From an uncultured Alphaproteobacteria bacterium (GTDB taxonomy: Bacteria > Pseudomonadota > Alphaproteobacteria > UBA2966), in contig OY282368.1 of NCBI GenBank assembly GCA_958295725.1, positions 434,001 through 498,000 of the forward strand: a stretch of 64,000 bases of DNA, written 5' to 3'. Position numbers and translations under genes: made by a program. The notes under the pieces were generated by a model that did not search any database, had not been told where the DNA came from, and worked only from the letters and a program-made list of their open reading frames with translations. Position 1 is the first letter of the stretch, and each line of letters opens with the position of its first letter. Of the stretch, positions 1 to 64,000 are shown piece by piece.

Positions 1-845
1 GCGGACCGGAGGCGCTGGCGGCGTTGGCCGAGGGTTCCCTCCCGGCGAGCGCGGAGCTGGGCGACGCCGCGAGGCCCATGCTCGTCCTGGGGCAGGGCGC
101 TCTCGCTCGACCCGACGGTTCCGCCGTGCTCGGCGCCGCGCGGCGCATCGCCGAGCGGTGCGGCATGGCGCGAGACGACTGGAACGGTTTCAACGTCCTG
201 CATACGGCCGCCGCCCGGGTGGCGGGCCTCGACCTCGGCCTGGTCCCGGGAGAGGGGGGACGGGACGTGTCCGGCATCCTGGAAGGAGCCGGCGATGGTG
301 ACATCGAGGCCGTGTTCTTGCTGGGCGCGGACGAGATCGACACGGATGGCCTGGGCGATGCCTTCGTCGTCTACCTCGGGCATCACGGAGATGCGGGCGC
401 GAGCCGGGCCGACGTGGTTCTTCCGGGTGCCGCCTACGTCGAGAAGGACGCGACGTGGGTGAACACCGAAGGCCGCGCGCAGCTGGGTCAGCGGGCCGTG
501 TTTCCGCCCGGCGATGCACGCGAGGACTGGGCCGTGATCCGGGCCCTGTCGGAGGCGGCCGGCCATGCGCTTCCCTACGACGATCTCGCCGCGGTCCGGG
601 CGCGCCTGGCGGACGTGGCGCCATGGTTCGGAGCGCCGGACGAGATATGGCCCGCGACGTGGGGGACGTTCGGAGCGGATGGCGCGATGGACCCGCGTCC
701 GTTCGCGAGTCCGGTCTCCGACTTCTACATGACCGACGCCATCTGCCGGGCGTCCGAGACGATGGCGGCCTGTAGCGCGCGGATTCTCGGTAACAACGAT
801 GCGTGGGACGGCGCCGGTGCGCGGGACGACGGCGCCGATGGCTGA
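1..845 (+). CDS. nuoG: NADH-quinone oxidoreductase subunit G, C-terminal part
   Basis: The frame is open from the first bases of the window, so the N-terminus with its iron-sulfur domains lies upstream. The visible 280 residues match the end of the molybdopterin-oxidoreductase-like domain of NuoG, the large peripheral-arm subunit of complex I. Typical segments are [10 protein letters not shown], the [19 protein letters not shown] stretch and NTEGRAQLG. The bacterial subunit relays electrons through its N-terminal clusters, which cannot be seen here. The stop at 843-845 overlaps the nuoH start at 838, and nuoH-N follow in order, which supports the assignment. Truncation is due only to the window edge. 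Confidence 0.93.
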
Positions 846-1848
846 GTTCACGACGGCCTATGCGATCCCCCTGGCGATCATCGTCGGCCAGATTCTGGCC
901 ATCGTCGCGCCGTTGCTCGTGGTCGTGGCCATGCTCACGTGGTTCGAGCGCAAGGTCATGGCCGCGATGCAGTTGCGCATGGGACCGAACGTCGTCGGAC
1001 CTTTCGGCCTGCTACAGCCGTTCGCCGACGGCCTGAAGCTGTTTCTCAAGGAAACGGTGGTCCCGACGGGCGCCAACAAGGTGGTGTTCGTCGCCGCGCC
1101 GATGCTGACGTTCGCGCTGAGCCTGATCGCCTGGGCCGTCGTCCCCTTCGGCGAGGGACTGGTGCTGTCGGACATCAACGTCGGCATCATGTACATCTTC
1201 GCGGTCTCGTCGCTCGGCGTGTACGGCATCGTGATGGCCGGGTGGGCATCGAATTCGCGGTACGCGTTTCTGGGCGCCCTGCGGTCGGCGGCCCAGATGG
1301 TGTCCTATGAGGTCTCGATGGGGTTCATCATCATCACGGTACTGCTGTGCGTGGGCTCGCTGAACATGAGCGCGATCGTCCGGGCGCAGGAGGACGGTCT
1401 CTGGTTCTTCATCCCGCTGTTCCCCATGTTCGTGCTCTTCTTCGTGTCGGCCCTGGCGGAGACGAACCGCCATCCGTTCGACCTGCCCGAGGCGGAGGCC
1501 GAGCTCGTCGCCGGCTATCAGGTGGAGTACGCGTCCATGACCTTCGCCCTCTTCTTCATCGGCGAGTACGCGAACATGGTCCTGATGAGCGCCCTGACGG
1601 CGATCCTCTTCCTCGGGGGCTGGCTGCCGCCGTTCGACGTGGCGCCGTTCACCTGGGTCCCGGGCCCGGTCTGGTTCGCGCTCAAGATAGCCCTGCTGTT
1701 GTTCGTCTTCGTGTGGGTTCGCGCGACGTTTCCCCGTTACCGCTATGACCAGCTGATGCGCCTCGGCTGGAAGGTGTTCCTGCCCCTTTCCCTGTTCTGG
1801 GTGGTCCTGACGGCCGGCGCGTTGGTGGCCTTCGACTGGCTGCCGTAA
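838..1848 (+). CDS. nuoH: NADH-quinone oxidoreductase subunit H
   Basis: This 336-residue polytopic membrane protein is subunit H (ND1) of complex I, which forms part of the quinone-binding chamber and the first proton path. Family signatures seen are [20 protein letters not shown] near residue 40 and [20 protein letters not shown] near residue 210, the acidic quinone-site loop. Length is normal. I chose the ATG at 838 because it overlaps the nuoG stop by 8 bp and gives a normal N-terminus; an in-frame ATG at 799 would lie inside nuoG. It belongs to the nuo operon. Confidence 0.97.
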
Positions 1849-1859
1849 GGGCGATCGAA

Positions 1860-2348
1860 ATGGTTTTCAGGAATCATGCCGCGCGCACCGCGCTGCTCTC
1901 CGAACTGTGTTTCGGGATGTATGTCACGTTCAAGGCGATGTTCAAGCGGCGGGCGACGCTCAACTATCCCCACGAGAAGGGGTACCTGAGCCCCAGGTTC
2001 CGCGGGGAGCACGCTCTGAGGCGCTACGCCAACGGCGAGGAGCGTTGTATCGCCTGCAAGCTCTGCGAGGCCGTGTGCCCGGCGCAGGCGATCACCATCG
2101 AAGCGGAACCTCGCGAGGACGGAAGCCGGCGCGCGACGCGCTACGACATCGACATGACCAAGTGCATCTACTGCGGCTACTGCCAGGAGGCGTGCCCGGT
2201 CGATGCCATCGTCGAGGGTCCGAATTTCGAGTTCGCGGCGGAGACCCGCGAGGAACTCATGTACAACAAGGAGAAGCTGCTCGCCAACGGCGACCGGTGG
2301 GAACGGGAAATCGCGGCCAATCTCGCCGCCGACGCCCCGTATCGTTGA
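1860..2348 (+). CDS. nuoI: NADH-quinone oxidoreductase subunit I
   Basis: The 162-residue ferredoxin-like subunit I carries two [4Fe-4S] clusters (N6a and N6b) that pass electrons toward the quinone. Two complete cysteine motifs are visible: C63, C66, C69, C73 ([12 protein letters not shown]) and C102, C105, C108, C112 ([12 protein letters not shown]). Length is typical for an alphaproteobacterial NuoI. The ATG lies 11 bp after the nuoH stop. Confidence 0.98.
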
Positions 2349-2408
2349 CGGCCGCCGTCCGACCGATACGCGGAGCCGTCTTCCCCCCGCATCGAGAGCG
2401 TTCCACGA

Positions 2409-3020
2409 ATGATCGTCCAGACACTCACGTTCTGTCTGTTGGCCGCCGTCACGCTCGCGTCCGGCGTCATGGTGATCTCGGCCCGGAATCCCGTGCATTC
2501 GGTGCTGTTCCTGATTCTGGCTTTTTTCAACTCCGCCGGACTGTTCGTGCTGATGGGGGCCGAGTTCCTGGCGATGATCATGGTCATCGTCTACGTGGGT
2601 GCGGTCGCCGTCCTGTTCCTGTTCGTCGTGATGATGCTCGACATCAACTTCGTCGAACTGCGCCAGGGTTTTCTTCAATATCTTCCGATCGGCGGACTGG
2701 TGGGACTGATCATGCTGGTGGAGTTGCTGTTGGTTCTGGGAGGATGGGCGATCCGGCCCCCGGCGGGCGTCGTGGCGGCGGCGGAGCCCGCGGTCGCCGG
2801 CGTCTCCAACACGGAGGCGCTGGGTTCGCTGCTGTACACGCGCTACGTCTACCTGTTCCAGGCGGCGGGCATGGTGCTTCTCGTCGCCATGATCGGCGCC
2901 ATCGTCCTCACGCTCCGGACCAGGGCCGGGGTGCGCAAACAGTCCATATCGCGGCAGGTCTCCCGGCGTCGGGACGAGGCGGTCGAGGTGAAGGAAGTGG
3001 CGCCGGGGAGCGGTATCTGA
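2409..3020 (+). CDS. nuoJ: NADH-quinone oxidoreductase subunit J
   Basis: A 203-residue membrane subunit (ND6) of complex I. Five hydrophobic segments are evident. The conserved region around [20 protein letters not shown] and the following [26 protein letters not shown] segment, which carries the pi-bulge helix involved in coupling, identify it. A 60-bp gap after nuoI is the largest within the operon. Its TGA overlaps the nuoK ATG by one base. Confidence 0.96.
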
Positions 3021-3328
3021 TGGAAGTCGCTCTCGGTCACTATCTCACGGTCGCGGCGATCCTGTTCACGCTGGGTATCTTCGGCATCTTCCTCAACCGG
3101 AAGAACGTCATCGTCATCCTGATGTCGATCGAGCTGATGCTGCTCGCGGTCAACATCAACCTCGTCGCGTTCTCGACGCATCTCGGCGACCTGACGGGAC
3201 AGGTCTTCGCCATGTTCGTGCTGACCGTAGCCGCGGCGGAGGCCGCCATCGGCCTCGCCATCCTCGTCGTCTACTTCCGAAACCGCGGGACCATCGCGGT
3301 CGAGGCCGTCAACATGATGAAGGGCTGA
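3020..3328 (+). CDS. nuoK: NADH-quinone oxidoreductase subunit K
   Basis: A 102-residue, three-helix membrane subunit (ND4L) of complex I. The family signature [20 protein letters not shown], with membrane glutamates used in proton transfer, and the second acidic helix [14 protein letters not shown] are both present. The start was set at the ATG at 3020, which overlaps the nuoJ stop (TGATG). The same frame stays open upstream through nuoI and nuoJ, but that part is a non-coding shadow. Confidence 0.97.
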
Positions 3329-3333
3329 CGGGG

Positions 3334-5265
3334 ATGCTGCATGTCGCGCTGGTCTTCGCTCCGCTCCTCGGCGCCGTCTTCGCCGGCCTGTTCGGCCGCG
3401 TCCTGGGCGACGGCGCGTCGCGCCTGATCGCGTGCGGCTTCATGACCGTGTCGGCCCTGATCTCGATCGTCGTCTTCCACCAGGTCGCCATCGAGCACGA
3501 GACGGTCGTCATCGAGCTGATGACGTGGATGGACTCGGAGGCGTTCGAGGTCGCCTGGACCTTGCGGTTCGACGAGTTGACTGCCGTCATGACCCTCGTC
3601 GTGTCCGTCGTGTCGTGCCTGATCCACTGGTACTCCATCGGCTACATGGCGCACGATCCACACGTTCCGCGGTTCTTCGCCTATCTGTCGCTGTTCACCT
3701 TCGCGATGCTGATGCTGGTGACGGCGGACAACTTCGTGCAGATGTTCTTCGGTTGGGAGGGCGTCGGTCTCTGCTCCTACCTCCTGATCGGGTTCTGGTT
3801 CGACCGTCCATCGGCCAACGCCGCCGCCATCAAGGCGTTCGTCGTCAATCGCGTCGGCGACTTCGGCTTCGCGCTCGGCATCATGGCGATCTTCCTCGTC
3901 TTCGAGTCCGTGGATTTCGCGACCGTGTTCGCGGCCGCCCCCGAGGTCGCGGGAAGCTCCATGGTCTTTCTCGGCCGGGAGTTCGATACCCTCACGGTGA
4001 TCACGCTGCTGCTGTTCGTGGGCGCGATGGGCAAGTCGGCGCAATTGGGGCTGCACACCTGGCTGCCCGATGCGATGGAAGGCCCGACGCCGGTCTCCGC
4101 GCTGATCCACGCCGCCACGATGGTGACGGCCGGCGTGTTCATGGTGGCGCGGTGCTCGCCCCTCTTCGAGTACGCGCCCGACACGCTGATGGTCATCACG
4201 GTCGTCGGCGCGTCGACCGCGTTCTTCGCCGCGACGGTGGGTCTGGTCCAGAACGACATCAAGCGGGTCATCGCCTATTCGACCTGTAGCCAGCTCGGCT
4301 ACATGTTCTTCGCCATCGGGGTGTCGGCGTATTCGGCGGCCATCTTCCATCTGATGACCCACGCCTTCTTCAAGGCGCTGCTGTTCCTCGGCGCCGGTTC
4401 CGTCATTCACGCGATGGCCGACGAGCAGGACATGCGCCGGATGGGCGGCATCTATACGCTGATGCCTCTGACTTACGCGATCATGTGGATCGGTTCCCTG
4501 GCGCTGGCGGGCATTCCGTTCTTCGCCGGGTTCTACTCGAAGGACATCATCCTGGAGGCGGCCTATGCCGACGGCACGGGCTTCGGCGACTACGCCTTCG
4601 GGTTGGGTATCGTCGCGGCGTTTCTGACGGCCTTCTATTCGTGGCGCCTCCTGTTCATGACGTTCCACGGCCGGGTTCGCGCCGAGCCGAGCGTCATGGC
4701 GCGCGTTCACGATGCGCCGAAGATCATGATGATCCCGCTGGTCCTCTTGTCCCTGGGTGCCCTGTTCGCGGGCTTCGTCGCCTACGGCGCCATGGTGGGC
4801 GAGGGAAGCGGCTTCTGGGGTGGTTCGTTGTTCGTCCTGCCGGAGAACGACACGGTCGCCGCGGCCCATCACGTGCCATTCTGGGTGAAGGCGTCGCCGA
4901 CGGTTCTCGCGGTCGCGGGCATCGGGGTCGCGTGGTGGTTCTATATCGCCCGGCCGGGTATTCCCCCGGCCATCGCGACGATGCACCGTCCGATCTACGT
5001 CTTCCTGTCGCGCAAGTGGTACTTCGACGAGCTTTACGACCTCGCCTTCGTGCGGCCGGCGAAGCGGATCGGCCACGCGCTCTGGCGCGGCGGCGACGGG
5101 CGCGTCATCGACGGGTTCGGTCCGGACGGCGTTTCCGCCGCCGTCGTCCGTCTGGCCCACCGCGCCGCGCGACTACAGACCGGTTACGTGTACCACTACG
5201 CGTTCGCGATGCTGGTCGGCGTCGTGGGTTTCGTGTCCTGGTTCTTCTATGCGATCGGGGGTTAG
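3334..5265 (+). CDS. nuoL: NADH-quinone oxidoreductase subunit L
   Basis: A 643-residue antiporter-like proton-pumping subunit (ND5) at the distal end of the complex I membrane arm. It has the family hallmarks [18 protein letters not shown] and [20 protein letters not shown], plus the C-terminal lateral helix region ending in a final transmembrane segment. Length is normal. The ATG lies 5 bp after nuoK and the stop directly abuts the nuoM GTG start. Confidence 0.98.
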
Positions 5266-6777
5266 GTGATCGACTTTCCACTCCTGTCCCTGGTCACGTT
5301 CCTGCCGACCGTCGGCGCGGCGTTCATCCTGCTGATCCGCGGCGAGGAGGCGGTCGTCGCGCGCAACGCGCGCTGGGTGGCGATGTGGACGACGACGATG
5401 ACGTTCTGCGCGTCGCTCGCCATCTGGTTCTGGTTCAACCCATCGACGGCGGAATTCCAGTTCGTCGAGAAGAAAGCGTGGATCGGCGGCGGGATCGACT
5501 ACCACATGGGCGTCGACGGCATCTCGCTGCTCTTCGTGCTCCTGACCACGCTGCTCACGCCGCTCTGCGTCCTCGCCAGTTGGGAAGCGATCTCCACCCG
5601 CGTCAAGGAGTACATGATCGCTTTCCTGATCATGGAAACCATGATGATCGGCGTGTTCTGCGCCCTCGACGTCGTGGTCTTCTACCTGTTTTTCGAAGGC
5701 GGCCTCATCCCCATGTTCCTGATCATCGGCGGGTGGGGCGGGGAACGGCGGATCTACGCGACGTTCAAGTTCTTCCTCTATACGCTGCTGGGGTCCGTGC
5801 TCATGCTGCTCGCCGTTCTGGCGATGTACCTGAAGGCCGGCACCACGGACATCCCGACGCTGATGAACACCGGGTTCGACGTGTCGTGGCAGCGGTGGTT
5901 GTGGCTGGCGTTCTTCGCGGCGTTCGCCGTGAAGATTCCCATGTGGCCGGTCCATACGTGGCTTCCCGACGCCCATGTCGAGGCGCCGACCGCCGGTTCG
6001 GTGATCCTCGCCGGGGTGCTGCTGAAGATCGGCGGCTACGGGTTTCTCAGGTTCTCGATCCCCATGCTGCCGGAGGCGACCGAGTTCTTCACGCCCCTCG
6101 TATACGCGCTGTCGGTGGTCGCCATCGTCTATACGTCTCTCGTCGCGCTCATGCAGGAGGACATGAAGAAGCTCATCGCGTATTCGTCCGTCGCGCACAT
6201 GGGGTTCGTGACCATCGGCATCTTCACGTTCACGACGCAGGGAATCGAGGGCGGCATCATGGTGATGCTCAGCCACGGGCTCGTCTCGGCCGCGCTTTTC
6301 CTGATTGTCGGAGTCGTATACGACCGGATGCACACGCGCGAGATCGCCCGATACGGCGGCCTGGTTCATCGCATGCCCGTCTACGCGGCGGTGTTCATGG
6401 TCGTCGCGCTGGCCAACGTGGGTCTGCCCGGCACCAGCGGCTTCGTCGGCGAGTTCCTGGTCCTGGTGGGCATTTTCCGCGTGGATACCTGGGTGGCGTT
6501 TCTGGCGACGACCGGAATCGTCCTGAGCGTTGCCTATACGCTCTGGCTCTATCGCCGGGTGATCTACGGGAAGCTGGAAAAGGCCGAGTTGAAGGAAATC
6601 TCCGATCTCGACTGGCGGGAAATCGCCGTCTTCGCGCCGCTGATCGTTCTCGTGCTCTTCTTCGGCGTCTATCCCCAACCGCTGCTCGACGTCATGCATG
6701 TCTCGGTGGCGAATCTCATCGAGAGCCACGACATGGCCATGAACGGCGGCGGCGGCGTCGCGCGACTGGGCCGGTAA
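5266..6777 (+). CDS. nuoM: NADH-quinone oxidoreductase subunit M
   Basis: A 503-residue antiporter-like subunit (ND4) of complex I. Conserved motifs seen are [17 protein letters not shown], the [17 protein letters not shown] loop with the key glutamate, and [20 protein letters not shown]. The GTG at 5266 begins at the base right after the nuoL TAG, so translation is probably coupled. Length is as expected. Confidence 0.98.
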
Positions 6778-6791
6778 CCGGGGACCGACGG

Positions 6792-8243
6792 ATGCCGACG
6801 GTACACGCCGTTCCCGACCTTGCGCCGGCGCTGCCCGAGGTCATCCTCGCGGTCGTGGCCATGGCGCTTCTGATGCTGGGCGTCTTCCGTGGCGACGGGT
6901 CGACCCGGACTGTGTCGTGGCTCGCCGTCGCGGCGATGGCGGTCGCGGGGTTTTTCGTGATCACGGGTCCGTCGGACGGCGTCGTCACCTTCTCGGGCAT
7001 GTTCGTCGTCGACCGGTTCGCCGTCTTCATGAAGGTGCTGGTGCTGATCGGGTCGGCACTGGCCCTCGTCATGTCGTTCGGATACCTCCGGGACGAAGGC
7101 ATGGAGCGGTTCGAGTTCCCGGTCCTTCTGGTTCTCGCCACTCTCGGTATGCTCATGATGGTCTCGGCGAACGATCTCATGGCGCTCTATCTGGGACTCG
7201 AGCTCCAGAGCCTCGCGCTCTACGTGGTCGCGGCCTTCAAGCGCGAATCCCTGCGCAGTACGGAAGCCGGGTTGAAGTACTTCGTGCTCGGGGCCCTGTC
7301 GTCGGGCATGTTGCTCTATGGTTGCTCGCTGATCTACGGGATAACGGGCGCCACCGACTTCGCCGCCCTCTCCGCCGCGTTGAGCGGCGGGGGCGAGGTC
7401 CCGATCGGACTCGTCATTGGGCTGGTGTTCCTCGTCTCGGGACTGGCGTTCAAGGTCTCGGCGGTGCCGTTCCACATGTGGACGCCGGATGTCTACGAAG
7501 GCGCGCCGACGCCGGTCACGGCGTTCTTCGCCGTCGCGCCCAAGATCGCGGCCGTCGCGCTGTTCCTTCGGGTCATGATGTCTCCGTTCGGGGGCCTCGT
7601 GTCGCAATGGCAGCAGATCATCGTCGTCGTCTCCATCGCCTCGATGGTGCTCGGCGCGTTCGCGGCGATCCGGCAGGACAACATCAAGCGCCTGATGGCC
7701 TACAGCTCGATCGGCCATGTGGGCTACGCGCTCGTGGGCCTCGCGGCGGGAACCGCGGAGGGCATGCGCGGCACGATCCTCTACATGACGATTTATCTCG
7801 TCATGAACGTTGGAACCTTCGCCGTGATTCTCAACATGAAGCGCGCGGGCGCCATGGTCGAAGGGATACACGACCTGGCCGGACTCGCCCGGTCGCGGCC
7901 CTTGATGGCGCTGGCGATGGGGATCTTCATGTTCTCGCTCGCGGGCATTCCGCCGTTGGCCGGGTTTTTCGCCAAGCTCTACGTGTTCCTGGCGGCCGTG
8001 AACGCGGAACTCTATGCTCTCGCCGTTATCGGCGTGCTGGCGAGCGTCGTCGGCGCGTTCTACTATTTGCGCATCATCAGGATCATGTACTTCGACGCGC
8101 CGTCCGAGGTCTTCGATGCCCCGGTGGCGTCGGAAATGCGGGTCATCCTCGCCGCCGCGGCCGTCTTCACCCTGTTCTTCTTCGCCTATCCCGCTCCATT
8201 CCTCGCCGGCGCCGAGGCGGCCGCCCTGGCCCTCGTTCGGTGA
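6792..8243 (+). CDS. nuoN: NADH-quinone oxidoreductase subunit N
   Basis: A 483-residue antiporter-like subunit (ND2) and the last gene of the nuo operon. Motifs include [20 protein letters not shown], the [15 protein letters not shown] helix and [20 protein letters not shown]. The ATG at 6792 was chosen. The frame is open far upstream (from 4485), but that is out-of-frame nuoL and nuoM sequence with no membrane-protein character. birA follows about 40 bp later on the same strand. Confidence 0.97.
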
Positions 8244-8284
8244 CGCCACGCGATGGCGCATGATCCCGCGACCGCGTGCGCTCC

Positions 8285-9082
8285 ATGAGCGTACCGGGCT
8301 CCGGCGTCGCGCCGCGCCTTCCCGGATTCTATTCGCTGATCGCCCTCGAAGCGGCGGGCAGCACCAACGACGAAGCTCGCGCCCTTGCCGAGCGTGGGGC
8401 GCCAGCGGGCACGCTCGTCTGGGCGAAGCGGCAGACGGCTGGCCGCGGCCGCCGCGGACGGCCGTGGGAGTCCCCGATCGGCAACCTTTACTGTTCCGTC
8501 GTTCTCCGGCCGCCGGTCGGTCCCGCGGTGGCGGCGCAGCTTTCCTTCGTGACGGCCCTCGCCCTGGGGGAAGGTGTTCGGGAATCCCTGCCTCCCGGTT
8601 CCGTCGTGCGGTATAAATGGCCCAACGATGTCCTCATCGACGGCGGGAAGGTCGCCGGGATCCTGCTGGAATCCCAGATCGGAGAGAAGGGGTTGCTGGA
8701 GTGGGTGCTGATCGGGACGGGCGTCAATGTCGCCAGTTTCCCCCCCGGTACGGAACGGCCCGCGACCAGTCTGAGCCGGGCCGGGGCGAACCTGTCCGTC
8801 GTCGACGTCCTGACGGCCTACGCTCGATCGTTTTGGACGTGGTTCGTTGTTTGGGAGAGGGACGGGTTCGGGCCGGTCCGCGAGGCGTGGCTGAGGAGGG
8901 CGGCGGGTCTCGGAGAGGCCATCGAGGTGCGGCTTCCCGACAGGACCCTGAGCGGGACCTTCGACGCCCTCGATGCTTCCGGTTCTCTCGTCCTGCTCAC
9001 GTCCCACGGTCGGCGGACCGTTTCCGCCGGCGAGGTGTTCGTCGGGCCGCGAGCCGCGAGACATGCCATGGGCAATGGGTGA
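8285..9082 (+). CDS. birA: Biotin--[acetyl-CoA-carboxylase] ligase
   Basis: The enzyme activates biotin to biotinyl-AMP and transfers it to the lysine of biotin carrier proteins; a carrier with an ESMKME site lies at 16820-17041. Of 265 residues, the biotinyl-AMP loop GRGRRGRPW is at about 53-61 and the KWPNDV motif near 113, followed by a small C-terminal SH3-like domain. It lacks the N-terminal DNA-binding domain of E. coli BirA, so it is a class I ligase without repressor function. The ATG at 8285 is preferred; an in-frame GTG at 8276 is possible. Confidence 0.93.
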   Translation: MSVPGSGVAPRLPGFYSLIALEAAGSTNDEARALAERGAPAGTLVWAKRQTAGRGRRGRPWESPIGNLYCSVVLRPPVGPAVAAQLSFVTALALGEGVRESLPPGSVVRYKWPNDVLIDGGKVAGILLESQIGEKGLLEWVLIGTGVNVASFPPGTERPATSLSRAGANLSVVDVLTAYARSFWTWFVVWERDGFGPVREAWLRRAAGLGEAIEVRLPDRTLSGTFDALDASGSLVLLTSHGRRTVSAGEVFVGPRAARHAMGNG

Positions 9083-9088
9083 CGGACC

Positions 9089-9877
9089 GTGCTGCTGGCC
9101 ATCGACGCGGGTAACACCCACACCGTTTTCGCCGTCATCGAGGGCGGGGATCTCCGCCGCCAGTGGCGCGCGGCGACCAGCGCACCGCGCACCGCGGACG
9201 AATACGCGGTATGGCTGACGCAGTTGATGGAGTTGGAGCGGATCCGGTTTGCCGACGTCGGCGAGGCGATCATCTCCACCGTCGTGCCCCAGGCCCTCTT
9301 CGACCTTCGCAAGTTGTGTCGCGACTATTTCGGTTGCGAGCCCCTGGTGGTGGGAGAGGGAGTCGAATTGGGAATCGATGTTCTCCTCGAGCGTTCGGCG
9401 GAAGTGGGCGCCGACCGCCTGGTGAACGCCGTCGCGGCGGGCGACAGGCACGGCGGGCCCTTGATCGTCGTCGATTTCGGAACGGCCACGACCTTCGATG
9501 TCGTCGATGCCGACGGGAGCTACCGGGGCGGCGTGATCGCTCCCGGCGTGAACCTGAGTCTCGAGGCGCTCCACATGGCGGCGGCGAAACTGCCGCGCAT
9601 CGCGGTCGAGAAACCCCGTCGCGTCGTCGGCGGCGGCACCCTGGAAGCCATGCGGTCGGGCGTTTACTGGGGGTATATCGGCCTGATCGAAGGCATCGTC
9701 GGCCGGGTCCGGGAGGAGTTCTCGGAAACCGACGTCTCGAAAATGAAAGTCGTCGCCACCGGCGGGCTCGCGCCCCTGTTCGCGGGCGGAACGGACGCGA
9801 TCGAGCATGTGGATCCGGACCTCACGATCCGGGGCCTGCAGTTGCTGCACGAACGCAATTCCGGGAGTGCCGGGTGA
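9089..9877 (+). CDS. coaX: Type III pantothenate kinase
   Basis: A 262-residue ASKHA-fold kinase that phosphorylates pantothenate, the first step of coenzyme A synthesis. The phosphate motif DAGNTHTVF is at residues 6-14, the conserved GADRLVN segment near 110, [11 protein letters not shown] near 130 and a PGVNLS stretch near 150. It starts at a GTG 6 bp after birA, and its TGA overlaps the GTG start of the RNase J gene. The birA-coaX-rnj order is common in Alphaproteobacteria. Confidence 0.95.
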
Positions 9878-11613
9878 CACGTCCGGAATCGGCGCCTCGC
9901 GACGAGTTGCTCTTCCTGCCCCTGGGAGGGGCGGGCGAGATCGGCATGAACCTCAACCTTTACGGGTTCGGCGGGCGATGGATCATGGTCGATTGCGGCA
10001 TTACGTTCGCCGACGACTCCATGCCCGGCGTCGACATCGTTCTTCCCGATCCCCGGTTCATCGAGGAACGGTCGGGAGACTTGCTGGGTCTGTTCCTGAC
10101 GCACGCCCACGAAGACCACATCGGCGCCGTGCCCTATCTGTGGCCACGGCTGAGATGCCCTGTCTACGCCACGCCGTTCACCTCGGCCCTGGTCGCGGGA
10201 AAACTGGAGCGGGCCGGCCTTTCGGGCGACGTGCCTCTCAACGTCGTTCCCGTTGCCGGCTCGGTGACCCTGGGGGACTTCGACGTGCGGTACGTTCCCA
10301 TTACCCACTCGATTCCCGAGGCTCATTCCCTCGGCATCAAGACACCCGCGGGAACCGTCGTCCACACCGGGGACTGGAAGCTGGACCCGGCTCCCGTCGT
10401 CGGCGAGGCGACGGACGCGGCGCCGTTCCGGGCGCTCGGAGACGGTGGGGTGCTGGCGCTGGTCTGCGATTCGACCAACGTGTTCCGGCCCGGCCACTCG
10501 GGTTCCGAACGGACCGTCCGGGAAAACATGGAAGAGATCGTCGCCAGGGCGGAAGGACGTGTCGCGATCACGACGTTCGCGTCCAACGTGGCCCGGATCA
10601 AATCCGTTCTGGAGATCGCCGGGGCGTGCGACCGCCATGCGGTCCTGGTCGGCCGCTCGATGTGGCGGACGGTGGACGCCGCGCGCGCGACCGGGCATCT
10701 CGATCCGGGCGTGGATGTCCTCGCCGACAGGGATGCCGGCTATCTGCCGCCGGAAAGGACCTTGCTGCTGTGCACTGGCTGCCAGGGGGAGCCGCGCGGC
10801 GCCGTGTCGAGAATCGCGTTCGACGACCATCCCCATGTCCGACTGGAAGCGGGGGATATCGCGATCTTCTCCTCGAAGATCATTCCGGGAAACGAGCGTT
10901 CCATCGCCCGTGTGCACAATCGGCTTACGTTGTCGGGCGTCGACGTGATCACCGAAAAGGACCGCCTCGTGCATACCTCTGGCCACCCCTCGCGGGACGA
11001 GCTCGGGGAGATGTACTCCTGGATACGTCCGGAACTGGCGGTCCCCGTTCACGGCGAGATCCGCCATTTGAGCGAACATTCTCGGTTCGCCCTCGACAAC
11101 GGCGCGAGGAACGCCGTCGTCGTTCGGAACGGCGACGTACTGCGCCTGAGTCCGGGTCCGGACCCCGGCGTTATCGTCGATCGCGTGCCGACGGGCCGGC
11201 TGGCGCTCGACGGACGCGGCCTCGTGGCCGAGGATTCGGGCAATCTGCGAATGCGCCGGCGGCTGAGTTTCAACGGGTTCGTCGCCGTGACCGTTGTCCT
11301 GAACGCCGGGGCGCTGGTGGCGGCGCGGCCGCGTGTCCTCGCGCGCGGCGTTCCCGGGACGGAGGGCTCCGATTTCGAATCCAGAGCGGTTTCGCGACTG
11401 GACCGGGAGCTGCGCGCCTTGCCGCGCGTCCGCCGGGCGGATGACGCCGTGATCGACGATCTGGCGCGCCGAACGCTGCGACGCCTGCTCAAGCCCCTGA
11501 CCGCCGCCCGGCCGCCGATCGACGTGGACATCGTTCGGCTGGAGGCCCATATGACAGAGGACGGACAAGCGGAACCCCGTCGGCGAGGGTCCCGGAGGGG
11601 CGGCCGTGATTGA
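9874..11613 (+). CDS. rnj: Ribonuclease J
   Basis: A 579-residue metallo-beta-lactamase/beta-CASP ribonuclease that acts as a 5'-3' exonuclease and endonuclease in mRNA decay and rRNA maturation. The zinc motif HAHEDH is at residues 77-82, and the [14 protein letters not shown] motif ([11 protein letters not shown]) and PVHGEIRHL of the beta-CASP part follow. It begins at a GTG overlapping the coaX stop (GTGA). The frame continues open upstream through coaX, but that part is a shadow. The last 8 bp overlap the epimerase start. Confidence 0.95.
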
Positions 11614-12019
11614 CCGCCTCGACCACATCGCCATTGCCGTGCCCGACCTCGGGGCCGCGGCGAGTCTGTATCGCGACGTTCTGGGAGCGCGGGTTTCGGA
11701 ACCGCGCGATCTTCCCGAGCATGGCGTCACCGTGATCTTCGTCGAGTTGTCGAACGCCAGGATCGAGCTCCTGCATCCTCTCGGCGACGACTCGCCGGTC
11801 GCCGGATTTCTCGAGAGGAACGCCGCGGGCGGCATCCATCACGTGTGCTACGAGGTCGACGACATCGTCGCGGCGCGGGATCGCCTCGCGGCGAAGGGCG
11901 CGCGTGTCCTCGGGGACGGCGAGCCCCGGATCGGGGCGCACGGAAAGCCCGTGCTCTTCCTTCACCCCAGGGATTTCTGCGGGACACTCGTCGAACTGGA
12001 ACAGGCGGGGGAGGCATGA
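11606..12019 (+). CDS. mce: Methylmalonyl-CoA epimerase
   Basis: A 137-residue vicinal-oxygen-chelate (glyoxalase-fold) protein that interconverts (R)- and (S)-methylmalonyl-CoA in propionate metabolism. Metal ligands are visible in the two half-modules: LDHIAIAVPDL at the N-terminus, GGIHHVCYEVDD near residue 75 and GTLVELEQ at the end. It starts at a GTG within the end of rnj and overlaps the next ATG by 3 bp, so the cluster is translationally coupled. A glyoxalase relative cannot be fully excluded, but length and context favour the epimerase. Confidence 0.9.
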   Translation: MIDRLDHIAIAVPDLGAAASLYRDVLGARVSEPRDLPEHGVTVIFVELSNARIELLHPLGDDSPVAGFLERNAAGGIHHVCYEVDDIVAARDRLAAKGARVLGDGEPRIGAHGKPVLFLHPRDFCGTLVELEQAGEA

Positions 12020-12273
12020 GTTGGACCGGCCTCGCCGCTACCTATGTCATCGTCTGGTGGCTGGCGTTGTTCGCGACGTTGCCGTTCGGCGTCCGCGCCT
12101 CCGACACGGCCGAACCCGGCGCGGATCCCGGCGCGCCCGAGAAGCCGCGCATGTGGATCAAGGCGGGCGCGACGACGGTCATCGCCGCCGTGATTACGGG
12201 CGCCGTCTGGGCGCTGGTCGAGTACGGCGTCATCGGCATCCGCGCGGCCGCGGCCCGGCCCGGCGCCTCGTAG
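12016..12273 (+). CDS. DUF1467 family membrane protein
   Basis: A small 85-residue protein with two hydrophobic segments (about residues 5-25 and 50-75) separated by a short polar linker containing PEKPRMWIKAGATT. This architecture and its place directly after mce match the DUF1467 family found almost only in Alphaproteobacteria. Its function is unknown. The ATG overlaps the mce stop (ATGA). Confidence 0.85.
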   Translation: MSWTGLAATYVIVWWLALFATLPFGVRASDTAEPGADPGAPEKPRMWIKAGATTVIAAVITGAVWALVEYGVIGIRAAAARPGAS

Positions 12274-12351
12274 GCTTTTGAACGGGGGCGCCGCCGTCTT
12301 GACCGGACCGCTGTCGCGGAGCAGACAGGCGTCGCCATGGAAAGGGATCGC

Positions 12352-13551
12352 ATGATGGCGGAAAGGGTCGACCTCCCTGACGCGGACGCCACGCGACTGC
12401 CCCGTCTCTTCACGCCGCTCACGCTGCGCGGGGTCGCGCTCAAGAACCGGATCGTCATCTCGCCGATGCAACAGTACGCGGCCGGGCGCGACGGCCTGCC
12501 CACCGATTATCACCTCGCCCATTACGGGCGTCTCGGCATGGGCGGAGCGGGCCTCGTCTTCACGGAGGCGCTGTGCGTCTCGCCGCGGGGCCGTCTCACG
12601 TACAGCGACCTCGGCGGTTGGGACGACGCGTGCGTCGGGCCGCTGGCGCGGATCGTCGACATCGTGCGGGAACAGGGCGCCGCGCCCGGCGCCCAGATCC
12701 TGCATGCCGGGCGCAAGGCCGCTGTTCAGCGGCCGTGGCACGGCTTCGACCCTCTCTCCGGGATCGACATCGACGAACGGGGCGAAGCGCCCTGGGAGAC
12801 CGTCGGCCCCTCGGCGCTTCCCGCCAATCCGGGATGGCCGACGCCGCGCGAGATGACCCGGTCCGATATGGACGCCGCGGTGGCGGAACACGCGGCCGCC
12901 GCGCGACGCTGCCGGGAGGCGGGCTTCGACGTCCTGGAGATCCACGCGGCCCACGGCTATCTGATCCACACCTTCCTGTCCCCGATCGGCAACCGGCGCT
13001 CGGACGGTTACGGCGGGAGCCTCAAGGGGTGGATGCGGTTCGCCCTGGAGGTCGCCGACGCCGTTCGCTCCGAGTGGCCGGACGACAAGCCGCTGTTCTA
13101 CCGGATCTCGTGTATCGACGACGAGGAGGGCGGTTGGACCATCGACGAGTCGGTGGAACTGTCCCGGGCGCTCGGCGAGCGGGGCGTGGATGTCATGGAT
13201 TGCTCGTCCCGCGGCCTCGGCCTGCGAGGCACGCCGGTCGTGGCCCCCCGCGAGCAAGGGTTCCAGGTTCCCTTCGCCGAGCGCCTGAAACGGGATACCG
13301 GCCTCGCCACCATGGCCGTCGGCCTGATCATGGAGCCGGCGTATGCCGAAGGCGTCATCGCCGAGGGCCGCGCGGATCTCGTCGCGATCGGCCGCGAGGC
13401 CCTCAACGACCCGAACTGGCCGGTGCGCGCGGCCCGCGCCCTGATCGGTCCGGAATCCTACGAGAGCGTGTGGCAGCCGCGTCACGGCTGGTGGCTGTCG
13501 AAGCGCGAGAAATCTCTCGAGGCGGCGCGGCGGGAACGGCCCGCCGAATAG
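12352..13551 (+). CDS. NADH:flavin oxidoreductase, Old Yellow Enzyme family (YqjM-like)
   Basis: A roughly 400-residue FMN-dependent TIM-barrel ene-reductase. The family signature is clear: KNRIVISPMQQYAA near the N-terminus, QILHAGRKA in the middle, and HAAHGYLIHTFLSPIGNRRS followed by DGYGGSLKGWMRF. GREALNDPNWPVRAA near the C-terminus is part of the phosphate-binding end. The enzyme probably reduces activated C=C bonds with NAD(P)H; its physiological substrate is unknown. The ATG at 12352 follows an AAAGGG ribosome site 5 nt upstream; an in-frame ATG at 12337 lacks such a site but is possible. Confidence 0.9.
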   Translation: MMAERVDLPDADATRLPRLFTPLTLRGVALKNRIVISPMQQYAAGRDGLPTDYHLAHYGRLGMGGAGLVFTEALCVSPRGRLTYSDLGGWDDACVGPLARIVDIVREQGAAPGAQILHAGRKAAVQRPWHGFDPLSGIDIDERGEAPWETVGPSALPANPGWPTPREMTRSDMDAAVAEHAAAARRCREAGFDVLEIHAAHGYLIHTFLSPIGNRRSDGYGGSLKGWMRFALEVADAVRSEWPDDKPLFYRISCIDDEEGGWTIDESVELSRALGERGVDVMDCSSRGLGLRGTPVVAPREQGFQVPFAERLKRDTGLATMAVGLIMEPAYAEGVIAEGRADLVAIGREALNDPNWPVRAARALIGPESYESVWQPRHGWWLSKREKSLEAARRERPAE

Positions 13552-13696
13552 GCCGGATATTTCGCGAGGGTCCGATGGGCCGGCGCGGTCCGCGCTCGGC
13601 GGCGGCGGCGGTCCACGAGGCCGGTTCTCTTCGGCCCGCACGGAACTCCCGTCGCTGGATGGGTCTCGCAGACAGGCGGTTCGCGGAGCGTCCGGG

Positions 13697-13852
13697 TCAG
13701 CGGGGCGGCGCCTCGCAGTCCTTCTCGGCGACGAACCGCCCTTCGAGACCTCCCTCGCATGGCGCCACGGAGACGATCTGGCTCTCGTAGTTGAGAACCC
13801 AGACGGCGCCGCCCGCCAGAACGAGGAGCAACAGGACGATCAGGGTGCGCAT
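13697..13852 (-). CDS. Small single-span membrane or secreted hypothetical protein
   Basis: A 51-codon frame on the minus strand begins MRTLIVLLLLVLAGGAVWVL, a strong hydrophobic segment, then has a polar tail with two cysteines (VAPCEGG and KDCEAPPR). This looks like a signal anchor with a short periplasmic tail. I see no good ribosome-binding site, and I do not recognise a family. It sits alone between the OYE gene and cspA. Composition and the clean hydrophobic start argue for a real gene, but support is modest. Confidence 0.45.
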   Translation of the reverse strand: MRTLIVLLLLVLAGGAVWVLNYESQIVSVAPCEGGLEGRFVAEKDCEAPPR

Positions 13853-13976
13853 GGGAGGGGTTCAGCCGAATCGTCCATCCGGGTCCGACGGCCGTTCCCC
13901 AACCATCGCGGGCGCTCCGGGGATTTCCGGAGAACCGAACGGGCCGCCGCCGTCGGAAACCGCGGCGGCGGGACAG

Positions 13977-14186
13977 CTACCCGACGATACTCAGGTTCTC
14001 GGCGGACGACTTGCCGTCGCGGCCGGGCTGAAGCTCGAAGGAGACCTTCTGGCCTTCCTGTAGCGTGTTGAGGCCTGCGCGCTCGACGGCCGAAACGTGG
14101 ACGAACGCGTCCTTGCCGCCGTCCTCAGGCTCGATGAAGCCGTAACCCTTGGCAGGGTTGAACCATTTCACTGTTCCCGTTGGCAT
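13977..14186 (-). CDS. cspA: Cold-shock domain protein
   Basis: A 69-residue single cold-shock domain, an OB-fold nucleic-acid chaperone. RNP1 (KGYGFIEP, residues 13-20) and RNP2 (DAFVHVSAV, about 26-34) are both present, and the start [12 protein letters not shown] is typical. A GAGGA ribosome site sits about 8 nt before the ATG. The probable promoter is some 150 bp upstream, leaving a long 5' leader of the kind used in cold-shock mRNAs. Which Csp paralogue it is cannot be told from sequence alone. Confidence 0.96.
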
Positions 14187-14318
14187 GTCTAAGTCCTCGC
14201 CATTAGTTGGAGTGTCAATAGCTGCACACCGTGTGTCGGCTCGGTCTTGTCAGCCCCCCGCAATGTCATGGGAAAGAAGTCTAACAGGATTGACGGCCGT
14301 TCAGATAACACAAGTCGA

Positions 14319-14338
14319 ATGCGAAGCGTGATTCGCAT
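14319..14338. promoter_or_regulatory. Palindrome overlapping the cspA promoter
   Basis: A perfect inverted repeat, ATGCGAA-GCGTGA-TTCGCAT, has 7-bp arms and a 6-bp spacer. It overlaps the -10 region and expected start of the cspA transcript, so it could be an operator or the first hairpin of the leader RNA. No regulator can be named. Confidence 0.45.
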
Positions 14339-14365
14339 ATAAGAACATTGCCGCGCGCGAGTCAA
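14336..14365 (-). promoter_or_regulatory. Probable sigma-70 promoter of cspA
   Basis: Read on the minus strand, TTGACT (14360-14365) is followed after 18 bp by TATATG (14336-14341). The match is five of six at -35 and four of six at -10. Transcription would start near 14329, giving a leader of about 140 nt before the cspA ATG. Confidence 0.55.
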
Positions 14366-14524
14366 CAGGGATTGTGCGTTCCGGCCGGTGCCCGCTCGCG
14401 CTCCCGAACCGTTTCGACGCGACCGGAAGAGGCGCTGCCGGGAAGCCTGGAGACCGGCCGCCGGCTGGCGGGGAACCGGCTTCGAACTCGTGCCGGGACC
14501 GCACCATGGGATAAGGTCCGCCTC

Positions 14525-15715
14525 ATGGTGACGACGTTCGAAGAGCTCCTCGCTCCCGTGACGCCCGACGAGTTTTTCGGCGAGTACTACGGACGGAAGC
14601 CGCTCCACGTCCCCGGCGACCCGGACAAGTTCGCGGAGGCGATGTCGTGGGGCGACCTCAATCGGGTCCTGGCGATCAACGCTTTCTGGACGAAGGACAA
14701 CCTCAGGCTCTATCAGGACATCGCCCAGATCCCGGCGGAGGACTACTGCCGTTCCGTGCCTGGTCTCGGCGCGCGCGTCCTGCGGCCGGATCCCGATTTG
14801 GTCAAGTCCCGATTGTCGCGCGGGGCCTCCCTGGTCCTCAATTCCATCGACACCCTGACCCCGGGCATCCGGTCGGTCGCGGACATGCTCGAACGCACGC
14901 TGCTCGGCTACGTCCAACTCAACCTGTACTGCTCGTTCGCGGGGCACAAGGCGTTCGACAGCCACTTCGACACGCACGAGGTGTTCGCCCTTCACGCGGA
15001 GGGAGAGAAGACCTGGAACGTCTACGAAGGACGCCTCGACAACCCGATACACCATCCGACGTTCCTCGACCTGACGCCGGAACAGCACCGGCGCAACCGG
15101 GGCGGTCTGATGATGGAGGTCCGCATGACTCCGGGCGATCTCCTGTACCTGCCCCGGGGCCAGTATCACGACGCGCTGGCGTCGAGCGGCGCCACGCTTC
15201 ATCTGACGTTCGGGGCGATACCCGTCCGGGGGATCGACCTCTTCGAGTTGCTGGAAGACGAGGCCGTGACGGACAGCCTGTTTCGGCGGGACCTGCCCCG
15301 GCACGACGCCGATGGCGGCGCCGACGGTCTGCGGGAGCGGCTCGCGGAACTGGCCGACCGGCTCGCCAGGTCGATGCGGGAGCCGGGCTTCCTCGAAGCG
15401 GCGATCCAGTTGCAGCGCCGCCGTCGCGGAACCCGCGGCGCCTACGGGTTGCCGGAACGCCCGGCGGCGAACGGATTCGCGGTGAAGGCCAAGGGCCTCA
15501 AGGTCGTCCGCCGCGACGGCCGCTATTTCCTGCGGTCCGCCACGGCCGGGGTCCCCATCCCGCCGGGCGCGCAGGACTTCGTGAGCTGGGTGCTCGAGCA
15601 TCCCACGTTCCTCGACAGCGAGGCGCGCGCCCTGTTCTCCCATCTGGGGCCGGACCGGGTCGATGAACTGCTGGGCCAGCTCGAGGACATGGAAGTGATC
15701 GCGCCCGCGGGGTAG
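14525..15715 (+). CDS. JmjC/cupin-type 2-oxoglutarate oxygenase (ROXA-like)
   Basis: A 396-residue protein with a JmjC-like cupin fold of the ribosomal oxygenase type. The iron ligands appear as H147-x-D149 in DSHFDTHEVF and H215 in RGQYHDALAS; an N-terminal YYGRKPLHVPG segment and a C-terminal winged-helix-like tail complete the known architecture. Bacterial relatives hydroxylate a ribosomal protein residue; the substrate here is not shown. The ATG at 14525 has AAGG about 9 nt upstream. The frame stays open to 14348 without family features, so the longer start is rejected. Confidence 0.82.
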   Translation: MVTTFEELLAPVTPDEFFGEYYGRKPLHVPGDPDKFAEAMSWGDLNRVLAINAFWTKDNLRLYQDIAQIPAEDYCRSVPGLGARVLRPDPDLVKSRLSRGASLVLNSIDTLTPGIRSVADMLERTLLGYVQLNLYCSFAGHKAFDSHFDTHEVFALHAEGEKTWNVYEGRLDNPIHHPTFLDLTPEQHRRNRGGLMMEVRMTPGDLLYLPRGQYHDALASSGATLHLTFGAIPVRGIDLFELLEDEAVTDSLFRRDLPRHDADGGADGLRERLAELADRLARSMREPGFLEAAIQLQRRRRGTRGAYGLPERPAANGFAVKAKGLKVVRRDGRYFLRSATAGVPIPPGAQDFVSWVLEHPTFLDSEARALFSHLGPDRVDELLGQLEDMEVIAPAG

Positions 15716-15807
15716 CGGCGATGCGGCTCTCGCCGATCCGGCCGCGACATGGAACCTCCGCGCTCCATCGGCGGATCGTCATGGACAGGCGGGAACCGGG
15801 TTCAGGC

Positions 15808-16695
15808 TCAGGCCGGGGGAGGGGAGACCACCTCCTCGTAAGGATGCTTCCGCGTGATCAGACCGGCGTGCAGGAACACGTCCTGCGCCGCGTCGTAGGC
15901 TTCCGGCGTGATCTCCACGTGCGGCGTCCAGCAGCCGAGACCCTGATAGAACGCGATGGTGTCGGTCAGCACCGCGGCGTCGATGCCGGGAAAGAACCCT
16001 TTCTCGACGTCGGCGATCTCCGCCGCCGGCGTATCGTTGACCCAGGCGCGCGACTTCCGGTAGGCGCGCATGAACGCGGCCGCCGCGCCGGTGTCCAGCC
16101 AGTCCCGCATGGCGGCGAGGCTCGAGAAGGCGCAAGGGCCGATGGCGGCGCCGACCGACGCGACGACGTGGCCGGCGCCGTCGTGCTCCAGTTGCTGGGG
16201 CGCGGGGCCCTGCTGGTGGATGTAGTCTCCCTGGCCGGCGCGGAAGGCGCCGTCCATCGAGTCGACGTCGCCGGCATCCACCGCGTCGATCGAGGCGTAG
16301 TCGAGGCCCGATTTGCGGCAGGCGTACTTGAACATGGCGAGCGGCTGTCCGAAGTGATCGACGAGGACTTTCCGTCCCGCGAGCTTGCTCCACGAGAAAT
16401 CGGGGTCGGGTTCCCGCGCCGCGATGAAGAAGCCGTCCATCTCGTTGATCTGGGCGAAGTGCGCGAAGGCCGGCCTCTCGCCACGCTCCAATACCAGGAA
16501 GCCTTGCGCCGGCGCCGACTGCGCGATGTCGGACGCGCCGTCGAGCAGGGAAGCGATGGCCGACTTGCCCGGCGGCGACACGCGGTGCTCCGGCTCCAGC
16601 CCCTCTTCTTCGAGGAAACCCGCGGCGATGGCCCCGATGAGCGGGCTGTAGAACGCCGAGAAGCGCGAGAACTCGATCCGGATGCGGGTCAACAT
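15808..16695 (-). CDS. NMT1/THI5-like substrate-binding-fold protein without a signal peptide
   Basis: A 295-residue protein of the periplasmic-binding-protein-like NMT1/THI5 superfamily, starting MLTRIRIEFSRFSAFYSPLI. Typical segments are the ligand-cleft region SAIASLLDGASDIAQSAPAQ and the LAGRKVLVDHFGQPLAMFKY stretch. A strong GGGGAGG site precedes the ATG at 16695, which rules out the longer frame from 16749. No signal peptide or lipobox is seen, and no ABC permease or ATPase is adjacent. It is the last gene after a biotin carboxylase set, 124 bp from the carrier gene. It may be a cytosolic binding or catalytic protein, or exported by an unseen route. Confidence 0.7.
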   Translation of the reverse strand: MLTRIRIEFSRFSAFYSPLIGAIAAGFLEEEGLEPEHRVSPPGKSAIASLLDGASDIAQSAPAQGFLVLERGERPAFAHFAQINEMDGFFIAAREPDPDFSWSKLAGRKVLVDHFGQPLAMFKYACRKSGLDYASIDAVDAGDVDSMDGAFRAGQGDYIHQQGPAPQQLEHDGAGHVVASVGAAIGPCAFSSLAAMRDWLDTGAAAAFMRAYRKSRAWVNDTPAAEIADVEKGFFPGIDAAVLTDTIAFYQGLGCWTPHVEITPEAYDAAQDVFLHAGLITRKHPYEEVVSPPPA

Positions 16696-16819
16696 TCGAT
16701 CCTCCCCGGACTCATGCTTCCGCGGCGCGTCCGTCGGTGTCCGGTCCATCGACGGGACGGCGCCATGCGCCCTTGCCGCGTGCGATGAAGAGGACCTCCG
16801 CCGGTCCGGTTTCGCGGCG

Positions 16820-17041
16820 TCACACGTCCAGGATCGCGATTTCCTGATCCTCGGTGACCTCGTCGCCCTCGCCGACCAGGAATTCCTTGATCGTGCCGTC
16901 GGTGTCCACCATGACCGGGATCTCCATCTTCATGGATTCCAGGATCATGATCTCGTCGCCGTCGGAGACCTTGTCGCCGACGCTGGAGACGATTTTCCAA
17001 ACCTTGCCGGTCATTTCCGATCTGACGCGTTCTTCCGCCAC
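16820..17041 (-). CDS. Biotin carboxyl carrier protein (biotin/lipoyl attachment domain)
   Basis: A 73-residue stand-alone biotinyl domain. The attachment motif ESMKMEIPV has its biotinylated lysine at about residue 38, between two hairpin halves (VGDKVSDGDEI and VGEGDEVTEDQ). The carrier would be charged by BirA and shuttle carboxyl-biotin between the biotin carboxylase (17076-18425) and carboxyltransferase (18437-19972) encoded just upstream on the same strand. It lacks the N-terminal extension of AccB, so this is a separate acyl-CoA carboxylase rather than the fatty-acid enzyme. Confidence 0.9.
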   Translation of the reverse strand: MAEERVRSEMTGKVWKIVSSVGDKVSDGDEIMILESMKMEIPVMVDTDGTIKEFLVGEGDEVTEDQEIAILDV

Positions 17042-17075
17042 CGCGAACTCCCTGGTTCGGTTTTCCCGGGCGCCG

Positions 17076-18425
17076 TCACGCCTTGAGGGACGCGACCACT
17101 TCTTCCGCCAGCCCCGTATGTACGTCGCCGGAGACGAAGCTCTCGTTCCCCAGCGCCGCCTGAATGAACGGGATGTTGGTCTTTATGCCTTCGATCGCGA
17201 ACTCGTCAAGAGCGTCGCGGAGCTTGCCGATGGCGCCGTTCCGTTCGTCCGCGTGGACGATGACCTTGGCGACCAACGGGTCGTAGTAGGGGGTGATCCT
17301 GCTGCCCTCGGCGTAACCGGTGTCGACGCGGATGCCGTCTCCGCGCGGAGGGCGGAACACGTCGAGCGGCCCGGGGGAGGGAAGGAACCGGATCGGGTCC
17401 TCCGCGTAGACGCGCGCCTGGATGGCGTGGCCCGAGACCTCCACGTCCGCCGGCAGGATGGCGTCGAGCCGGTGGCCGCAAGCGCTCTTCACCTGGGCGG
17501 CGACGATATCGACTCCCGTGACCTCCTCCGTCACGCCGTGCTCCACCTGAAGCCGGGTGTTCATCTCGAGGAAGTTGAAACCGCCGTCGCCGTCGTACAG
17601 GGTCTCGACGGTGCCGATGTTGTCGTAGCCCATGGCGCCGAGGATCCCGGCCGCCGAATCGGCGAGCGCCACGACCGCCTCGCGGGCGAGCGCCGGGGCC
17701 GGGGCCTCCTCGATCACCTTCTGATGACGGCGCTGTACGGAGCAGTCGCGCTCGAACAGGTGGCGGACGTTGCCGTGCCTGTCGGCCACCATCTGGAACT
17801 CGACGTGCCGCGGCCGCTCGAGGAGCCGCTCGAGATAGACCTCCGCGGTCCCGAAGCTCCGCTCCGCCATCGACCGGGCGCGACCCAGCACCTTGAGGAG
17901 CTGCCCGCTGTCGCGGGCCGGCAACATGCCGATTCCCCCGCCGCCACCCGCCGGCTTGACGAGGACGGGAAACCCGATCTCCCCGGCGGCGGCGAGCGCC
18001 GCCTCGTCGTCGCGCAGGACGCCGGAGCCCGCTCCCGCGGGCATCCCGCGCTCCTTCATCGTGTCGCGGGCCCGGGTCTTGTGACCCATGGCCTCGAGCC
18101 AGCGCGCGGCGGGCCCGATGAAACGGCAACCCGCGGCCTCCACGCGCGCCGCGAACCCGGGGTTCTCGGCCAGGAACCCGTATCCCGGATGCAGGCCGTC
18201 GGCGCCGACGCGCTTCACGACGTCGAGAATGGCGTCCTGGTTGAGGTAACTCTCCGTCGGCGCGGCCTCCCCGATGAGATGGGCCTCGGCGGCCTCGGCG
18301 AGATAGGGGGCGTCCCGATCGGCCTCGGAATAGAGGGCGACGGCCTTTACGCCCAGGCCGTCGAGGGCGCGGACGATGCGCGCCGCGGCGGCGCCGCGGT
18401 TCGCGACGACGACTTTCTCGAACAT
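17076..18425 (-). CDS. Biotin carboxylase subunit of an acyl-CoA carboxylase
   Basis: A 449-residue ATP-grasp biotin carboxylase that carboxylates the biotin carrier with ATP and bicarbonate. Catalytic elements are present: PRHVEFQ, CSVQRRHQKVIEEAP and FLEMNTRLQVEHGVTEE. Some usually fixed positions differ: NRGEIA is NRGAAA near residue 9, MGDK is MGHK near 115, and the glycine loop reads GGGGGIGM instead of ending RGM. The ATG at 18425 is used; the frame is open further upstream but that region belongs to the carboxyltransferase gene. Operon order is carboxyltransferase, biotin carboxylase, carrier. Confidence 0.9.
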   Translation of the reverse strand: MFEKVVVANRGAAAARIVRALDGLGVKAVALYSEADRDAPYLAEAAEAHLIGEAAPTESYLNQDAILDVVKRVGADGLHPGYGFLAENPGFAARVEAAGCRFIGPAARWLEAMGHKTRARDTMKERGMPAGAGSGVLRDDEAALAAAGEIGFPVLVKPAGGGGGIGMLPARDSGQLLKVLGRARSMAERSFGTAEVYLERLLERPRHVEFQMVADRHGNVRHLFERDCSVQRRHQKVIEEAPAPALAREAVVALADSAAGILGAMGYDNIGTVETLYDGDGGFNFLEMNTRLQVEHGVTEEVTGVDIVAAQVKSACGHRLDAILPADVEVSGHAIQARVYAEDPIRFLPSPGPLDVFRPPRGDGIRVDTGYAEGSRITPYYDPLVAKVIVHADERNGAIGKLRDALDEFAIEGIKTNIPFIQAALGNESFVSGDVHTGLAEEVVASLKA

Positions 18426-18436
18426 GGAAGCTCCGA

Positions 18437-19972
18437 TCAGAAGGTCGTGGGCCAGTTGCCCAGTTGATGCCTGGAGATGCCTCCCGCGCGGTCGCGGCTG
18501 TGCACCTCGAGCAGGCGGGCGATCGTCCGGCGCGTCTCGCGCGGGTCGATCACGAACTGCGACGAGTAGATGCTGGCGAGATCGTAGGCGGAAGACGCTT
18601 CGGAGACGTCCTTGAGGCGCTTGGCGAACAGTTCCGGATCCTGTTCGTAGGTTACGCCGTACACCACGTTGACGGCGACGTTCGGGTCCATGAAGCCGAT
18701 ATCGGCCGACGGCCAGGCCAGCATCTCGTCGGCGTTCCTGGTGCCCGCCATGTTGAGATAGGCTTGGCCGTAGCTCTTGCGCATGACGATCGAGATCTTC
18801 GGCACGGTGCAGAGTTGCATCGCCGACATGAAGTTCATGATGCGGCCGGGTGCCTTCTTGACCTCTCCGGCGAGTCCGATAAGGAAGCCGGGCGTGTCCG
18901 TCAGGAAGATCAGAGGGATGTTGAAGGAGTCGCAAAGCACCAGGAAGCCGGTGACCTTGTCACAGGCGTCGGGGTCGAGGGCCCCTGCCTTGAACAGGGG
19001 GTTCGAGCAGACGTACCCCACGGTCCGGCCGTCGATGCGGGCGAGCGCCGTGGTGGCCGCGCGCGCGAAACGGGGTTTCATCTCGAACACGCTGTCCCGG
19101 TCGGAGAGCGCCGCGACCACCTTGCGCATGTCGTAGACCTTCTGGCGCTCGGCGGGGACGATATCGAGGATCTTTCGCCCCGCGTCGTCCGACCCGGCCG
19201 GCGCGGCCGCCTCCGGCGGCCGTTCGTTGTGGTGACTCGGCAGATACGACAGGAACCTCTTGATGAGATCGAGGGCCTCTTCGTCCGTGTCGGTGGCGTA
19301 ATCGACCTTGCCGGTGATCTCGGACTGCATCCGCCAGCCGCCGAGCTCTTCCGGGTCCACCTTTTCCTTGATCGCGATCTCCGTGACCTTGGGGCTGGAC
19401 ACGGCCAGCACGCCGCCCTTGCGCATGGCGACGAAGTCGGACAGTTGCGTGAACCAGCAGGCGGTTCCGTAGGCGGGACCCAGCACGGCGGCGGCGTAGG
19501 GCACTTCGCGGCGGCGGATGAACTGCTCCGGGTCCTGTCCCAGCGCGCCCGTGCCGACGGCGCCCATGGTGTCGGGAATGCGTGCGCCCGACGATTCGTT
19601 CAACAGCACGAGCGGCATACCGTTCTTGATTGCGGTCTCGCGCATGTGACGCATCTTCTTGACGTTGGTGAGGCTGCTCGAGGCCCCCTTGACGGAGAGA
19701 TCGTGCGAAACCACCGCGGCTTCGCGTCCGTCGATGCGCCCGTAGCCGCACACCTTGCCGTCCGTGGGGGTCGATGCCTGCGACTCGGGGATGAACGACG
19801 TGGCGAAAAGACCCGACTCGATGAAGGTCCCCTCGTCGAACAGGTAATCGATGCGTTCGCGCGCATGGAGGCTGCCGCGGGCCTTGATCCGGGCGACGCG
19901 TTCGGGGCCGCCCATCGCCAGCGCGTGTTCGCGGCGTTTCTCGTAATCATCCAGGATCGCGTCGAACGACAT
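18437..19972 (-). CDS. Acyl-CoA carboxylase carboxyltransferase subunit
   Basis: A 511-residue crotonase-fold carboxyltransferase of the propionyl-CoA/methylcrotonyl-CoA carboxylase beta family. N- and C-domains are both seen, with LNESSGARIPDTMGAVG and AAAVLGPAYGTACW in the first and LIFLTDTPGFLIGLAGE and MRKSYGQAYLNMAG in the second, which form the acyl-CoA and biotin pockets. It is the first gene of the operon with the biotin carboxylase and carrier. The acyl-CoA substrate cannot be decided from sequence; propionyl-CoA would fit the methylmalonyl-CoA epimerase at 11606, but this is inference. Confidence 0.88.
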   Translation of the reverse strand: MSFDAILDDYEKRREHALAMGGPERVARIKARGSLHARERIDYLFDEGTFIESGLFATSFIPESQASTPTDGKVCGYGRIDGREAAVVSHDLSVKGASSSLTNVKKMRHMRETAIKNGMPLVLLNESSGARIPDTMGAVGTGALGQDPEQFIRRREVPYAAAVLGPAYGTACWFTQLSDFVAMRKGGVLAVSSPKVTEIAIKEKVDPEELGGWRMQSEITGKVDYATDTDEEALDLIKRFLSYLPSHHNERPPEAAAPAGSDDAGRKILDIVPAERQKVYDMRKVVAALSDRDSVFEMKPRFARAATTALARIDGRTVGYVCSNPLFKAGALDPDACDKVTGFLVLCDSFNIPLIFLTDTPGFLIGLAGEVKKAPGRIMNFMSAMQLCTVPKISIVMRKSYGQAYLNMAGTRNADEMLAWPSADIGFMDPNVAVNVVYGVTYEQDPELFAKRLKDVSEASSAYDLASIYSSQFVIDPRETRRTIARLLEVHSRDRAGGISRHQLGNWPTTF

Positions 19973-20044
19973 GTCGCTCCTCGGTCTTTACCCTTCCGTC
20001 GGGTCGGCGCACATGCACCGTACGCCCGTATAGTGAACGATCCG

Positions 20045-20060
20045 CTGGCGTCTGCGCCAG
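20045..20060. repeat. Intergenic hairpin between the terminase-like gene and the carboxylase operon
   Basis: A perfect 6-bp stem, CTGGCG-TCTG-CGCCAG, lies between two minus-strand genes. There is no run of T after it on either strand, so it is at best a weak terminator or attenuator of the upstream gene. Confidence 0.3.
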
Positions 20061-20113
20061 GGCGGGGCGGGATCGACCTGCCGCTCCGCCGCCGCCGCCC
20101 GCGGCGATCGTTT

Positions 20114-20977
20114 CTACGTGTCGTCTTCCCATGGGTCTTCCCACGGGTTCCACGAGTCCGGCAGATGTCCGCCTTCCGTCCCGGCGCGGAGTATACGGGA
20201 TATCGGGATGTTCCGGGTCATGTGTTCGGCAGTGGACTCTTCGAAGGTTCGTCCGCCCGCTTCCTCCATCTCCTCCTCCTCTTCTTCTTCGAAGATGCTT
20301 CGTCCGCCCGCTTCCTCCATCTCCTCCTCCTCTTCTTCTTCGAAGATGCTTCGTCCGCCCGTCTCCTCCATCTCCTCCTCTTCTTCTTCGAAGATGCTTC
20401 GTCCGTTCGCCTCCTCCATCTCCTCCTCTTCTTCTTCGAAGATGCTTCGTCCGTTCGCCTCCTCCATCTCCTCCTCTGCCTCCGCTTCCGCCTTCGCCTC
20501 CATCTCCGCCTCTATTTCCGCCTTCATCGCCGCTTCCTCGTCGAGCCGGCGCATCACCGCCTCGCGGAGCCTTCGGCTTCTCGATGCCGGGTCGTCGGGT
20601 TCCGGCTCCGGCTCCGGCGGCCGGTAGTTGTCGCGGTAGCGCGCCGGGCGGTGGGCCTTGAGCAGGAACATGGCGAGGGCGTCGGAATAGTGGCGCGTCG
20701 TCCCCACCTGTTCTCCCTTGTAGTAGACCGGCTTCTCCACCCCTTCGAAGGCGCGGCGGTGGAGTTCGGCCTCCAGGAGGTCGATGCCGTCGTCGAGGGC
20801 GTCGTCCCACTCGCGAGCGAAGTCGGGGTCGGCGTCGCGCCAGTCGTATGCGGTGCGTCTGGGGATACCGGCGTCGCGGCAGGCGCGGGCGATGTTGACG
20901 GTATCGGCGAGGGCGTGGAGGAAGGCGGTTTTGCGGCCTGGGCGTATGTCGGCGGCGGCGGCGGTGTTTCCGTGCAT
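20114..20977 (-). CDS. Phage terminase small subunit-like protein with acidic tandem repeats
   Basis: A 287-residue protein. Residues 20-120 resemble phage terminase small subunits and related helix-turn-helix proteins: a recognition region NIARACRDAGIPRRTAYDWR, then LLEAELHRRAFEGVEKPVYY and the DALAMFLLKAHRPARYRDNY end. Residues 130-175 are a charged helix. From about 170 to 245 there are four tandem units of 16 or 17 residues of the form SIF-E(6-7)-MEE-A/T-N/G-GR. A good AGGAG site 8 nt before the ATG at 20977 and a near-consensus promoter fix the start. No terminase large subunit or other phage gene is adjacent. Function here is unknown. Confidence 0.75.
   Translation of the reverse strand: MHGNTAAAADIRPGRKTAFLHALADTVNIARACRDAGIPRRTAYDWRDADPDFAREWDDALDDGIDLLEAELHRRAFEGVEKPVYYKGEQVGTTRHYSDALAMFLLKAHRPARYRDNYRPPEPEPEPDDPASRSRRLREAVMRRLDEEAAMKAEIEAEMEAKAEAEAEEEMEEANGRSIFEEEEEEMEEANGRSIFEEEEEEMEETGGRSIFEEEEEEEMEEAGGRSIFEEEEEEEMEEAGGRTFEESTAEHMTRNIPISRILRAGTEGGHLPDSWNPWEDPWEDDT
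20250..20477 (-). repeat. Coding tandem repeat array, 51/51/48/48 bp plus a partial unit
   Basis: Units run 20250-20300, 20301-20351, 20352-20399 and 20400-20447, followed by a partial copy to 20477. Units differ by one GAG/CTC codon and a few substitutions. Every unit is a multiple of three, so the array stays in frame and changes only the length of the acidic repeat domain of the terminase-like protein. Confidence 0.9.
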
Positions 20978-21007
20978 GTCGGGGTCTCCTGTTTCCCGTG
21001 TTGGAAC

Positions 21008-21036
21008 AATATGGGAACAGGGGTATGTCGTGTCAA
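21008..21036 (-). promoter_or_regulatory. Near-consensus sigma-70 promoter of the terminase-like gene
   Basis: On the minus strand TTGACA (21031-21036) is followed after exactly 17 bp by CATATT (21008-21013), about 30 bp before the ATG at 20977. The -35 box is a perfect match and the -10 four of six. It is the best-looking promoter in the window. Confidence 0.65.
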
Positions 21037-21093
21037 GAGGAAAATTCCAAAGTAGAGAAAAAATATCCACCATGTGGTCAAGAACGGGAAAGC

Positions 21094-21120
21094 GATCCGC
21101 ACAATCCGCACACCGTCGGG
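21094..21120 (+). repeat. 27-bp repeat, copy 1
   Basis: The copy contains CACAATCCGCACACCGTCGG. It matches 21214-21235 in direct orientation over 21-22 bp and 21375-21401 in inverted orientation over 27 bp with one mismatch. Each copy contains two ATCCGCAC half-units or remnants of them. Confidence 0.85.
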
Positions 21121-21142
21121 GCACACTCTCTCGGGACGCGAT

Positions 21143-21180
21143 CCCCCTTCCGGCCTGCCCTTTCGACAGGGGGGAGGAGC
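21143..21180. repeat. Degenerate palindromic intergenic element
   Basis: The element starts CCCCCTTCCG, then GCCTGCCCTTTCGACA and ends GGGGGGAGGAG. It resembles the perfect hairpin at 35734-35762, with the same left arm and a similar right end, so the two may belong to one dispersed REP-like family. Confidence 0.4.
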
Positions 21181-21213
21181 GTAACCGTCCCGGCGCGGCG
21201 CCGGATCGGAATT

Positions 21214-21235
21214 GCACAATCCGCACACCGTCGGG
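21214..21235 (+). repeat. 27-bp repeat, copy 2 (direct, shorter)
   Basis: A 22-bp direct copy ending in CACACCGTCGGG. It lies 120 bp from copy 1 and lacks that copy's first GATCC. Confidence 0.85.
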
Positions 21236-21292
21236 CTATACGGAACGTTCCTGTCCAGACCACGAGATGTCGTTATTTTCTGGTCATGAATA

Positions 21293-21322
21293 TCAATATA
21301 TGGTATATCGAGGGTATATTGA
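21293..21322. promoter_or_regulatory. Inverted repeat, possible operator upstream of the lipoprotein gene
   Basis: TCAATATA at 21293-21300 is mirrored by TATATTGA at 21315-21322 with a 14-bp spacer. It is an AT-rich palindrome of the size used by dimeric helix-turn-helix regulators. The nearest candidate binder is the terminase-like helix-turn-helix protein, but this is only a guess from proximity. Confidence 0.35.
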
Positions 21323-21374
21323 GGGCGTTATCGGGAGGGGATGGGTCACGATCCCGCGCCGCGCCGGTTCGTGT

Positions 21375-21401
21375 CCCGACGGTGTGCGGATCGTGCGGAT
21401 C
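21375..21401 (-). repeat. 27-bp repeat, copy 3 (inverted)
   Basis: The reverse complement of this 27-bp segment matches copy 1 at 26 of 27 positions. Together with copy 1 it forms a long-range inverted repeat enclosing 21121-21374, and it lies just before the lipoprotein start at 21430. Confidence 0.85.
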
Positions 21402-21429
21402 GGCGTGTCTCTCCCCGTCTGGAGCGGCG

Positions 21430-22122
21430 ATGATGCGAACGACGGGCGATAGAGACCGCCGGAAGCGGAGGGCGTCTTCGGGCGCGCGGCCTCTCGTTCG
21501 ACGTCCGAGCGCGTTTCTGCTGTCGATGGCCGTGCTCCTGTTCACGGCCGCCTGCAGCACCGCGCCGCCGACGAAACCGGAGGATATCTGCGATATCTTC
21601 GCCCAATACCCCGCGTGGTACGACTATGCGCGCGCGTCGAAGGATCGCTGGGGAACGCCGATCCACATTCAGATGTCCTTCGTTCGCCACGAATCGAGCT
21701 ACCGTGGCGATGCCCGGCCGCCGCGCAAGTGGTGGTTGGGGTTCATACCGCTGGGCCGCCCGTCGTCGGCCAAGGGCTACGCCCAGGCGCAGGACCCGGT
21801 CTGGAGCGAGTATCAGGCGGAACGGGGCAGGCTGTTCCGAAGTCGCGGCGACATGGAAGACGCGCTCGACTTCATCGGCTGGTACAACCACGTGACCTGG
21901 CGCCGGCTCGGCATTCCCCGCACCGACGCGCGGCGGCTCTATCTCGCCTATCACGAGGGTCAGGGCGGCTATCGGCGCGGCACCTGGAAATCCAAGCCCA
22001 AGGTGAAACGCGCGGCCGAGCGGGTAACGGCGACCGCGGAGCGCTACAGGACCCAACTGGCGCGCTGCGAAGGGCGTTTCCGATGCGATTCCTGGTACCA
22101 GATCTGGCCGTTCTGCCGGTGA
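21430..22122 (+). CDS. Lytic transglycosylase-like lipoprotein
   Basis: A 230-residue protein with a lipoprotein signal: basic N-terminus, hydrophobic LLSMAVLLFTA and a lipobox ending at C42 (TAAC-S). The mature part resembles an SLT-type lysozyme fold, with the likely catalytic glutamate E88 in SFVRHESSYRGDA, then AKGYAQAQDPVW, a FIGWYNH segment and YLAYHEGQGGY. It would be anchored to a membrane and cleave or remodel peptidoglycan. The ATG at 21430 precedes the basic region; the longer open frame to 20998 crosses repeats and is rejected. It converges on pgk with 27 bp between the stops. Confidence 0.78.
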   Translation: MMRTTGDRDRRKRRASSGARPLVRRPSAFLLSMAVLLFTAACSTAPPTKPEDICDIFAQYPAWYDYARASKDRWGTPIHIQMSFVRHESSYRGDARPPRKWWLGFIPLGRPSSAKGYAQAQDPVWSEYQAERGRLFRSRGDMEDALDFIGWYNHVTWRRLGIPRTDARRLYLAYHEGQGGYRRGTWKSKPKVKRAAERVTATAERYRTQLARCEGRFRCDSWYQIWPFCR

Positions 22123-22149
22123 TATCCGGAGACGGGCCGCGCCGCCGCC

Positions 22150-23355
22150 CTATCGGCGGGCGTCCGTGAGCGCCGCCACGCCGGGCAGCGTCTTGCCCTC
22201 CATCCATTCGAGGAACGCGCCGCCCGCCGTCGAGACGTAGGTGAAGTCCTCGGCCACTCCCGCGTGGGCCAAGGCGGCGACCGTGTCTCCTCCGCCGGCG
22301 ACGCTGAGAAGGCTTCCGTCTCTGGTGAGGCGGGCGGCGGTCGCGGCGACGCCGTTGGTCGCGGAGTCGAACGGCGCGGTCTCGAAGGCTCCCAGCGGAC
22401 CGTTCCAAACGAGCGTCCGGCACCCGCCGAGGCGGTCTCCAAGCGCGCCCGCGGACTCCGGGCCGATGTCGAGGGCCATCATGTCCGGCGGCACGGCGGC
22501 GACGTCGACGGCCAGCGCTCCCGCGTCCTCCGACAGGGCGGGGGCCACGACCACGTCCCGCGGCAACAGGATCTCGCATCCCGTTTCCTTCGACCGCTCG
22601 AGGATGCCGGTCGCGGTCGGGGACAGGTCGGGTTCGCGCAGGCTGCGGCCCATGTCGTGGCCCCGGGCGTGGAGGAACGTGTTGGCCATCGCCCCGCCGA
22701 TGGCCAGCAGGTCGACCCTGGCGATCATGTTCTCCAGGAGTTCGAGCTTGGTCGAGACCTTGGCGCCACCCACGACCGCGGCGAGGGGGCGGTCCGGCGC
22801 GCCCAGGGCGGCCTCCAGCGCTTCCAGTTCCGCCTGCATGCCGCGGCCCGCGCCCGACGGCAACAGGCCGGCCAGCGCGGCCACGGAGGCGTGCGCCCGA
22901 TGCGCGCAGGAGAACGCGTCGTTCACGTAGACGTCGCCGAGCGCGGCGAGGGCGGCCGCAAACCCGGGATCGTTCCGCTCTTCCCCGCCGTGGAAGCGCA
23001 GGTTCTCCAACAGCAGGACGTCGCCGTCTCCCAGCCTCTCCGCCATTTCCGCCGCGGCAGGCCCCACGCAGTCCTCGGCGAAGCGCGCGGGCGCCCCGCC
23101 CAGCGCCCGCGAGAGGACGTCCGCGAGGGGACGGAGAGAGAGGGCCGGGTCGACCCGGCCTCGGGGTCGGCCGAAGTGGGACATCACGACGATCCTGGTG
23201 CCCGCGTCCCGCAACCGGCGCAGCGTCGGGAGAAGACGGTCTATCCGCGTGGCGTCGGCGACGCGGCCGTCCCGCATGGGCACGTTCAGGTCGGCGCGGA
23301 CGAGCACCCGCCTTCCGGCGACCGGGAGGTCGTCGAGCGTCGCGAATCCGGCCAC
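22150..23355 (-). CDS. pgk: Phosphoglycerate kinase
   Basis: A 401-residue glycolytic and Calvin-type kinase that transfers phosphate between 1,3-bisphosphoglycerate and ADP. Motifs seen are VLVRADLNVPM, MSHFGRPRG, ENLRFHGGEERNDP, VVGGAKVSTKLELL and the C-terminal SVAGGGDTVAAL. The GTG at 23355 is 6 bp after the gap stop and gives a normal N-terminus. It is the last gene of the operon tkt-gap-pgk. Confidence 0.96.
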   Translation of the reverse strand: MAGFATLDDLPVAGRRVLVRADLNVPMRDGRVADATRIDRLLPTLRRLRDAGTRIVVMSHFGRPRGRVDPALSLRPLADVLSRALGGAPARFAEDCVGPAAAEMAERLGDGDVLLLENLRFHGGEERNDPGFAAALAALGDVYVNDAFSCAHRAHASVAALAGLLPSGAGRGMQAELEALEAALGAPDRPLAAVVGGAKVSTKLELLENMIARVDLLAIGGAMANTFLHARGHDMGRSLREPDLSPTATGILERSKETGCEILLPRDVVVAPALSEDAGALAVDVAAVPPDMMALDIGPESAGALGDRLGGCRTLVWNGPLGAFETAPFDSATNGVAATAARLTRDGSLLSVAGGGDTVAALAHAGVAEDFTYVSTAGGAFLEWMEGKTLPGVAALTDARR

Positions 23356-23360
23356 GGGGC

Positions 23361-24368
23361 CTATCCCAGCTTGCCGACCGCCGCCGCCGTATCGCACATG
23401 CGGTTGGCGAAGCCCCACTCGTTGTCGTACCAGGACAGGACGCGGACCAGCTTGCCGCCGACGACCTGGGTCTGGGTCAGGTCGAAGGTCGAGCTGGCCG
23501 GATTGTGATTGAAGTCCGTCGAGACCAGCGGTTCGTCGGTGGTGTCGAGGATGCCTTTCAGGCGCCCGCGCGCGGCCTTCTTGACCGCCGCGTTGACCTG
23601 TTCGACCGAGGTCCGGCGGCTGGCCACGACCTTGAGGTCGATCATCGATACGTTGGGCGTGGGCACCCGCACCGCCACGCCGTCGAGCTTGCCGTCGAGC
23701 TCCGGCAGCACGAGGCCGATCGCCCGCGCCGCGCCGGTCGAGGTGGGGATGATCGATTGCGCCGCCGACCGCGCCCGCCGAGGGTCGGCGTGCAGCGTGT
23801 CGAGGATGCGCTGATCGCCGGTGTAGGCGTGCACGGTGGTCATGTACCCCTGGCCGATCCCCACCGCCTCGTTCAGGACCTGGGCGACCGGCGCGAGGCA
23901 GTTGGTGGTGCACGAGGCGTTCGAGACCACCTTGTGGCTCTTGCGCAGCTTGCGATGGTTGACGCCGTACACGACCGTGAGGTCGGCGCCGCCCGCCGGC
24001 GCGGACACCAGGACGCGCCCGGCGCCCGCGTCGAGGTGCTTCGACGCGGCGTCCCGGTTCGCGAACAACCCGGTGCATTCGAGCGCGACATCGACCGCGA
24101 GGTCGCCCCATGGCAGCGCCGCGGGATCGCGTTCGGAGCAGACCTGGATCTTCCCGCCTCCGATGTCGATGGCGTTCTTGTAGGTCCTGATCGTTCCGGG
24201 AAACGGGCCATGGACCGAATCCCATCGCAGAAGATGCGCGTTGGTCTCGACCGCGCCGAGATCGTTGATGGCCACGACCTTCAGATCCTCCCGGCCGTCC
24301 TCGTGGATGGCCCTCAGTATGTTCCGGCCGATCCGTCCGAAACCGTTGATGGCGATACGCACTGCCAT
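23361..24368 (-). CDS. gap: Type I glyceraldehyde-3-phosphate dehydrogenase
   Basis: A 335-residue NAD(P)-dependent enzyme that oxidises glyceraldehyde-3-phosphate. The Rossmann start INGFGRIGRNILRA is at residues 7-20, the catalytic C153 lies in SNASCTTNCLAPV, and the partner H180 in YMTTVHAYTGDQ. The position after the first beta-strand (VVAINDLG) is typical of NAD-preferring forms. It lies 31 bp after tkt and 5 bp before pgk. Confidence 0.97.
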   Translation of the reverse strand: MAVRIAINGFGRIGRNILRAIHEDGREDLKVVAINDLGAVETNAHLLRWDSVHGPFPGTIRTYKNAIDIGGGKIQVCSERDPAALPWGDLAVDVALECTGLFANRDAASKHLDAGAGRVLVSAPAGGADLTVVYGVNHRKLRKSHKVVSNASCTTNCLAPVAQVLNEAVGIGQGYMTTVHAYTGDQRILDTLHADPRRARSAAQSIIPTSTGAARAIGLVLPELDGKLDGVAVRVPTPNVSMIDLKVVASRRTSVEQVNAAVKKAARGRLKGILDTTDEPLVSTDFNHNPASSTFDLTQTQVVGGKLVRVLSWYDNEWGFANRMCDTAAAVGKLG

Positions 24369-24399
24369 GAATGTCCTCCGTGGAAGATGTTTGGGGATG

Positions 24400-26409
24400 T
24401 CAGGAGATTCGCGCCTTGGCGGCGTCCACGATCGCTTCCGCGGTGAAACCGAAGCGCGGGAACAGTTCCTTGCCCGGCGCGGAGGCCCCGAACGACTCCA
24501 TGCCGATCACGGCGCCCGCGTCGCCGACATAGCGCTCCCAGCCGAGGGGCGCGGCCGCTTCGATGGCGATCCGGACCGTGTCCGGGCGGAGGATCCCGTC
24601 CCGCTCCGCCCGCGGGCGTTCGTCGAACAGCTCTTGGCAAGGCATGGAAACGACCCGCGTGGGGATCCCGTCTTCCTCGAGCTTCGACCGCGCTTCCAGC
24701 GCGATCGCCGTCTCCGATCCCGTCGCGATCACCGTCACCCTGGCTCCACCCGTCGCCGGCGACAACTCGTAGGCGCCACCCGCGCACAGGTTCGCTTCCG
24801 AGTGCCCGGTCCGCGCCGGCGGCAGCCCTTGCCGGGTCAGCGCGATCACCGACGGTCCCTCCGTCCGGGTCAGCGCCAGGGCCCAGCATTCCGCCGTCTC
24901 GACGGCATCCGCCGGCCGGAACACGGCCAGGTTGGGAATGGCCCGCAGGCTCGCGAGGTGCTCGACCGGCTGGTGGGTGGGACCGTCTTCCCCGAGGCCG
25001 ATGGAGTCGTGGGTCATGACGTGGATCGTTCTCTTACCCATGAGCGCGCTCAACCGCAGCGCCGGGCGCAGATAGTCGGTGAAGACGAGGAAGGTGCCGC
25101 CGTAGGGAATGACGCCGCCGTGCAGAGCCATGCCGTTCATGACCGCGCCCATGGCGTGTTCCCGGACGCCGTAATGGATATAGCGGCCGCCGTAATCGTC
25201 AGCCGACATCGGGTCGAGGGTCCCGGTCCTGGTGTTGTTGGAACCCGTGAGATCGGCCGAGCCGCCGACCGTTTCGGGGATGGCCGGATTGACGACTTCC
25301 AGGACCTTCTGGCTGGATTGCCGCGATGCCCACGCGGGCGCCTCGTCGACGAGGTGGCGCTTGAACGCCCTCAGACCGTCATCCCAGTTCTCGGGCAGTT
25401 CGCCGCTCATGGCCCGCCGGAATTCGTCCGCTCCCGCGCCGCCGCGAGACCCGAGACGCGCGGTCCAGGCGGCCCGCCCGCCGGCCCCGCGCCGACCCGC
25501 CTCGCGCCACGACGCCAGGATACCGTCGGGGATCTCGAACGGCGGCGACGTCCAGCCCAACGCCTCGCGCGCCGCGGCGACCTCGTCGGCGCCCAGGGCG
25601 GCGCCATGGGTGGCGGCGGTCCCCTGCTTGTTCGGGGCGCCGTAGCCGATGGTCGTGCGGCAGGCGATCAGCGACGGGCGGTCGGCGTTCTCCGCCCGCG
25701 CGATCGCCGCCGCGATCGCGTTCCCATCGTGGCCGTCGATGCCTTCGGCGTTCCAACCGTAGGATTCGAACCGGGCGATGTGGTCGTCGCTGACGCAGAG
25801 GTCCGTGGGACCGTCGATGGAGACCCCGTTGTCGTCGAACAGCACGATGAGCCTGTTCAGCCGCAGATGACCGGCGAGCGATGCCGCCTCGTGGCTGACG
25901 CCTTCCATCAGATCCCCGTCGCTGACGAGGACGAAGGTGCGGTGGTCGACGAGGTCGTCGCCGAAACGCGCCGCGAGGTGCCGTTCGGCGATGGCCATGC
26001 CGACGGCGTTGCCGAATCCCTGTCCCAACGGGCCGGTCGTCGTTTCGATTCCCCGGGCGTGCCCGTGCTCGGGATGGCCCGCCGTGCGGCTTCCCAGCTG
26101 GCGGAAATTCCTGATCTCGTCGATGTCGATGTCCGGATAACCCGTCAGATAGAGGAGGGCGTACAACAACATGGAGCCGTGACCCGCGGAAAGAACGAAG
26201 CGGTCGCGGTCGGGCCAGTCGGGCTCGGCGGCGTCGTAGCGGAGGAACCGCGTGAACAGCACCGTGGCCACGTCCGCCATGCCCATGGGCATACCCGGAT
26301 GGCCGCTTGCGGCCGCCTCGACCGCGTCCATCGCGAGGACCCGGATCGCGTCGGCCATGTCATGACGCGAAACCGCCGGGGCAGGGTCCGAGGCATCCGG
26401 TAGGGACAT
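24400..26409 (-). CDS. tkt: Transketolase
   Basis: A 669-residue thiamine-diphosphate enzyme of the pentose phosphate or Calvin pathway. Seen are [19 protein letters not shown] near residue 35, the ThDP/Mg motif [19 protein letters not shown] near 155, and [19 protein letters not shown] in the pyrimidine-binding domain. The ATG at 26409 has ACGGAG about 10 nt upstream and is preferred over the TTG at 26415. With gap and pgk it forms a carbon-metabolism operon. A tRNA-like GGTTCGAATCC string near 25765 is coding sequence here. Confidence 0.96.
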
Positions 26410-26502
26410 ACGCAAGCGCTCCGTCGTGGCGCGGTCGGGCGGCGCCGGGCCCCGCCGGCCGACGTGTCGTGGCCGGGCGCCACTATGGCGAATTACGTCC
26501 CT

Positions 26503-26518
26503 CGGGGGAACACCCCCG
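26503..26518. terminator. GC hairpin between the ROK gene and tkt
   Basis: A perfect 6-bp stem CGGGGG-AACA-CCCCCG extends to about 8 bp with a wobble pair. It lies in the 187-bp gap between two minus-strand genes. There is no T tract, so termination is uncertain; it may reduce read-through from the ksgA-ROK transcript into tkt. Confidence 0.35.
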
Positions 26519-26596
26519 GGGTGGGAATCTCTCCGGCGGCGTCCGTCGATGTTCCCTGCGGGAGGGAGGCGGGAGCGCGCCGCCGCGCGACCCCGT

Positions 26597-27814
26597 TCAG
26601 CGGGCGCTCAGCCCCGCGAGATCCGGCGTTCTCTCGAACAGATACTCGCAGATGGCCAGCCCGCAGCTCGCCGAGTAGCCGCTGAGCGGTCCCGTGACGG
26701 CGCCGGCCGCGACCTCGACCGAGACCGCGCCCAACGCCTCGACGATGGCTTCCCTGGCGGCGCTCACGTAGTGGGGCGACGTCGAGAGAAGGCCGGCGAT
26801 CACCACGACCTCCGGCGCGACGAGGCGCACGAACCCGGCGGCGACGCGCCCGAGCTCGAAACCCGCCGCCGTCATGGACGCGGACAGGGCGGGGTCCCCG
26901 TCGCGCCCGACCATGTCGAGGAGCGCGCGCGCCAGCCCGGTCGTGGAGATGCGCGCGGTATCCATGGCATCGCCATGCAGACGCCGGAGTACGCCGAGCC
27001 CGCCCGCGATCTCGTCCAGTGTCGTGGCGCCCGGACCGTTTCCGGTTACCGCCATGGCGCCGATCTGGCCGGGCGGCAGGGCGGCGCTACCACCGACGAG
27101 GCGTCCGTCCAGGACCAGCCCCGCCGCGATCCCGAGCCCGCAGGTGAACACCAGGGCATTCGCCCGTCCGTGCGCCGCGCCGAAGCGCGTCTCGGCGAGC
27201 GCGATGCCGCCCGGCAGCGACTCGATCCGCATCGGCAGGTCGAGGAGAGCGGAGAGCTCGACCCGCAACGGAACCTCGCGGGTCCATCCCAGAGAGGGCG
27301 CGCTGCTCACGCTTCCCCGCGCCGTATCCACCGCGCCGATGATCATGGCGAGGCCGCCGAACAGGCGGTCCCGGTCCGTGACGTGCGCGTGGATAAGGCG
27401 TCGACTCTCCTCGGCCACGGCCTTGATGACCGTGCCCGGGTCGTCGAGCGTGTCGAGGTTGAGTTCCACCCCCGCGACGACCTCGTTCTTGAGGTCGGCC
27501 AGGACGATCGTCTGGAGGGCCGCGGCGATGCCGATCCCGAGAACCCGTCCTCCTTGCGGCGCGATGTCCAGGAGCACCGGGAGGCGGCCTCGTCCGCGCG
27601 GCGTGCCGTCCGGTTCTTCCGGCAGTTCGCGCACCAGACCCGCGTCGAGCAGCTCGCGCGAAATGCGCGACAGCGCCGGTCTGGTCAGACCGAGCTCCGC
27701 GGCAATCTCGCCCCGCGACGACGGCCCGCGGAGCACGAGTTCCCGCAGCACCGCCCGCCGGTTTCGGTCGCCCAGACCGGCATGGGTCCGGGCTTCCGAC
27801 GCGTCATCCGTCAT
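26597..27814 (-). CDS. ROK family transcriptional regulator
   Basis: A 405-residue protein with an N-terminal winged helix ([19 protein letters not shown] then [20 protein letters not shown]) and a C-terminal ROK sugar-kinase-like domain ([36 protein letters not shown]). This is the NagC/XylR type of sugar-responsive repressor. The usual ROK zinc motif with several cysteines is not obvious. The ATG at 27814 overlaps the ksgA stop by 11 bp, so translation is likely coupled. Its location just upstream of tkt makes central sugar genes a possible target, but this is inference. Confidence 0.82.
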
Positions 27815-28784
27815 CGCGGCATGATACACCGTTCGGCGCCGATGCGGTCGCATGGCGACGCGCCCGGACGCGGCGCGCCGCTTTCGGCGTCGCCCGGTCT
27901 CCCGGGCCGGCCTCCTCGAGTTCGTCGAGCGCCCGTGCCAGCGCGCAGAACGTCGGCACGTCGAGGTCTTCCGGACGCGCGGTCGGGGCGGTCCGGGCGC
28001 GCGCCAGAAGCCGGCCGACATCGACATCGAGGGACTTCAGGCTGGATCTCAGCATCTTGCGGCGCTGTCCGAATGCCGCGGACGTGACGCGCTCCAGGGA
28101 CCGGCGATTGGCCGGGGCCAACGGCGGGTTCAGCGGCGCGAGGCCGACAACCGCCGACGCCACCTTCGGCGGCGGCACGAAGGCCGCGGACGGGACATCG
28201 AAATGCAGGACGGGTTTCGTCGCCCACTGAACGAGCACCGACAGGCGGCCGTATGGCTTCGTGCCGGGCCGGGCGACGAGACGCTCCGCGACTTCCTTCT
28301 GGAACATGAGGGTGAGCCCGTCGAAGCGGGCGAGATAGGGAATCCAGCGCGTGAGAAGCGCCGTGGCGATGTTGTAAGGCGGATTCGCGATGATCTTGGC
28401 CGGGCCCGAGACGCGCGCGGCGAGGTCCGTTTCGAGCGCGTCTTCGTTCATGACGACCAGCCTGTCCGGATAGACGGCGGCGAGCTCTCCGAGCGCGTTC
28501 ACGCACCGGGCGTCCCGTTCGATCGCCACCACGCGCCGGGCGTCGGACTCGAGGATCGCGCGCGTGAGGCCTCCGGGGCCCGGTCCGATCTCCACGACCT
28601 CCACGCCGCGAAGGTTCCCCGCCGCCCGGACGATCCGCCGTGTCAGGTTGAGATCCAGAAGGAAGTTCTGCCCGAGGCGCTTCCGCGCGCTCAATCCGTG
28701 CCTCGCGATGACGTCCCCGAGAGGCGGCAGGGATCGCGGGTGGGCGCGGCGGTCCGGGCCTTCCTCTCCGCGCGCGTCAGTCAT
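27804..28784 (-). CDS. rsmA: 16S rRNA dimethyladenosine transferase
   Basis: A 326-residue SAM-dependent methyltransferase (KsgA) that dimethylates two adjacent adenosines near the 3' end of 16S rRNA during small-subunit maturation. Motifs seen are KRLGQNFLLDLN near residue 35, VVEIGPGPGGLTRAIL for SAM binding and the catalytic NPPYNIAT. A basic C-terminal tail of about 30 residues is longer than usual. The ATG overlaps the pdxA end by 8 bp, in the typical order surA-pdxA-rsmA. Confidence 0.95.
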   Translation of the reverse strand: MTDARGEEGPDRRAHPRSLPPLGDVIARHGLSARKRLGQNFLLDLNLTRRIVRAAGNLRGVEVVEIGPGPGGLTRAILESDARRVVAIERDARCVNALGELAAVYPDRLVVMNEDALETDLAARVSGPAKIIANPPYNIATALLTRWIPYLARFDGLTLMFQKEVAERLVARPGTKPYGRLSVLVQWATKPVLHFDVPSAAFVPPPKVASAVVGLAPLNPPLAPANRRSLERVTSAAFGQRRKMLRSSLKSLDVDVGRLLARARTAPTARPEDLDVPTFCALARALDELEEAGPGDRATPKAARRVRARRHATASAPNGVSCRDDG

Positions 28785-29835
28785 GCGCCGACGAGGGGAG
28801 ATCCCGGGGCGACGCGGCCCGTCCCGCCATCCGGGCCGCCAGCTTGAAGGCGTTGATCATGCTGGTTTCGTCCGCCATGCCTCGGCCCGCGATGTCGAGC
28901 GCCGTCCCGTGATCGGGGGACGTGCGGACGAAGGGCAGGCCGAGCGTCACGTTGACGCCTCCCATGAAGTCGATGGCCTTCAGCGGGATGAGCGCCTGGT
29001 CGTGATACATGCAGATCGCGGCATCGTACATGGCGCGCGCGCCGGCGTGAAAAAGCGAGTCGGCCGGCAGCGGCCCCCGCGCGTCGATCCCATCGGCCCG
29101 CAGCGACTCGACGGCGGGTCGCACGATCGTTCGCTCTTCCTCTCCGAACAGGCCGTCCTCCCCCGCGTGGGGATTGAGGGCCGCGACCGCGAGGCGCGGC
29201 CGGTCGATGCCGAAGCGGGCGACGAGGGCGTCGCGCGTCACCCTGGCGGCCGTTTCGATGACCTCCGGGGTCAGCGCCGCGATGGCGTCTCCCAGCGCCA
29301 TGTGGCCGGTCACGGGAACGACCCGCAGGCCGTCGCCGACGAGCATCATCGTCGGCTTCGGCGCCCGGGCGAGGACTCCCAGGTACTCCGTATGACCGGG
29401 ATGGGGGAACTTCGACCGCGACAGCGTCGCCTTGTGAATCGGGTTCGTCACCACCGCCGCGGCCTCTCCCCGGCGCACCGTCGCCACGGCGGCGTCGATC
29501 GACCGGACGACGGCCGCGGAGTTGGCCGGATCGGGGCGTCCCGGCGCGACGTCGACCGGGACTTCGATCGCCATGACCGGCAACGACTCCCGGAACGCCG
29601 CCGGGGCTTCGGCGGCGGCTTCGATCCGCCGGACCGGAACGCCCAGGGCGAGGTCGCGACTCGTCGACTCCAGGCGGGAGGGACTGTCGACCGCGAAGAA
29701 CGGGCTCAGGCCCTCGGACTCTCGCCGAAGCCAGCACTTCAACGTCAATTCGCCCCCGACCCCCGCGGGTTCGCCCATCGTGACGGCAATCGGACCGCCC
29801 CCGGAACGCGGGCGTCGTCGACCGCCGGACGTCAT
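28777..29835 (-). CDS. pdxA: 4-hydroxythreonine-4-phosphate dehydrogenase
   Basis: A 352-residue NAD-dependent, metal-requiring enzyme of the DXP-dependent vitamin B6 pathway. Family segments are AVTMGEPAGVGGEL at the start, FPHPGHTEYLG, LNPHAGEDGLFGEEE and MYHDQALIPLKAIDF, which provide the metal-binding histidines. The ATG at 29835 overlaps the surA stop (ATGA). The open frame further upstream is a surA shadow. Confidence 0.95.
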   Translation of the reverse strand: MTSGGRRRPRSGGGPIAVTMGEPAGVGGELTLKCWLRRESEGLSPFFAVDSPSRLESTSRDLALGVPVRRIEAAAEAPAAFRESLPVMAIEVPVDVAPGRPDPANSAAVVRSIDAAVATVRRGEAAAVVTNPIHKATLSRSKFPHPGHTEYLGVLARAPKPTMMLVGDGLRVVPVTGHMALGDAIAALTPEVIETAARVTRDALVARFGIDRPRLAVAALNPHAGEDGLFGEEERTIVRPAVESLRADGIDARGPLPADSLFHAGARAMYDAAICMYHDQALIPLKAIDFMGGVNVTLGLPFVRTSPDHGTALDIAGRGMADETSMINAFKLAARMAGRAASPRDLPSSAHD

Positions 29836-31100
29836 CGGGTCTCGATGGCCGCGTCGCGCCGCAGGTCCCGCAAGTAGCGGCGGGCCATCATCTCGAGCTG
29901 TTGCCGGCCGAGGCGTTCCCGTATCGCGTCCCGGCCTGACGGCGCGGCGGCCGGCGCCGTTCGGCCGCATACCATGAGGATGCGGATCCCTTCGTCCATC
30001 CGCAACGGTTCGCTGGCCTGGCCGACCGCGAGGTCGCCGATCGCGTCGCGAATGTTCCTGGGCACGTCGCCCAGCCGCACGGCGCCGAGATCGCCCGACC
30101 GCCCGATGTCGAGGTCCCGGCCGTAGCCGTCGAACGCATCGCAGCCCCGGACTTGCCTGCCGATCCGGCGGGCGGTCGCCAGTCTCGCCTGCACGGTCTG
30201 TTGCGAGGCCGACGGCGACAGGGGGATGAGTATTTCCTTCAGGTCGACGCGAACGTCGAGCGCGCTGGCTTCGCCCGCCCGGCGCTGGTCGCGCACATGG
30301 AGAATGTAGTATCCGCCGGGAACCTGGACAGGCTCGGAGATGTCGCCGGCGCTCAAGCCGGCGAGCGCCCGGTCGAGTTCGTCCGGCAACTCTCCCTCGC
30401 CGATCCAGCCGATATCGCCACCCGATCGCGACGTCGCGCCCTGGGAGAACTGCCGGGCCACGGCGGCGAACGGCGAACCGTTCCGCAACTGGCCGACGAG
30501 TCGCAGCGCCAGTCGACGGACGTCCCCCGATTGCCCGGGCGTATCGACGGCAAGGTATATCTCCGACACGAGACGCTGCCGGACGCCGCGGCGCGATTGC
30601 AGGCGCGCATGGACCTCCTCGACTTCTTCGTCGCCGATGTCGATGCGCGGCAGGATGCGCTGGCGGATCACTTTTCCCCATGCGATCTCGGCTCGGATCT
30701 TCGTCATGAGCGTGCTTTTCTCCAGTCCGCGCGACCGCAGGAAGTCACCCAGGCCGCCGTCGGGAAGATCGTTCTGCGTCTCCAGGAGGCGTTCGGCTTC
30801 CTCGATTTCGCCGTCCTCGACCGAGATATTCAGCCGCCGGGCCTCCTGCGTCTGTAGCTTCTCGTTCACGAGCGACCGAAGGACCTGCGGTTTCAGTCGG
30901 GCGCGCGTCTCGTCGTTGTCGGGCAGGTTGGCCGATATCAGGTTGAGGCGGAGTCTGTTCTCTACGTCGAGCGCGGAGATGACTTCTTCGTTCACGACGG
31001 CTTCGATTCCGACGATCTGGGCGGCGGCGGGTGTCGTCGCCGCGAAGAGCGCCGCCGCCGAGAACAGGGAACGCGCCAGAATTTTGGTGCCGGGACTCAT
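29832..31100 (-). CDS. surA: Periplasmic chaperone and peptidyl-prolyl isomerase SurA
   Basis: A 422-residue exported protein with a signal peptide (KILARSLFSAAALFAATTPAAA), an N-terminal SurA chaperone domain and parvulin domain(s); the segment GDIGWIGEGELPDELDRALA with VPGGYYILHVRD is the clear parvulin module. It escorts outer-membrane proteins such as LptD, which is encoded just upstream. The ATG at 31100 gives the signal peptide directly; the longer frame from 31163 adds a non-signal extension and is rejected. Confidence 0.92.
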   Translation of the reverse strand: MSPGTKILARSLFSAAALFAATTPAAAQIVGIEAVVNEEVISALDVENRLRLNLISANLPDNDETRARLKPQVLRSLVNEKLQTQEARRLNISVEDGEIEEAERLLETQNDLPDGGLGDFLRSRGLEKSTLMTKIRAEIAWGKVIRQRILPRIDIGDEEVEEVHARLQSRRGVRQRLVSEIYLAVDTPGQSGDVRRLALRLVGQLRNGSPFAAVARQFSQGATSRSGGDIGWIGEGELPDELDRALAGLSAGDISEPVQVPGGYYILHVRDQRRAGEASALDVRVDLKEILIPLSPSASQQTVQARLATARRIGRQVRGCDAFDGYGRDLDIGRSGDLGAVRLGDVPRNIRDAIGDLAVGQASEPLRMDEGIRILMVCGRTAPAAAPSGRDAIRERLGRQQLEMMARRYLRDLRRDAAIETR

Positions 31101-31214
31101 CGAATCACGCTCGGTGCTCCGAGGTTGCGGACCGGCGAACGGGTTTCCGCGCCGGGGCCGCATACTCTACGTCAACTCGTGCCGGGATGGCACACCGGAC
31201 CGGCGAAGCCCCGG

Positions 31215-33377
31215 TCAGCCAAGATGTTTAAGCCTTATGCGCACGGAGAAGTTCGTGAAGGGCCGTACGTCCCGATCCTCGATGAAACTACGGTCGAGTC
31301 GCAGTCCGAGCTCGATGCATTCGTCCAGGTAGGTCGCGCCGAAGCCCCAGGAAATCGTATCGCCATCGCCGCTCAGATCCCGTCTCGTGGCGGCGGTGAC
31401 GGACCAGTAGTCGGTTATCCGGGCGCGACCCGCCAACCGTATCTCTTCCCGGTCCCTCAATTCGTCCGCCGTCGACTCGCGGTCGAGAGAAACGTAGCCG
31501 ACGTCGGCGCGAATCGCCCGCGGACCGAATGTCAGGCCGATTTCGTTCCGCCGGATGGACAACCGGTCTCTGTCGAGACGGAGCCGATGCGTGTAATCGA
31601 GAAGCCGGTTCGGGGATATGTCGACCCGGCCGACATAGTCCGACCGGCGATTCTCGATGCCGGTCTTTTCGGCGAAAGTCCTGTCCGCGCGCGCGCGGAG
31701 CGATTGCCCGATCAGGGCCGTGGCGTAACCGCCCCGCGCGCCGTAGGCGCCGACCTTGAGCCCGTAGTTCATCCGATGGCCGCCTTCCCAACGATCCAGT
31801 CCCGGGAACCTGTTGACGCTGAAGAGGTTGCTGTCGTCGAATTCGAAACTCCGTGAATCCTCGTTCGGGATCTCGTCCGGATTGCCGCCGGAGGGCGCCG
31901 CGACGACGTCGACCGACGGCTCGACGATCTGGCTCACGTCGCCCCGACTCCGAATGAAGGGGTATCTCCATTGGAGGGCCAGTCTCGGCAGCAGCCGTCC
32001 CTTGAGCTCGTCCGGCGAGTCGCCCGGGCCGGACGGGTCGGGGATGTCGTCGATGTGGTACAGATCGCCCCGCACCGACGCGAGCAGGTTGTAGACTTGG
32101 CCGCTCGCGGACGTGTGCGGCAATCGCCAGTCGAGCCCGAGGGATAGCCGGCGGCTGTCGGCGCCGCCGCTCCGGCTCAACCCGAGGACATTGGCGTCCA
32201 GTCCCCAACGCTGTCCGAGGGGCCCCGGCCGGCCCACGAAATTGTAGTCGAGTTCGGGCAGGACCAGTGGCGTCTCGCCGGGATCGTCTTCCTGGCGGAG
32301 GCCTTGAAAGGCATAGGCGTTCGCCGACGCGTAGGTCCGGCCTCGGAATCCCTCCATGAAGGCGTTGCTGACGAGCGTGTCCTCGTCCGAGATCTCGTGC
32401 CGGCGCAGATAGGTGTCGTCCGTCGACCGCTTCGCCGTGAACCCCCAGCGCCAGGTGTCGTCGATGTGGAACGCGCCCGTCGTTTCGATGTGGCCCCGGG
32501 TCTCCTTGTTTCCGGTCCTTGCGTTGTTCTCGCCGCGTTCGTCGACATGGGTGACGCTACCCTGGACCTGCAATCGCCCGGCGTGGGTTCGTTCCCGATA
32601 CTCGCCCGCCAGGAGGGCGCCTTCCTCGCTCGTATACAGGGGCGCGAGCGTGGCATCGCGATGCGGCGCCAGGTCGAAGTAGTACGGCACCTGAACTTTC
32701 GCCCCGAGTTCGCTGGAGCTCCCGTATGTCGGGGCCAGAAAACCGCTCCTGCGTTCGACCGTCGGGTCGGGATGGGAAAAGAAGGGGGTGTAGGCGACCG
32801 GGATGCCGAACACCTCCAGGAAGGCGTCGCGATAGTCCATGCGCCGCGCGCTCCGGTCGTGCGTGACCCGGTGAGCCTTGATCTGCCACAGGGGAGGGCG
32901 GTTCGGGCGATCCGGACAGGACCGACACGGGGAAAACACGGCTTTCGACATGTCGGTGCGGTTTCCGTCCGCACGACTCGCGGAGTTCGCGGCGAGCCGG
33001 GAGCCGTCCGTCATCAGCACCCGGATTTCCGATACGAATCCGTTGCGCAGTCCGTCCGACAACTCCACGTACTCCGCGAACAGCACGTCTCCCGACGGCT
33101 CCAGTATGGCGATGTCGCCGCGCGCGGCGACCAGGTCGCGCTGTTCGTCGTAGCTCACGGCGTCGGCACGGAGGATTCTGTCTCCCGACGCCAACTCGAC
33201 GTTGCCGGTCGCCGTCACGACGCCGGATTCGCGATCGTACGTGAGCGTATCGGCGCTGAGCAGTACCGGGCCTTCGTCCGAACCGTCGGTGACTTGGGCC
33301 GATGCCAGGGCGCCGCCGGCCAGGGCGGCGCCGGCGAGCGTCGCGGCGAGAACGACGCTGACACGGCGTGTCGTCAT
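31215..33377 (-). CDS. lptD: LPS-assembly protein LptD
   Basis: A 720-residue outer-membrane beta-barrel that inserts lipopolysaccharide into the outer leaflet. It starts with a signal peptide (VSVVLAATLAGAALAGGALA), then an OstA-type jelly-roll domain (residues about 40-130, with VLLSADTLTYDRESGVVTATG). A CRSC pair follows near residue 150, and the rest is an aromatic- and charge-alternating barrel ending in FTNFSVRIRLKHLG. It sits directly after lptF and lptG, the inner-membrane permease genes of the same machine, which confirms the role. Confidence 0.95.
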   Translation of the reverse strand: MTTRRVSVVLAATLAGAALAGGALASAQVTDGSDEGPVLLSADTLTYDRESGVVTATGNVELASGDRILRADAVSYDEQRDLVAARGDIAILEPSGDVLFAEYVELSDGLRNGFVSEIRVLMTDGSRLAANSASRADGNRTDMSKAVFSPCRSCPDRPNRPPLWQIKAHRVTHDRSARRMDYRDAFLEVFGIPVAYTPFFSHPDPTVERRSGFLAPTYGSSSELGAKVQVPYYFDLAPHRDATLAPLYTSEEGALLAGEYRERTHAGRLQVQGSVTHVDERGENNARTGNKETRGHIETTGAFHIDDTWRWGFTAKRSTDDTYLRRHEISDEDTLVSNAFMEGFRGRTYASANAYAFQGLRQEDDPGETPLVLPELDYNFVGRPGPLGQRWGLDANVLGLSRSGGADSRRLSLGLDWRLPHTSASGQVYNLLASVRGDLYHIDDIPDPSGPGDSPDELKGRLLPRLALQWRYPFIRSRGDVSQIVEPSVDVVAAPSGGNPDEIPNEDSRSFEFDDSNLFSVNRFPGLDRWEGGHRMNYGLKVGAYGARGGYATALIGQSLRARADRTFAEKTGIENRRSDYVGRVDISPNRLLDYTHRLRLDRDRLSIRRNEIGLTFGPRAIRADVGYVSLDRESTADELRDREEIRLAGRARITDYWSVTAATRRDLSGDGDTISWGFGATYLDECIELGLRLDRSFIEDRDVRPFTNFSVRIRLKHLG

Positions 33378-33383
33378 GCGCGC

Positions 33384-34478
33384 TCAGCCATCCTCCAGAT
33401 GGAGCAGGGTCGAGAGTCCGAGCAGGGCCGCGACCCCGGCGGGGCCCCAGGCCGCAAGCACCACGGGGACATTGCCGGACAGACCCATTGCGTAGGCGAC
33501 ATCCGCCAGGAAGTACAGAACGAAGCCGGCGAATACGCCGCCCGCCACGAGCAGCCCCGCCCCGCCGTGGCGCACCAGACGAATGGAAAAGGTCGCGGCG
33601 ATGAGAACCATGGCGCAGAGAAGCAATGGTCCCGCCAGTATGGAGTGCAGGTGCAGTCGATGTCGAAGGGCGGAGAATCCGGCCTTCTCCAGCGTCGCGA
33701 TGAAACCGGGCAGCAACCAGAAGGACAACGTCTCGGGCGGCGCGAGGCTGTTCTGTATCTGCTCCAGGGTGAGGGTGGTGGGGAGTCGGTGGTCGTCCAC
33801 GCGCTTCACCGGGCGGTCGGGTCCGGTGAGGAGCACGTCCGAGAACCGCCAGTAACCCTCCTCCAGGGCCGCATTTCCGGCGTCGATGCGTCCGGCGAAC
33901 CGGCCGTCCTCGTCGTACACGAATACGATGACGTCGCTCAATTCGGTCCCGTGCCGGGATACGCCCCTGGCGTGGAACACGGACTGGCCGGTCTCGTCGG
34001 CCTGCCGCAGCCAGAGGCCCGACCGCGAGATCGCGAGCAGACTGGTCTGTCCGCGCAGGTATCTGGATTCCAGGGATTCGTAAAGCGATGTCGTGGCCGA
34101 GGCCAGCGGGTTGAACACGGTCACGACCAACGCTCCCGTCAACAGGGCGATGGCGAGCGCCGGAAACAGAAACTGCCAGGCCGACAGACCCGCCGCGCGT
34201 GCGACGACGAGCTGGTTCGTTCGCGTGAGGCGGGCGAATGCCAACATGGCGCCGAACAGCGCGGCGAACGGCAGAACCTTCTGGGCCATGAAGGGAATCC
34301 GTAAAACGGCCATCTGGACGACGATCAGGAACGAGACGTTCTCCCGTCCCCAGGACCTTCGGAACAACTCGGCGAGATCGATCACGAATACCAGACCGAG
34401 CAGGACACCCGTCATGGTCGCGATGCCGACGATAAAATGGCGCCCGAGATACGCCGAGAGGGTCGGGGGCGGTCTCAT
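33384..34478 (-). CDS. lptG: LPS export ABC transporter permease LptG
   Basis: A 364-residue YjgP/YjgQ permease with three transmembrane helices at each end (about 15-35, 60-85 and 100-125, then 275-355) around a periplasmic jelly-roll domain. With LptF and the LptB ATPase (not in this window) it extracts LPS from the inner membrane. The ATG at 34478 overlaps the lptF stop (ATGA), and the stop lies 6 bp before lptD. The longer open frame lacks family features. Confidence 0.93.
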   Translation of the reverse strand: MRPPPTLSAYLGRHFIVGIATMTGVLLGLVFVIDLAELFRRSWGRENVSFLIVVQMAVLRIPFMAQKVLPFAALFGAMLAFARLTRTNQLVVARAAGLSAWQFLFPALAIALLTGALVVTVFNPLASATTSLYESLESRYLRGQTSLLAISRSGLWLRQADETGQSVFHARGVSRHGTELSDVIVFVYDEDGRFAGRIDAGNAALEEGYWRFSDVLLTGPDRPVKRVDDHRLPTTLTLEQIQNSLAPPETLSFWLLPGFIATLEKAGFSALRHRLHLHSILAGPLLLCAMVLIAATFSIRLVRHGGAGLLVAGGVFAGFVLYFLADVAYAMGLSGNVPVVLAAWGPAGVAALLGLSTLLHLEDG

Positions 34479-35602
34479 CCCGCGCCTTCCGTTGCCATCG
34501 GCCGGTTCGCTCCCCACCAGCGCCGCGGTCGGATCCCCGACAGGATCCAGGTCGCTCCGGCGCTCGCCAGGATGACGTTCAGGTACAGCAGGGGCGTCAA
34601 CCCGGGTATCGTCGAGATGACGGAGACGAGGCCGACTCCGACGATCTGGACCGTCGCCGCGCTCACCGCGGCGTACAGGAGTCGACGCCATTCGTAGCGA
34701 CGGTCGAATTCACCCGAGAGGATGCCCGCGAGGGCGATCAGCACGAACGCGATACAGTATAACGGCGTCACGAGCCGTTTGTGCGCTTCCGCCCGAAACT
34801 CGTCGCGATGGCGGTTCCCGGTGTCCGTGTCCTTCGGGAACAGCAGCTCGTCGATATATCGCTCACCGGGTTCGCGCCACCGCGTCTCGGGCTGTTTGGC
34901 GATCAACGCCAGATCGAGCTCGTATCGGTCGAAATAGAGCAGCGACAACCGGGCGCTGTCTCGGCGCCGTTCCTGCCTGTTTCCGTTTTCCATGACGAAC
35001 CGCGGGCCGGCAGGCGTCCGCGTCAGGACTCCCCTTTCCGCCATCACCGTGACCGGCCGGTCCGGCTCCCGGTCGTCGTGGACCAGGATTCCGCGCAATT
35101 CGCCGTCGCGTCGTTCCCGGACGTACACGGTGACGTCGTCGACGACCTCGTTGAACACGCCCTCGCGCATGAGCACGGTCGCGTAGTTGTGGCGGAACAC
35201 GAACTGCTGGTCCTTGAAAGCCCTGAATCCCAAGGGCTGCGCATAGAGAGTCAACCCGTAGGTCGCGGCGGTGACCGCCAACGCCATGACGACGGCGGGG
35301 ACGGCCAACGCCCGCTGGCTCAGTCCCGCTCCCTTCATGACGACGAGTTCGCTGTCGAAGCTCAACCGGTGATAGGTGAACAGGATCCCGCAAAGCAACG
35401 CGACGGGCAATATGACGGCGAGAACGCCCGGCAACAACAGGACGGTGAAGTAAAGGAACTGACTCGCGGAGAGCCCGCGATTCACGATCATGTCGACGAA
35501 CCGCAGGCTCTGGGTCAGCCAGACGACACCCAGCAACGCCGCCGCGATGAACAGGGTGGGCGGGGCGAGCTGGCGCAGGATATAGCGTGACAGGCGGCTC
35601 AT
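34475..35602 (-). CDS. lptF: LPS export ABC transporter permease LptF
   Basis: A 375-residue paralogue of LptG and first gene of the lptF-lptG-lptD-surA-pdxA-rsmA block. The start MSRLSRYILRQLAPPTLFIA and the segment LSFDSELVVMKGAGLS with the coupling helix are characteristic; a periplasmic domain and three final transmembrane helices follow. The ATG at 35602 is used rather than the upstream end of the open frame, which is rich in Arg and Gly and not family-like. It is divergent from pepA. Confidence 0.93.
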   Translation of the reverse strand: MSRLSRYILRQLAPPTLFIAAALLGVVWLTQSLRFVDMIVNRGLSASQFLYFTVLLLPGVLAVILPVALLCGILFTYHRLSFDSELVVMKGAGLSQRALAVPAVVMALAVTAATYGLTLYAQPLGFRAFKDQQFVFRHNYATVLMREGVFNEVVDDVTVYVRERRDGELRGILVHDDREPDRPVTVMAERGVLTRTPAGPRFVMENGNRQERRRDSARLSLLYFDRYELDLALIAKQPETRWREPGERYIDELLFPKDTDTGNRHRDEFRAEAHKRLVTPLYCIAFVLIALAGILSGEFDRRYEWRRLLYAAVSAATVQIVGVGLVSVISTIPGLTPLLYLNVILASAGATWILSGIRPRRWWGANRPMATEGAG

Positions 35603-35901
35603 GGATGCATCGTACCCGATGAGGACGGGCGTCACCCATCTACTTCGCGCGGCCCGGACGGGACGACCGCTTTCCCGATTGCCATGAGAGCCCGGCCCGG
35701 AACCCCCGCGGGTTCCGCCCCGTCCGCCGCGCACCCCCTTCCGACCTCCCTCCGGAAGGGGGAGGGGTTCACTTCCGGCGTCGGCCGGTTAATATGCCCG
35801 CGTCGGCCGCCTTGACGACGCATCGCTCCGACCGGAATCGTGGGAGAGCGGAAGCGCGGGCGCCGGTTCGTGAGATCCGATCCTGAAGCGAGACGACTCC
35901 C
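35603..35901. other. Divergent intergenic region lptF/pepA
   Basis: The 299 bp hold two adjacent hairpins (35699-35716 and 35734-35762), an AT-rich TTAATATG at about 35789 that may be a -10 for lptF, and TTGACG at 35812-35817 that could be a -35 for pepA, though its -10 partner (AATCGT after 18 bp) is weak. No coding potential was seen. Confidence 0.5.
35699..35762. repeat. Pair of perfect hairpins, REP-like
   Basis: Hairpin one is GGAACCC-CCGC-GGGTTCC (35699-35716). Hairpin two has a 10-bp perfect stem, CCCCCTTCCG (35734-35743) with CGGAAGGGGG (35753-35762) and a 9-nt loop, followed by AGGGG. Hairpin two resembles the degenerate element at 21143-21180, so it may be a dispersed palindromic repeat rather than a terminator; no gene ends here. 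Confidence 0.55.
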
Positions 35902-37431
35902 ATGCGCATCTCCTTTGCAAACATTTCGACTTCGCGCCGGGGCGCCCTCGTCGTGACCGCGACCGCCGACCGCGAGTTGTCGCGCACGGGACTCGCCGTC
36001 GACAAATCGATGGGCGGGGCGATCGGGAGGGCGATGGGATCGGGCAGGTTCTCCGGCAAGAAGGGGCAGGTCCTGGAGTTTCCCGCGCCCGCCGGATTGA
36101 AATGCAATCGGGTGCTCGTCGTCGGGATCGGCGAGGCGGCGGATGTCGCCGCGCTCGCCATGGAGGCGGCGGGCGGCGCCGTGGTGGGGCGTCTCGCGAC
36201 CAGCGGAGAAACCGATGCCGCCGTGGCCGTCGATGCGATAAAGGGCTCGAAGATGAGCGTGGCCGAGGCCGCCGCGCGTCTGGCCTACGGCGCGCGCCTG
36301 GGCGGTTACCGGTTCGACCGGTACCGCACCAGGATCGAGGACGACAAGAAGCCGAGTCTCGGATCCGTCGTGGTCATGTCCCGCGACGCCGCCGGCGCGA
36401 GGAAGGCCTACGCGTCCCTGGACAGCGTTGCCTCGGGCGTTCGCATGACCCGCGATCTGGTGAGCGAGCCGGCGAACGTCAAGTACGCGGAGACCATCGC
36501 CGAGGACGCGCGTGAATTGCAGAGTCTCGGGGTCAAGGTGGAGGTGCTCGGCGAGCGCCGTATGCGGCAGATGGGCATGGGGGCGCTCCTGGGCGTCAAT
36601 CAGGGCAGCGAACGCGAAGCGAAGCTGCTGGTCATGCAGTGGAACGGCGCGCCGCGGCAGGCCGGGCGACACCCCGTCGCTTTCGTCGGCAAGGGCGTGA
36701 CTTTCGACACCGGGGGTATCTCCATCAAGCCGTCCGGCGGCATGGAGGACATGAAGTGGGACATGGCGGGTGCCGGCGCGGTGATCGGCGCGATGCGCGC
36801 CCTCGCCGCGAGAAAGGCGCGGGCGAACGTCGTCGGCGTTTGCGGTCTGGTCGAGAACATGCCGTCGGGTACGGCCCAGCGGCCGGGCGACGTCGTGAAA
36901 TCGATGTCGGGCCGAACCATCGAGGTGATCAACACCGACGCCGAGGGGCGCCTGGTTCTGGCGGATGCGCTCTGGTATACCCAGAAGAGGTTCAAGCCGC
37001 GGGCGATGGTCGATCTCGCCACTCTCACCGGGGCCATTGTCGTCTCGTTGGGGCACGTGCACGCCGGACTGTTCTCCGACAACGACGATCTGGCGAACGC
37101 GCTGATCGCCGCCGGCAAGGCCGAAGGCGAGACGGTGTGGCGCCTTCCCCTCGACGACCAGTACGACAAGGACATCGACTCGGACATCGCCGACGTGAAG
37201 AACGTCGGCTCCGGACGGGCCGCCGGCAGCATTACGGCGGCGCAGTTCCTCAAACGGTTCGCCAACGACGTGCCGTGGGCCCACCTCGACATCGCCGGGA
37301 TGGCGTGGTCCGGCAAGGCGAAGCCGACCGTGCCCAAGGGCGCGACCGGGTTCGGCGTTCGCCTGCTCGACCGGTTGGTCGCGGACAACTACGAGGTCCC
37401 CGTGACGGGCGATACCAAGCCGTCCGCATGA
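35902..37431 (+). CDS. pepA: Leucyl aminopeptidase
   Basis: A 509-residue M17 cytosol aminopeptidase that removes N-terminal residues with two metal ions. The catalytic C-terminal domain is complete: VGKGVTFDTGGISIKPSGGM, KWDMAGAGAV, and the signature NTDAEGRLVLADAL. The N-terminal domain is less conserved, as usual. Its stop overlaps the holC start (ATGA), the order known from many Alphaproteobacteria. Confidence 0.96.
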   Translation: MRISFANISTSRRGALVVTATADRELSRTGLAVDKSMGGAIGRAMGSGRFSGKKGQVLEFPAPAGLKCNRVLVVGIGEAADVAALAMEAAGGAVVGRLATSGETDAAVAVDAIKGSKMSVAEAAARLAYGARLGGYRFDRYRTRIEDDKKPSLGSVVVMSRDAAGARKAYASLDSVASGVRMTRDLVSEPANVKYAETIAEDARELQSLGVKVEVLGERRMRQMGMGALLGVNQGSEREAKLLVMQWNGAPRQAGRHPVAFVGKGVTFDTGGISIKPSGGMEDMKWDMAGAGAVIGAMRALAARKARANVVGVCGLVENMPSGTAQRPGDVVKSMSGRTIEVINTDAEGRLVLADALWYTQKRFKPRAMVDLATLTGAIVVSLGHVHAGLFSDNDDLANALIAAGKAEGETVWRLPLDDQYDKDIDSDIADVKNVGSGRAAGSITAAQFLKRFANDVPWAHLDIAGMAWSGKAKPTVPKGATGFGVRLLDRLVADNYEVPVTGDTKPSA

Positions 37432-37877
37432 CCGTGGTCAGCTTCTACCATCTCCAGCGCACGTCCCTGGACCGGGCGCTGCCGAAGCTCCTCGAGAAGG
37501 TCCTGGAGAGCGGACACCGGGCCGTGGTGACCGTCGGCTCGGAGGAGCAGGTCGAGGCGCTCGGCACGGCGCTCTGGACATACGAGCAGCGGTCGTTCCT
37601 GCCGCACGGCTCGGCCGCGGACGGGTATGCCGATCGCCAGCCCGTCTACCTTACCGCCGACGACGAGAATCCCAACGGCTCGGACGTGCTGGTGCTCGTG
37701 GACGGCGCCGCGTCGGCGAACCTGGGCGCGTTCGACAGGGTTCTCGACATGTTCGACGGCCATGATGCCGGGGCCGTGGAAGCGGCGCGGGCCCGCTGGC
37801 GCGACCTCAAGGATGCCGGTCACGAGCTGACGTACTGGCAGCAGACGGAGCGGGGCGGCTGGGAACGGAAAGGGTGA
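37428..37877 (+). CDS. holC: DNA polymerase III subunit chi
   Basis: A 149-residue protein of the chi family, which links the clamp loader to single-strand binding protein. Seen are the start VVSFYHLQRTSLDRALPKLL, a WTYEQRSFLPHGSA segment and a DARR-like ARARWRDLKDAGHELTYWQQ end. The ATG at 37428 overlaps the pepA stop. The same frame is open further upstream inside pepA but without family features. Confidence 0.9.
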   Translation: MTVVSFYHLQRTSLDRALPKLLEKVLESGHRAVVTVGSEEQVEALGTALWTYEQRSFLPHGSAADGYADRQPVYLTADDENPNGSDVLVLVDGAASANLGAFDRVLDMFDGHDAGAVEAARARWRDLKDAGHELTYWQQTERGGWERKG

Positions 37878-37937
37878 CCCGCGCGGGCCGTGACGACGGG
37901 CATCCCGTATGCGGCAGTGGATACGAGAAGGGAGATC

Positions 37938-39467
37938 ATGGTGGCGATGGTGCGCGGCTACCCGGCGACGTCGGATCGGTCGAGAGGCTGGCTCCGCTAC
38001 CTCTATCGCAAGGCGACGACGCCGGACAACTGGGACAAGGACGGCCGGCCGCACGCGCACTGGGACGACGTCACCAACGAGCCCATGGCGTCGTGGCACC
38101 GCATGGATCTGGTGAGAAGCAGTTTCGCGATACCGCTGATGGCCGACCGCACCCCGGCGTGGCGCGAAGTCTACGGCCGTATCCTGGATGAGTTGGTCAT
38201 CCGCTTCACCGGCTACTGGACGGCCAGGGACTGGCTCGAACAGATCGGCGACGACCCGAGCCGCGGGCAATATCCGGAGGAATGGTACCGGACGCTGATC
38301 CCGCCGTTCCTTCGCGGGAAATACGACGTGCCGGGTTGGACCGCCAACGGCGTCGAGCCGTGGGGCCTGCAAATGGACCCGGTCGCCGCCGACGGCAACC
38401 TGTTCTTCAAGGGAGACTTCCTGTTCGTGCTGGGTCTCCATCTCTATGTCACCGGCGACGAAAAGTGGAACCGGCCCTTCGACATGGTGCGCGACGGCGC
38501 CGACACGTTCTCCTGGACCCACACGCGGATCGCCGAGCGCCTGTTCTCCCAGATGACGAAACGGCCGGAGGGGGTCCACTGCGAGAACACCAAGATCTGG
38601 CCCATGTGAATAAGCCGCGCGGGGCTCGGTCTGGGCCTCCACGATATGCTCTACGGCAGCGATTTCCGTCTCGCCTTCGATGCTTTCTGGGACTATGCGA
38701 AACGAAACTACAACCCGATCCGGGACGGCAAGGTCACGGGTTCGCTGACGATGTACTACGACCCGCTGGTTCCCTGTCACCACCCTGTCGGCGACAGCTA
38801 CAACTTTCAGTTCGGCACGGCGCACGCTGTGTTGCCGTTGTACCCCGGCGACGCCCGTGTGCTGTACGACGACGCCATCGGCCGCCTGAATTGGCGCGAA
38901 GGGGCGTCCATAAGCCCGGAAAATGCCGAGGATCCGATGGCGTCATTCGTCCAGCTCATGGCCCGGTTCCTGGCGCGTGAATTCGGGGACGAGGCGGTCG
39001 ACGCCAGGCTGAAAGCCCATTCGGAGGCCAACGACGAGCCGAGCTGGGACACCGGGACCGGCGAATTCACGTGGCGGTTCGGGCTCGACGAACCGCACCC
39101 GAGGGGTCAGATGAACGCCACCGCAGCCCTGGCCGAGGCAGCCGCGCCGGGTGCCTGGGCCGATCTGATCGGCCGGCCCAATCTGCGCAAATTCCTGGAG
39201 CCGACGGTCCATGACGTCGATTTTCCGAAGGTCTGCCTGTCGCAGGCGTTCTATGACGTCGAGCGCCGTCTGCTGGCGGTCGCGACGGACGCCGGCGCGC
39301 CCAACGCGGCGGGAGAGCCGACGACCTTCCGCATCGCCAATGTCGATCCGGATCGCTGCACCGTCGTGGCCGACGGCGCGGTGTCGGACGATTGGCGCGC
39401 CGTCGAAGGGGATGTGGAAGTCTCGACCACGGTCGGCGAGCACACTTTTGTCATCCGCGTCAACTGA
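37938..39467 (+). CDS. Linalool dehydratase/isomerase-like enzyme with in-frame TGA, candidate selenoprotein
   Basis: The frame runs 509 residues if the TGA at 38607-38609 is read through as residue 224. Upstream, DPVAADGNLFFKG then LHLYVTGDEKW matches the KGH...YQLVTG region of linalool dehydratase. C215 (GVHCEN) matches that enzyme's Cys171, and the TGA falls nine residues later, where Cys180 belongs. Downstream, ISRAGLGLGLHDMLYGSDF continues the homology in the same frame. The catalytic His129 position is D160 (KGD). A GGGAG site 5 nt before the ATG at 37938 sets the start; a GTG at 37890 is weaker. A fitting SECIS-like hairpin follows the TGA. The last 100 residues form a C-terminal extension I do not recognise. 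The family dehydrates or isomerises alcohols such as linalool and geraniol; the substrate here is unknown. A pseudogene with a TGC/TGT to TGA change is the alternative. If TGA is a stop, the pieces are 37938-38609 and 38646-39467. Confidence 0.75.
38607..38639 (+). promoter_or_regulatory. SECIS-like element following the in-frame TGA
   Basis: After the TGA (38607-38609) come 18 nt, then the loop GGTCT (38628-38632). The loop closes a 7-bp stem of GGGGCTC (38621-38627) with GGGCCTC (38633-38639), including two G-U wobble pairs. The E. coli fdhF SECIS, as I recall it, also has GGUCU in the apical loop 18 nt after its UGA, where SelB binds. This would recruit SelB with selenocysteyl-tRNA. The evidence is sequence and spacing only. 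Confidence 0.7.
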
Positions 39468-39569
39468 GCCGGGGGAGCGCGGCCGGTTCACGGAATCGCG
39501 AAGAGGGTTTTCGGACCTGTATCGGGGAGAACGCCAGTTCGGCCCGGGCGGCGCGGCCGGCGACGTCGG

Positions 39570-39598
39570 TTGCGGCGCCCCCGGGCCCCGGCTATAAG
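39570..39598 (+). promoter_or_regulatory. Probable sigma-70 promoter of ndk
   Basis: TTGCGG (39570-39575), a 17-bp spacer and TATAAG (39593-39598) lie 35 bp before the ndk ATG. The -10 matches five of six. Transcription would start near 39605. Confidence 0.55.
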
Positions 39599-39633
39599 GC
39601 GCGCCATTCGCCTCTTCGATAGGACGACCGTTC

Positions 39634-40056
39634 ATGGCGCTCGAGCGAACCCTGTCCATCATCAAGCCCGACGCGACCCGGCGGAATCTGACGGGCCGTA
39701 TCAACGCCGAGTTCGAAGGGGCCGGGCTGCGCATTGTCGCCCAGAAACGGATCCGGCTCACGCGGGAGCGCGCCGAGGGATTCTACGCCGTCCATCGGGA
39801 TCGTCCTTTCTTCGACGCGCTGTGTGCGTTCATGACGTCGGGACCGGTCGTGGTTCAGGTCCTGGAAGGCGACGACGCGATCCGGCGCAACCGGGACATC
39901 ATGGGCGCGACGAGCCCCGAGGAAGCCGCGCCCGGCACGATCCGCGCGGAGTTCGCCGAATCCATCGAAGCCAACAGCGTACACGGTTCGGACTCGTCCG
40001 ACACGGCGGCGGACGAGATCGCCTTCTTCTTCGGGGAAGAGGAAATCGTCGGTTAG
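39634..40056 (+). CDS. ndk: Nucleoside diphosphate kinase
   Basis: A 140-residue enzyme that equalises nucleoside triphosphate pools. The start [15 protein letters not shown] and the catalytic histidine H117 in the [11 protein letters not shown] motif are clear. An AGGA site is about 9 nt before the ATG, and a good promoter lies upstream. Its stop overlaps the purN stop by 4 bp on the opposite strand. In related genomes ndk often follows holC; here the dehydratase-like gene lies between them. Confidence 0.97.
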
Positions 40057-40706
40057 CGCGCGACCGGGGGATTGATCGACGCGTCCGCGGGGCCGTCGGC
40101 TCCGTCGATCCGGACGATCTCGTCGACGACGCGCACCCGTCCCTCCGCGATCCAGCGAACGGCCAGGGGCAGGCACTCGTGCTCGCTCTCCAGTACGCGC
40201 GCGGCAAGATCCTCGGGCGTATCGGCCGGAAGCACCGGCACGGCGGACTGAACGATAACGGGTCCCTCATCCAGGCCGGCGCGGACGAAATGGACCGTGC
40301 ATCCGCTGAATCTCACCCCCGACCGGATGGCCCGCTCGTGGGTTCTCAAACCTCTGAACGCGGGCAACAGGGACGGGTGAACGTTGACGACGCGATCGCG
40401 CCAGATATCGAGGAAAGTCCCGGTCAGGACGCGCATGAAACCGGCGGCGCACACCAGTTCGACGCCGGCGCGCCGGAGGGAACCGGTGAGCGCTTCCTCG
40501 AACGTGGACCGGTTCCCGAACGCGCGATGCCCGACGATCTCCGTCGGGAGCCCCGCGTCGCGCGCGCGTTTCAGGCCCCCGGCCCCGGGCTCGTTCGAGA
40601 TCACGAGCGCGATCTCGGCGGGATACGCCGGCTCCGCGCAGGCGTCGATCAGCGCCTGGAGGTTGGTGCCGCGCCCCGAGATCAGGACCCCGATTCGCAG
40701 GGTCAC
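40053..40706 (-). CDS. purN: Phosphoribosylglycinamide formyltransferase
   Basis: A 217-residue enzyme that formylates GAR with 10-formyl-THF in purine synthesis. The N-terminal [17 protein letters not shown] is the phosphate-binding start. Catalytic N108 and H110 lie in [12 protein letters not shown], and the partner aspartate is in [13 protein letters not shown]. The ATG overlaps the purM stop (ATGA), so the two purine genes are coupled. Confidence 0.96.
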
Positions 40707-41830
40707 AACTCGAGGTCTCCCCCGATCCCGACGCTCGGGCCTTCTCCCGTCCCGTCCACGATCGCGCCGATGCGAAAGACCGTTTCACCCCGGTCGCTGA
40801 AGAACCGGATGGCTTCTTCCGCTCGTCCGGCGGCGGCGACGACGGCCATGCCAACGCCCATGTTGAAGGTCCGGAGGGCATCGGCCGGCGGAACGCCGCC
40901 CTCGTTCACGAGCCACCGGAATACCGGGGGCACGGGCCACGACGCGGCGTCGATCTCGGCGCGAACGCCGTCGGGCAGTACGCGGGCGAGATTGCCCGCC
41001 AGTCCGCCTCCCGTGACGTGCGCCAGGGCATGGACGAGACGCGACCGGACCGCGGCAAGGCAGGCGCCGACGTATATCCGCGTGGGTTCGAGGAGCGCGT
41101 GTCCGAGAGGTCGTCCGGGTTCGAAGGGCGCGGGATCCGCGTAGCTCAGGGACAGTCGGGAAACGATCGACCTGACGAGGGAAAACCCGTTCGAATGGAG
41201 CCCGTTCGAGGCGAGACCGAGAACGACGTCGCCGGGCCGCACGCGTTCGCCGGTGACTTGCGCGCCGCGCTCCACCGCGCCGACGGCGAACCCCGCCAGA
41301 TCGTACCCGGACTTCGGGTAGAGGCCGGGCAGTTCGGCCGTTTCGCCCCCGACAAGGGCGCAACCGGCCTCGACGCAGGCGTCCGCGATACCTTCGACGA
41401 TGGCCTCCCCGGCGACCGCGTCGAGCTTTCCCGTCGCCAGATAGTCCAGGAAGAAGAGCGGCTCGGCGCCGTGGACGACGAGGTCGTTCACGCACATGGC
41501 GACCAGATCCGCGCCCACCGTGCGATGTCGGCCGACGTCGCGCGCGACCAGCAGTTTCGTGCCGACACCGTCCGTCGCGGCGACGAGGATCGGGTCTTCG
41601 TAGCCGGCGTTCCCGAGGTCGAAGAAGGCTCCGAATCCGCCGATCTCGGCGTCGCCGCCGGGTCTTCGCGTGGCCGCGGCGAGAGGCGCGATCCTGCGGA
41701 CGAACCGGTCGCCGGCATCGATATCGACGCCGGCGGCTCGATAGGCGCTTGTGGAGGGGGTCGGGTTCCGGGAGTCCTTGTTGATGGCGATTCCGATCCC
41801 AAGTATGCTGCCGCGACGTCCGTCGAACAT
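40703..41830 (-). CDS. purM: Phosphoribosylformylglycinamidine cyclo-ligase
   Basis: A 375-residue AIR synthetase of the purine pathway. Seen are TSAYRAAGVDIDAGDRFV near residue 30, ILVAATDGVGTKLLVA, VNDLVVHGAEPLFFLDY, GGETAELPGLYPKSGYDLAG and the C-terminal FNMGVGMAVV. The ATG at 41830 gives a slightly long but plausible N-terminus with no clear ribosome site; ATGs at 41899 and 41914 are also in frame. It is divergent from the DUF2066 gene with only 22 bp between the chosen starts. Confidence 0.94.
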   Translation of the reverse strand: MFDGRRGSILGIGIAINKDSRNPTPSTSAYRAAGVDIDAGDRFVRRIAPLAAATRRPGGDAEIGGFGAFFDLGNAGYEDPILVAATDGVGTKLLVARDVGRHRTVGADLVAMCVNDLVVHGAEPLFFLDYLATGKLDAVAGEAIVEGIADACVEAGCALVGGETAELPGLYPKSGYDLAGFAVGAVERGAQVTGERVRPGDVVLGLASNGLHSNGFSLVRSIVSRLSLSYADPAPFEPGRPLGHALLEPTRIYVGACLAAVRSRLVHALAHVTGGGLAGNLARVLPDGVRAEIDAASWPVPPVFRWLVNEGGVPPADALRTFNMGVGMAVVAAAGRAEEAIRFFSDRGETVFRIGAIVDGTGEGPSVGIGGDLEL

Positions 41831-41852
41831 AGCGAATCCGGGCCCGTTTGCA

Positions 41853-43022
41853 ATGATCCCCGCCGTGGGCGAGGGGGCGATTCGAATCGCCTCTGTCTGC
41901 ATGGTCCTCTGCATGGTTCCGCACGCGGCCGTCTTCGCCGGAGATCCGCCGGTCCGGGCACGGTCTTCCGACTTCTATTCCGTTGCGAATATCGCTGTCG
42001 ACGCGGTCGCGGAGACGGCTACCGCGGCGCGTGAGATCGCGCTCGCGTCGGGACAGCGGGAAGCTCTGAATCGCTTGATTCGCCGCCTTGCCTCGCGCGC
42101 GTACCATCCGCGGATACCCAGGCTCGAGGACGCCGCGGTCGCCACGCTGGTCCGGGGAATCGAGATCGAGGGGGAAAAGACCTCCCCGAATCGTTACCTG
42201 GCCGACCTGACGGTGAGCTTCAAGAGGGACCGGGTCAGGGACCTGCTTCGGGAGAGCGGGATTCCGTTCGGCGAGACGCCGAGCAAACCGCTGCTCGTGT
42301 TGCCGGTATACGAGGCGGCCGGCGCCCGTAACCTGTGGGACGATCCGAATCCCTGGCGGGCGGCCTGGCGGGCGCGGGCGGAACGGGATTCGGCGGTGCC
42401 ATTCGTCGTGCCGGTCGGCGACCTGGCCGATGTCGCGACCATCGGCGCGCGGCAGGCTCTCGTCGGCGACGAAACGGCGCTGGCGGCGGTCGCGCGGAGA
42501 TACGGGGTTGCAGACGTGCTGGTCGCCCACGCCGTCCTGCGCCACGATCTCGCCGCCGGAGTTCCGCGCCTTTCCGTCACCTTGCACCGACACGGATCGG
42601 AGAGCGGTTCGGTGTCGGCGGGGAGCTTCGGCGGCGCGTCCCGAACGACGGTCGACGCGCTCCTGAAGAGGGCCGCCGACGAGGCCGCGTCGCGGATAGA
42701 AGACGACTGGAAGCGCCTGATGCTCCTGCGCTTCGAGGACGAGGGAGTGCTCGGCGTGAGCGTGCCGCTCTCGGGCCTCGCCGACTGGACGGAGGTTCGA
42801 TCCCGGCTGTCCCTGGCGCCCGAGATCGGCGGGGTGGAGATACTCGAGATGAACCGGGAGGCGGCGCGGGTCGTGCTGCGCCATTTCGGATCGACGCGGC
42901 AGTTGGCCGTGGCCCTCGCGCAGCGCGACCTCGATCTGGTGGAGGAAGAAGGGTACTGGTTCGTGCGTTCGCGCGGGAAGCGGGACGTGACGACCGGCGA
43001 GAGTCGGGCCGCGGACAAGTGA
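41853..43022 (+). CDS. DUF2066 domain-containing exported protein
   Basis: A 389-residue protein with an N-terminal signal-like segment (IRIASVCMVLCMVPHAAVFAG), followed by the DUF2066 pattern: EALNRLIRRLASRA, a VSFKRDRVRDLLRESGIPF stretch and KPLLVLPVYEAAGARNLWDD. The function is unknown; the family is found next to purM in proteobacteria, as here. The ATG at 41853 is preferred; one at 41901 would leave a shorter signal. The stop overlaps the next start (GTGA). Confidence 0.8.
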   Translation: MIPAVGEGAIRIASVCMVLCMVPHAAVFAGDPPVRARSSDFYSVANIAVDAVAETATAAREIALASGQREALNRLIRRLASRAYHPRIPRLEDAAVATLVRGIEIEGEKTSPNRYLADLTVSFKRDRVRDLLRESGIPFGETPSKPLLVLPVYEAAGARNLWDDPNPWRAAWRARAERDSAVPFVVPVGDLADVATIGARQALVGDETALAAVARRYGVADVLVAHAVLRHDLAAGVPRLSVTLHRHGSESGSVSAGSFGGASRTTVDALLKRAADEAASRIEDDWKRLMLLRFEDEGVLGVSVPLSGLADWTEVRSRLSLAPEIGGVEILEMNREAARVVLRHFGSTRQLAVALAQRDLDLVEEEGYWFVRSRGKRDVTTGESRAADK

Positions 43023-43561
43023 ATCTCCCGAACGCCCTGTCCCTGGGACGCCTCCTCGCCGTTCCCGTCATCGTCTGGCTTCTCCTGCAGGAAGCATACG
43101 TCGGCGCGTTTCTGGTTTTCGTGCTCGCCGGGGTGTCCGACGCCGTCGACGGCTACATCGCCAAACAGTTCGGGATGGATACCGAAATCGGCAGGTTTCT
43201 CGACCCCATCGCCGACAAGACGCTCCTCGTATCGATATACATCACGCTCGGGCACCAGGAGATCCTTCCCGTCTGGCTGGTCATTCTCGTGGTGTCCCGC
43301 GATCTCCTGATCGTCGGCGGGGCATTGCTCGCCTACACCATGTCCCAACCCATGCGGCCGACGCCGCTGTTCATCAGCAAGATCAACACGGTTCTGCAGA
43401 TTTCCCTGGCGGCGACGGTGCTGGGGGACATCGCGTTCCAGGTGGGACTGGCGGGGCTCGCCACGGTGCTGATATACGCGGTCGCGGCGAGCACCGCCCT
43501 GTCGGGCGCCCGATACCTGGCCAACTGGATACGGAACAGCGGCATGGAGCAACCTCGATGA
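43019..43561 (+). CDS. CDP-alcohol phosphatidyltransferase family protein
   Basis: A 180-residue polytopic membrane enzyme that transfers a phosphatidyl group from CDP-diacylglycerol to an alcohol. The metal motif reads D41-x2-D44-G-x2-AK, then GRFLD62-PIAD66-K; the usual AR is AK. Four or more transmembrane helices follow. It could make phosphatidylglycerophosphate (PgsA-like) or cardiolipin, but the acceptor is not decided by sequence. It starts at a GTG overlapping DUF2066 and overlaps the AI-2E gene. Confidence 0.88.
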   Translation: MNLPNALSLGRLLAVPVIVWLLLQEAYVGAFLVFVLAGVSDAVDGYIAKQFGMDTEIGRFLDPIADKTLLVSIYITLGHQEILPVWLVILVVSRDLLIVGGALLAYTMSQPMRPTPLFISKINTVLQISLAATVLGDIAFQVGLAGLATVLIYAVAASTALSGARYLANWIRNSGMEQPR

Positions 43562-44628
43562 TCCGGTGCGACCGGCTTCTCGTCTGGGCCGCGGGAATCG
43601 CCGTGGCCGTGCTTCTCCTGTATCTCCTGCGGACCATTCTGTTGCCGTTCGTCGTCGGGTTCGCGGTCGCCTATCTGCTCGACCCGGCGGCGGACCGCCT
43701 GGAGGCGGCCGGCCTTTCCCGAACGCTTGCGACCACGACGATCGTCGCCGGGTTTTTCGCGCTCGCCATCCTGTCGATTCTCGCTCTTTTCCCGCCGCTG
43801 GAAGCCCAGACCACGGGTTTTCTGGCGCGAGTCCCCGAGTACGCGGAGCGGATTCGCGGGCTGGCCCCTCTCGTTCTGGAGGGCCGGATTCCGGGATTCG
43901 ATGCCGCGGCCCTCGAAAAGGTGCGGGGTATCGCGGTGGGGCTGGCGGAGGGGTCGGCCGCCTGGCTCGCGGCGCTGACGGGTATCTGGCGCGGAGGGAT
44001 CTTCCTCTTCAACTTCTTCTCGCTGCTCTTCGTCACGCCGGTCGTGGCTTTCTATCTGATCCGCGATTGGGATCGCGTCGTCGCCAGGGTCGACGCTCTC
44101 CTGCCCAGGCGGGGCGTGGAAACGATCCGGCAGCAGATGCGCCTCGTCGACCAGGCGCTTTCCGGCTTCATTCGCGGCCAGGGCACGGTCGCCCTCGTTC
44201 TGGGCGTGATCTTCGCCGTCGGATGGTCGCTGGTCGGGCTGGAGTTCGGCCTGCTCATCGGCCTCGGCGCCGGATTGCTCGCGTTCATACCCTATGTCGG
44301 CGCCGTCATCGGTTTCGGAACCGCGTTCGTCGTGGCGTTGGTGCAGTTCGGGCTCGATCCGCTGCCCCTGGGTCTCGTCGCCCTGGTGTTCGTGATCGGA
44401 CAGACCCTGGACGCGTTCTACCTGACGCCCACTCTCGTCGGCGGACGGATCGGGCTCCATCCGGTTTGGGTCATATTCGCGCTCATGGCGGGCGGCACCC
44501 TGTTCGGAATCGTCGGGATCCTCGTGGCCGTGCCCACGGCTGCGGTGATCGGGGTCCTCGTCCGCTTCTGGGTCGAGCGCTACCGCCGGAGCGGTTATTT
44601 CCTGGAAGAGGGGCGGGGCGACTCTTGA
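43558..44628 (+). CDS. AI-2E family transporter (PerM-like)
   Basis: A 356-residue polytopic protein with about seven to eight transmembrane segments and a central amphipathic part. The segment LLIGLGAGLLAFIPYVGAVI and the GQTLDAFYLTPTLVGGRIGL-like region are family marks. The family name comes from autoinducer-2 export in E. coli, but many members instead exchange ions or have unknown substrates. It overlaps both neighbours by 4 bp, so it is co-translated with them. Confidence 0.87.
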   Translation: MIRCDRLLVWAAGIAVAVLLLYLLRTILLPFVVGFAVAYLLDPAADRLEAAGLSRTLATTTIVAGFFALAILSILALFPPLEAQTTGFLARVPEYAERIRGLAPLVLEGRIPGFDAAALEKVRGIAVGLAEGSAAWLAALTGIWRGGIFLFNFFSLLFVTPVVAFYLIRDWDRVVARVDALLPRRGVETIRQQMRLVDQALSGFIRGQGTVALVLGVIFAVGWSLVGLEFGLLIGLGAGLLAFIPYVGAVIGFGTAFVVALVQFGLDPLPLGLVALVFVIGQTLDAFYLTPTLVGGRIGLHPVWVIFALMAGGTLFGIVGILVAVPTAAVIGVLVRFWVERYRRSGYFLEEGRGDS

Positions 44629-45305
44629 GTCGGGACCGGGCGCAGCTCGCCCTGGACCTCGGCCGGCGGCAGGCCCTGTGTCGGGACGATTTCCTCGTCG
44701 CCCCGTGCAACTCGGACGCGGTGGCCTGGCTCGACCGCTGGCCCCGTTGGCCGGGTCGCGGGCTCGTCGTGCACGGTCCCGCCGGGTGCGGGAAGACGCA
44801 TCTCGCGCACGTCTTCCGGGCGCGTTCCGGCGCCCGCATCGCGCGGGCGTCCGAGGTGGCGGCATCGGGCGCCTACGCGCGGTCCGCCGATCTGGTCGTC
44901 GAGGACGTCGATTCGGGCGTCGACGCGCGGGCCCTTCTCCATACCTACAACGCCGCGGTCGAGCGCGGCGGGAGCCTGTTGATGACGAGCAGGCGTCCGC
45001 CCCGGTTCTGGGACGCCGACCTGCCCGATCTTCGTTCCCGCGTCAACGCGCTGGGATCGGTCGCCGTCGGGCTGCCGGACGACGCGCTGCTCGCGGCGGT
45101 TCTGGTCAAGCTGCTCGCGGACCGGCAACTCCGGGTCGGAAACGCGGTCGTGATGTATCTGACGCGCAACATGGAGCGTTCGTTCCGCGCGGCTCGTGAT
45201 ATCGTCGAGGCGCTCGACGAACGTTCGCTCGCCGACCGGCGGGAAATAACGGTTCCGCTCGTGCGCCGGATATTGGCTCGTCGTCGAGACCTGGAAGGAG
45301 GTTAG
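44625..45305 (+). CDS. hda: DnaA-homologue Hda-like replication regulator
   Basis: A 226-residue AAA+ protein related to DnaA but without its DNA-binding domain. A clamp-binding motif QLALDLG sits at residues 7-13, Walker A GPAGCGKTH at 51-59, and a degenerate Walker B (DLVVEDVD) near 85. With the sliding clamp, Hda stimulates ATP hydrolysis by DnaA and prevents re-initiation. It starts at a TTG overlapping the AI-2E stop. The Walker B lacks the usual second acidic pair, common in alphaproteobacterial HdaA. Confidence 0.85.
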   Translation: MSRDRAQLALDLGRRQALCRDDFLVAPCNSDAVAWLDRWPRWPGRGLVVHGPAGCGKTHLAHVFRARSGARIARASEVAASGAYARSADLVVEDVDSGVDARALLHTYNAAVERGGSLLMTSRRPPRFWDADLPDLRSRVNALGSVAVGLPDDALLAAVLVKLLADRQLRVGNAVVMYLTRNMERSFRAARDIVEALDERSLADRREITVPLVRRILARRRDLEGG

Positions 45306-45307
45306 GC

Positions 45308-46087
45308 ATGGATCTCGGTATCGCGGGGAAGAGGGCGCTCGTATGCGCCTCGAGTCGCGGCCTCGGCAAGGCCTGCGCGTTCTCGCTCGCGCGGGAAGGC
45401 GTCGACGTGACCGTCACCGGCCGTACGCCGGAAACCGTCGAGGCGGCCGCCGGGGAGATCCGGGCCGCGACGGCGGCGAAGGTCGCGGCCGTCGTCGGCG
45501 ACATCACGACCGAAGAGGGCCGCGAGGCGGCGCTGAATGCGTGTCCCGAGCCGGATATCCTGGTCAACAACGCCGGAGGTCCGCCGCCCGGCAACTTTCG
45601 GGATTTCACGCGGGAGGACTGGATCGGGGCTCTGGACGCCAACATGCTGACGGCCATCGCCCTGATCAAGGCGACGATCGACGGCATGATCGAGCGCCGA
45701 TGGGGCCGCATCGTCAACATCACGTCCGGCTCCGTGAAGGCGCCTGTCGACATTCTGGTGCTGTCGAACGGCGCGAGAACGGGCCTCACCGGCGCGGCCG
45801 GCACCATCGCCCGCGAGGTCGCCGGACACAACGTGACGATCAACAACCTGCTTCCCGGAGAGATACTGACCGATCGTCTTCGCGCCACGACCGAGGCCGT
45901 CGCCAGACGCGAGGGGGTGAGTCCCGAAGAAGCCGCGGAGCGCCGAATCGCGCGGATTCCGGTCGGCCGGTTCGGCACGCCCGAGGAATTCGGGGAGGCC
46001 TGCGCGTTCCTGTGCGGCGACAAGGCGGGCTATATCACCGCCCAGAGCATTTTGCTGGACGGCGGGCTGAATCCCGCGCTGTTCTGA
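45308..46087 (+). CDS. SDR family oxidoreductase with altered active site
   Basis: A 259-residue short-chain dehydrogenase-like protein with the cofactor motif CASSRGLGKA (13-22), NNAG at 87-90 and LDGGLNPALF at the end. The catalytic serine S140 is kept in NITSGSVKAP, but the YxxxK positions read S153 and R157 (LSNGARTGLTG). A clade of SDRs shares LSN-x-AR at this site, so the change is not damage; its chemistry is unknown. A GGAGG site overlaps the end of hda. It converges on the aminomethyltransferase-like gene. Confidence 0.82.
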   Translation: MDLGIAGKRALVCASSRGLGKACAFSLAREGVDVTVTGRTPETVEAAAGEIRAATAAKVAAVVGDITTEEGREAALNACPEPDILVNNAGGPPPGNFRDFTREDWIGALDANMLTAIALIKATIDGMIERRWGRIVNITSGSVKAPVDILVLSNGARTGLTGAAGTIAREVAGHNVTINNLLPGEILTDRLRATTEAVARREGVSPEEAAERRIARIPVGRFGTPEEFGEACAFLCGDKAGYITAQSILLDGGLNPALF

Positions 46088-46097
46088 CGGAGGCGCT

Positions 46098-47648
46098 TCA
46101 GGTCAGCCTGAGGTCCCGGGACCAGGAGTCGTATCGCTCGAGCCGGCGCGTGGTCTCGGTGTAGGCGGCGGGCCCGGCGAGCGTCGCGATCTCCCCGACG
46201 TCGCCGGGTTCGATCCGGATCAGGCCGTCGCGCGCGTAAGGGTAGCGATTGATGTCGCCCGGTCGTTCGACCGCGGACGTGTTCATCGCCACGACCGTCC
46301 CCGATACCGGAGCGATCAGGTCGAAGGGTTCGCGGTAGGCGTCGAGCCAGCCGAACGGCGACCCCCGGACGATACGGTCGCCCGGCGCCGGCAGTTCGAC
46401 GAACAGCGCTTCCCCGAGATGCCGCTGTCCGAAGTCGGTGAGCCCGATCGTGGCCCGGCCGTCGGACCCGGTCCCGACCCACAGGTGATCCTCGCCGTAG
46501 CGCAGCCCGTAGGGAGACAGGGTGTCCACCCTGGCGTCGTCGCGCACCCGCCGTTCCCGGAAGGGGCAGGGGACGATTCGCGCGTCGTGGCGCGCGTCGC
46601 GCACGCCGATCTGGAGGACGCCGTCGTCCCGGGCATGGGCGCTCGCAACGAATCCCAACCCCAGGCTCGAGGCGCCGTCCAGCAGGTCGGGAGACAACGG
46701 GCCGCTCGTGACCTGTCCGATCCGTTCGCCGTCCTTGAAGATGGGGCACCCGTGGCGGATCGTGGGCCGTCCCTCCACCTCCAGTCCCACCAGTTTTCGC
46801 GGCGTTCCCCGTTCGGCGACGGCGGCCAGCGCCTCCCGCCCGATGAAGTCCTTGTACGGTTTCACCACCCATCCGAGACCGACCTCGTGGGGGTAGGTCC
46901 GGTCGTCCATGTCGTTGCCGTTGAGCAGGTAGCCGGCTTCGGTGCGTGCGCTCTCGCGGGCGGCGACCCCGTGCGGCGCGATACCCAGCGGACGCCCGGC
47001 GCGCATCAGCGCCCGCCACACGCACGGGGCGAAGTCCCGGGAAACGCAGATCTCGTATCCCCGCTCGCCGGTGTATCCGGTGCGGCTGACGATGCAGCGG
47101 ACCTCCGTCTCGTCGGTCATGACGGTGGTTTCCGCGAGCCGGTAGTAGGCCATCTTCGAAAGATCGGCCTCGGTGATCTTCTGCAGGACCTCGCTCGAAT
47201 AGGGCCCCTGGAGGGCGAGGAGGGCGAGCTCCGCCGAGCGGTCGCGGACGTGCGCGTCGAGGCCCTGGGCGTGCTTCAGGGCCCAGCGATAGTCCTCGTC
47301 GGTCTTGGTGACGTTGACGACCCAGAGGAATCGGTCTTCCGCCAGGCGGAGGCAGACCAGATCGTCGATGACGTGGCCGTCTTCGCCGCACATGACGGTG
47401 TAGAGGGCCTGGTCGACGTCGAGGCGGGCGGCGTCGTTCGTGATCAGCCTGTCCACCAGCGTCAACGCGTCCCTGCCGCTGAATTCGAGCTCTCCCATGT
47501 GGGACACGTCGCAGAGGCTGACCCGTTCCCGTATGGCCCGATGCTCCTCGGCGTGGCCCACGTACTCGACGGGCCGGGCGAAGCCCTTGAGGTTGACCAT
47601 GCGTCTCGCCGACGCCGCGTGGATGTCGAACAACGGCGTTTTCTTCAT
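46098..47648 (-). CDS. GcvT-like aminomethyltransferase fused to a GcvH-like domain
   Basis: A 516-residue protein. Residues 1-370 are a complete GcvT fold: SLCDVSHMGELEFSG, GHVIDDLVCLRL with the key aspartates, ALQGPYSSEVL, VSRTGYTGERGYEI and DDRTYPHEVGLGWVV. Residues 380-490 align with glycine-cleavage H protein (YGLRYGEDHLWVG; ATIGLTDFGQRHLGEALFVE; IAPVSGTVVAMN). At the lipoyl-lysine position the alignment gives R439 (DAYREPFD), so lipoylation is not possible. GcvT folds also act as THF-dependent demethylases of N-methyl compounds. It is the last gene of the betaine-uptake/monooxygenase run, 18 bp after the FAD monooxygenase. Confidence 0.85.
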   Translation of the reverse strand: MKKTPLFDIHAASARRMVNLKGFARPVEYVGHAEEHRAIRERVSLCDVSHMGELEFSGRDALTLVDRLITNDAARLDVDQALYTVMCGEDGHVIDDLVCLRLAEDRFLWVVNVTKTDEDYRWALKHAQGLDAHVRDRSAELALLALQGPYSSEVLQKITEADLSKMAYYRLAETTVMTDETEVRCIVSRTGYTGERGYEICVSRDFAPCVWRALMRAGRPLGIAPHGVAARESARTEAGYLLNGNDMDDRTYPHEVGLGWVVKPYKDFIGREALAAVAERGTPRKLVGLEVEGRPTIRHGCPIFKDGERIGQVTSGPLSPDLLDGASSLGLGFVASAHARDDGVLQIGVRDARHDARIVPCPFRERRVRDDARVDTLSPYGLRYGEDHLWVGTGSDGRATIGLTDFGQRHLGEALFVELPAPGDRIVRGSPFGWLDAYREPFDLIAPVSGTVVAMNTSAVERPGDINRYPYARDGLIRIEPGDVGEIATLAGPAAYTETTRRLERYDSWSRDLRLT

Positions 47649-47666
47649 GGCTTCCTGCTCGGCGTT

Positions 47667-48869
47667 TCAGTCGGCGCGGGGAGGCGCGGACGGGTCTCCG
47701 GCCGCGTTTCGCGGGAACCAGCGCGCGTCGTTCTCGCTGCCGTGGGGCACGACGTGCGAAGGCTTGCGACGCTGGATCGCCACCCAGTCGTGGAATACGG
47801 GAGTCTTGAAGGCCCAGCGGGCGGCGCCGACCGGGATTTGCGTCAACGGCCAGCTGATCCGGGACCAGAGTTGAGCGTGCTCCGTAACCGGACGCCAGCG
47901 CGTTTCCCATTCGGTGAGCGCGCGCTCGACGTCCCGATGATCGACCAGATGGCTGGCGAGCGACAGGGCGTTGCAGATGGCCATGCCGCACCCCTGACCG
48001 AGTCCCGGGACCATAGCGTGACCGGCATCACCAATGACCGCCGCGCGGCCGACGCGCCAGTGCCTGGACTCGACGGTTTCGAAGACGTCGTAGCGTTGCT
48101 CATCTCCGACGCGGTCGATCATCGATTCCATGAACGGGAAGTGGCGAATCCAGGACTCCTTGTGAAGGGGAACCCGGGATGCCTGGCCGTCCCTCACCCG
48201 TCCCGTGAAGCACAGGTAGAAGACGTCGCTCGTGCACGGCGTGTACAGCAACCGCCGCCTGCCGTTCCACCAGGAGCGCAGCAGTTTCCCTTCTTCGGTG
48301 TCCCCGTAGCCTCCCTCGTGCGGCACCAGCACGCGGATCGCCCCATCCGCGTGCGTCCGGCGGCTTCGCAGGAGGCCGAGGGAGTCCCGGACCTTGGAGT
48401 TGACCCCGTCCGCGCCGACGACGAGATCCGCTCGAAAAGTCTTTCCGTCGGCGGTTTCGAGTTCGCCTTCGGGCCGCGCGGAAACGACCTCGGAACCGGT
48501 GGCGACGTCCACCCCCGCCCGGGTCGCTGCGCCATGAATGGCCATGAGGAGTCGCTGCCGCGTGACGCAGAACATTCGGACGCCGCTGTCGCTGTGTGGA
48601 GGCGGGAAGGGCAGCGAACGGATGATGCGTTGCTCCGCGTCCCGCTCGAGGTATCGGGGCGGCGGGTTGCAATCGGCGAAGGCATCGTCGGCGGCCCGGA
48701 TATTCGCGAGCGCACGGACGCCGTTCTCCCACGTCCAGATTCCCGCACCGAACGCCCGTACCTCGGGAGACCGCTCGTGGACGCGCACGGACCACCCGCG
48801 CTGGGCCAGCGCCGCGGCCATCGTGAGGCCGGAGAAGCCCGCACCGGCTATCTCCGCGTGTCGGGTCAC
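47667..48869 (-). CDS. FAD-dependent aromatic-type monooxygenase
   Basis: A 400-residue flavoprotein of the p-hydroxybenzoate hydroxylase family. FAD-binding [18 protein letters not shown] is at residues 9-26, the DG motif in VVGADGVNSKVRDSL and the GD motif in AAVIGDAGHAMVPGLGQGCG. It would hydroxylate, and perhaps open, a ring using NAD(P)H and O2. It is about 50 percent similar by eye to the protein at 55345-56439. In the run it lies between the hydrolase and the GcvT-like gene. The substrate is inferred only from context. Confidence 0.87.
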   Translation of the reverse strand: MTRHAEIAGAGFSGLTMAAALAQRGWSVRVHERSPEVRAFGAGIWTWENGVRALANIRAADDAFADCNPPPRYLERDAEQRIIRSLPFPPPHSDSGVRMFCVTRQRLLMAIHGAATRAGVDVATGSEVVSARPEGELETADGKTFRADLVVGADGVNSKVRDSLGLLRSRRTHADGAIRVLVPHEGGYGDTEEGKLLRSWWNGRRRLLYTPCTSDVFYLCFTGRVRDGQASRVPLHKESWIRHFPFMESMIDRVGDEQRYDVFETVESRHWRVGRAAVIGDAGHAMVPGLGQGCGMAICNALSLASHLVDHRDVERALTEWETRWRPVTEHAQLWSRISWPLTQIPVGAARWAFKTPVFHDWVAIQRRKPSHVVPHGSENDARWFPRNAAGDPSAPPRAD

Positions 48870-48899
48870 GCGCTCGCGTCCGGCGCTTCGGAAAACGAC

Positions 48900-49712
48900 C
48901 TATCCAAAGAGCATCTCGCAGGCGCGCAGGAATTTCTCGGGTCGTTCGTAGGCGACATTGTGCCCGCACCGGGACAACAGGACGACATCGGAAGTCGGGA
49001 TCTCCCGGGCGAGGACCAGCGTCGTTTTGTCCGGGGGGAAAGATGCGTCCTGTCGGCCGTGCACGAACAGAACGTCACAGTCGATCCGGGAGAGTTCGTC
49101 CCGGGTCACGGCCGAGGCGTCGACGAAATGTTGCCGGTCCTTCTCGAACATCGCCTTGAAGTACTCGCGATACCCGGGCCTGGTCAGGATCGTCTTGCGG
49201 TGGGCGACGTGATGGTCCGTGATGATCGACTTGTCGACGACCATGTGCTCCGCGACGCCACGGATGGCTTCGTCCGTTTCCGGATAGGTCCATGCGCGGT
49301 TTCGCGCGTCGGGGACCTCGAAACTGGCCCCCATGGTGCCGGTGGCCATGACCTTCGTGATCCGGCCGGTTCGGGCGGCGAGCTTGAGCGCGAACGCGCC
49401 GGAGAGCGAGTGCCCGATGACGCCGATCGGCCCGTCGGGAAGCCGGTCCGCCAGGTGCAGACCCTGACGAAGCCACATCTCGATATCGAAGTACGGCATC
49501 TCCGGTTTCAGTCCCGATTGACCGAAGCCGACGAGGTCCGCGGCCAATATCCGGTAGCGTTCGCCGAGAGGCCCGAGAACGCGTTCGAAGTTGGCGATGA
49601 CCGAGGCACCGGCCCCCGACCCGTGCAGCATCATGATCGGGAAGCCGCTTCCGCCCTCCCAGACGTGAACGGTCGTCCCTTCGAATTCGATATCCCGTTC
49701 CTCAAGCGGCAT
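48900..49712 (-). CDS. Alpha/beta hydrolase
   Basis: A 270-residue hydrolase of the carbon-carbon/epoxide/ester type. The oxyanion region is MLHGSGAGASV (28-38), the nucleophile S102 lies in GHSLSG, the aspartate in VHGRQDASFPP and the histidine in RCGHNVAYERPEKFL. Similar proteins cleave ring-opening products of aromatic monooxygenases, which fits the flavoenzyme encoded next. The ATG at 49712 has a GAAGGA site about 10 nt upstream. Confidence 0.87.
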   Translation of the reverse strand: MPLEERDIEFEGTTVHVWEGGSGFPIMMLHGSGAGASVIANFERVLGPLGERYRILAADLVGFGQSGLKPEMPYFDIEMWLRQGLHLADRLPDGPIGVIGHSLSGAFALKLAARTGRITKVMATGTMGASFEVPDARNRAWTYPETDEAIRGVAEHMVVDKSIITDHHVAHRKTILTRPGYREYFKAMFEKDRQHFVDASAVTRDELSRIDCDVLFVHGRQDASFPPDKTTLVLAREIPTSDVVLLSRCGHNVAYERPEKFLRACEMLFG

Positions 49713-49846
49713 GAAGCGAACGTCCTTCGGCTTGCGGCGTCCCGACGCGGGGAGCGGTGGCGCGGAGGCGGCGGTTGCCGCCATCCACGCCGGATCGTTT
49801 CGGGGGCGTATCGCGGCGGTCGGCCTGACGGGCGTGGAGCGGCCCG

Positions 49847-50872
49847 CTAGTCGCCGGCCTTGCGGGCCTCTTCCACCCAGCCGTCGAACTCGGCCTTGTT
49901 GTTGGCGATCCACTGCTCCGCGTGGCGTGTCAGGTCTTCCTCGGAGTCCTCGCCGTTCTTCATGGCCAGGTTCTGGGTCACTCGATCCTCGAGGCTGACC
50001 TTGACGAGCTCGAACAGTTTCCTGGCCCGCGGGTTCTTGGCCAGCCACTTCCTGTTCGCGGCGACGTAGTACTGGGTCGCGGCCCAACCGAGGTTGCACG
50101 ACGCCCCGGCGCCGGCGGCGCAGGACTTCAGTCCTTCCTGCGTCGTGTTGGCCTTGGCGCCGTCCGGAAGGTCGGTGTAGGGCACCGTGATCCAGACCAG
50201 GTCCTCGCCCGGCGTCATCTGGATGGTGGCCGTGTTCGGATACCAGGCGTAGAGGAGCACGGAGTCCCCGCGCTTCAATCGGCCGACCGTATCCCCGACC
50301 AGCACGTTGTACTCGCCCTGAACGTGCTTCACGTGGTCGTCCAGCCCGTATGCGCCGATATGGTGGTTGATGAACTTCTCGCAGTTCCAGCCGGGATTGC
50401 AGCCGATCAGGTCCGCCTTGCCGTCGCCGTCGCCGTCGAAGAGCTTCCTGATGTCGTCCTTCTTGAGGTCGTCGAGGCTCGTTATGCCGTGGGCCTCCGC
50501 CGTTTTCCTGTCGATCAGATAACCCTGGATGGAACCCGGATTCATGAGCGGCCCGACCAGTTCGACGTCGGCCTTGACTTTCTCGATGAAGGCGCTGGCG
50601 TTCGGTATCACGGCGTCCGTATCGTAATCGACGTCGCCTTGCGCGACGGCGGGATAACGCGCCGGATTGTTGAGCGTCTTCGGCTCCGCGACGGTATAGC
50701 CGAGGCGCTCCAGACCGATCTTCAGAATCCTTTCGCCGAACCAGAACGTGTCCCAGGTGGCCCGGGCCGGCTTGGCCGACTTCTCGGCGGCGCCGGATTC
50801 CGTCACGGGCGCCGCCAGGGCGAACAATACGAGACTGGCGACGATGCCGACGTTGCGTAGGCTGATATTCAT
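49847..50872 (-). CDS. Glycine betaine-type ABC transporter substrate-binding protein (ProX/OpuAC)
   Basis: A 341-residue exported OpuAC-domain protein with a signal peptide (VGIVASLVLFALAAPVTESGA). Tryptophan- and tyrosine-rich segments (ATWDTFWFGERI, GCNPGWNCEKFINHH, LLYAWYPNTATIQM) are of the kind that form an aromatic cage for quaternary ammonium ligands. CAAGAGASC gives a cysteine pair near the ligand site. A GGGAGG site fixes the start at 50872. It works with the permease and ATPase genes directly upstream. The ligand could be any betaine. Confidence 0.88.
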   Translation of the reverse strand: MNISLRNVGIVASLVLFALAAPVTESGAAEKSAKPARATWDTFWFGERILKIGLERLGYTVAEPKTLNNPARYPAVAQGDVDYDTDAVIPNASAFIEKVKADVELVGPLMNPGSIQGYLIDRKTAEAHGITSLDDLKKDDIRKLFDGDGDGKADLIGCNPGWNCEKFINHHIGAYGLDDHVKHVQGEYNVLVGDTVGRLKRGDSVLLYAWYPNTATIQMTPGEDLVWITVPYTDLPDGAKANTTQEGLKSCAAGAGASCNLGWAATQYYVAANRKWLAKNPRARKLFELVKVSLEDRVTQNLAMKNGEDSEEDLTRHAEQWIANNKAEFDGWVEEARKAGD

Positions 50873-50960
50873 TCCCGCCTCCCCATTCGCACGTGTCGTC
50901 ATGTGTGCGTGATCGTGAAAAAAGCATTGTCCGTGAGCCGCCTTTCGCGAGTCAAGACGC

Positions 50961-51938
50961 TCACCCCCCGCCCTTGGAGAACCGCTCGGAAGGCCCCCGG
51001 GAGGAGTCGTTCTCGCCTGTCGCGGGGGTTCCGCCCGGTCGTGGACGCGAGCCGAGCGTCATGGCCAGCCAGCTCCGGCGTTCGACCGGCGGGCCGTCTC
51101 GCCGCGCCTGGCCCAGCGCCTGGGTCACCCGGTCGAGGATGATGGCCAGCAGCGCGATGCTGATTCCGCCGATCGCCGCCAGGCCGACGTCGAGCCTGCC
51201 GATTCCCCGCAACACGGTGAGTCCCAGACCCTCCGCGCCGATCATGGCGGCAATGACGCTCATGACCATCGCCAGGAGAAGCGTCTGGTTGAGTCCCGCC
51301 ATGATGGTGGGGAGGGCCAGGGGGAACTGTACTTCCTTCAGCAGCTGCCAACGGGTCGACCCGAACGCCAGACCGGCCTCCACGACTTCGGTCCGCACCT
51401 GTCGGAGTCCCAGATTCGTCAGGCGGATGAGCGGCGGCAGGGAAAATATGATCGTGGCGATGACGCCCGGAACGGTGCCGATACCGAACAGCATCACCAC
51501 GGGAACGAGGTAGACGAAGGACGGCGTGGTCTGCATCACGTCCAGGACCGGTCTCAGCCATGACCAGAACCGGTCGCTTCTTCCCGCCATGATCCCGAGC
51601 GGCAAGCCGACGATCACGCAGAACACGACCGCCGTGAAGACGATGGCGAGCGTCGTCATCGCCTTGTCCCAGAGGCCCAGGAACCCGATGAACAGCATGG
51701 CGGCGATGCTGAACACGCCCGTGCGCCAGCCGGCGGTGCGCCACGCGATGGCGAACATGGCGATCACGACCACGAGGTAGGGAATCCCCTGGAGCGCGGC
51801 CTCCAGCCCGTCGAGCGTGTAGGAGATGGGCCAGCGGATCGCCTGGAAAACCGGGCGCCAGTTCGCGACGACCCATTCCACCGCCGTCTGTATCCAATCC
51901 TCCAGCGGCAGCAGGAAGAGGTCGGAGGGGTCGCTCAT
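50961..51938 (-). CDS. Glycine betaine-type ABC transporter permease (ProW-like)
   Basis: A 325-residue inner-membrane permease with six or more transmembrane segments and the EAA-type coupling region EAGLAFGSTRWQLLKEVQFP. The segment LDVMQTTPSFVYLVPVVMLF is typical of the OpuAB/ProW family. The ATG at 51938 overlaps the ATPase stop (ATGA). The C-terminus has an unusual 45-residue basic, disordered tail. Confidence 0.9.
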   Translation of the reverse strand: MSDPSDLFLLPLEDWIQTAVEWVVANWRPVFQAIRWPISYTLDGLEAALQGIPYLVVVIAMFAIAWRTAGWRTGVFSIAAMLFIGFLGLWDKAMTTLAIVFTAVVFCVIVGLPLGIMAGRSDRFWSWLRPVLDVMQTTPSFVYLVPVVMLFGIGTVPGVIATIIFSLPPLIRLTNLGLRQVRTEVVEAGLAFGSTRWQLLKEVQFPLALPTIMAGLNQTLLLAMVMSVIAAMIGAEGLGLTVLRGIGRLDVGLAAIGGISIALLAIILDRVTQALGQARRDGPPVERRSWLAMTLGSRPRPGGTPATGENDSSRGPSERFSKGGG

Positions 51939-53146
51939 GGCATGGCCCGCCGGGTGCCGGGATCCGGTACGTCCGGCGTGAGCTTGGTCAAGATGTCGAG
52001 CGGCATGAGCACGCCGGCGTAAGCGCCGCGGGAATCCAGAACCGCGATCGGGAGGCCATCGCCGCACATCGTGTAGAGGTCGGCGATTCTCGCGGTCTCG
52101 GGCGTCGTTGGAAACCCGTCCAGCAGCGCGTCGGCGAGATCCGGTTCACCGGCCTGGACGGACCTGGCGATCGCGCCGGCGTGGACGATCCCCCGGGGCC
52201 TGCCCTCGCCGTCGACCACGTGGAGCGCGTCGCGGGATTCCTGCCGCATCCGTCTCGTGGCGGTGTCGAGCGTGTCCTTGCCGAGTTGCAACGGCGGAAT
52301 CTTCCGCATGATCGAGGCGCAGGAGAAGACGCGGCCACGGTCGATATCGCGGGTGAAATCGACGACGTAGTCGTCGGCGGGCCGGGAGACGATTTCTTCG
52401 GGCGGTCCGACCTGGACGATCTTTCCGTCCCGCATCATGGCGATACGGTCGCCCAGTTTCAGCGCCTCGTGGAAATCGTGCGTGATGAAGACGATGGTCT
52501 TGCGGACCTTCCGCTGAAGGTCGAGCAGTTCGTCTTGCATGTCCCGTCGAATGAGGGGGTCGAGCGCGCTGAACGCCTCGTCCATCAGCAGGATGCCGGG
52601 GTCCGTGGCGAGCGCCCGCGCGAGGCCGACGCGTTGCTGCATACCGCCGCTCAGGCTGGCGGGGTAGTGCTCCGCCCAGTCCTCCAGGCCGACGAGGCGC
52701 AAGGTGTCCAGCGCGGCGGCTCCCCGCTCGGCGGGCGCGGCACCCCGGATCTTGAGCCCGAACTCCACGTTTTCCCTGACGGATTTGTGGGGGAACAGGG
52801 CGAAGTGCTGAAACACCATGGACATTTTCGTCCGCCTCAGTTCCCGCACGCGCCCCTCGTCCACGGCGAGGATGTTTTCGCCATCGATGAGCACGTCGCC
52901 GCAGGTGGGTTCGATGAGGCGGTTGAGGCAGCGGACGAGCGTCGATTTGCCGGACCCCGACAAACCCATGACCATGAAGATCTCGCCCTCTTCGATATCG
53001 AAGCGGACCTCGGAGACCGCGACGACGTTGCCCGTCTCCCGCAGTATTTCGTCCTTCGACGCGCCGCCGTCCAGCATTTCCAGCGCGGCGCCGGGCGAAT
53101 CGCCGAACACCTTCGACAAGCGTTCCGCGCGGACCTTTACGGGCAC
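51935..53146 (-). CDS. Glycine betaine-type ABC transporter ATP-binding protein (ProV-like)
   Basis: A 403-residue ATPase with Walker A GLSGSGKST (61-69), signature LSGGMQQRVGLARALA, Walker B ILLMDEAFSALDP and a following ITHDFHEALKLGDRI switch. About 120 C-terminal residues form the CBS-domain module known from OpuA/ProV, which senses ionic strength. It is the first gene of the transporter set in the order ATPase, permease, binding protein, followed by catabolic genes. Confidence 0.93.
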   Translation of the reverse strand: MPVKVRAERLSKVFGDSPGAALEMLDGGASKDEILRETGNVVAVSEVRFDIEEGEIFMVMGLSGSGKSTLVRCLNRLIEPTCGDVLIDGENILAVDEGRVRELRRTKMSMVFQHFALFPHKSVRENVEFGLKIRGAAPAERGAAALDTLRLVGLEDWAEHYPASLSGGMQQRVGLARALATDPGILLMDEAFSALDPLIRRDMQDELLDLQRKVRKTIVFITHDFHEALKLGDRIAMMRDGKIVQVGPPEEIVSRPADDYVVDFTRDIDRGRVFSCASIMRKIPPLQLGKDTLDTATRRMRQESRDALHVVDGEGRPRGIVHAGAIARSVQAGEPDLADALLDGFPTTPETARIADLYTMCGDGLPIAVLDSRGAYAGVLMPLDILTKLTPDVPDPGTRRAMP

Positions 53147-53272
53147 GAGTCGTCTTTCCGGCGTGATCGACCGGGGAATGTCGAGGCGTATCGTTCGGGG
53201 CGCGAAGGACCGGCGGATCGCCCCGCCGACGATGGCATGATCCGCGGGGCCGGGACTGGCTCCCGGAATCCG

Positions 53273-53686
53273 CTAATCCGACGCCGGCAGCCCGCCCAGA
53301 TCATCGGGGTCGACGATCTTCCAGAACGTGTCCTTGTAGCTGATCTTGCCGTCCTTGAAGTCGTACAGGTCGCAGCCCCGGTAGTTGAACGTTTCTCCCC
53401 CGGCGCCCTCGCCGGTGACGGTCCATACGGTGACCGCCCGATTCTCGGTCACGTACTTGTAGTCGTGCTCCCATTTCATGTCGGGCACCACTTCGAACCG
53501 CTTGGCCACGAATTCGCGGATGTTGTCGCGTCCCTGTACGCGGTAACCCCAGGGGTCGGGCCCGCGGGCGGTGGCGAATACCCCGTCTTCCGCGAAATAG
53601 GACGCAATGCGGTCCGCATCGCGGCTGTTGAACGCCGCGTTGATCTCTTCCATCAATTCGACCGTCACCTTCCCGTGGCCTGACAT
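53273..53686 (-). CDS. SnoaL-like/NTF2-fold protein
   Basis: A 137-residue protein of the cone-shaped NTF2/SnoaL fold, with MEEINAAFNSRDADRIASYF then a catalytic-pocket-like stretch and the end DGKISYKDTFWKI. Members act as isomerases, cyclases or dehydratases, or only bind ligands; its own reaction is unknown. A GGGAGG site sets the start at 53686, not 53704. It lies 126 bp upstream of the transporter ATPase and may share its transcript. Confidence 0.78.
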   Translation of the reverse strand: MSGHGKVTVELMEEINAAFNSRDADRIASYFAEDGVFATARGPDPWGYRVQGRDNIREFVAKRFEVVPDMKWEHDYKYVTENRAVTVWTVTGEGAGGETFNYRGCDLYDFKDGKISYKDTFWKIVDPDDLGGLPASD

Positions 53687-53758
53687 CGCGCCCTCCCGTT
53701 TCATCCCGAAAAATGCGGCGCGGGGATTCCGGCCCGTGTCCGCGGCGAAGTTCTGGAT

Positions 53759-53788
53759 TGTATACTATTCGCCTTCCGGTCCGTTCAA
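53759..53788 (-). promoter_or_regulatory. Possible promoter of the SnoaL-like/betaine run
   Basis: On the minus strand TTGAAC (53783-53788) is followed after 18 bp by TATACA (53759-53764). Each box matches four of six. It would drive the SnoaL-like gene and perhaps the transporter run beyond it. Confidence 0.4.
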
Positions 53789-53862
53789 CACCTCGCGACG
53801 TCGAGGTCGTGCGCTGCCGGAGCGGGCGGGCTGGAACCGGAATTGACGGAGGGACTTGTGAC

Positions 53863-55305
53863 ATGACGCGCTATCTCATCGCCGGTGGATCTGTCCTCGA
53901 TGCGACCGGTTCCAAACCGAGGAAGAAGACGGCCCTGTTCATCGAGGACGGCCGCATCGCCAGGATCGGCAAGGAGGAGGCCGTGAAGGCGCACGCCGCG
54001 AAGGTGTGCGGAACCGATTATCGGACGATCGACGCGACGGGAAAAACCGTCATGCCGGGCATGATCGACGTGCACGTCCACACGTCGTATGGCGACATCA
54101 CGTCGGCCGAGGAGCTCAACCTCTATGCCTCGGGCGAGTACAGGGCTCTTCGGGGCGCGCTCAACATCCGCAAGGTGTTGCGGGCCGGAGTCACCAGCCT
54201 GGTCGACCCCGGCGGCACCTGGCGGGTGGCCACGGCTCTGCGTGACGCGGTGAACGCGGGCATGATCGAGGGCCCCCGCATGAAGGTCGCGTCCCAGTAC
54301 CTCACGACCTACAACGGCATCGGCAGCGTGTTCCCGACGTGGGTCGAGCATCCCGTTTCCGCGTTCTCCGTGATGTGCAACACGCGCGACGAACTGGTGA
54401 AGGAGGTTCGCAGGCAGGTTCGGGACAGTGTCGATGTCATCAAAGTCTCCGGCGATGGAGACGTGCTGCGCAGCGAGGGCGGCATGGGCGGTAGTCTGAC
54501 GCTCGACGATCTGAAGGCCGTGTCCGAGATCACCCATCTTCTCGGCAAGCGCTGCACCATCCACGCGCGTGGCCGGCGGGCGGCTCGCGACGCCGTCGAG
54601 GCGGGGTTCGACTGGATTATTCACGCCTCGTACATCGAGAAGGAAGATATCGACGCTTTCCTGGAGACCGGAACCCCCATCAACCCGACGCTGGTCCTGC
54701 TCATGAATATCGTGGAGTGGGGTCCCGATCTCGGGTGTCCCACGCCGATCCTGGAGGGACTCAAGCGGGAGCTCGACGCGGCTCACGAGAACCTGTCCCG
54801 CGCTCACGAGGCCGGCGTGACGATGATGGCCGGGTCCGACTCAGGCCAGAGCAGCGTGCCCTACGGCGAGTGGCACGCCCGCGAGCTGGAGATCATGCAG
54901 GACGTGCTCGGAATGAGCGCCATGGAGGCCATTCAGACCGGCACCAGAAACGCCGCGTTCGCGCTCGGCATGGAAGACAGGATCGGCACCCTGGAGGAGG
55001 GGAAGTACGCCGACGTCCTGGTGGTCGACGGCGACCCGCTGGCCGATATCGCGGTCCTTCAGGACAAGGAACGTCTCGATGTCGTCATGAAGGACGGCGA
55101 GGTCGTGGACACCGCGACCCCGCTGCCGCAACCCCGCATCTACCGCTGGGAAAAGCCGCAGAGGATCTGGTCCGATCCCCGTACGGCGACGCAGGAGTTC
55201 GTCCGCGCCGAGGCCACGCGCAAGCCGGAATGGATGGTCAGGAAGGAGAAGGCCGGGAAGGCGAAACGCGGCGCCGGGCGAGGTCTCGCCCAAGCCGCCG
55301 AGTGA
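53863..55305 (+). CDS. Metal-dependent amidohydrolase
   Basis: A 480-residue TIM-barrel hydrolase of the imidazolonepropionase/prolidase-like amidohydrolase class. Metal ligands are H71 and H73 (DVHVHTSYGD), a lysine in VIKVSGDGD, histidines in CTIHARG and WIIHASY, and the aspartate in MMAGSDSGQ; the ADVLVVDGDPL end is typical. It would hydrolyse a cyclic or linear amide. A GGAGGG site lies 9 nt before the ATG at 53863. The last 60 residues are basic and probably unstructured. Divergent from the SnoaL-like gene, it may belong to the same catabolic region. Confidence 0.85.
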   Translation: MTRYLIAGGSVLDATGSKPRKKTALFIEDGRIARIGKEEAVKAHAAKVCGTDYRTIDATGKTVMPGMIDVHVHTSYGDITSAEELNLYASGEYRALRGALNIRKVLRAGVTSLVDPGGTWRVATALRDAVNAGMIEGPRMKVASQYLTTYNGIGSVFPTWVEHPVSAFSVMCNTRDELVKEVRRQVRDSVDVIKVSGDGDVLRSEGGMGGSLTLDDLKAVSEITHLLGKRCTIHARGRRAARDAVEAGFDWIIHASYIEKEDIDAFLETGTPINPTLVLLMNIVEWGPDLGCPTPILEGLKRELDAAHENLSRAHEAGVTMMAGSDSGQSSVPYGEWHARELEIMQDVLGMSAMEAIQTGTRNAAFALGMEDRIGTLEEGKYADVLVVDGDPLADIAVLQDKERLDVVMKDGEVVDTATPLPQPRIYRWEKPQRIWSDPRTATQEFVRAEATRKPEWMVRKEKAGKAKRGAGRGLAQAAE

Positions 55306-55344
55306 GCCCGGGGAGGGCCTCCCGGTCCGGGCCGCGGGCTTCTC

Positions 55345-56439
55345 TCAGTCGATGCCCTCGGCGCCCGTCGGCCGGTGACGGGCCGTTTCGAATATGCCGC
55401 GGCGGCGCCAGTCCGTCCGCTGGCCCGAAAACATCGACGAGATGTGTTGCGCTCGTTCGGTCAGCGGTCGTTCCCGCTCCTCCCATGCCGCGAGAGCTCC
55501 GGGAATGTCGGACGCGTTCTCGACGGCGGCGGCCAGGGACAGGGCATTCATCATCGCGCACCCGCCGCCCTGCCCGAGCGAAGGGGCCATGGCATGGGCC
55601 GCGTCGCCCACGATGGCGACCCGGCCCCGTGCCCAGCGTTTGAGCCTTATCACTTCGTAGCGGTCCCAGCGGCCGTCGTCCCCCACGCGCTCTATGACGT
55701 GTTCCAGCATGGGGAACGAATCGATCCATGCCTTCTTTCCGACCGGAATGGCGCGGCCCTCCGCGTCGTCGGGACGGACGGTGAAGCAGAGGTAGGTCTG
55801 TGTTCGCCCGCAAGGCGTGTACAGCAGCCTTCTTTCCCCGTTCAGGTATGACAGGACCCGGTCCGTCCTGTCCTCCATTTCCTCCCTGGTTCGCGGGATG
55901 AGCAGCCGGGTGCCGCCGTAGGCCAAGCCGTTTCGGCGTCGGGTCAGTTTCAGCGAATCGCGAACGGCGGAGTTGACGCCATCGGCTCCGATCACGAGAT
56001 CCGCCGGAAACGTCCCGCCCGCGGCGGTTTCCAGTTCGCCTTCTCCGGAGGCGCCCGATACTTCCGAGTTCGTGACGACGTCGACGCCCGCCTCGAGGCA
56101 TGTCTCGAGCAGGGCCTCGATCAGTGTCTGCCGGACGACGGCGATCATTCGGGCGCCGTGATCGCTGAACCGGATCGGCGGCATGAGGAGTTTACCGTTC
56201 TGGTCGCACCTCTCGATCGAGGGGCTTTCGTAGCCGTCCTCGCGCGCGCGTTCATGGGCTCCTATCGCCTCGAGGACGCGCCACCCGTTGGTCCAGATCC
56301 AGATTCCGGCGCCGAACGCGCGGACTTCGGGGCCCTTCTCGTGCACGCGCACCGACCACCCGCGCTGGGCCAGCGCCGCGGCCGCGGTCAGACCCGCGAA
56401 TCCGGCGCCGGCGATTTCGGCGTGACGGGGAGGGGGCAT
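55345..56439 (-). CDS. FAD-dependent monooxygenase, paralogue of 47667-48869
   Basis: A 364-residue flavoprotein of the same family as the gene at 47667, with very similar N-terminus ([20 protein letters not shown]) and the motifs [18 protein letters not shown] and [20 protein letters not shown]. The shared AFGAGIW and YTPCG segments show a close subgroup. It is about 36 residues shorter at the C-terminus. It converges with the amidohydrolase gene. It may catalyse another ring oxidation in the same pathway, but no substrate is shown. Confidence 0.87.
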
Positions 56440-56714
56440 GGGCCTTGGCCGGGTCGGTTTCGGCAGCGGTCGGATCGTATGCCGCGAACCCGTCGGATAG
56501 CCGGGATACGGCGCACGCCCGACGTATATGCGGCCGGTCGCTCGGGGTCAAACTCCGTCCCGCGGACAGGCGGGAACCCGTCGCGGGGCCTCGGACTCCG
56601 GGCGGGAGCCACGCTTCCGATTCATGGTCTCGTGACGATCTGATAACATGGGACGCGCGCCCCACCGGCGCGGCTCGCCCGCCGGATCGCCGGCGGAAGA
56701 CCGGGAGAGGCCAC

Positions 56715-58901
56715 GTGACGATCGCCGAGACACGACCTCGCGAGACGAAGGACCGGGAAGCCGCGGCCGGCGGGGACGGTCCCGACGAGACGCTGGTCCG
56801 GTCGAGCGAGCGGTACATCAACCGGGAGCTGTCCTGGCTGTCGTTCAACGAGCGGGTCCTCGAGGAGGCCGAGAACCCGTCCCACCCGCTGCTGGAGCGG
56901 CTCCGGTTCCTGTCGATCTCGGCGGTCAACCTGGACGAGTTCTACACCGTCCGCGTGGCCGGCATACGCGGCCAGATCGCGGCCGGCGTTCGCGAGCTCA
57001 GTCAGGACGGGCTCTCTCCGGAAGAGCAGCTGGCCGAGATCAACACCCGGGCCAACAGGCTGATGGCCGACCAGGCGCGCGTGTGGTCGGCGCTCCGGCA
57101 TCGGCTCCGCGAGACGGGCATCGTCGTTCTCGATTCCGCCGATCTGACGGACGGGGACAGGGAGTTCATCGGCCGTCTCTTTCTCGAGCGCGTGTTTCCC
57201 GTGCTCACGCCGATCGCGGTCGATCCGGCCCATCCCTTTCCGTTCCTTCAGAACCGCGGCTTCGCGATGGTGCTTCAGCTGTCCCGCCGGAGCGACGGCC
57301 ACACGCTGCAAGCCCTGATCCCGCTGTCGCATCAGGTCGAGAGGTTCTTCCGGCTGCCCGGGGACGCCGCCCGTTTCCTCTCGCTCGAGAACATCGTGCG
57401 GATGTTCGTCGACCAGCTCCTTCCCGGCTACGATGTCGTGGGCGAGGGGCTGGTGCGGGTTCTTCGCGACTCGGACATACAGATCGAGGACGAATCGGAG
57501 GATCTGGTCCGGTTCTACGAGTCCGCGATCAAGCGCCGCCGCCGGGGCAGCGTGACGCTGCTGTTCGTCGATTCGGGAATGCCGGAGGACCTGCGCCGGT
57601 TCGTCGCGGCGGAGATCGGGGCGCCGGACGACGCGGTGACGGTGGTGGACGGGATTCTCGGCCTGGGAGACACCGGCGAGCTCATCCTGGGCCAGCGCAC
57701 CGAGCTGTTGTTCACGCCCTACAGTCCGCGCTACCCGGAGCGCGTCAGGGAGGCCGGGGGGAATCTGTTCGCCGCGATCCGCGAGAAGGACTTCGTGGTC
57801 CATCACCCTTACGAGAGCTTCGACGTCGTCGTGCAGTTCGTCGAGCAGGCGGCGGCGGACCCCGACGTCATCGCCGTCAAGCAGACCCTCTATCGCACCA
57901 GCGACGATTCGCCGATCGTCGCGGCGCTGATCGACGCGGCCGAATCCGGAAAGTCCGTGACCGCCCTGGTGGAGCTCAAGGCGCGGTTCGACGAGGAAGC
58001 GAACCTGCGCTGGGCGCGCAACCTCGAGCGCGCCGGCGTTCAGGTCGTGTACGGTTTCGTCTCCCTGAAGACGCACGCCAAGGTCTCGCTCGTCGTCCGG
58101 CGGGAGAAGGACGGACTCGAGACCTACGTGCATCTGGGCACCGGGAACTACCACCCGGTCACCGCCAGGGTGTACACGGACCTCTCGTTCTTCACCTCCG
58201 ACCCGGCCCTCGGCCGCGACGCGGCGGACATCTTCAACTACATGACGGGAACGGCGCCGCCCCGTCATCTGGAGCGGCTCGTGAACTCGCCCCAGAACAT
58301 GCGCGGTACGCTGATCGACATGGTGGACCAGGAGATCGCGCACGCCCGGGCGGGACGTCCGGCCGAGATCTGGGCGAAGATGAACTCCCTGGTGGACGGG
58401 AAGATCATCGACGCTCTCTACCGGGCGAGTCGGGCCGGCGTGCAGATCGACCTCGTCGTGCGGGGGATCTGCTGCCTGCGTCCCGGCGTCCCCGGCCTTT
58501 CGGACAACATCCGCGTGAAGAGCGTGATCGGCCGCTTCCTGGAGCACTCCCGCATCGTCTGCTTCGGCGCGGGGCACGGCCTGCCGTCGCCCGATGCCCG
58601 GGTCTTCATCTCGTCCGCCGACTGGATGCCGAGGAACTTCGACTGGCGGGTCGAGCTGTTGACGCCGCTGGAGAACCCGACGGTTCACGAGCAGGTTCTC
58701 GATCAGATCATGGTGGCGAACTTCAAGGACAAGGCCCAGAGCTGGACGCTCCGGCCCGACGGGACCTATGCGAGATCGGAACTGGACGACGAGGCGTTTT
58801 CGGCGCATACCTACTTCATGACCAACCCCAGTCTTTCCGGGCGCGGCAAGGCGCTGGAGACGTCCGCCCCCGACCCGCACCTTGTTCTCGACGGCGATTG
58901 A
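56715..58901 (+). CDS. ppk1: Polyphosphate kinase 1
   Basis: A 728-residue enzyme that makes polyphosphate from ATP. The N-terminal domain starts at [19 protein letters not shown], and the phosphorylated histidine is H454 in [31 protein letters not shown] and [10 protein letters not shown] follow, with a second histidine in RFLEHSRIV. The GTG at 56715 has a GGGAGAGG site. Its end overlaps the ppx start by 20 bp, the usual ppk-ppx pair. Confidence 0.96.
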
Positions 58902-60414
58902 CCGGACACCCGAGGCCCGCGTCCGGAACCCGCGGTCCGGAGCCGACGCGCGGCGGCGGCGGGCCGTCATCGACATCGGATCGAACTCCGTCCGGCTGGT
59001 CGTCTTCGAAGGTCTGGTGCGCGCGCCCCTTCCCGTCTTCAACGAACGCGTCCTGTGCGGCATCGGCCGGGACCTCGCCGCGACCGGCGCGCTGCACGCG
59101 GGTGGCGTCGACCTCGCCCTTTCCACGATCGGGCGGTTCGTCGCCATATCGCGGGAGATCGGCGCCGGCGTCCCCGAGGCGGTCGCGACCGCGGCCGTGC
59201 GGGAGGCGTCCGACGGGCGGGAGTTCGTCGCCCGCGCGCGCGACGCCTGCGGCCTGGAGGTGCGCGTCCTGTCCGGGACCGAGGAAGCGCGCCTGTCGGC
59301 CCTGGGCGCCACGTCGGCGATCTCCGGCGCCGACGGGGTCATGGGCGATCTGGGGGGCGGCAGCCTCGAACTGGTCGGGATCGATTCGGGCGACATAGGG
59401 GACGGCGTGACGCTGCCTCTGGGCGCGCTGCGCCTGATGGGTCTCGCGCCCGGGGAACGTATCGCCGCGACCGACCGCGCCCTCGACGAGGTAGCCTGGC
59501 TCGGGAAGTCGAGGAAGAGGGATTTCTACGCGGTCGGCGGCGCTTGGCGCTCGCTGGCGCGCATCCACATGGCGCGGCGCGACTATCCGCTGCGCATCGT
59601 GCACCAGTACGAGATCGCGTGGAGGGAGGCGATCGCCCTGGCGGACCTGATCTCCGGCCTCGGCGCCGACTCCCTGGCGAGAATCGAGGGCGTGAACCGG
59701 CGCCGGCTGGAGTCGCTCCCCGCCTCCGCCGCCGTCTTCGCCCGGGTCCTGCGCCGCCTGCGGCCCGGACGGGTCGTATTCCTGGCCGGCGGGCTCCGCG
59801 AGGGTCTGCTGCACGAGCGCCTGCCGGAAGAGGTTCGGGCCGCGGACCCGTTGATCGACCGATGCCGGGCGTTCGCGGCGCGCGCCTCCCGGTTCGGGGA
59901 TACGGGCGACGAGTTGGCGGCGTGGATGGCGCCCCTGTTCGACGGGGAAAGCCCGGAAGACCGCCGGTTGCGGCTGGCGGCTTGCTTGCTGTCCGATGTC
60001 GCCTGGCGCGCGCACCCCGGGTACCGCGCGGCGCGGGCCTTCGAGGAGGTGTTCCAGGCGCCCGTCGTCGGGATAGGCCATGCCGGGCGCGCGTTCGTCG
60101 CGCTGGCCGTTCACGCGCGATACCACGGCGCCGAAGACGCGCCGGTCACGGAGCCCGCGCGGACCCTCGTCGACCGGTCGGCGGCCGAACGGGCGAAGCT
60201 CGTCGGAGTCTCGCTCCGTCTCGGGCTCACGCTCTCCGGCGGCGCTCCCGGCGTTCTGGCGCGGACCCGGCTGGAGAAGGGCGCCGGCGAGATGACGCTC
60301 CACATGGGCCCGGAGGACTCGCGTCTCCACAGCGAACTCGTCGAGAGGAGGCTCGCGTCCGTCGCGCGGTGTCTGAATCTGGCGCCGCGGCGCCGGGTCG
60401 GGACCGGCATGTGA
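58882..60414 (+). CDS. ppx: Exopolyphosphatase / guanosine pentaphosphatase family protein
   Basis: A 510-residue Ppx/GppA protein that degrades polyphosphate, and in some cases pppGpp. The ASKHA phosphate loop [17 protein letters not shown] is near residue 30 and [13 protein letters not shown] near 155; a C-terminal helical HD-like domain follows. It starts at a TTG inside ppk, which couples the two. Ppx and GppA activities cannot be separated from sequence. Confidence 0.92.
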
Positions 60415-60438
60415 GCCGACGGCGGACCGGAACCTCCT

Positions 60439-61614
60439 TCATGCCGGGTCGCCGTCCGGCGGGGCCGCGCCGATCAGCCGGATGCCGCTCGAATCGGCCG
60501 TCAGCGCGACCTCGCCCCGCGTCAACCGCAGCGCGTCCTCGCCGAAGAGCTCGCGGCGCCACCCCGTCAGGGGCGGGATCCCGCGCCTGTCGCCCGCCGC
60601 GATGCGTTCGAGATCGTCGACCGTCGCCACCAGCTTCTGGGCCACGCCGTGTTCCTCGCATTTCGCCTTGAGGAGCACCTTGAGGAGCTCGACGAGCGGT
60701 CCCTTGCCCTTGTTCGGGCGCGCCCGGACTTCCGGCCTGGGGAGATCTCCGTCCGGCATCGACATGACTTCCGACACGATACGCACGATCGCTTCGCCGT
60801 CCGCCCGCGTCGCCAGGCCTTTCGGGGAGCCGCGCATGTGCGTCAGGTCCGCCGCGTTCCTCGGCGGATGCGCGGCGATTTCCGCGAGGGCCTCGTCGCG
60901 GAGTACGCGGTTTCGCGGACGGTCCCGCGAGCGCGCCGCGCGCTCGCGCCAGGCCGCGAGTTCCCGCAGGATGGCCATGTGGCGCGGCTTGGCGCTCCGG
61001 CTCCTGATCCGCCGCCAGGCCTCCTCCGGCGGGTTCGCATAGGTTTCCGGGTCGGTGAGTATGGCGAGTTCCTCGGCGAGCCATCGTTCGCGTCCCGATT
61101 CCCGCAGCCGCCGGGCGAGCTCGGCGTAGACGCCGCGGAGGTGGACCACGTCGCCGAGGGCGTACCGGATCTGCCGTTCGCTCAGAGGGCGGCGGGACCA
61201 GTCGGAAAGCCGGGAAGACTTGTCGACGCCATGGCCGAGCAGGCGCTTGACGAGGGTCTCGTATCCCGCGGCGTCGCCGAAACCGCAGACCATCGCGGCG
61301 AGTTGCGTATCGAACAGCGGCGCCGGCATGGCTCCCAACAGGTGGAAGATCTCGATGTCCTGGCGCGCGGCGTGGAACACCTTGAGCACGCTCTCGTCCG
61401 TCAGGAGCTCGAGAAAGGGTTTCAGGTCGAGGTCTTCGCCGAGCGGGTCGATCGCGACCGCCTCGTCCTCGCCGGCGACCTGTACGAGGCAGAGCCGGGG
61501 CCAGTAGGTGTTGTCCCGGATGAATTCGGTATCGACCGCGATGTAGTCGGCGGCGCGGAGCCGCCGGCAGGCGGATACCAGTTCCGGGGTGCGGGTCACC
61601 AGGTTCGTGGCCAT
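60439..61614 (-). CDS. rnd: Ribonuclease D
   Basis: A 391-residue 3'-5' exoribonuclease for tRNA and other stable RNA ends. DEDD residues appear in YIAVDTEFIRDNTYWP, in LFDTQLAAMV and in the later GYETLVKRLLG and SERQIRYALGDVVHLRGVY region, where the tyrosine marks the DEDDy type. Two HRDC-like modules follow. The ATG at 61614 gives a normal start; the frame from 61665 is longer without support. Confidence 0.94.
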   Translation of the reverse strand: MATNLVTRTPELVSACRRLRAADYIAVDTEFIRDNTYWPRLCLVQVAGEDEAVAIDPLGEDLDLKPFLELLTDESVLKVFHAARQDIEIFHLLGAMPAPLFDTQLAAMVCGFGDAAGYETLVKRLLGHGVDKSSRLSDWSRRPLSERQIRYALGDVVHLRGVYAELARRLRESGRERWLAEELAILTDPETYANPPEEAWRRIRSRSAKPRHMAILRELAAWRERAARSRDRPRNRVLRDEALAEIAAHPPRNAADLTHMRGSPKGLATRADGEAIVRIVSEVMSMPDGDLPRPEVRARPNKGKGPLVELLKVLLKAKCEEHGVAQKLVATVDDLERIAAGDRRGIPPLTGWRRELFGEDALRLTRGEVALTADSSGIRLIGAAPPDGDPA

Positions 61615-61767
61615 GATCGGATCGCTGTTCCCACGGGTCGATGTCTCGCGGCGCGGCGCCAGCATAGAGGGATTCGCCCGTCCGCGCCCGCGACGGTCTC
61701 CGGCGCGTCGCGGTTCCGGAACCGGACGGCCCCGTATCCCGTCGCCCGAGGCGGGGCGGCCGCCGGA

Positions 61768-61797
61768 TGGACCGCGACCGCCGCCGACCGATACAAT
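61768..61797 (+). promoter_or_regulatory. Possible promoter of the Eco57I-class methylase gene
   Basis: TGGACC (61768-61773), an 18-bp spacer and TACAAT (61792-61797, five of six). Transcription would begin within about 8 nt of the ATG at 61812, giving a nearly leaderless message; no ribosome-binding site is seen there. Confidence 0.35.
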
Positions 61798-61811
61798 CCG
61801 CCCCCGATCCG

Positions 61812-64000
61812 ATGCGCGACTCCGTGAAGAAAGCCCTTGCCGGCCTGGCGTCGGGACGACCGCCGCGCGAAGGCGCCGCGGCGTTGCTGGATGCGCTCGG
61901 CTACCGCAGCGAGCGGACGGAGGACATGGGAAGCGTCCCGGAGTTCCTCGACCGTTTCGACGCCGGGGCCGCGTCGAAGGAGCGGCAACGCGGGCTGTTC
62001 GACTCCTGGCGCGCGGTCGAGATCGTGTTCCAGGTCACCGACGAGGAGATCGGCGAAGTCCGCGCCCGGCAGGATGGCCTGTTCCGGCGACCGGGGTTCG
62101 ACGGAGGCCGGATCGAGTCCTTCCTGTTCCTGGCCGTCGAGCTCGACGACCGGCCCCACGGCCGGACCGAACTCGCCGAGGCGACCCGCGCCGTCAACCG
62201 CTTGTTCGCGATGCCGGCGATCCTCCTGTTCCGTCACGGCGCGGCCCTGACCCTGGCCGTCGTCCACCGCCGCGCCCACAAGCGGAACCCGGACCGCGAC
62301 GTGCTGGAGCGTGTGACGCTGATCAAGGACATCCGCGCCGCGGACCCGCACCGGGCGCATCTCGACATCCTCGCCGACCTCGCGCTCCCCCGTCTGATCG
62401 AGGCGCACGGCGTCCGCGATTTCGACGGCCTGCACGCGGCGTGGGAACGGACGCTCGACATCGAACTCCTCAACCGCCGCTTCTATCGCGATCTGTTCGA
62501 GTGGTTCGAGCGGGCGGTGGCGGGGTGCCGCTTCCCCGACGACGGCGCCGGCGAGGGCTCGACCGAACGCCACGTCATCCGGCTGATCACGCGCCTTCTC
62601 TTCGTCTGGTTCATGAAGGAGAAGGGGCTGATCCCGGAAGCGTTGTTCGAGGACGGCTTCGCCCGCCGGGCGCTCGAGGACCACGCGCCGGAGCGGACGG
62701 ACTACTACCGGGCGGTGCTCCAGAACCTGTTCTTCGCCACCCTCAACACCGAGATCGACAAGCGCGCCTTCAGCGAGAAGGGCAAGGCCACGCATCGCGA
62801 CTTCGCCAGGTACCGCTACCGCGATCTTCTGGCCGACCCGGACGGCTTCGTCGAAGACCTGAAGAAGGTTCCCTTCGTCAACGGCGGCCTGTTCGACTGC
62901 CTGGACGACTTCGCCGGCGCGCGTGCGGGCGGGCGGCGCATCGACGCCTTCACCGACGTCGAGGCCCAGGGCAAGGGCCTGTCGGTCCCGGCGCGGCTCT
63001 TCCTCGACCCGGAACGCGGCCTGTTCCCGCTGTTCCGGCGCTACAAGTTCACGGTGGAGGAGAACACGCCGCTCGACCGGGAGGTGGCTCTCGACCCGGA
63101 GTTGCTGGGCCGTGCGTTCGAGAACCTGCTCGCCGCCTACAACCCGGAGACGCGGGAGACGGCGCGTAAGGCGACCGGGTCCTACTACACGCCGCGGCAC
63201 ATCGTGGACTACATGGTCGGGGAGGCGCTGGCCGAGGCCCTGGCCGGGAAGGCGCGGCCGGCGGACGGCGACGCGGACTGGTGGCGTGCCCGGCTCGGCT
63301 ACCTGCTGGACTGGGAAGACGCCCGCGACGACGCGGCGGAATTTTTCGATGCGGACGAGATCGGCTCGCTGGTGCGCGCCATCGCCGGCCTTCGGGTGCT
63401 GGACCCGGCGGCGGGGTCCGGCGCCTTCCCGATGGGCGTCCTGCACCGGCTGACGCTGGCGCTGCGGCGGCTGGACCCGCGGAACGAACGCTGGGAAGCG
63501 TTGCAGAAGGAACTGGCGGCGGAACGGGCGGGCCGGGCGTTCGACACCCGCGACGAGGCGGCGCGGAGCGCGGAGCTGGTGGAGATCAGCCGGATATTCG
63601 AGACCTACCGGGACTCCGACTTCGGGCGCAAGCTGTACCTGATCCAGAACGGCATCTACGGCGTCGACGTCCAGCCCGTCGCCTGCCAGATCTCCAAGCT
63701 GCGCTTCTTCGTCTCGCTGGCGGTGGAGCAGGAGGCGAACGACGACCCGGCGGACAATCACGGCATCCGCCCGCTGCCCAACCTGGAGACCCGCTTCGTC
63801 GCCGCCGACGCGCTGATCGGCCTGGGCGTCGAGAAGGCGCAGGGGATGCTCGGCAACGACGCCGTGAAAGCCACGGAAGACCGCCTGCGGGACGTGCGCG
63901 AGCGTTACTTCAACGCCCGCGCGCGGGAAACCAAGCGCCGGCTGCGCGAGGAGGACGAGAAGCTTCGGGCCGAGCTCGCCCGCGAGCTGGAGAGCCTGGG
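61812..64000 (+). CDS. Eco57I-class DNA methyltransferase/restriction protein, N-terminal part
   Basis: The frame is open from the ATG at 61812 to the window end, 729 codons so far. The first 350 residues are a helical and nuclease-like N-terminal region (SFLFLAVELDD; LLFVWFMKEKGLIPEALF). From about 435 the methylase core begins: ATGSYYTPRHIVDYMV, then SAM-binding motif I LDPAAGSGAFPMGVL (around 63400) and GIYGVDVQPVACQISKLR. The catalytic NPPY motif should lie beyond the window. This is the arrangement of single-chain type IIG systems and of BREX PglX-like methylases; which one cannot be decided without the missing end and downstream genes. Confidence 0.82.
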   Translation, partial: MRDSVKKALAGLASGRPPREGAAALLDALGYRSERTEDMGSVPEFLDRFDAGAASKERQRGLFDSWRAVEIVFQVTDEEIGEVRARQDGLFRRPGFDGGRIESFLFLAVELDDRPHGRTELAEATRAVNRLFAMPAILLFRHGAALTLAVVHRRAHKRNPDRDVLERVTLIKDIRAADPHRAHLDILADLALPRLIEAHGVRDFDGLHAAWERTLDIELLNRRFYRDLFEWFERAVAGCRFPDDGAGEGSTERHVIRLITRLLFVWFMKEKGLIPEALFEDGFARRALEDHAPERTDYYRAVLQNLFFATLNTEIDKRAFSEKGKATHRDFARYRYRDLLADPDGFVEDLKKVPFVNGGLFDCLDDFAGARAGGRRIDAFTDVEAQGKGLSVPARLFLDPERGLFPLFRRYKFTVEENTPLDREVALDPELLGRAFENLLAAYNPETRETARKATGSYYTPRHIVDYMVGEALAEALAGKARPADGDADWWRARLGYLLDWEDARDDAAEFFDADEIGSLVRAIAGLRVLDPAAGSGAFPMGVLHRLTLALRRLDPRNERWEALQKELAAERAGRAFDTRDEAARSAELVEISRIFETYRDSDFGRKLYLIQNGIYGVDVQPVACQISKLRFFVSLAVEQEANDDPADNHGIRPLPNLETRFVAADALIGLGVEKAQGMLGNDAVKATEDRLRDVRERYFNARARETKRRLREEDEKLRAELARELESL

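Follow-up and report, generated by a model that had tools for sequence, protein, structure and literature searches.

A predicted selenocysteine form of linalool dehydratase-like (PF18566) proteins with UGA in the position of a catalytic cysteine

The DNA stretch of an uncultured alphaproteobacterium analysed here (64,000 nucleotides, referred to as the window) contains a gene whose assignment as linalool dehydratase-like (PF18566), with UGA in the position of the catalytic Cys180 of linalool dehydratase/isomerase (LDI), is strongly supported by sequence comparisons. The reading that we favour, and which we consider highly probable on the same grounds, is that the UGA specifies selenocysteine (Sec224) in a protein of LDI fold that acts by acid-base or nucleophilic catalysis. 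As to its parts, the insertion of Sec at residue 224, predicted from the sequence data, is very likely, and a non-redox catalytic role, suggested by analogy to LDI, is likely. The relevant features of the window are as follows.

37938..39467, + strand: predicted LDI-like (PF18566) selenoprotein gene, assigned by its frame, the Pfam Ldi match and the fold with UGA modelled as Cys
37930..37934, + strand: GGGAG, read directly, a possible ribosome-binding site
38580..38582, + strand: TGC codon of Cys215, the equivalent of LDI Cys171; five copies of Chloroflexota and Entotheonella relatives have TGA here
38607..38609, + strand: in-frame TGA, predicted Sec224, the equivalent of LDI Cys180
38622..38638, + strand: predicted bacterial SECIS hairpin with a 6-bp stem (38622-38627/38633-38638) and the loop GGUCU (38628-38632)

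Reading frame and family assignment

An earlier note on this DNA described two open reading frames as one frame split by a single TGA. Indeed, the TGA at 38607-38609 (codon 224) is the sole internal stop of the frame 37938-39467, which is otherwise open to the real stop, TGA at 39465-39467, and which yields a product of 509 residues when UGA is decoded as Sec. The spacing between GGGAG and the ATG is short (3 nt). The neighbours of the gene, judged by eye, are housekeeping genes (aminopeptidase, holC, ndk).

The homology to LDI, claimed in the note to continue across the TGA, spans it also in profile searches: the read-through frame matches PF18566 Ldi with 48.3 bits, above the 26.1-bit cut-off, while the N half alone stays under this cut-off (20.9 bits) and the C half alone has no match. 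Besides passing the profile cut-off, the protein is predicted to adopt the (alpha/alpha)6 fold of LDI in a model with Cys in place of the UGA-encoded residue. In the alignment with PDB structures, Cys215 and the TGA codon nine residues downstream of it (taken as Cys) fall on the two LDI cysteines, Cys171 and Cys180 (numbers counted from the printed chain start in that alignment), which agrees with the equivalence proposed in the note.

The window protein is only 20% identical to the LDI of Castellaniella defragrans (PDB 5G1U/5HLR/5I3T/7AD2, PF18566), and the UGA in the position of Cys180 is not the sole difference between them. The capping disulfide Cys48-Cys101 of LDI has no counterpart, as residues 1-214 of the window protein include no Cys, and an extra C-terminal region past residue ~420 lies outside the LDI match. 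LDI H129, which we take to be a catalytic residue, aligns with Asp160. Because of this replacement and the absence of the capping-disulfide cysteines, the reaction of the window protein may differ from that of LDI; these two differences, together with the unmatched residues past ~420, are the reason why we file the protein under PF18566 and not as LDI proper. The substrates of LDI proper (EC 4.2.1.127) are myrcene, linalool and geraniol, and an identity of 20% is no basis for their transfer to the window protein. LDI proper is also a periplasmic protein with a signal sequence; at the N terminus of the window protein, no obvious signal could be seen by eye.

Distribution of the TGA codon and of cysteine forms

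The site of codon 224 is TGA in 20 gene copies from 10 genomes of Pseudomonadota, Chloroflexota and Candidatus Tectimicrobiota (G491 is placed only through its relationship to the Chloroflexota genome G487, and the count takes G001 as UBA2966 and G002 as 277c_15 on account of matches at identical contig places). The view of the note that the TGA is not a random nonsense mutation gains from this count: 105 of the 509 codons of the window gene are one step from a stop, yet the relatives share the TGA codon, which excludes a chance nonsense mutation. The window genome has three paralogues, each with one TGA at the catalytic-Cys site, and in the same genus G001 has four TGA copies and G002 four TGA copies and one stop-free fragment. 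A second TGA, at codon 215 and thus at the other catalytic Cys, is present in five of the 20 copies (L016, L017, L018, L019, and L057). Scattered stops elsewhere in the gene were looked for in relatives, and copies readable in one frame have none beyond codons 224 and 215.

Frameshifts occur in three copies of draft genomes (L010, L019, and L038/L039, the latter being one G002 copy in two pieces); these copies have kept the TGA and the hairpin, and their frameshifts represent either assembly errors or decay. In the isolate 277c_15, two TGA-bearing LDI-like genes are arranged head to head, one at L013:1853-3367 (+) and the other on the minus strand with its TGA at L013:796-798; the minus-strand copy is the frameshifted L038/L039.

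Homologues with Cys aligned to the TGA were also looked for. Among the best 120 of 923 protein matches, 110 have Cys at both sites, and the other 10 are C-terminal ORFs (285-290 residues, with an identity of 70-86% to the C half) whose first residue comes right after the TGA. Five full-length homologues (P0001-P0005), one of them from Pseudorhodoplanes and named linalool dehydratase/isomerase domain-containing, are 60-65% identical to the window protein across 98-99% of its length but, unlike it, have Cys at both catalytic sites. With the N half as query, and with candidates limited to about 123-390 residues, which by design leaves out full-length proteins, 401 proteins matched, and the listing comprises 120 of them. 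Ninety of the 120 listed ORFs stop just short of codon 224 (81 assigned by a script pattern and 9 by eye from the class 'other'), 21 (19 + 2) stop just short of codon 215, 8 are Cys-Cys read-through forms and 1 is unrelated. The resulting 111 of 120 that end at either catalytic site, with the stop codon deduced from the ORF ends, suggest that databases store many genes of this family as false halves. At least two of the 120 listed N-half proteins are the window genome's own. An N-half ORF from a source named Acidimicrobiales (P0232) ends before codon 224, and through it the Sec form may, judging from sequence, reach a fourth phylum.

Full-length Cys forms are encoded in genomes G021 and G041. 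Among relatives of G021, the gene was found in 2 of 190 genomes, with no additional Cys genome, and among those of Defluviicoccus G485 in 4 of 143, namely two Defluviicoccus TGA forms and two Cys forms whose places in contigs are those of G021 and G041. In a sample of the phylum, it was found in 1 of 398 genomes (E 1e-30), the window's own. Phage records contained no relative of P0001 at E 1e-10, and plasmids contained two at E 1e-20, both of Streptomyces.

A tree was built with FastTree from 255 N-terminal regions, of which 136 have Cys, 95 end at 224 and 24 either have UGA or end at 215. It requires four or more changes of the Cys/Sec state, three of them forced by well-supported branches; with shuffled labels the number of changes was never that low. 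Another tree has 98 rows and includes 70 of the 110 Cys proteins. There, one group (SH-aLRT 95) unites the Sec rows with the C-terminal ORFs; a single Cys clade, P0001-P0005, is nested in it, and two changes are needed. Because of this nesting, P0001-P0005 are possibly Sec-to-Cys reversions.

The hairpin and the selenocysteine machinery

The GGUCU loop of the predicted hairpin begins 18 nt past the UGA. Both the loop pentamer and the distance are identical to those of E. coli fdhF, although the product of the latter, formate dehydrogenase H, a classical bacterial selenoprotein, is unrelated to the LDI-like protein; in FdhA, selenium serves as a ligand of Mo or W at a redox site (PMC13188914). 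According to the SECIS rules of PMC13188914 (Fig. 2), the upper stem is of 4-16 bp, the loop is of 3-9 nt with G in its first two positions, the distance from UGA is 16-37 nt and the minimum free energy (MFE) is -7.5 kcal/mol or lower. The window hairpin conforms to them with its 6-bp stem, GGUCU loop, 18-nt distance and MFE of -13.5 kcal/mol (-8.5 kcal/mol for the 39 nt of L016). For a UGA at codon 215, the same loop is 45 nt off and outside the 16-37 nt range. In the double-UGA genes L018, L016, and L057, another hairpin is predicted between the two TGAs, with the second UGA in its loop; the idea that it serves the first UGA (215) is only suggestive and comes from the structure prediction.

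Homologues with TGA and the same hairpin were looked for and are represented by 19 aligned copies. The loop is GGUCU in 18 of them and GGUUU in L057. In 17 distinct rows all 102 of 102 stem cells are paired; one pair covaries (C-G in 8 rows, G-C in 7, and U-A in 2), another changes on one side (U-A in 11, U-G in 6), and the remaining four are invariant. Shifting the stem partner by up to 3 bases lowers the pairing to 10-66%. The conservation extends to codon choice: of the residues that are invariant across 16 Sec genes, 71 can be encoded by four or more codons, and the only ones for which a single codon is used throughout are Leu230 (CTC) and Gly231 (GGT), with Leu232 being CTG in 15 of the 16. 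These three codons are adjacent and form the apex of the hairpin. The chance of the apex triplet being the top three is about 1 in 57,000, a rough figure because it takes no account of the relatedness of the genes and comes from a test directed at the apex. In ten ORF stretches of the window, two of them from the LDI-like gene, GGT makes up 11% of Gly codons. None of the Cys homologues L031, L032, and L085 has CTC-GGT-CTG, although single codons of the triplet are shared, and none is predicted to form the stem.

The SECIS-like hairpin postulated in the note is conserved at the codon level and covaries at one pair, but its energy is ordinary for its composition. Compared with dinucleotide shuffles, the stability is exceptional neither in the window (z -0.56) nor in L018 (-0.04) or L016 (+0.61); the values for the Cys homologues L031 and L032 in the same test are +0.68 and +1.47. 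A search of Rfam gave nothing in the window and nothing at the hairpin site.

The sel genes, which had been named in the note as a check, are present in the window genome: tRNA-Sec(UCA) (G000:C1:1872613-1872703, 75.1 bits) lies in one cluster with selB (416 bits), selA (561 bits) and selD (289 bits). Two more places, with 49.1 and 47.3 bits barely above the cut-off of the family, probably represent other tRNAs. The selD gene of this genome is fused to a TIGR03169 oxidoreductase domain. In the SelD encoded at L021:12348-14603, the fused pyridine nucleotide-disulfide oxidoreductase domain (TIGR03169) is N-terminal, and the CGGCGAK segment has, by eye, Cys instead of Sec. In Entotheonella G488, a double-UGA gene (about L066:7623-9140) is located ~3 kb from a selD fusion gene (L066:2386-4650).

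tRNA-Sec was found in 15 of the 16 genomes examined and, when TGA-bearing genomes are each counted once, the window genome included and G491 outside the count, in 8 of 9. It was not found in G486 (1.7 Mb, with a two-UGA copy), possibly due to genome incompleteness. Among relatives, it is present in 18 of 96 genomes, including three carriers of the LDI-like gene. The LDI-like family is not the sole reason for Sec in these bacteria, since four genomes of the window's family with no LDI-like match at E 1e-20 and both Cys-form genomes (G021 and G041) also have tRNA-Sec. FdhA-type matches in eight genomes carrying the LDI-like gene have no internal stops (0 of 29).

Possible catalytic role, alternatives and significance

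By the standard bacterial route, the UGA would be decoded by SelB that carries Sec-tRNA and is bound to the loop, and Sec224, inserted with the use of the genome's SelA, SelB, SelD and tRNA-Sec, would complete a 509-residue barrel of LDI fold with Cys215 and Sec224 in its active site. Paired with Cys215, Sec224 might act as a general acid/base or as a nucleophile on a hydroxyl or alkene substrate. The mechanisms proposed for LDI involve either protonation by a cysteine or a covalent thioterpene. The second is disfavoured by quantum-chemical work, cited in PMC6600392, in which an aspartic acid starts the hydration of myrcene and a cysteine is kept for isomerisation. Either proposed role of the LDI cysteines would suit a selenol, which exceeds a thiol in acidity and nucleophilicity. 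With the cysteine pair proposed for (de)hydration and isomerisation by LDI as a model, selenium would take part in a non-redox reaction, and the five double-UGA copies would have a Sec-Sec active site. Our working guess for the substrate is a terpenoid or a similar allylic alcohol.

Gene neighbourhoods, considered as a clue to the substrate, give no single answer across the copies. Downstream of the paralogue in L064 are genes for a metallophosphoesterase, a thioesterase, an SDR protein and an amidohydrolase, and CoA-transferase III genes are near the copies in L066 and L012. The thioesterase, SDR, amidohydrolase and CoA-transferase III genes hint at the catabolism of small organic compounds. 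The downstream neighbourhood appears to be common to the window genome paralogue (L064:8267-14936) and a congener (L014:6001-11779); the common genes are those of metallophosphoesterase, 4HBT thioesterase and SDR (identified by Pfam in L064 and by eye in L014), with a PxpA-like gene inserted in L014. It is possible that this neighbourhood is an operon that holds clues to the substrate.

An alternative that retains Sec at the UGA is that Cys215 and Sec224 form a redox couple (selenenylsulfide) in an oxidoreductase that reuses the LDI fold. We regard it as rather unlikely, and its probability overlaps with that of our preferred reading because the two share the Sec claim. Most uncharacterised selenoproteins are held to be likely redox proteins in PMC13188914, and LDI itself is oxygen-sensitive. 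However, the spacing is CxxxxxxxxU, neither CxxU nor UxxC, the two thiols of LDI, to which acid/base or nucleophilic catalysis is attributed, must remain reduced, and the double-UGA copies alter the other catalytic position too.

The alternatives without Sec are all far less probable. A split gene, in which the UGA ends translation and an adjacent ATG starts it anew to give two subunits of one barrel, might be suggested by the ATG directly after the TGA in 9 of 19 aligned copies and by the prediction of the C half as an ORF by gene callers, but there is very little to be said for it when the codon after the TGA is ATA in the window and CTG in 9 copies, and Met follows Cys in the full-length P0001-P0005 as well. 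Moreover, the break is TGA in all copies whose DNA was read, always at a catalytic Cys, double-UGA copies would require three pieces, and the hairpin, conserved at the codon level, is unneeded for reinitiation. That UGA is read as Trp or Cys without selenium, due to an altered code or a suppressor, would accord with Cys at this site in the 110 full-length homologues of the 120 listed, and is nevertheless highly improbable given that the LDI-like gene itself terminates with TGA, the genome has a complete Sec system and an fdhF-like loop lies beside the UGA at the fdhF spacing. The three frameshifted copies in draft genomes could point to a pseudogene, a sequencing error or a chance nonsense mutation; we give this explanation practically no weight, as it is at odds with the identical codon in the 20 copies from 10 genomes, the 70-86% identity of the C half to ten database ORFs and the ends of 111 of the 120 listed N halves at one of two codons. 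The pseudogene, the split gene and the altered code were rejected on these grounds.

The 2026 catalogue PMC13188914 comprises 119 prokaryotic selenoprotein families. Its table includes no PF18566 and, in its text, the terms linalool and dehydratase are absent and the motifs CxxxxxxxxU and UxxxxxxxxU unlisted, some entries being without a motif. This is in line with the statement of the note that no Sec member of the LDI family is known. The features that the families of this catalogue have in common with the LDI-like gene are the UGA, Cys homologues and a rule-conforming bSECIS. None of the seven new families that the GOS survey (PMC2398784) lists is LDI. Searches of literature in which few subscription papers are covered gave nothing relevant for linalool or linalool dehydratase combined with selenium terms, the papers listed being, by their titles and the openings of their abstracts, on food, plants, nutrition and medicine, and no study on the selenoproteome of Candidatus Entotheonella. 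Sequence data thus predict a selenium-containing enzyme family absent from the 2026 catalogue. More tentatively, and with somewhat less than even confidence, we propose that these proteins are widespread, unrecognised selenium-dependent (de)hydratases/isomerases in which one or both catalytic cysteines are replaced by Sec, with the first Sec-Sec acid/base pair.

Entotheonella, of which genome G488 carries the gene, is a sponge symbiont. Another carrier, Defluviicoccus bin129 (L012, MPNO01000045.1), lives in symbiosis with the sponge Aplysina aerophoba (PMC5649159); in the main text of that article, 'selen' is confined to one passage and one reference title. If the tentative proposal above is true, the LDI-like family may partly account for the over-represented Sec machinery in marine sponge symbionts. 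In PMC13188914, a redox function or a metal site is stated or presumed for most selenoproteins. Here, Sec would take the place of a cysteine to which, in the homologue of known structure, acid-base or nucleophilic chemistry on a terpene alcohol has been ascribed. The Cys-Cys, Cys-Sec and predicted Sec-Sec versions of the protein offer a natural comparison set, and the family, if it is what we predict, would pose the question of the benefit of selenium in a non-redox active site.
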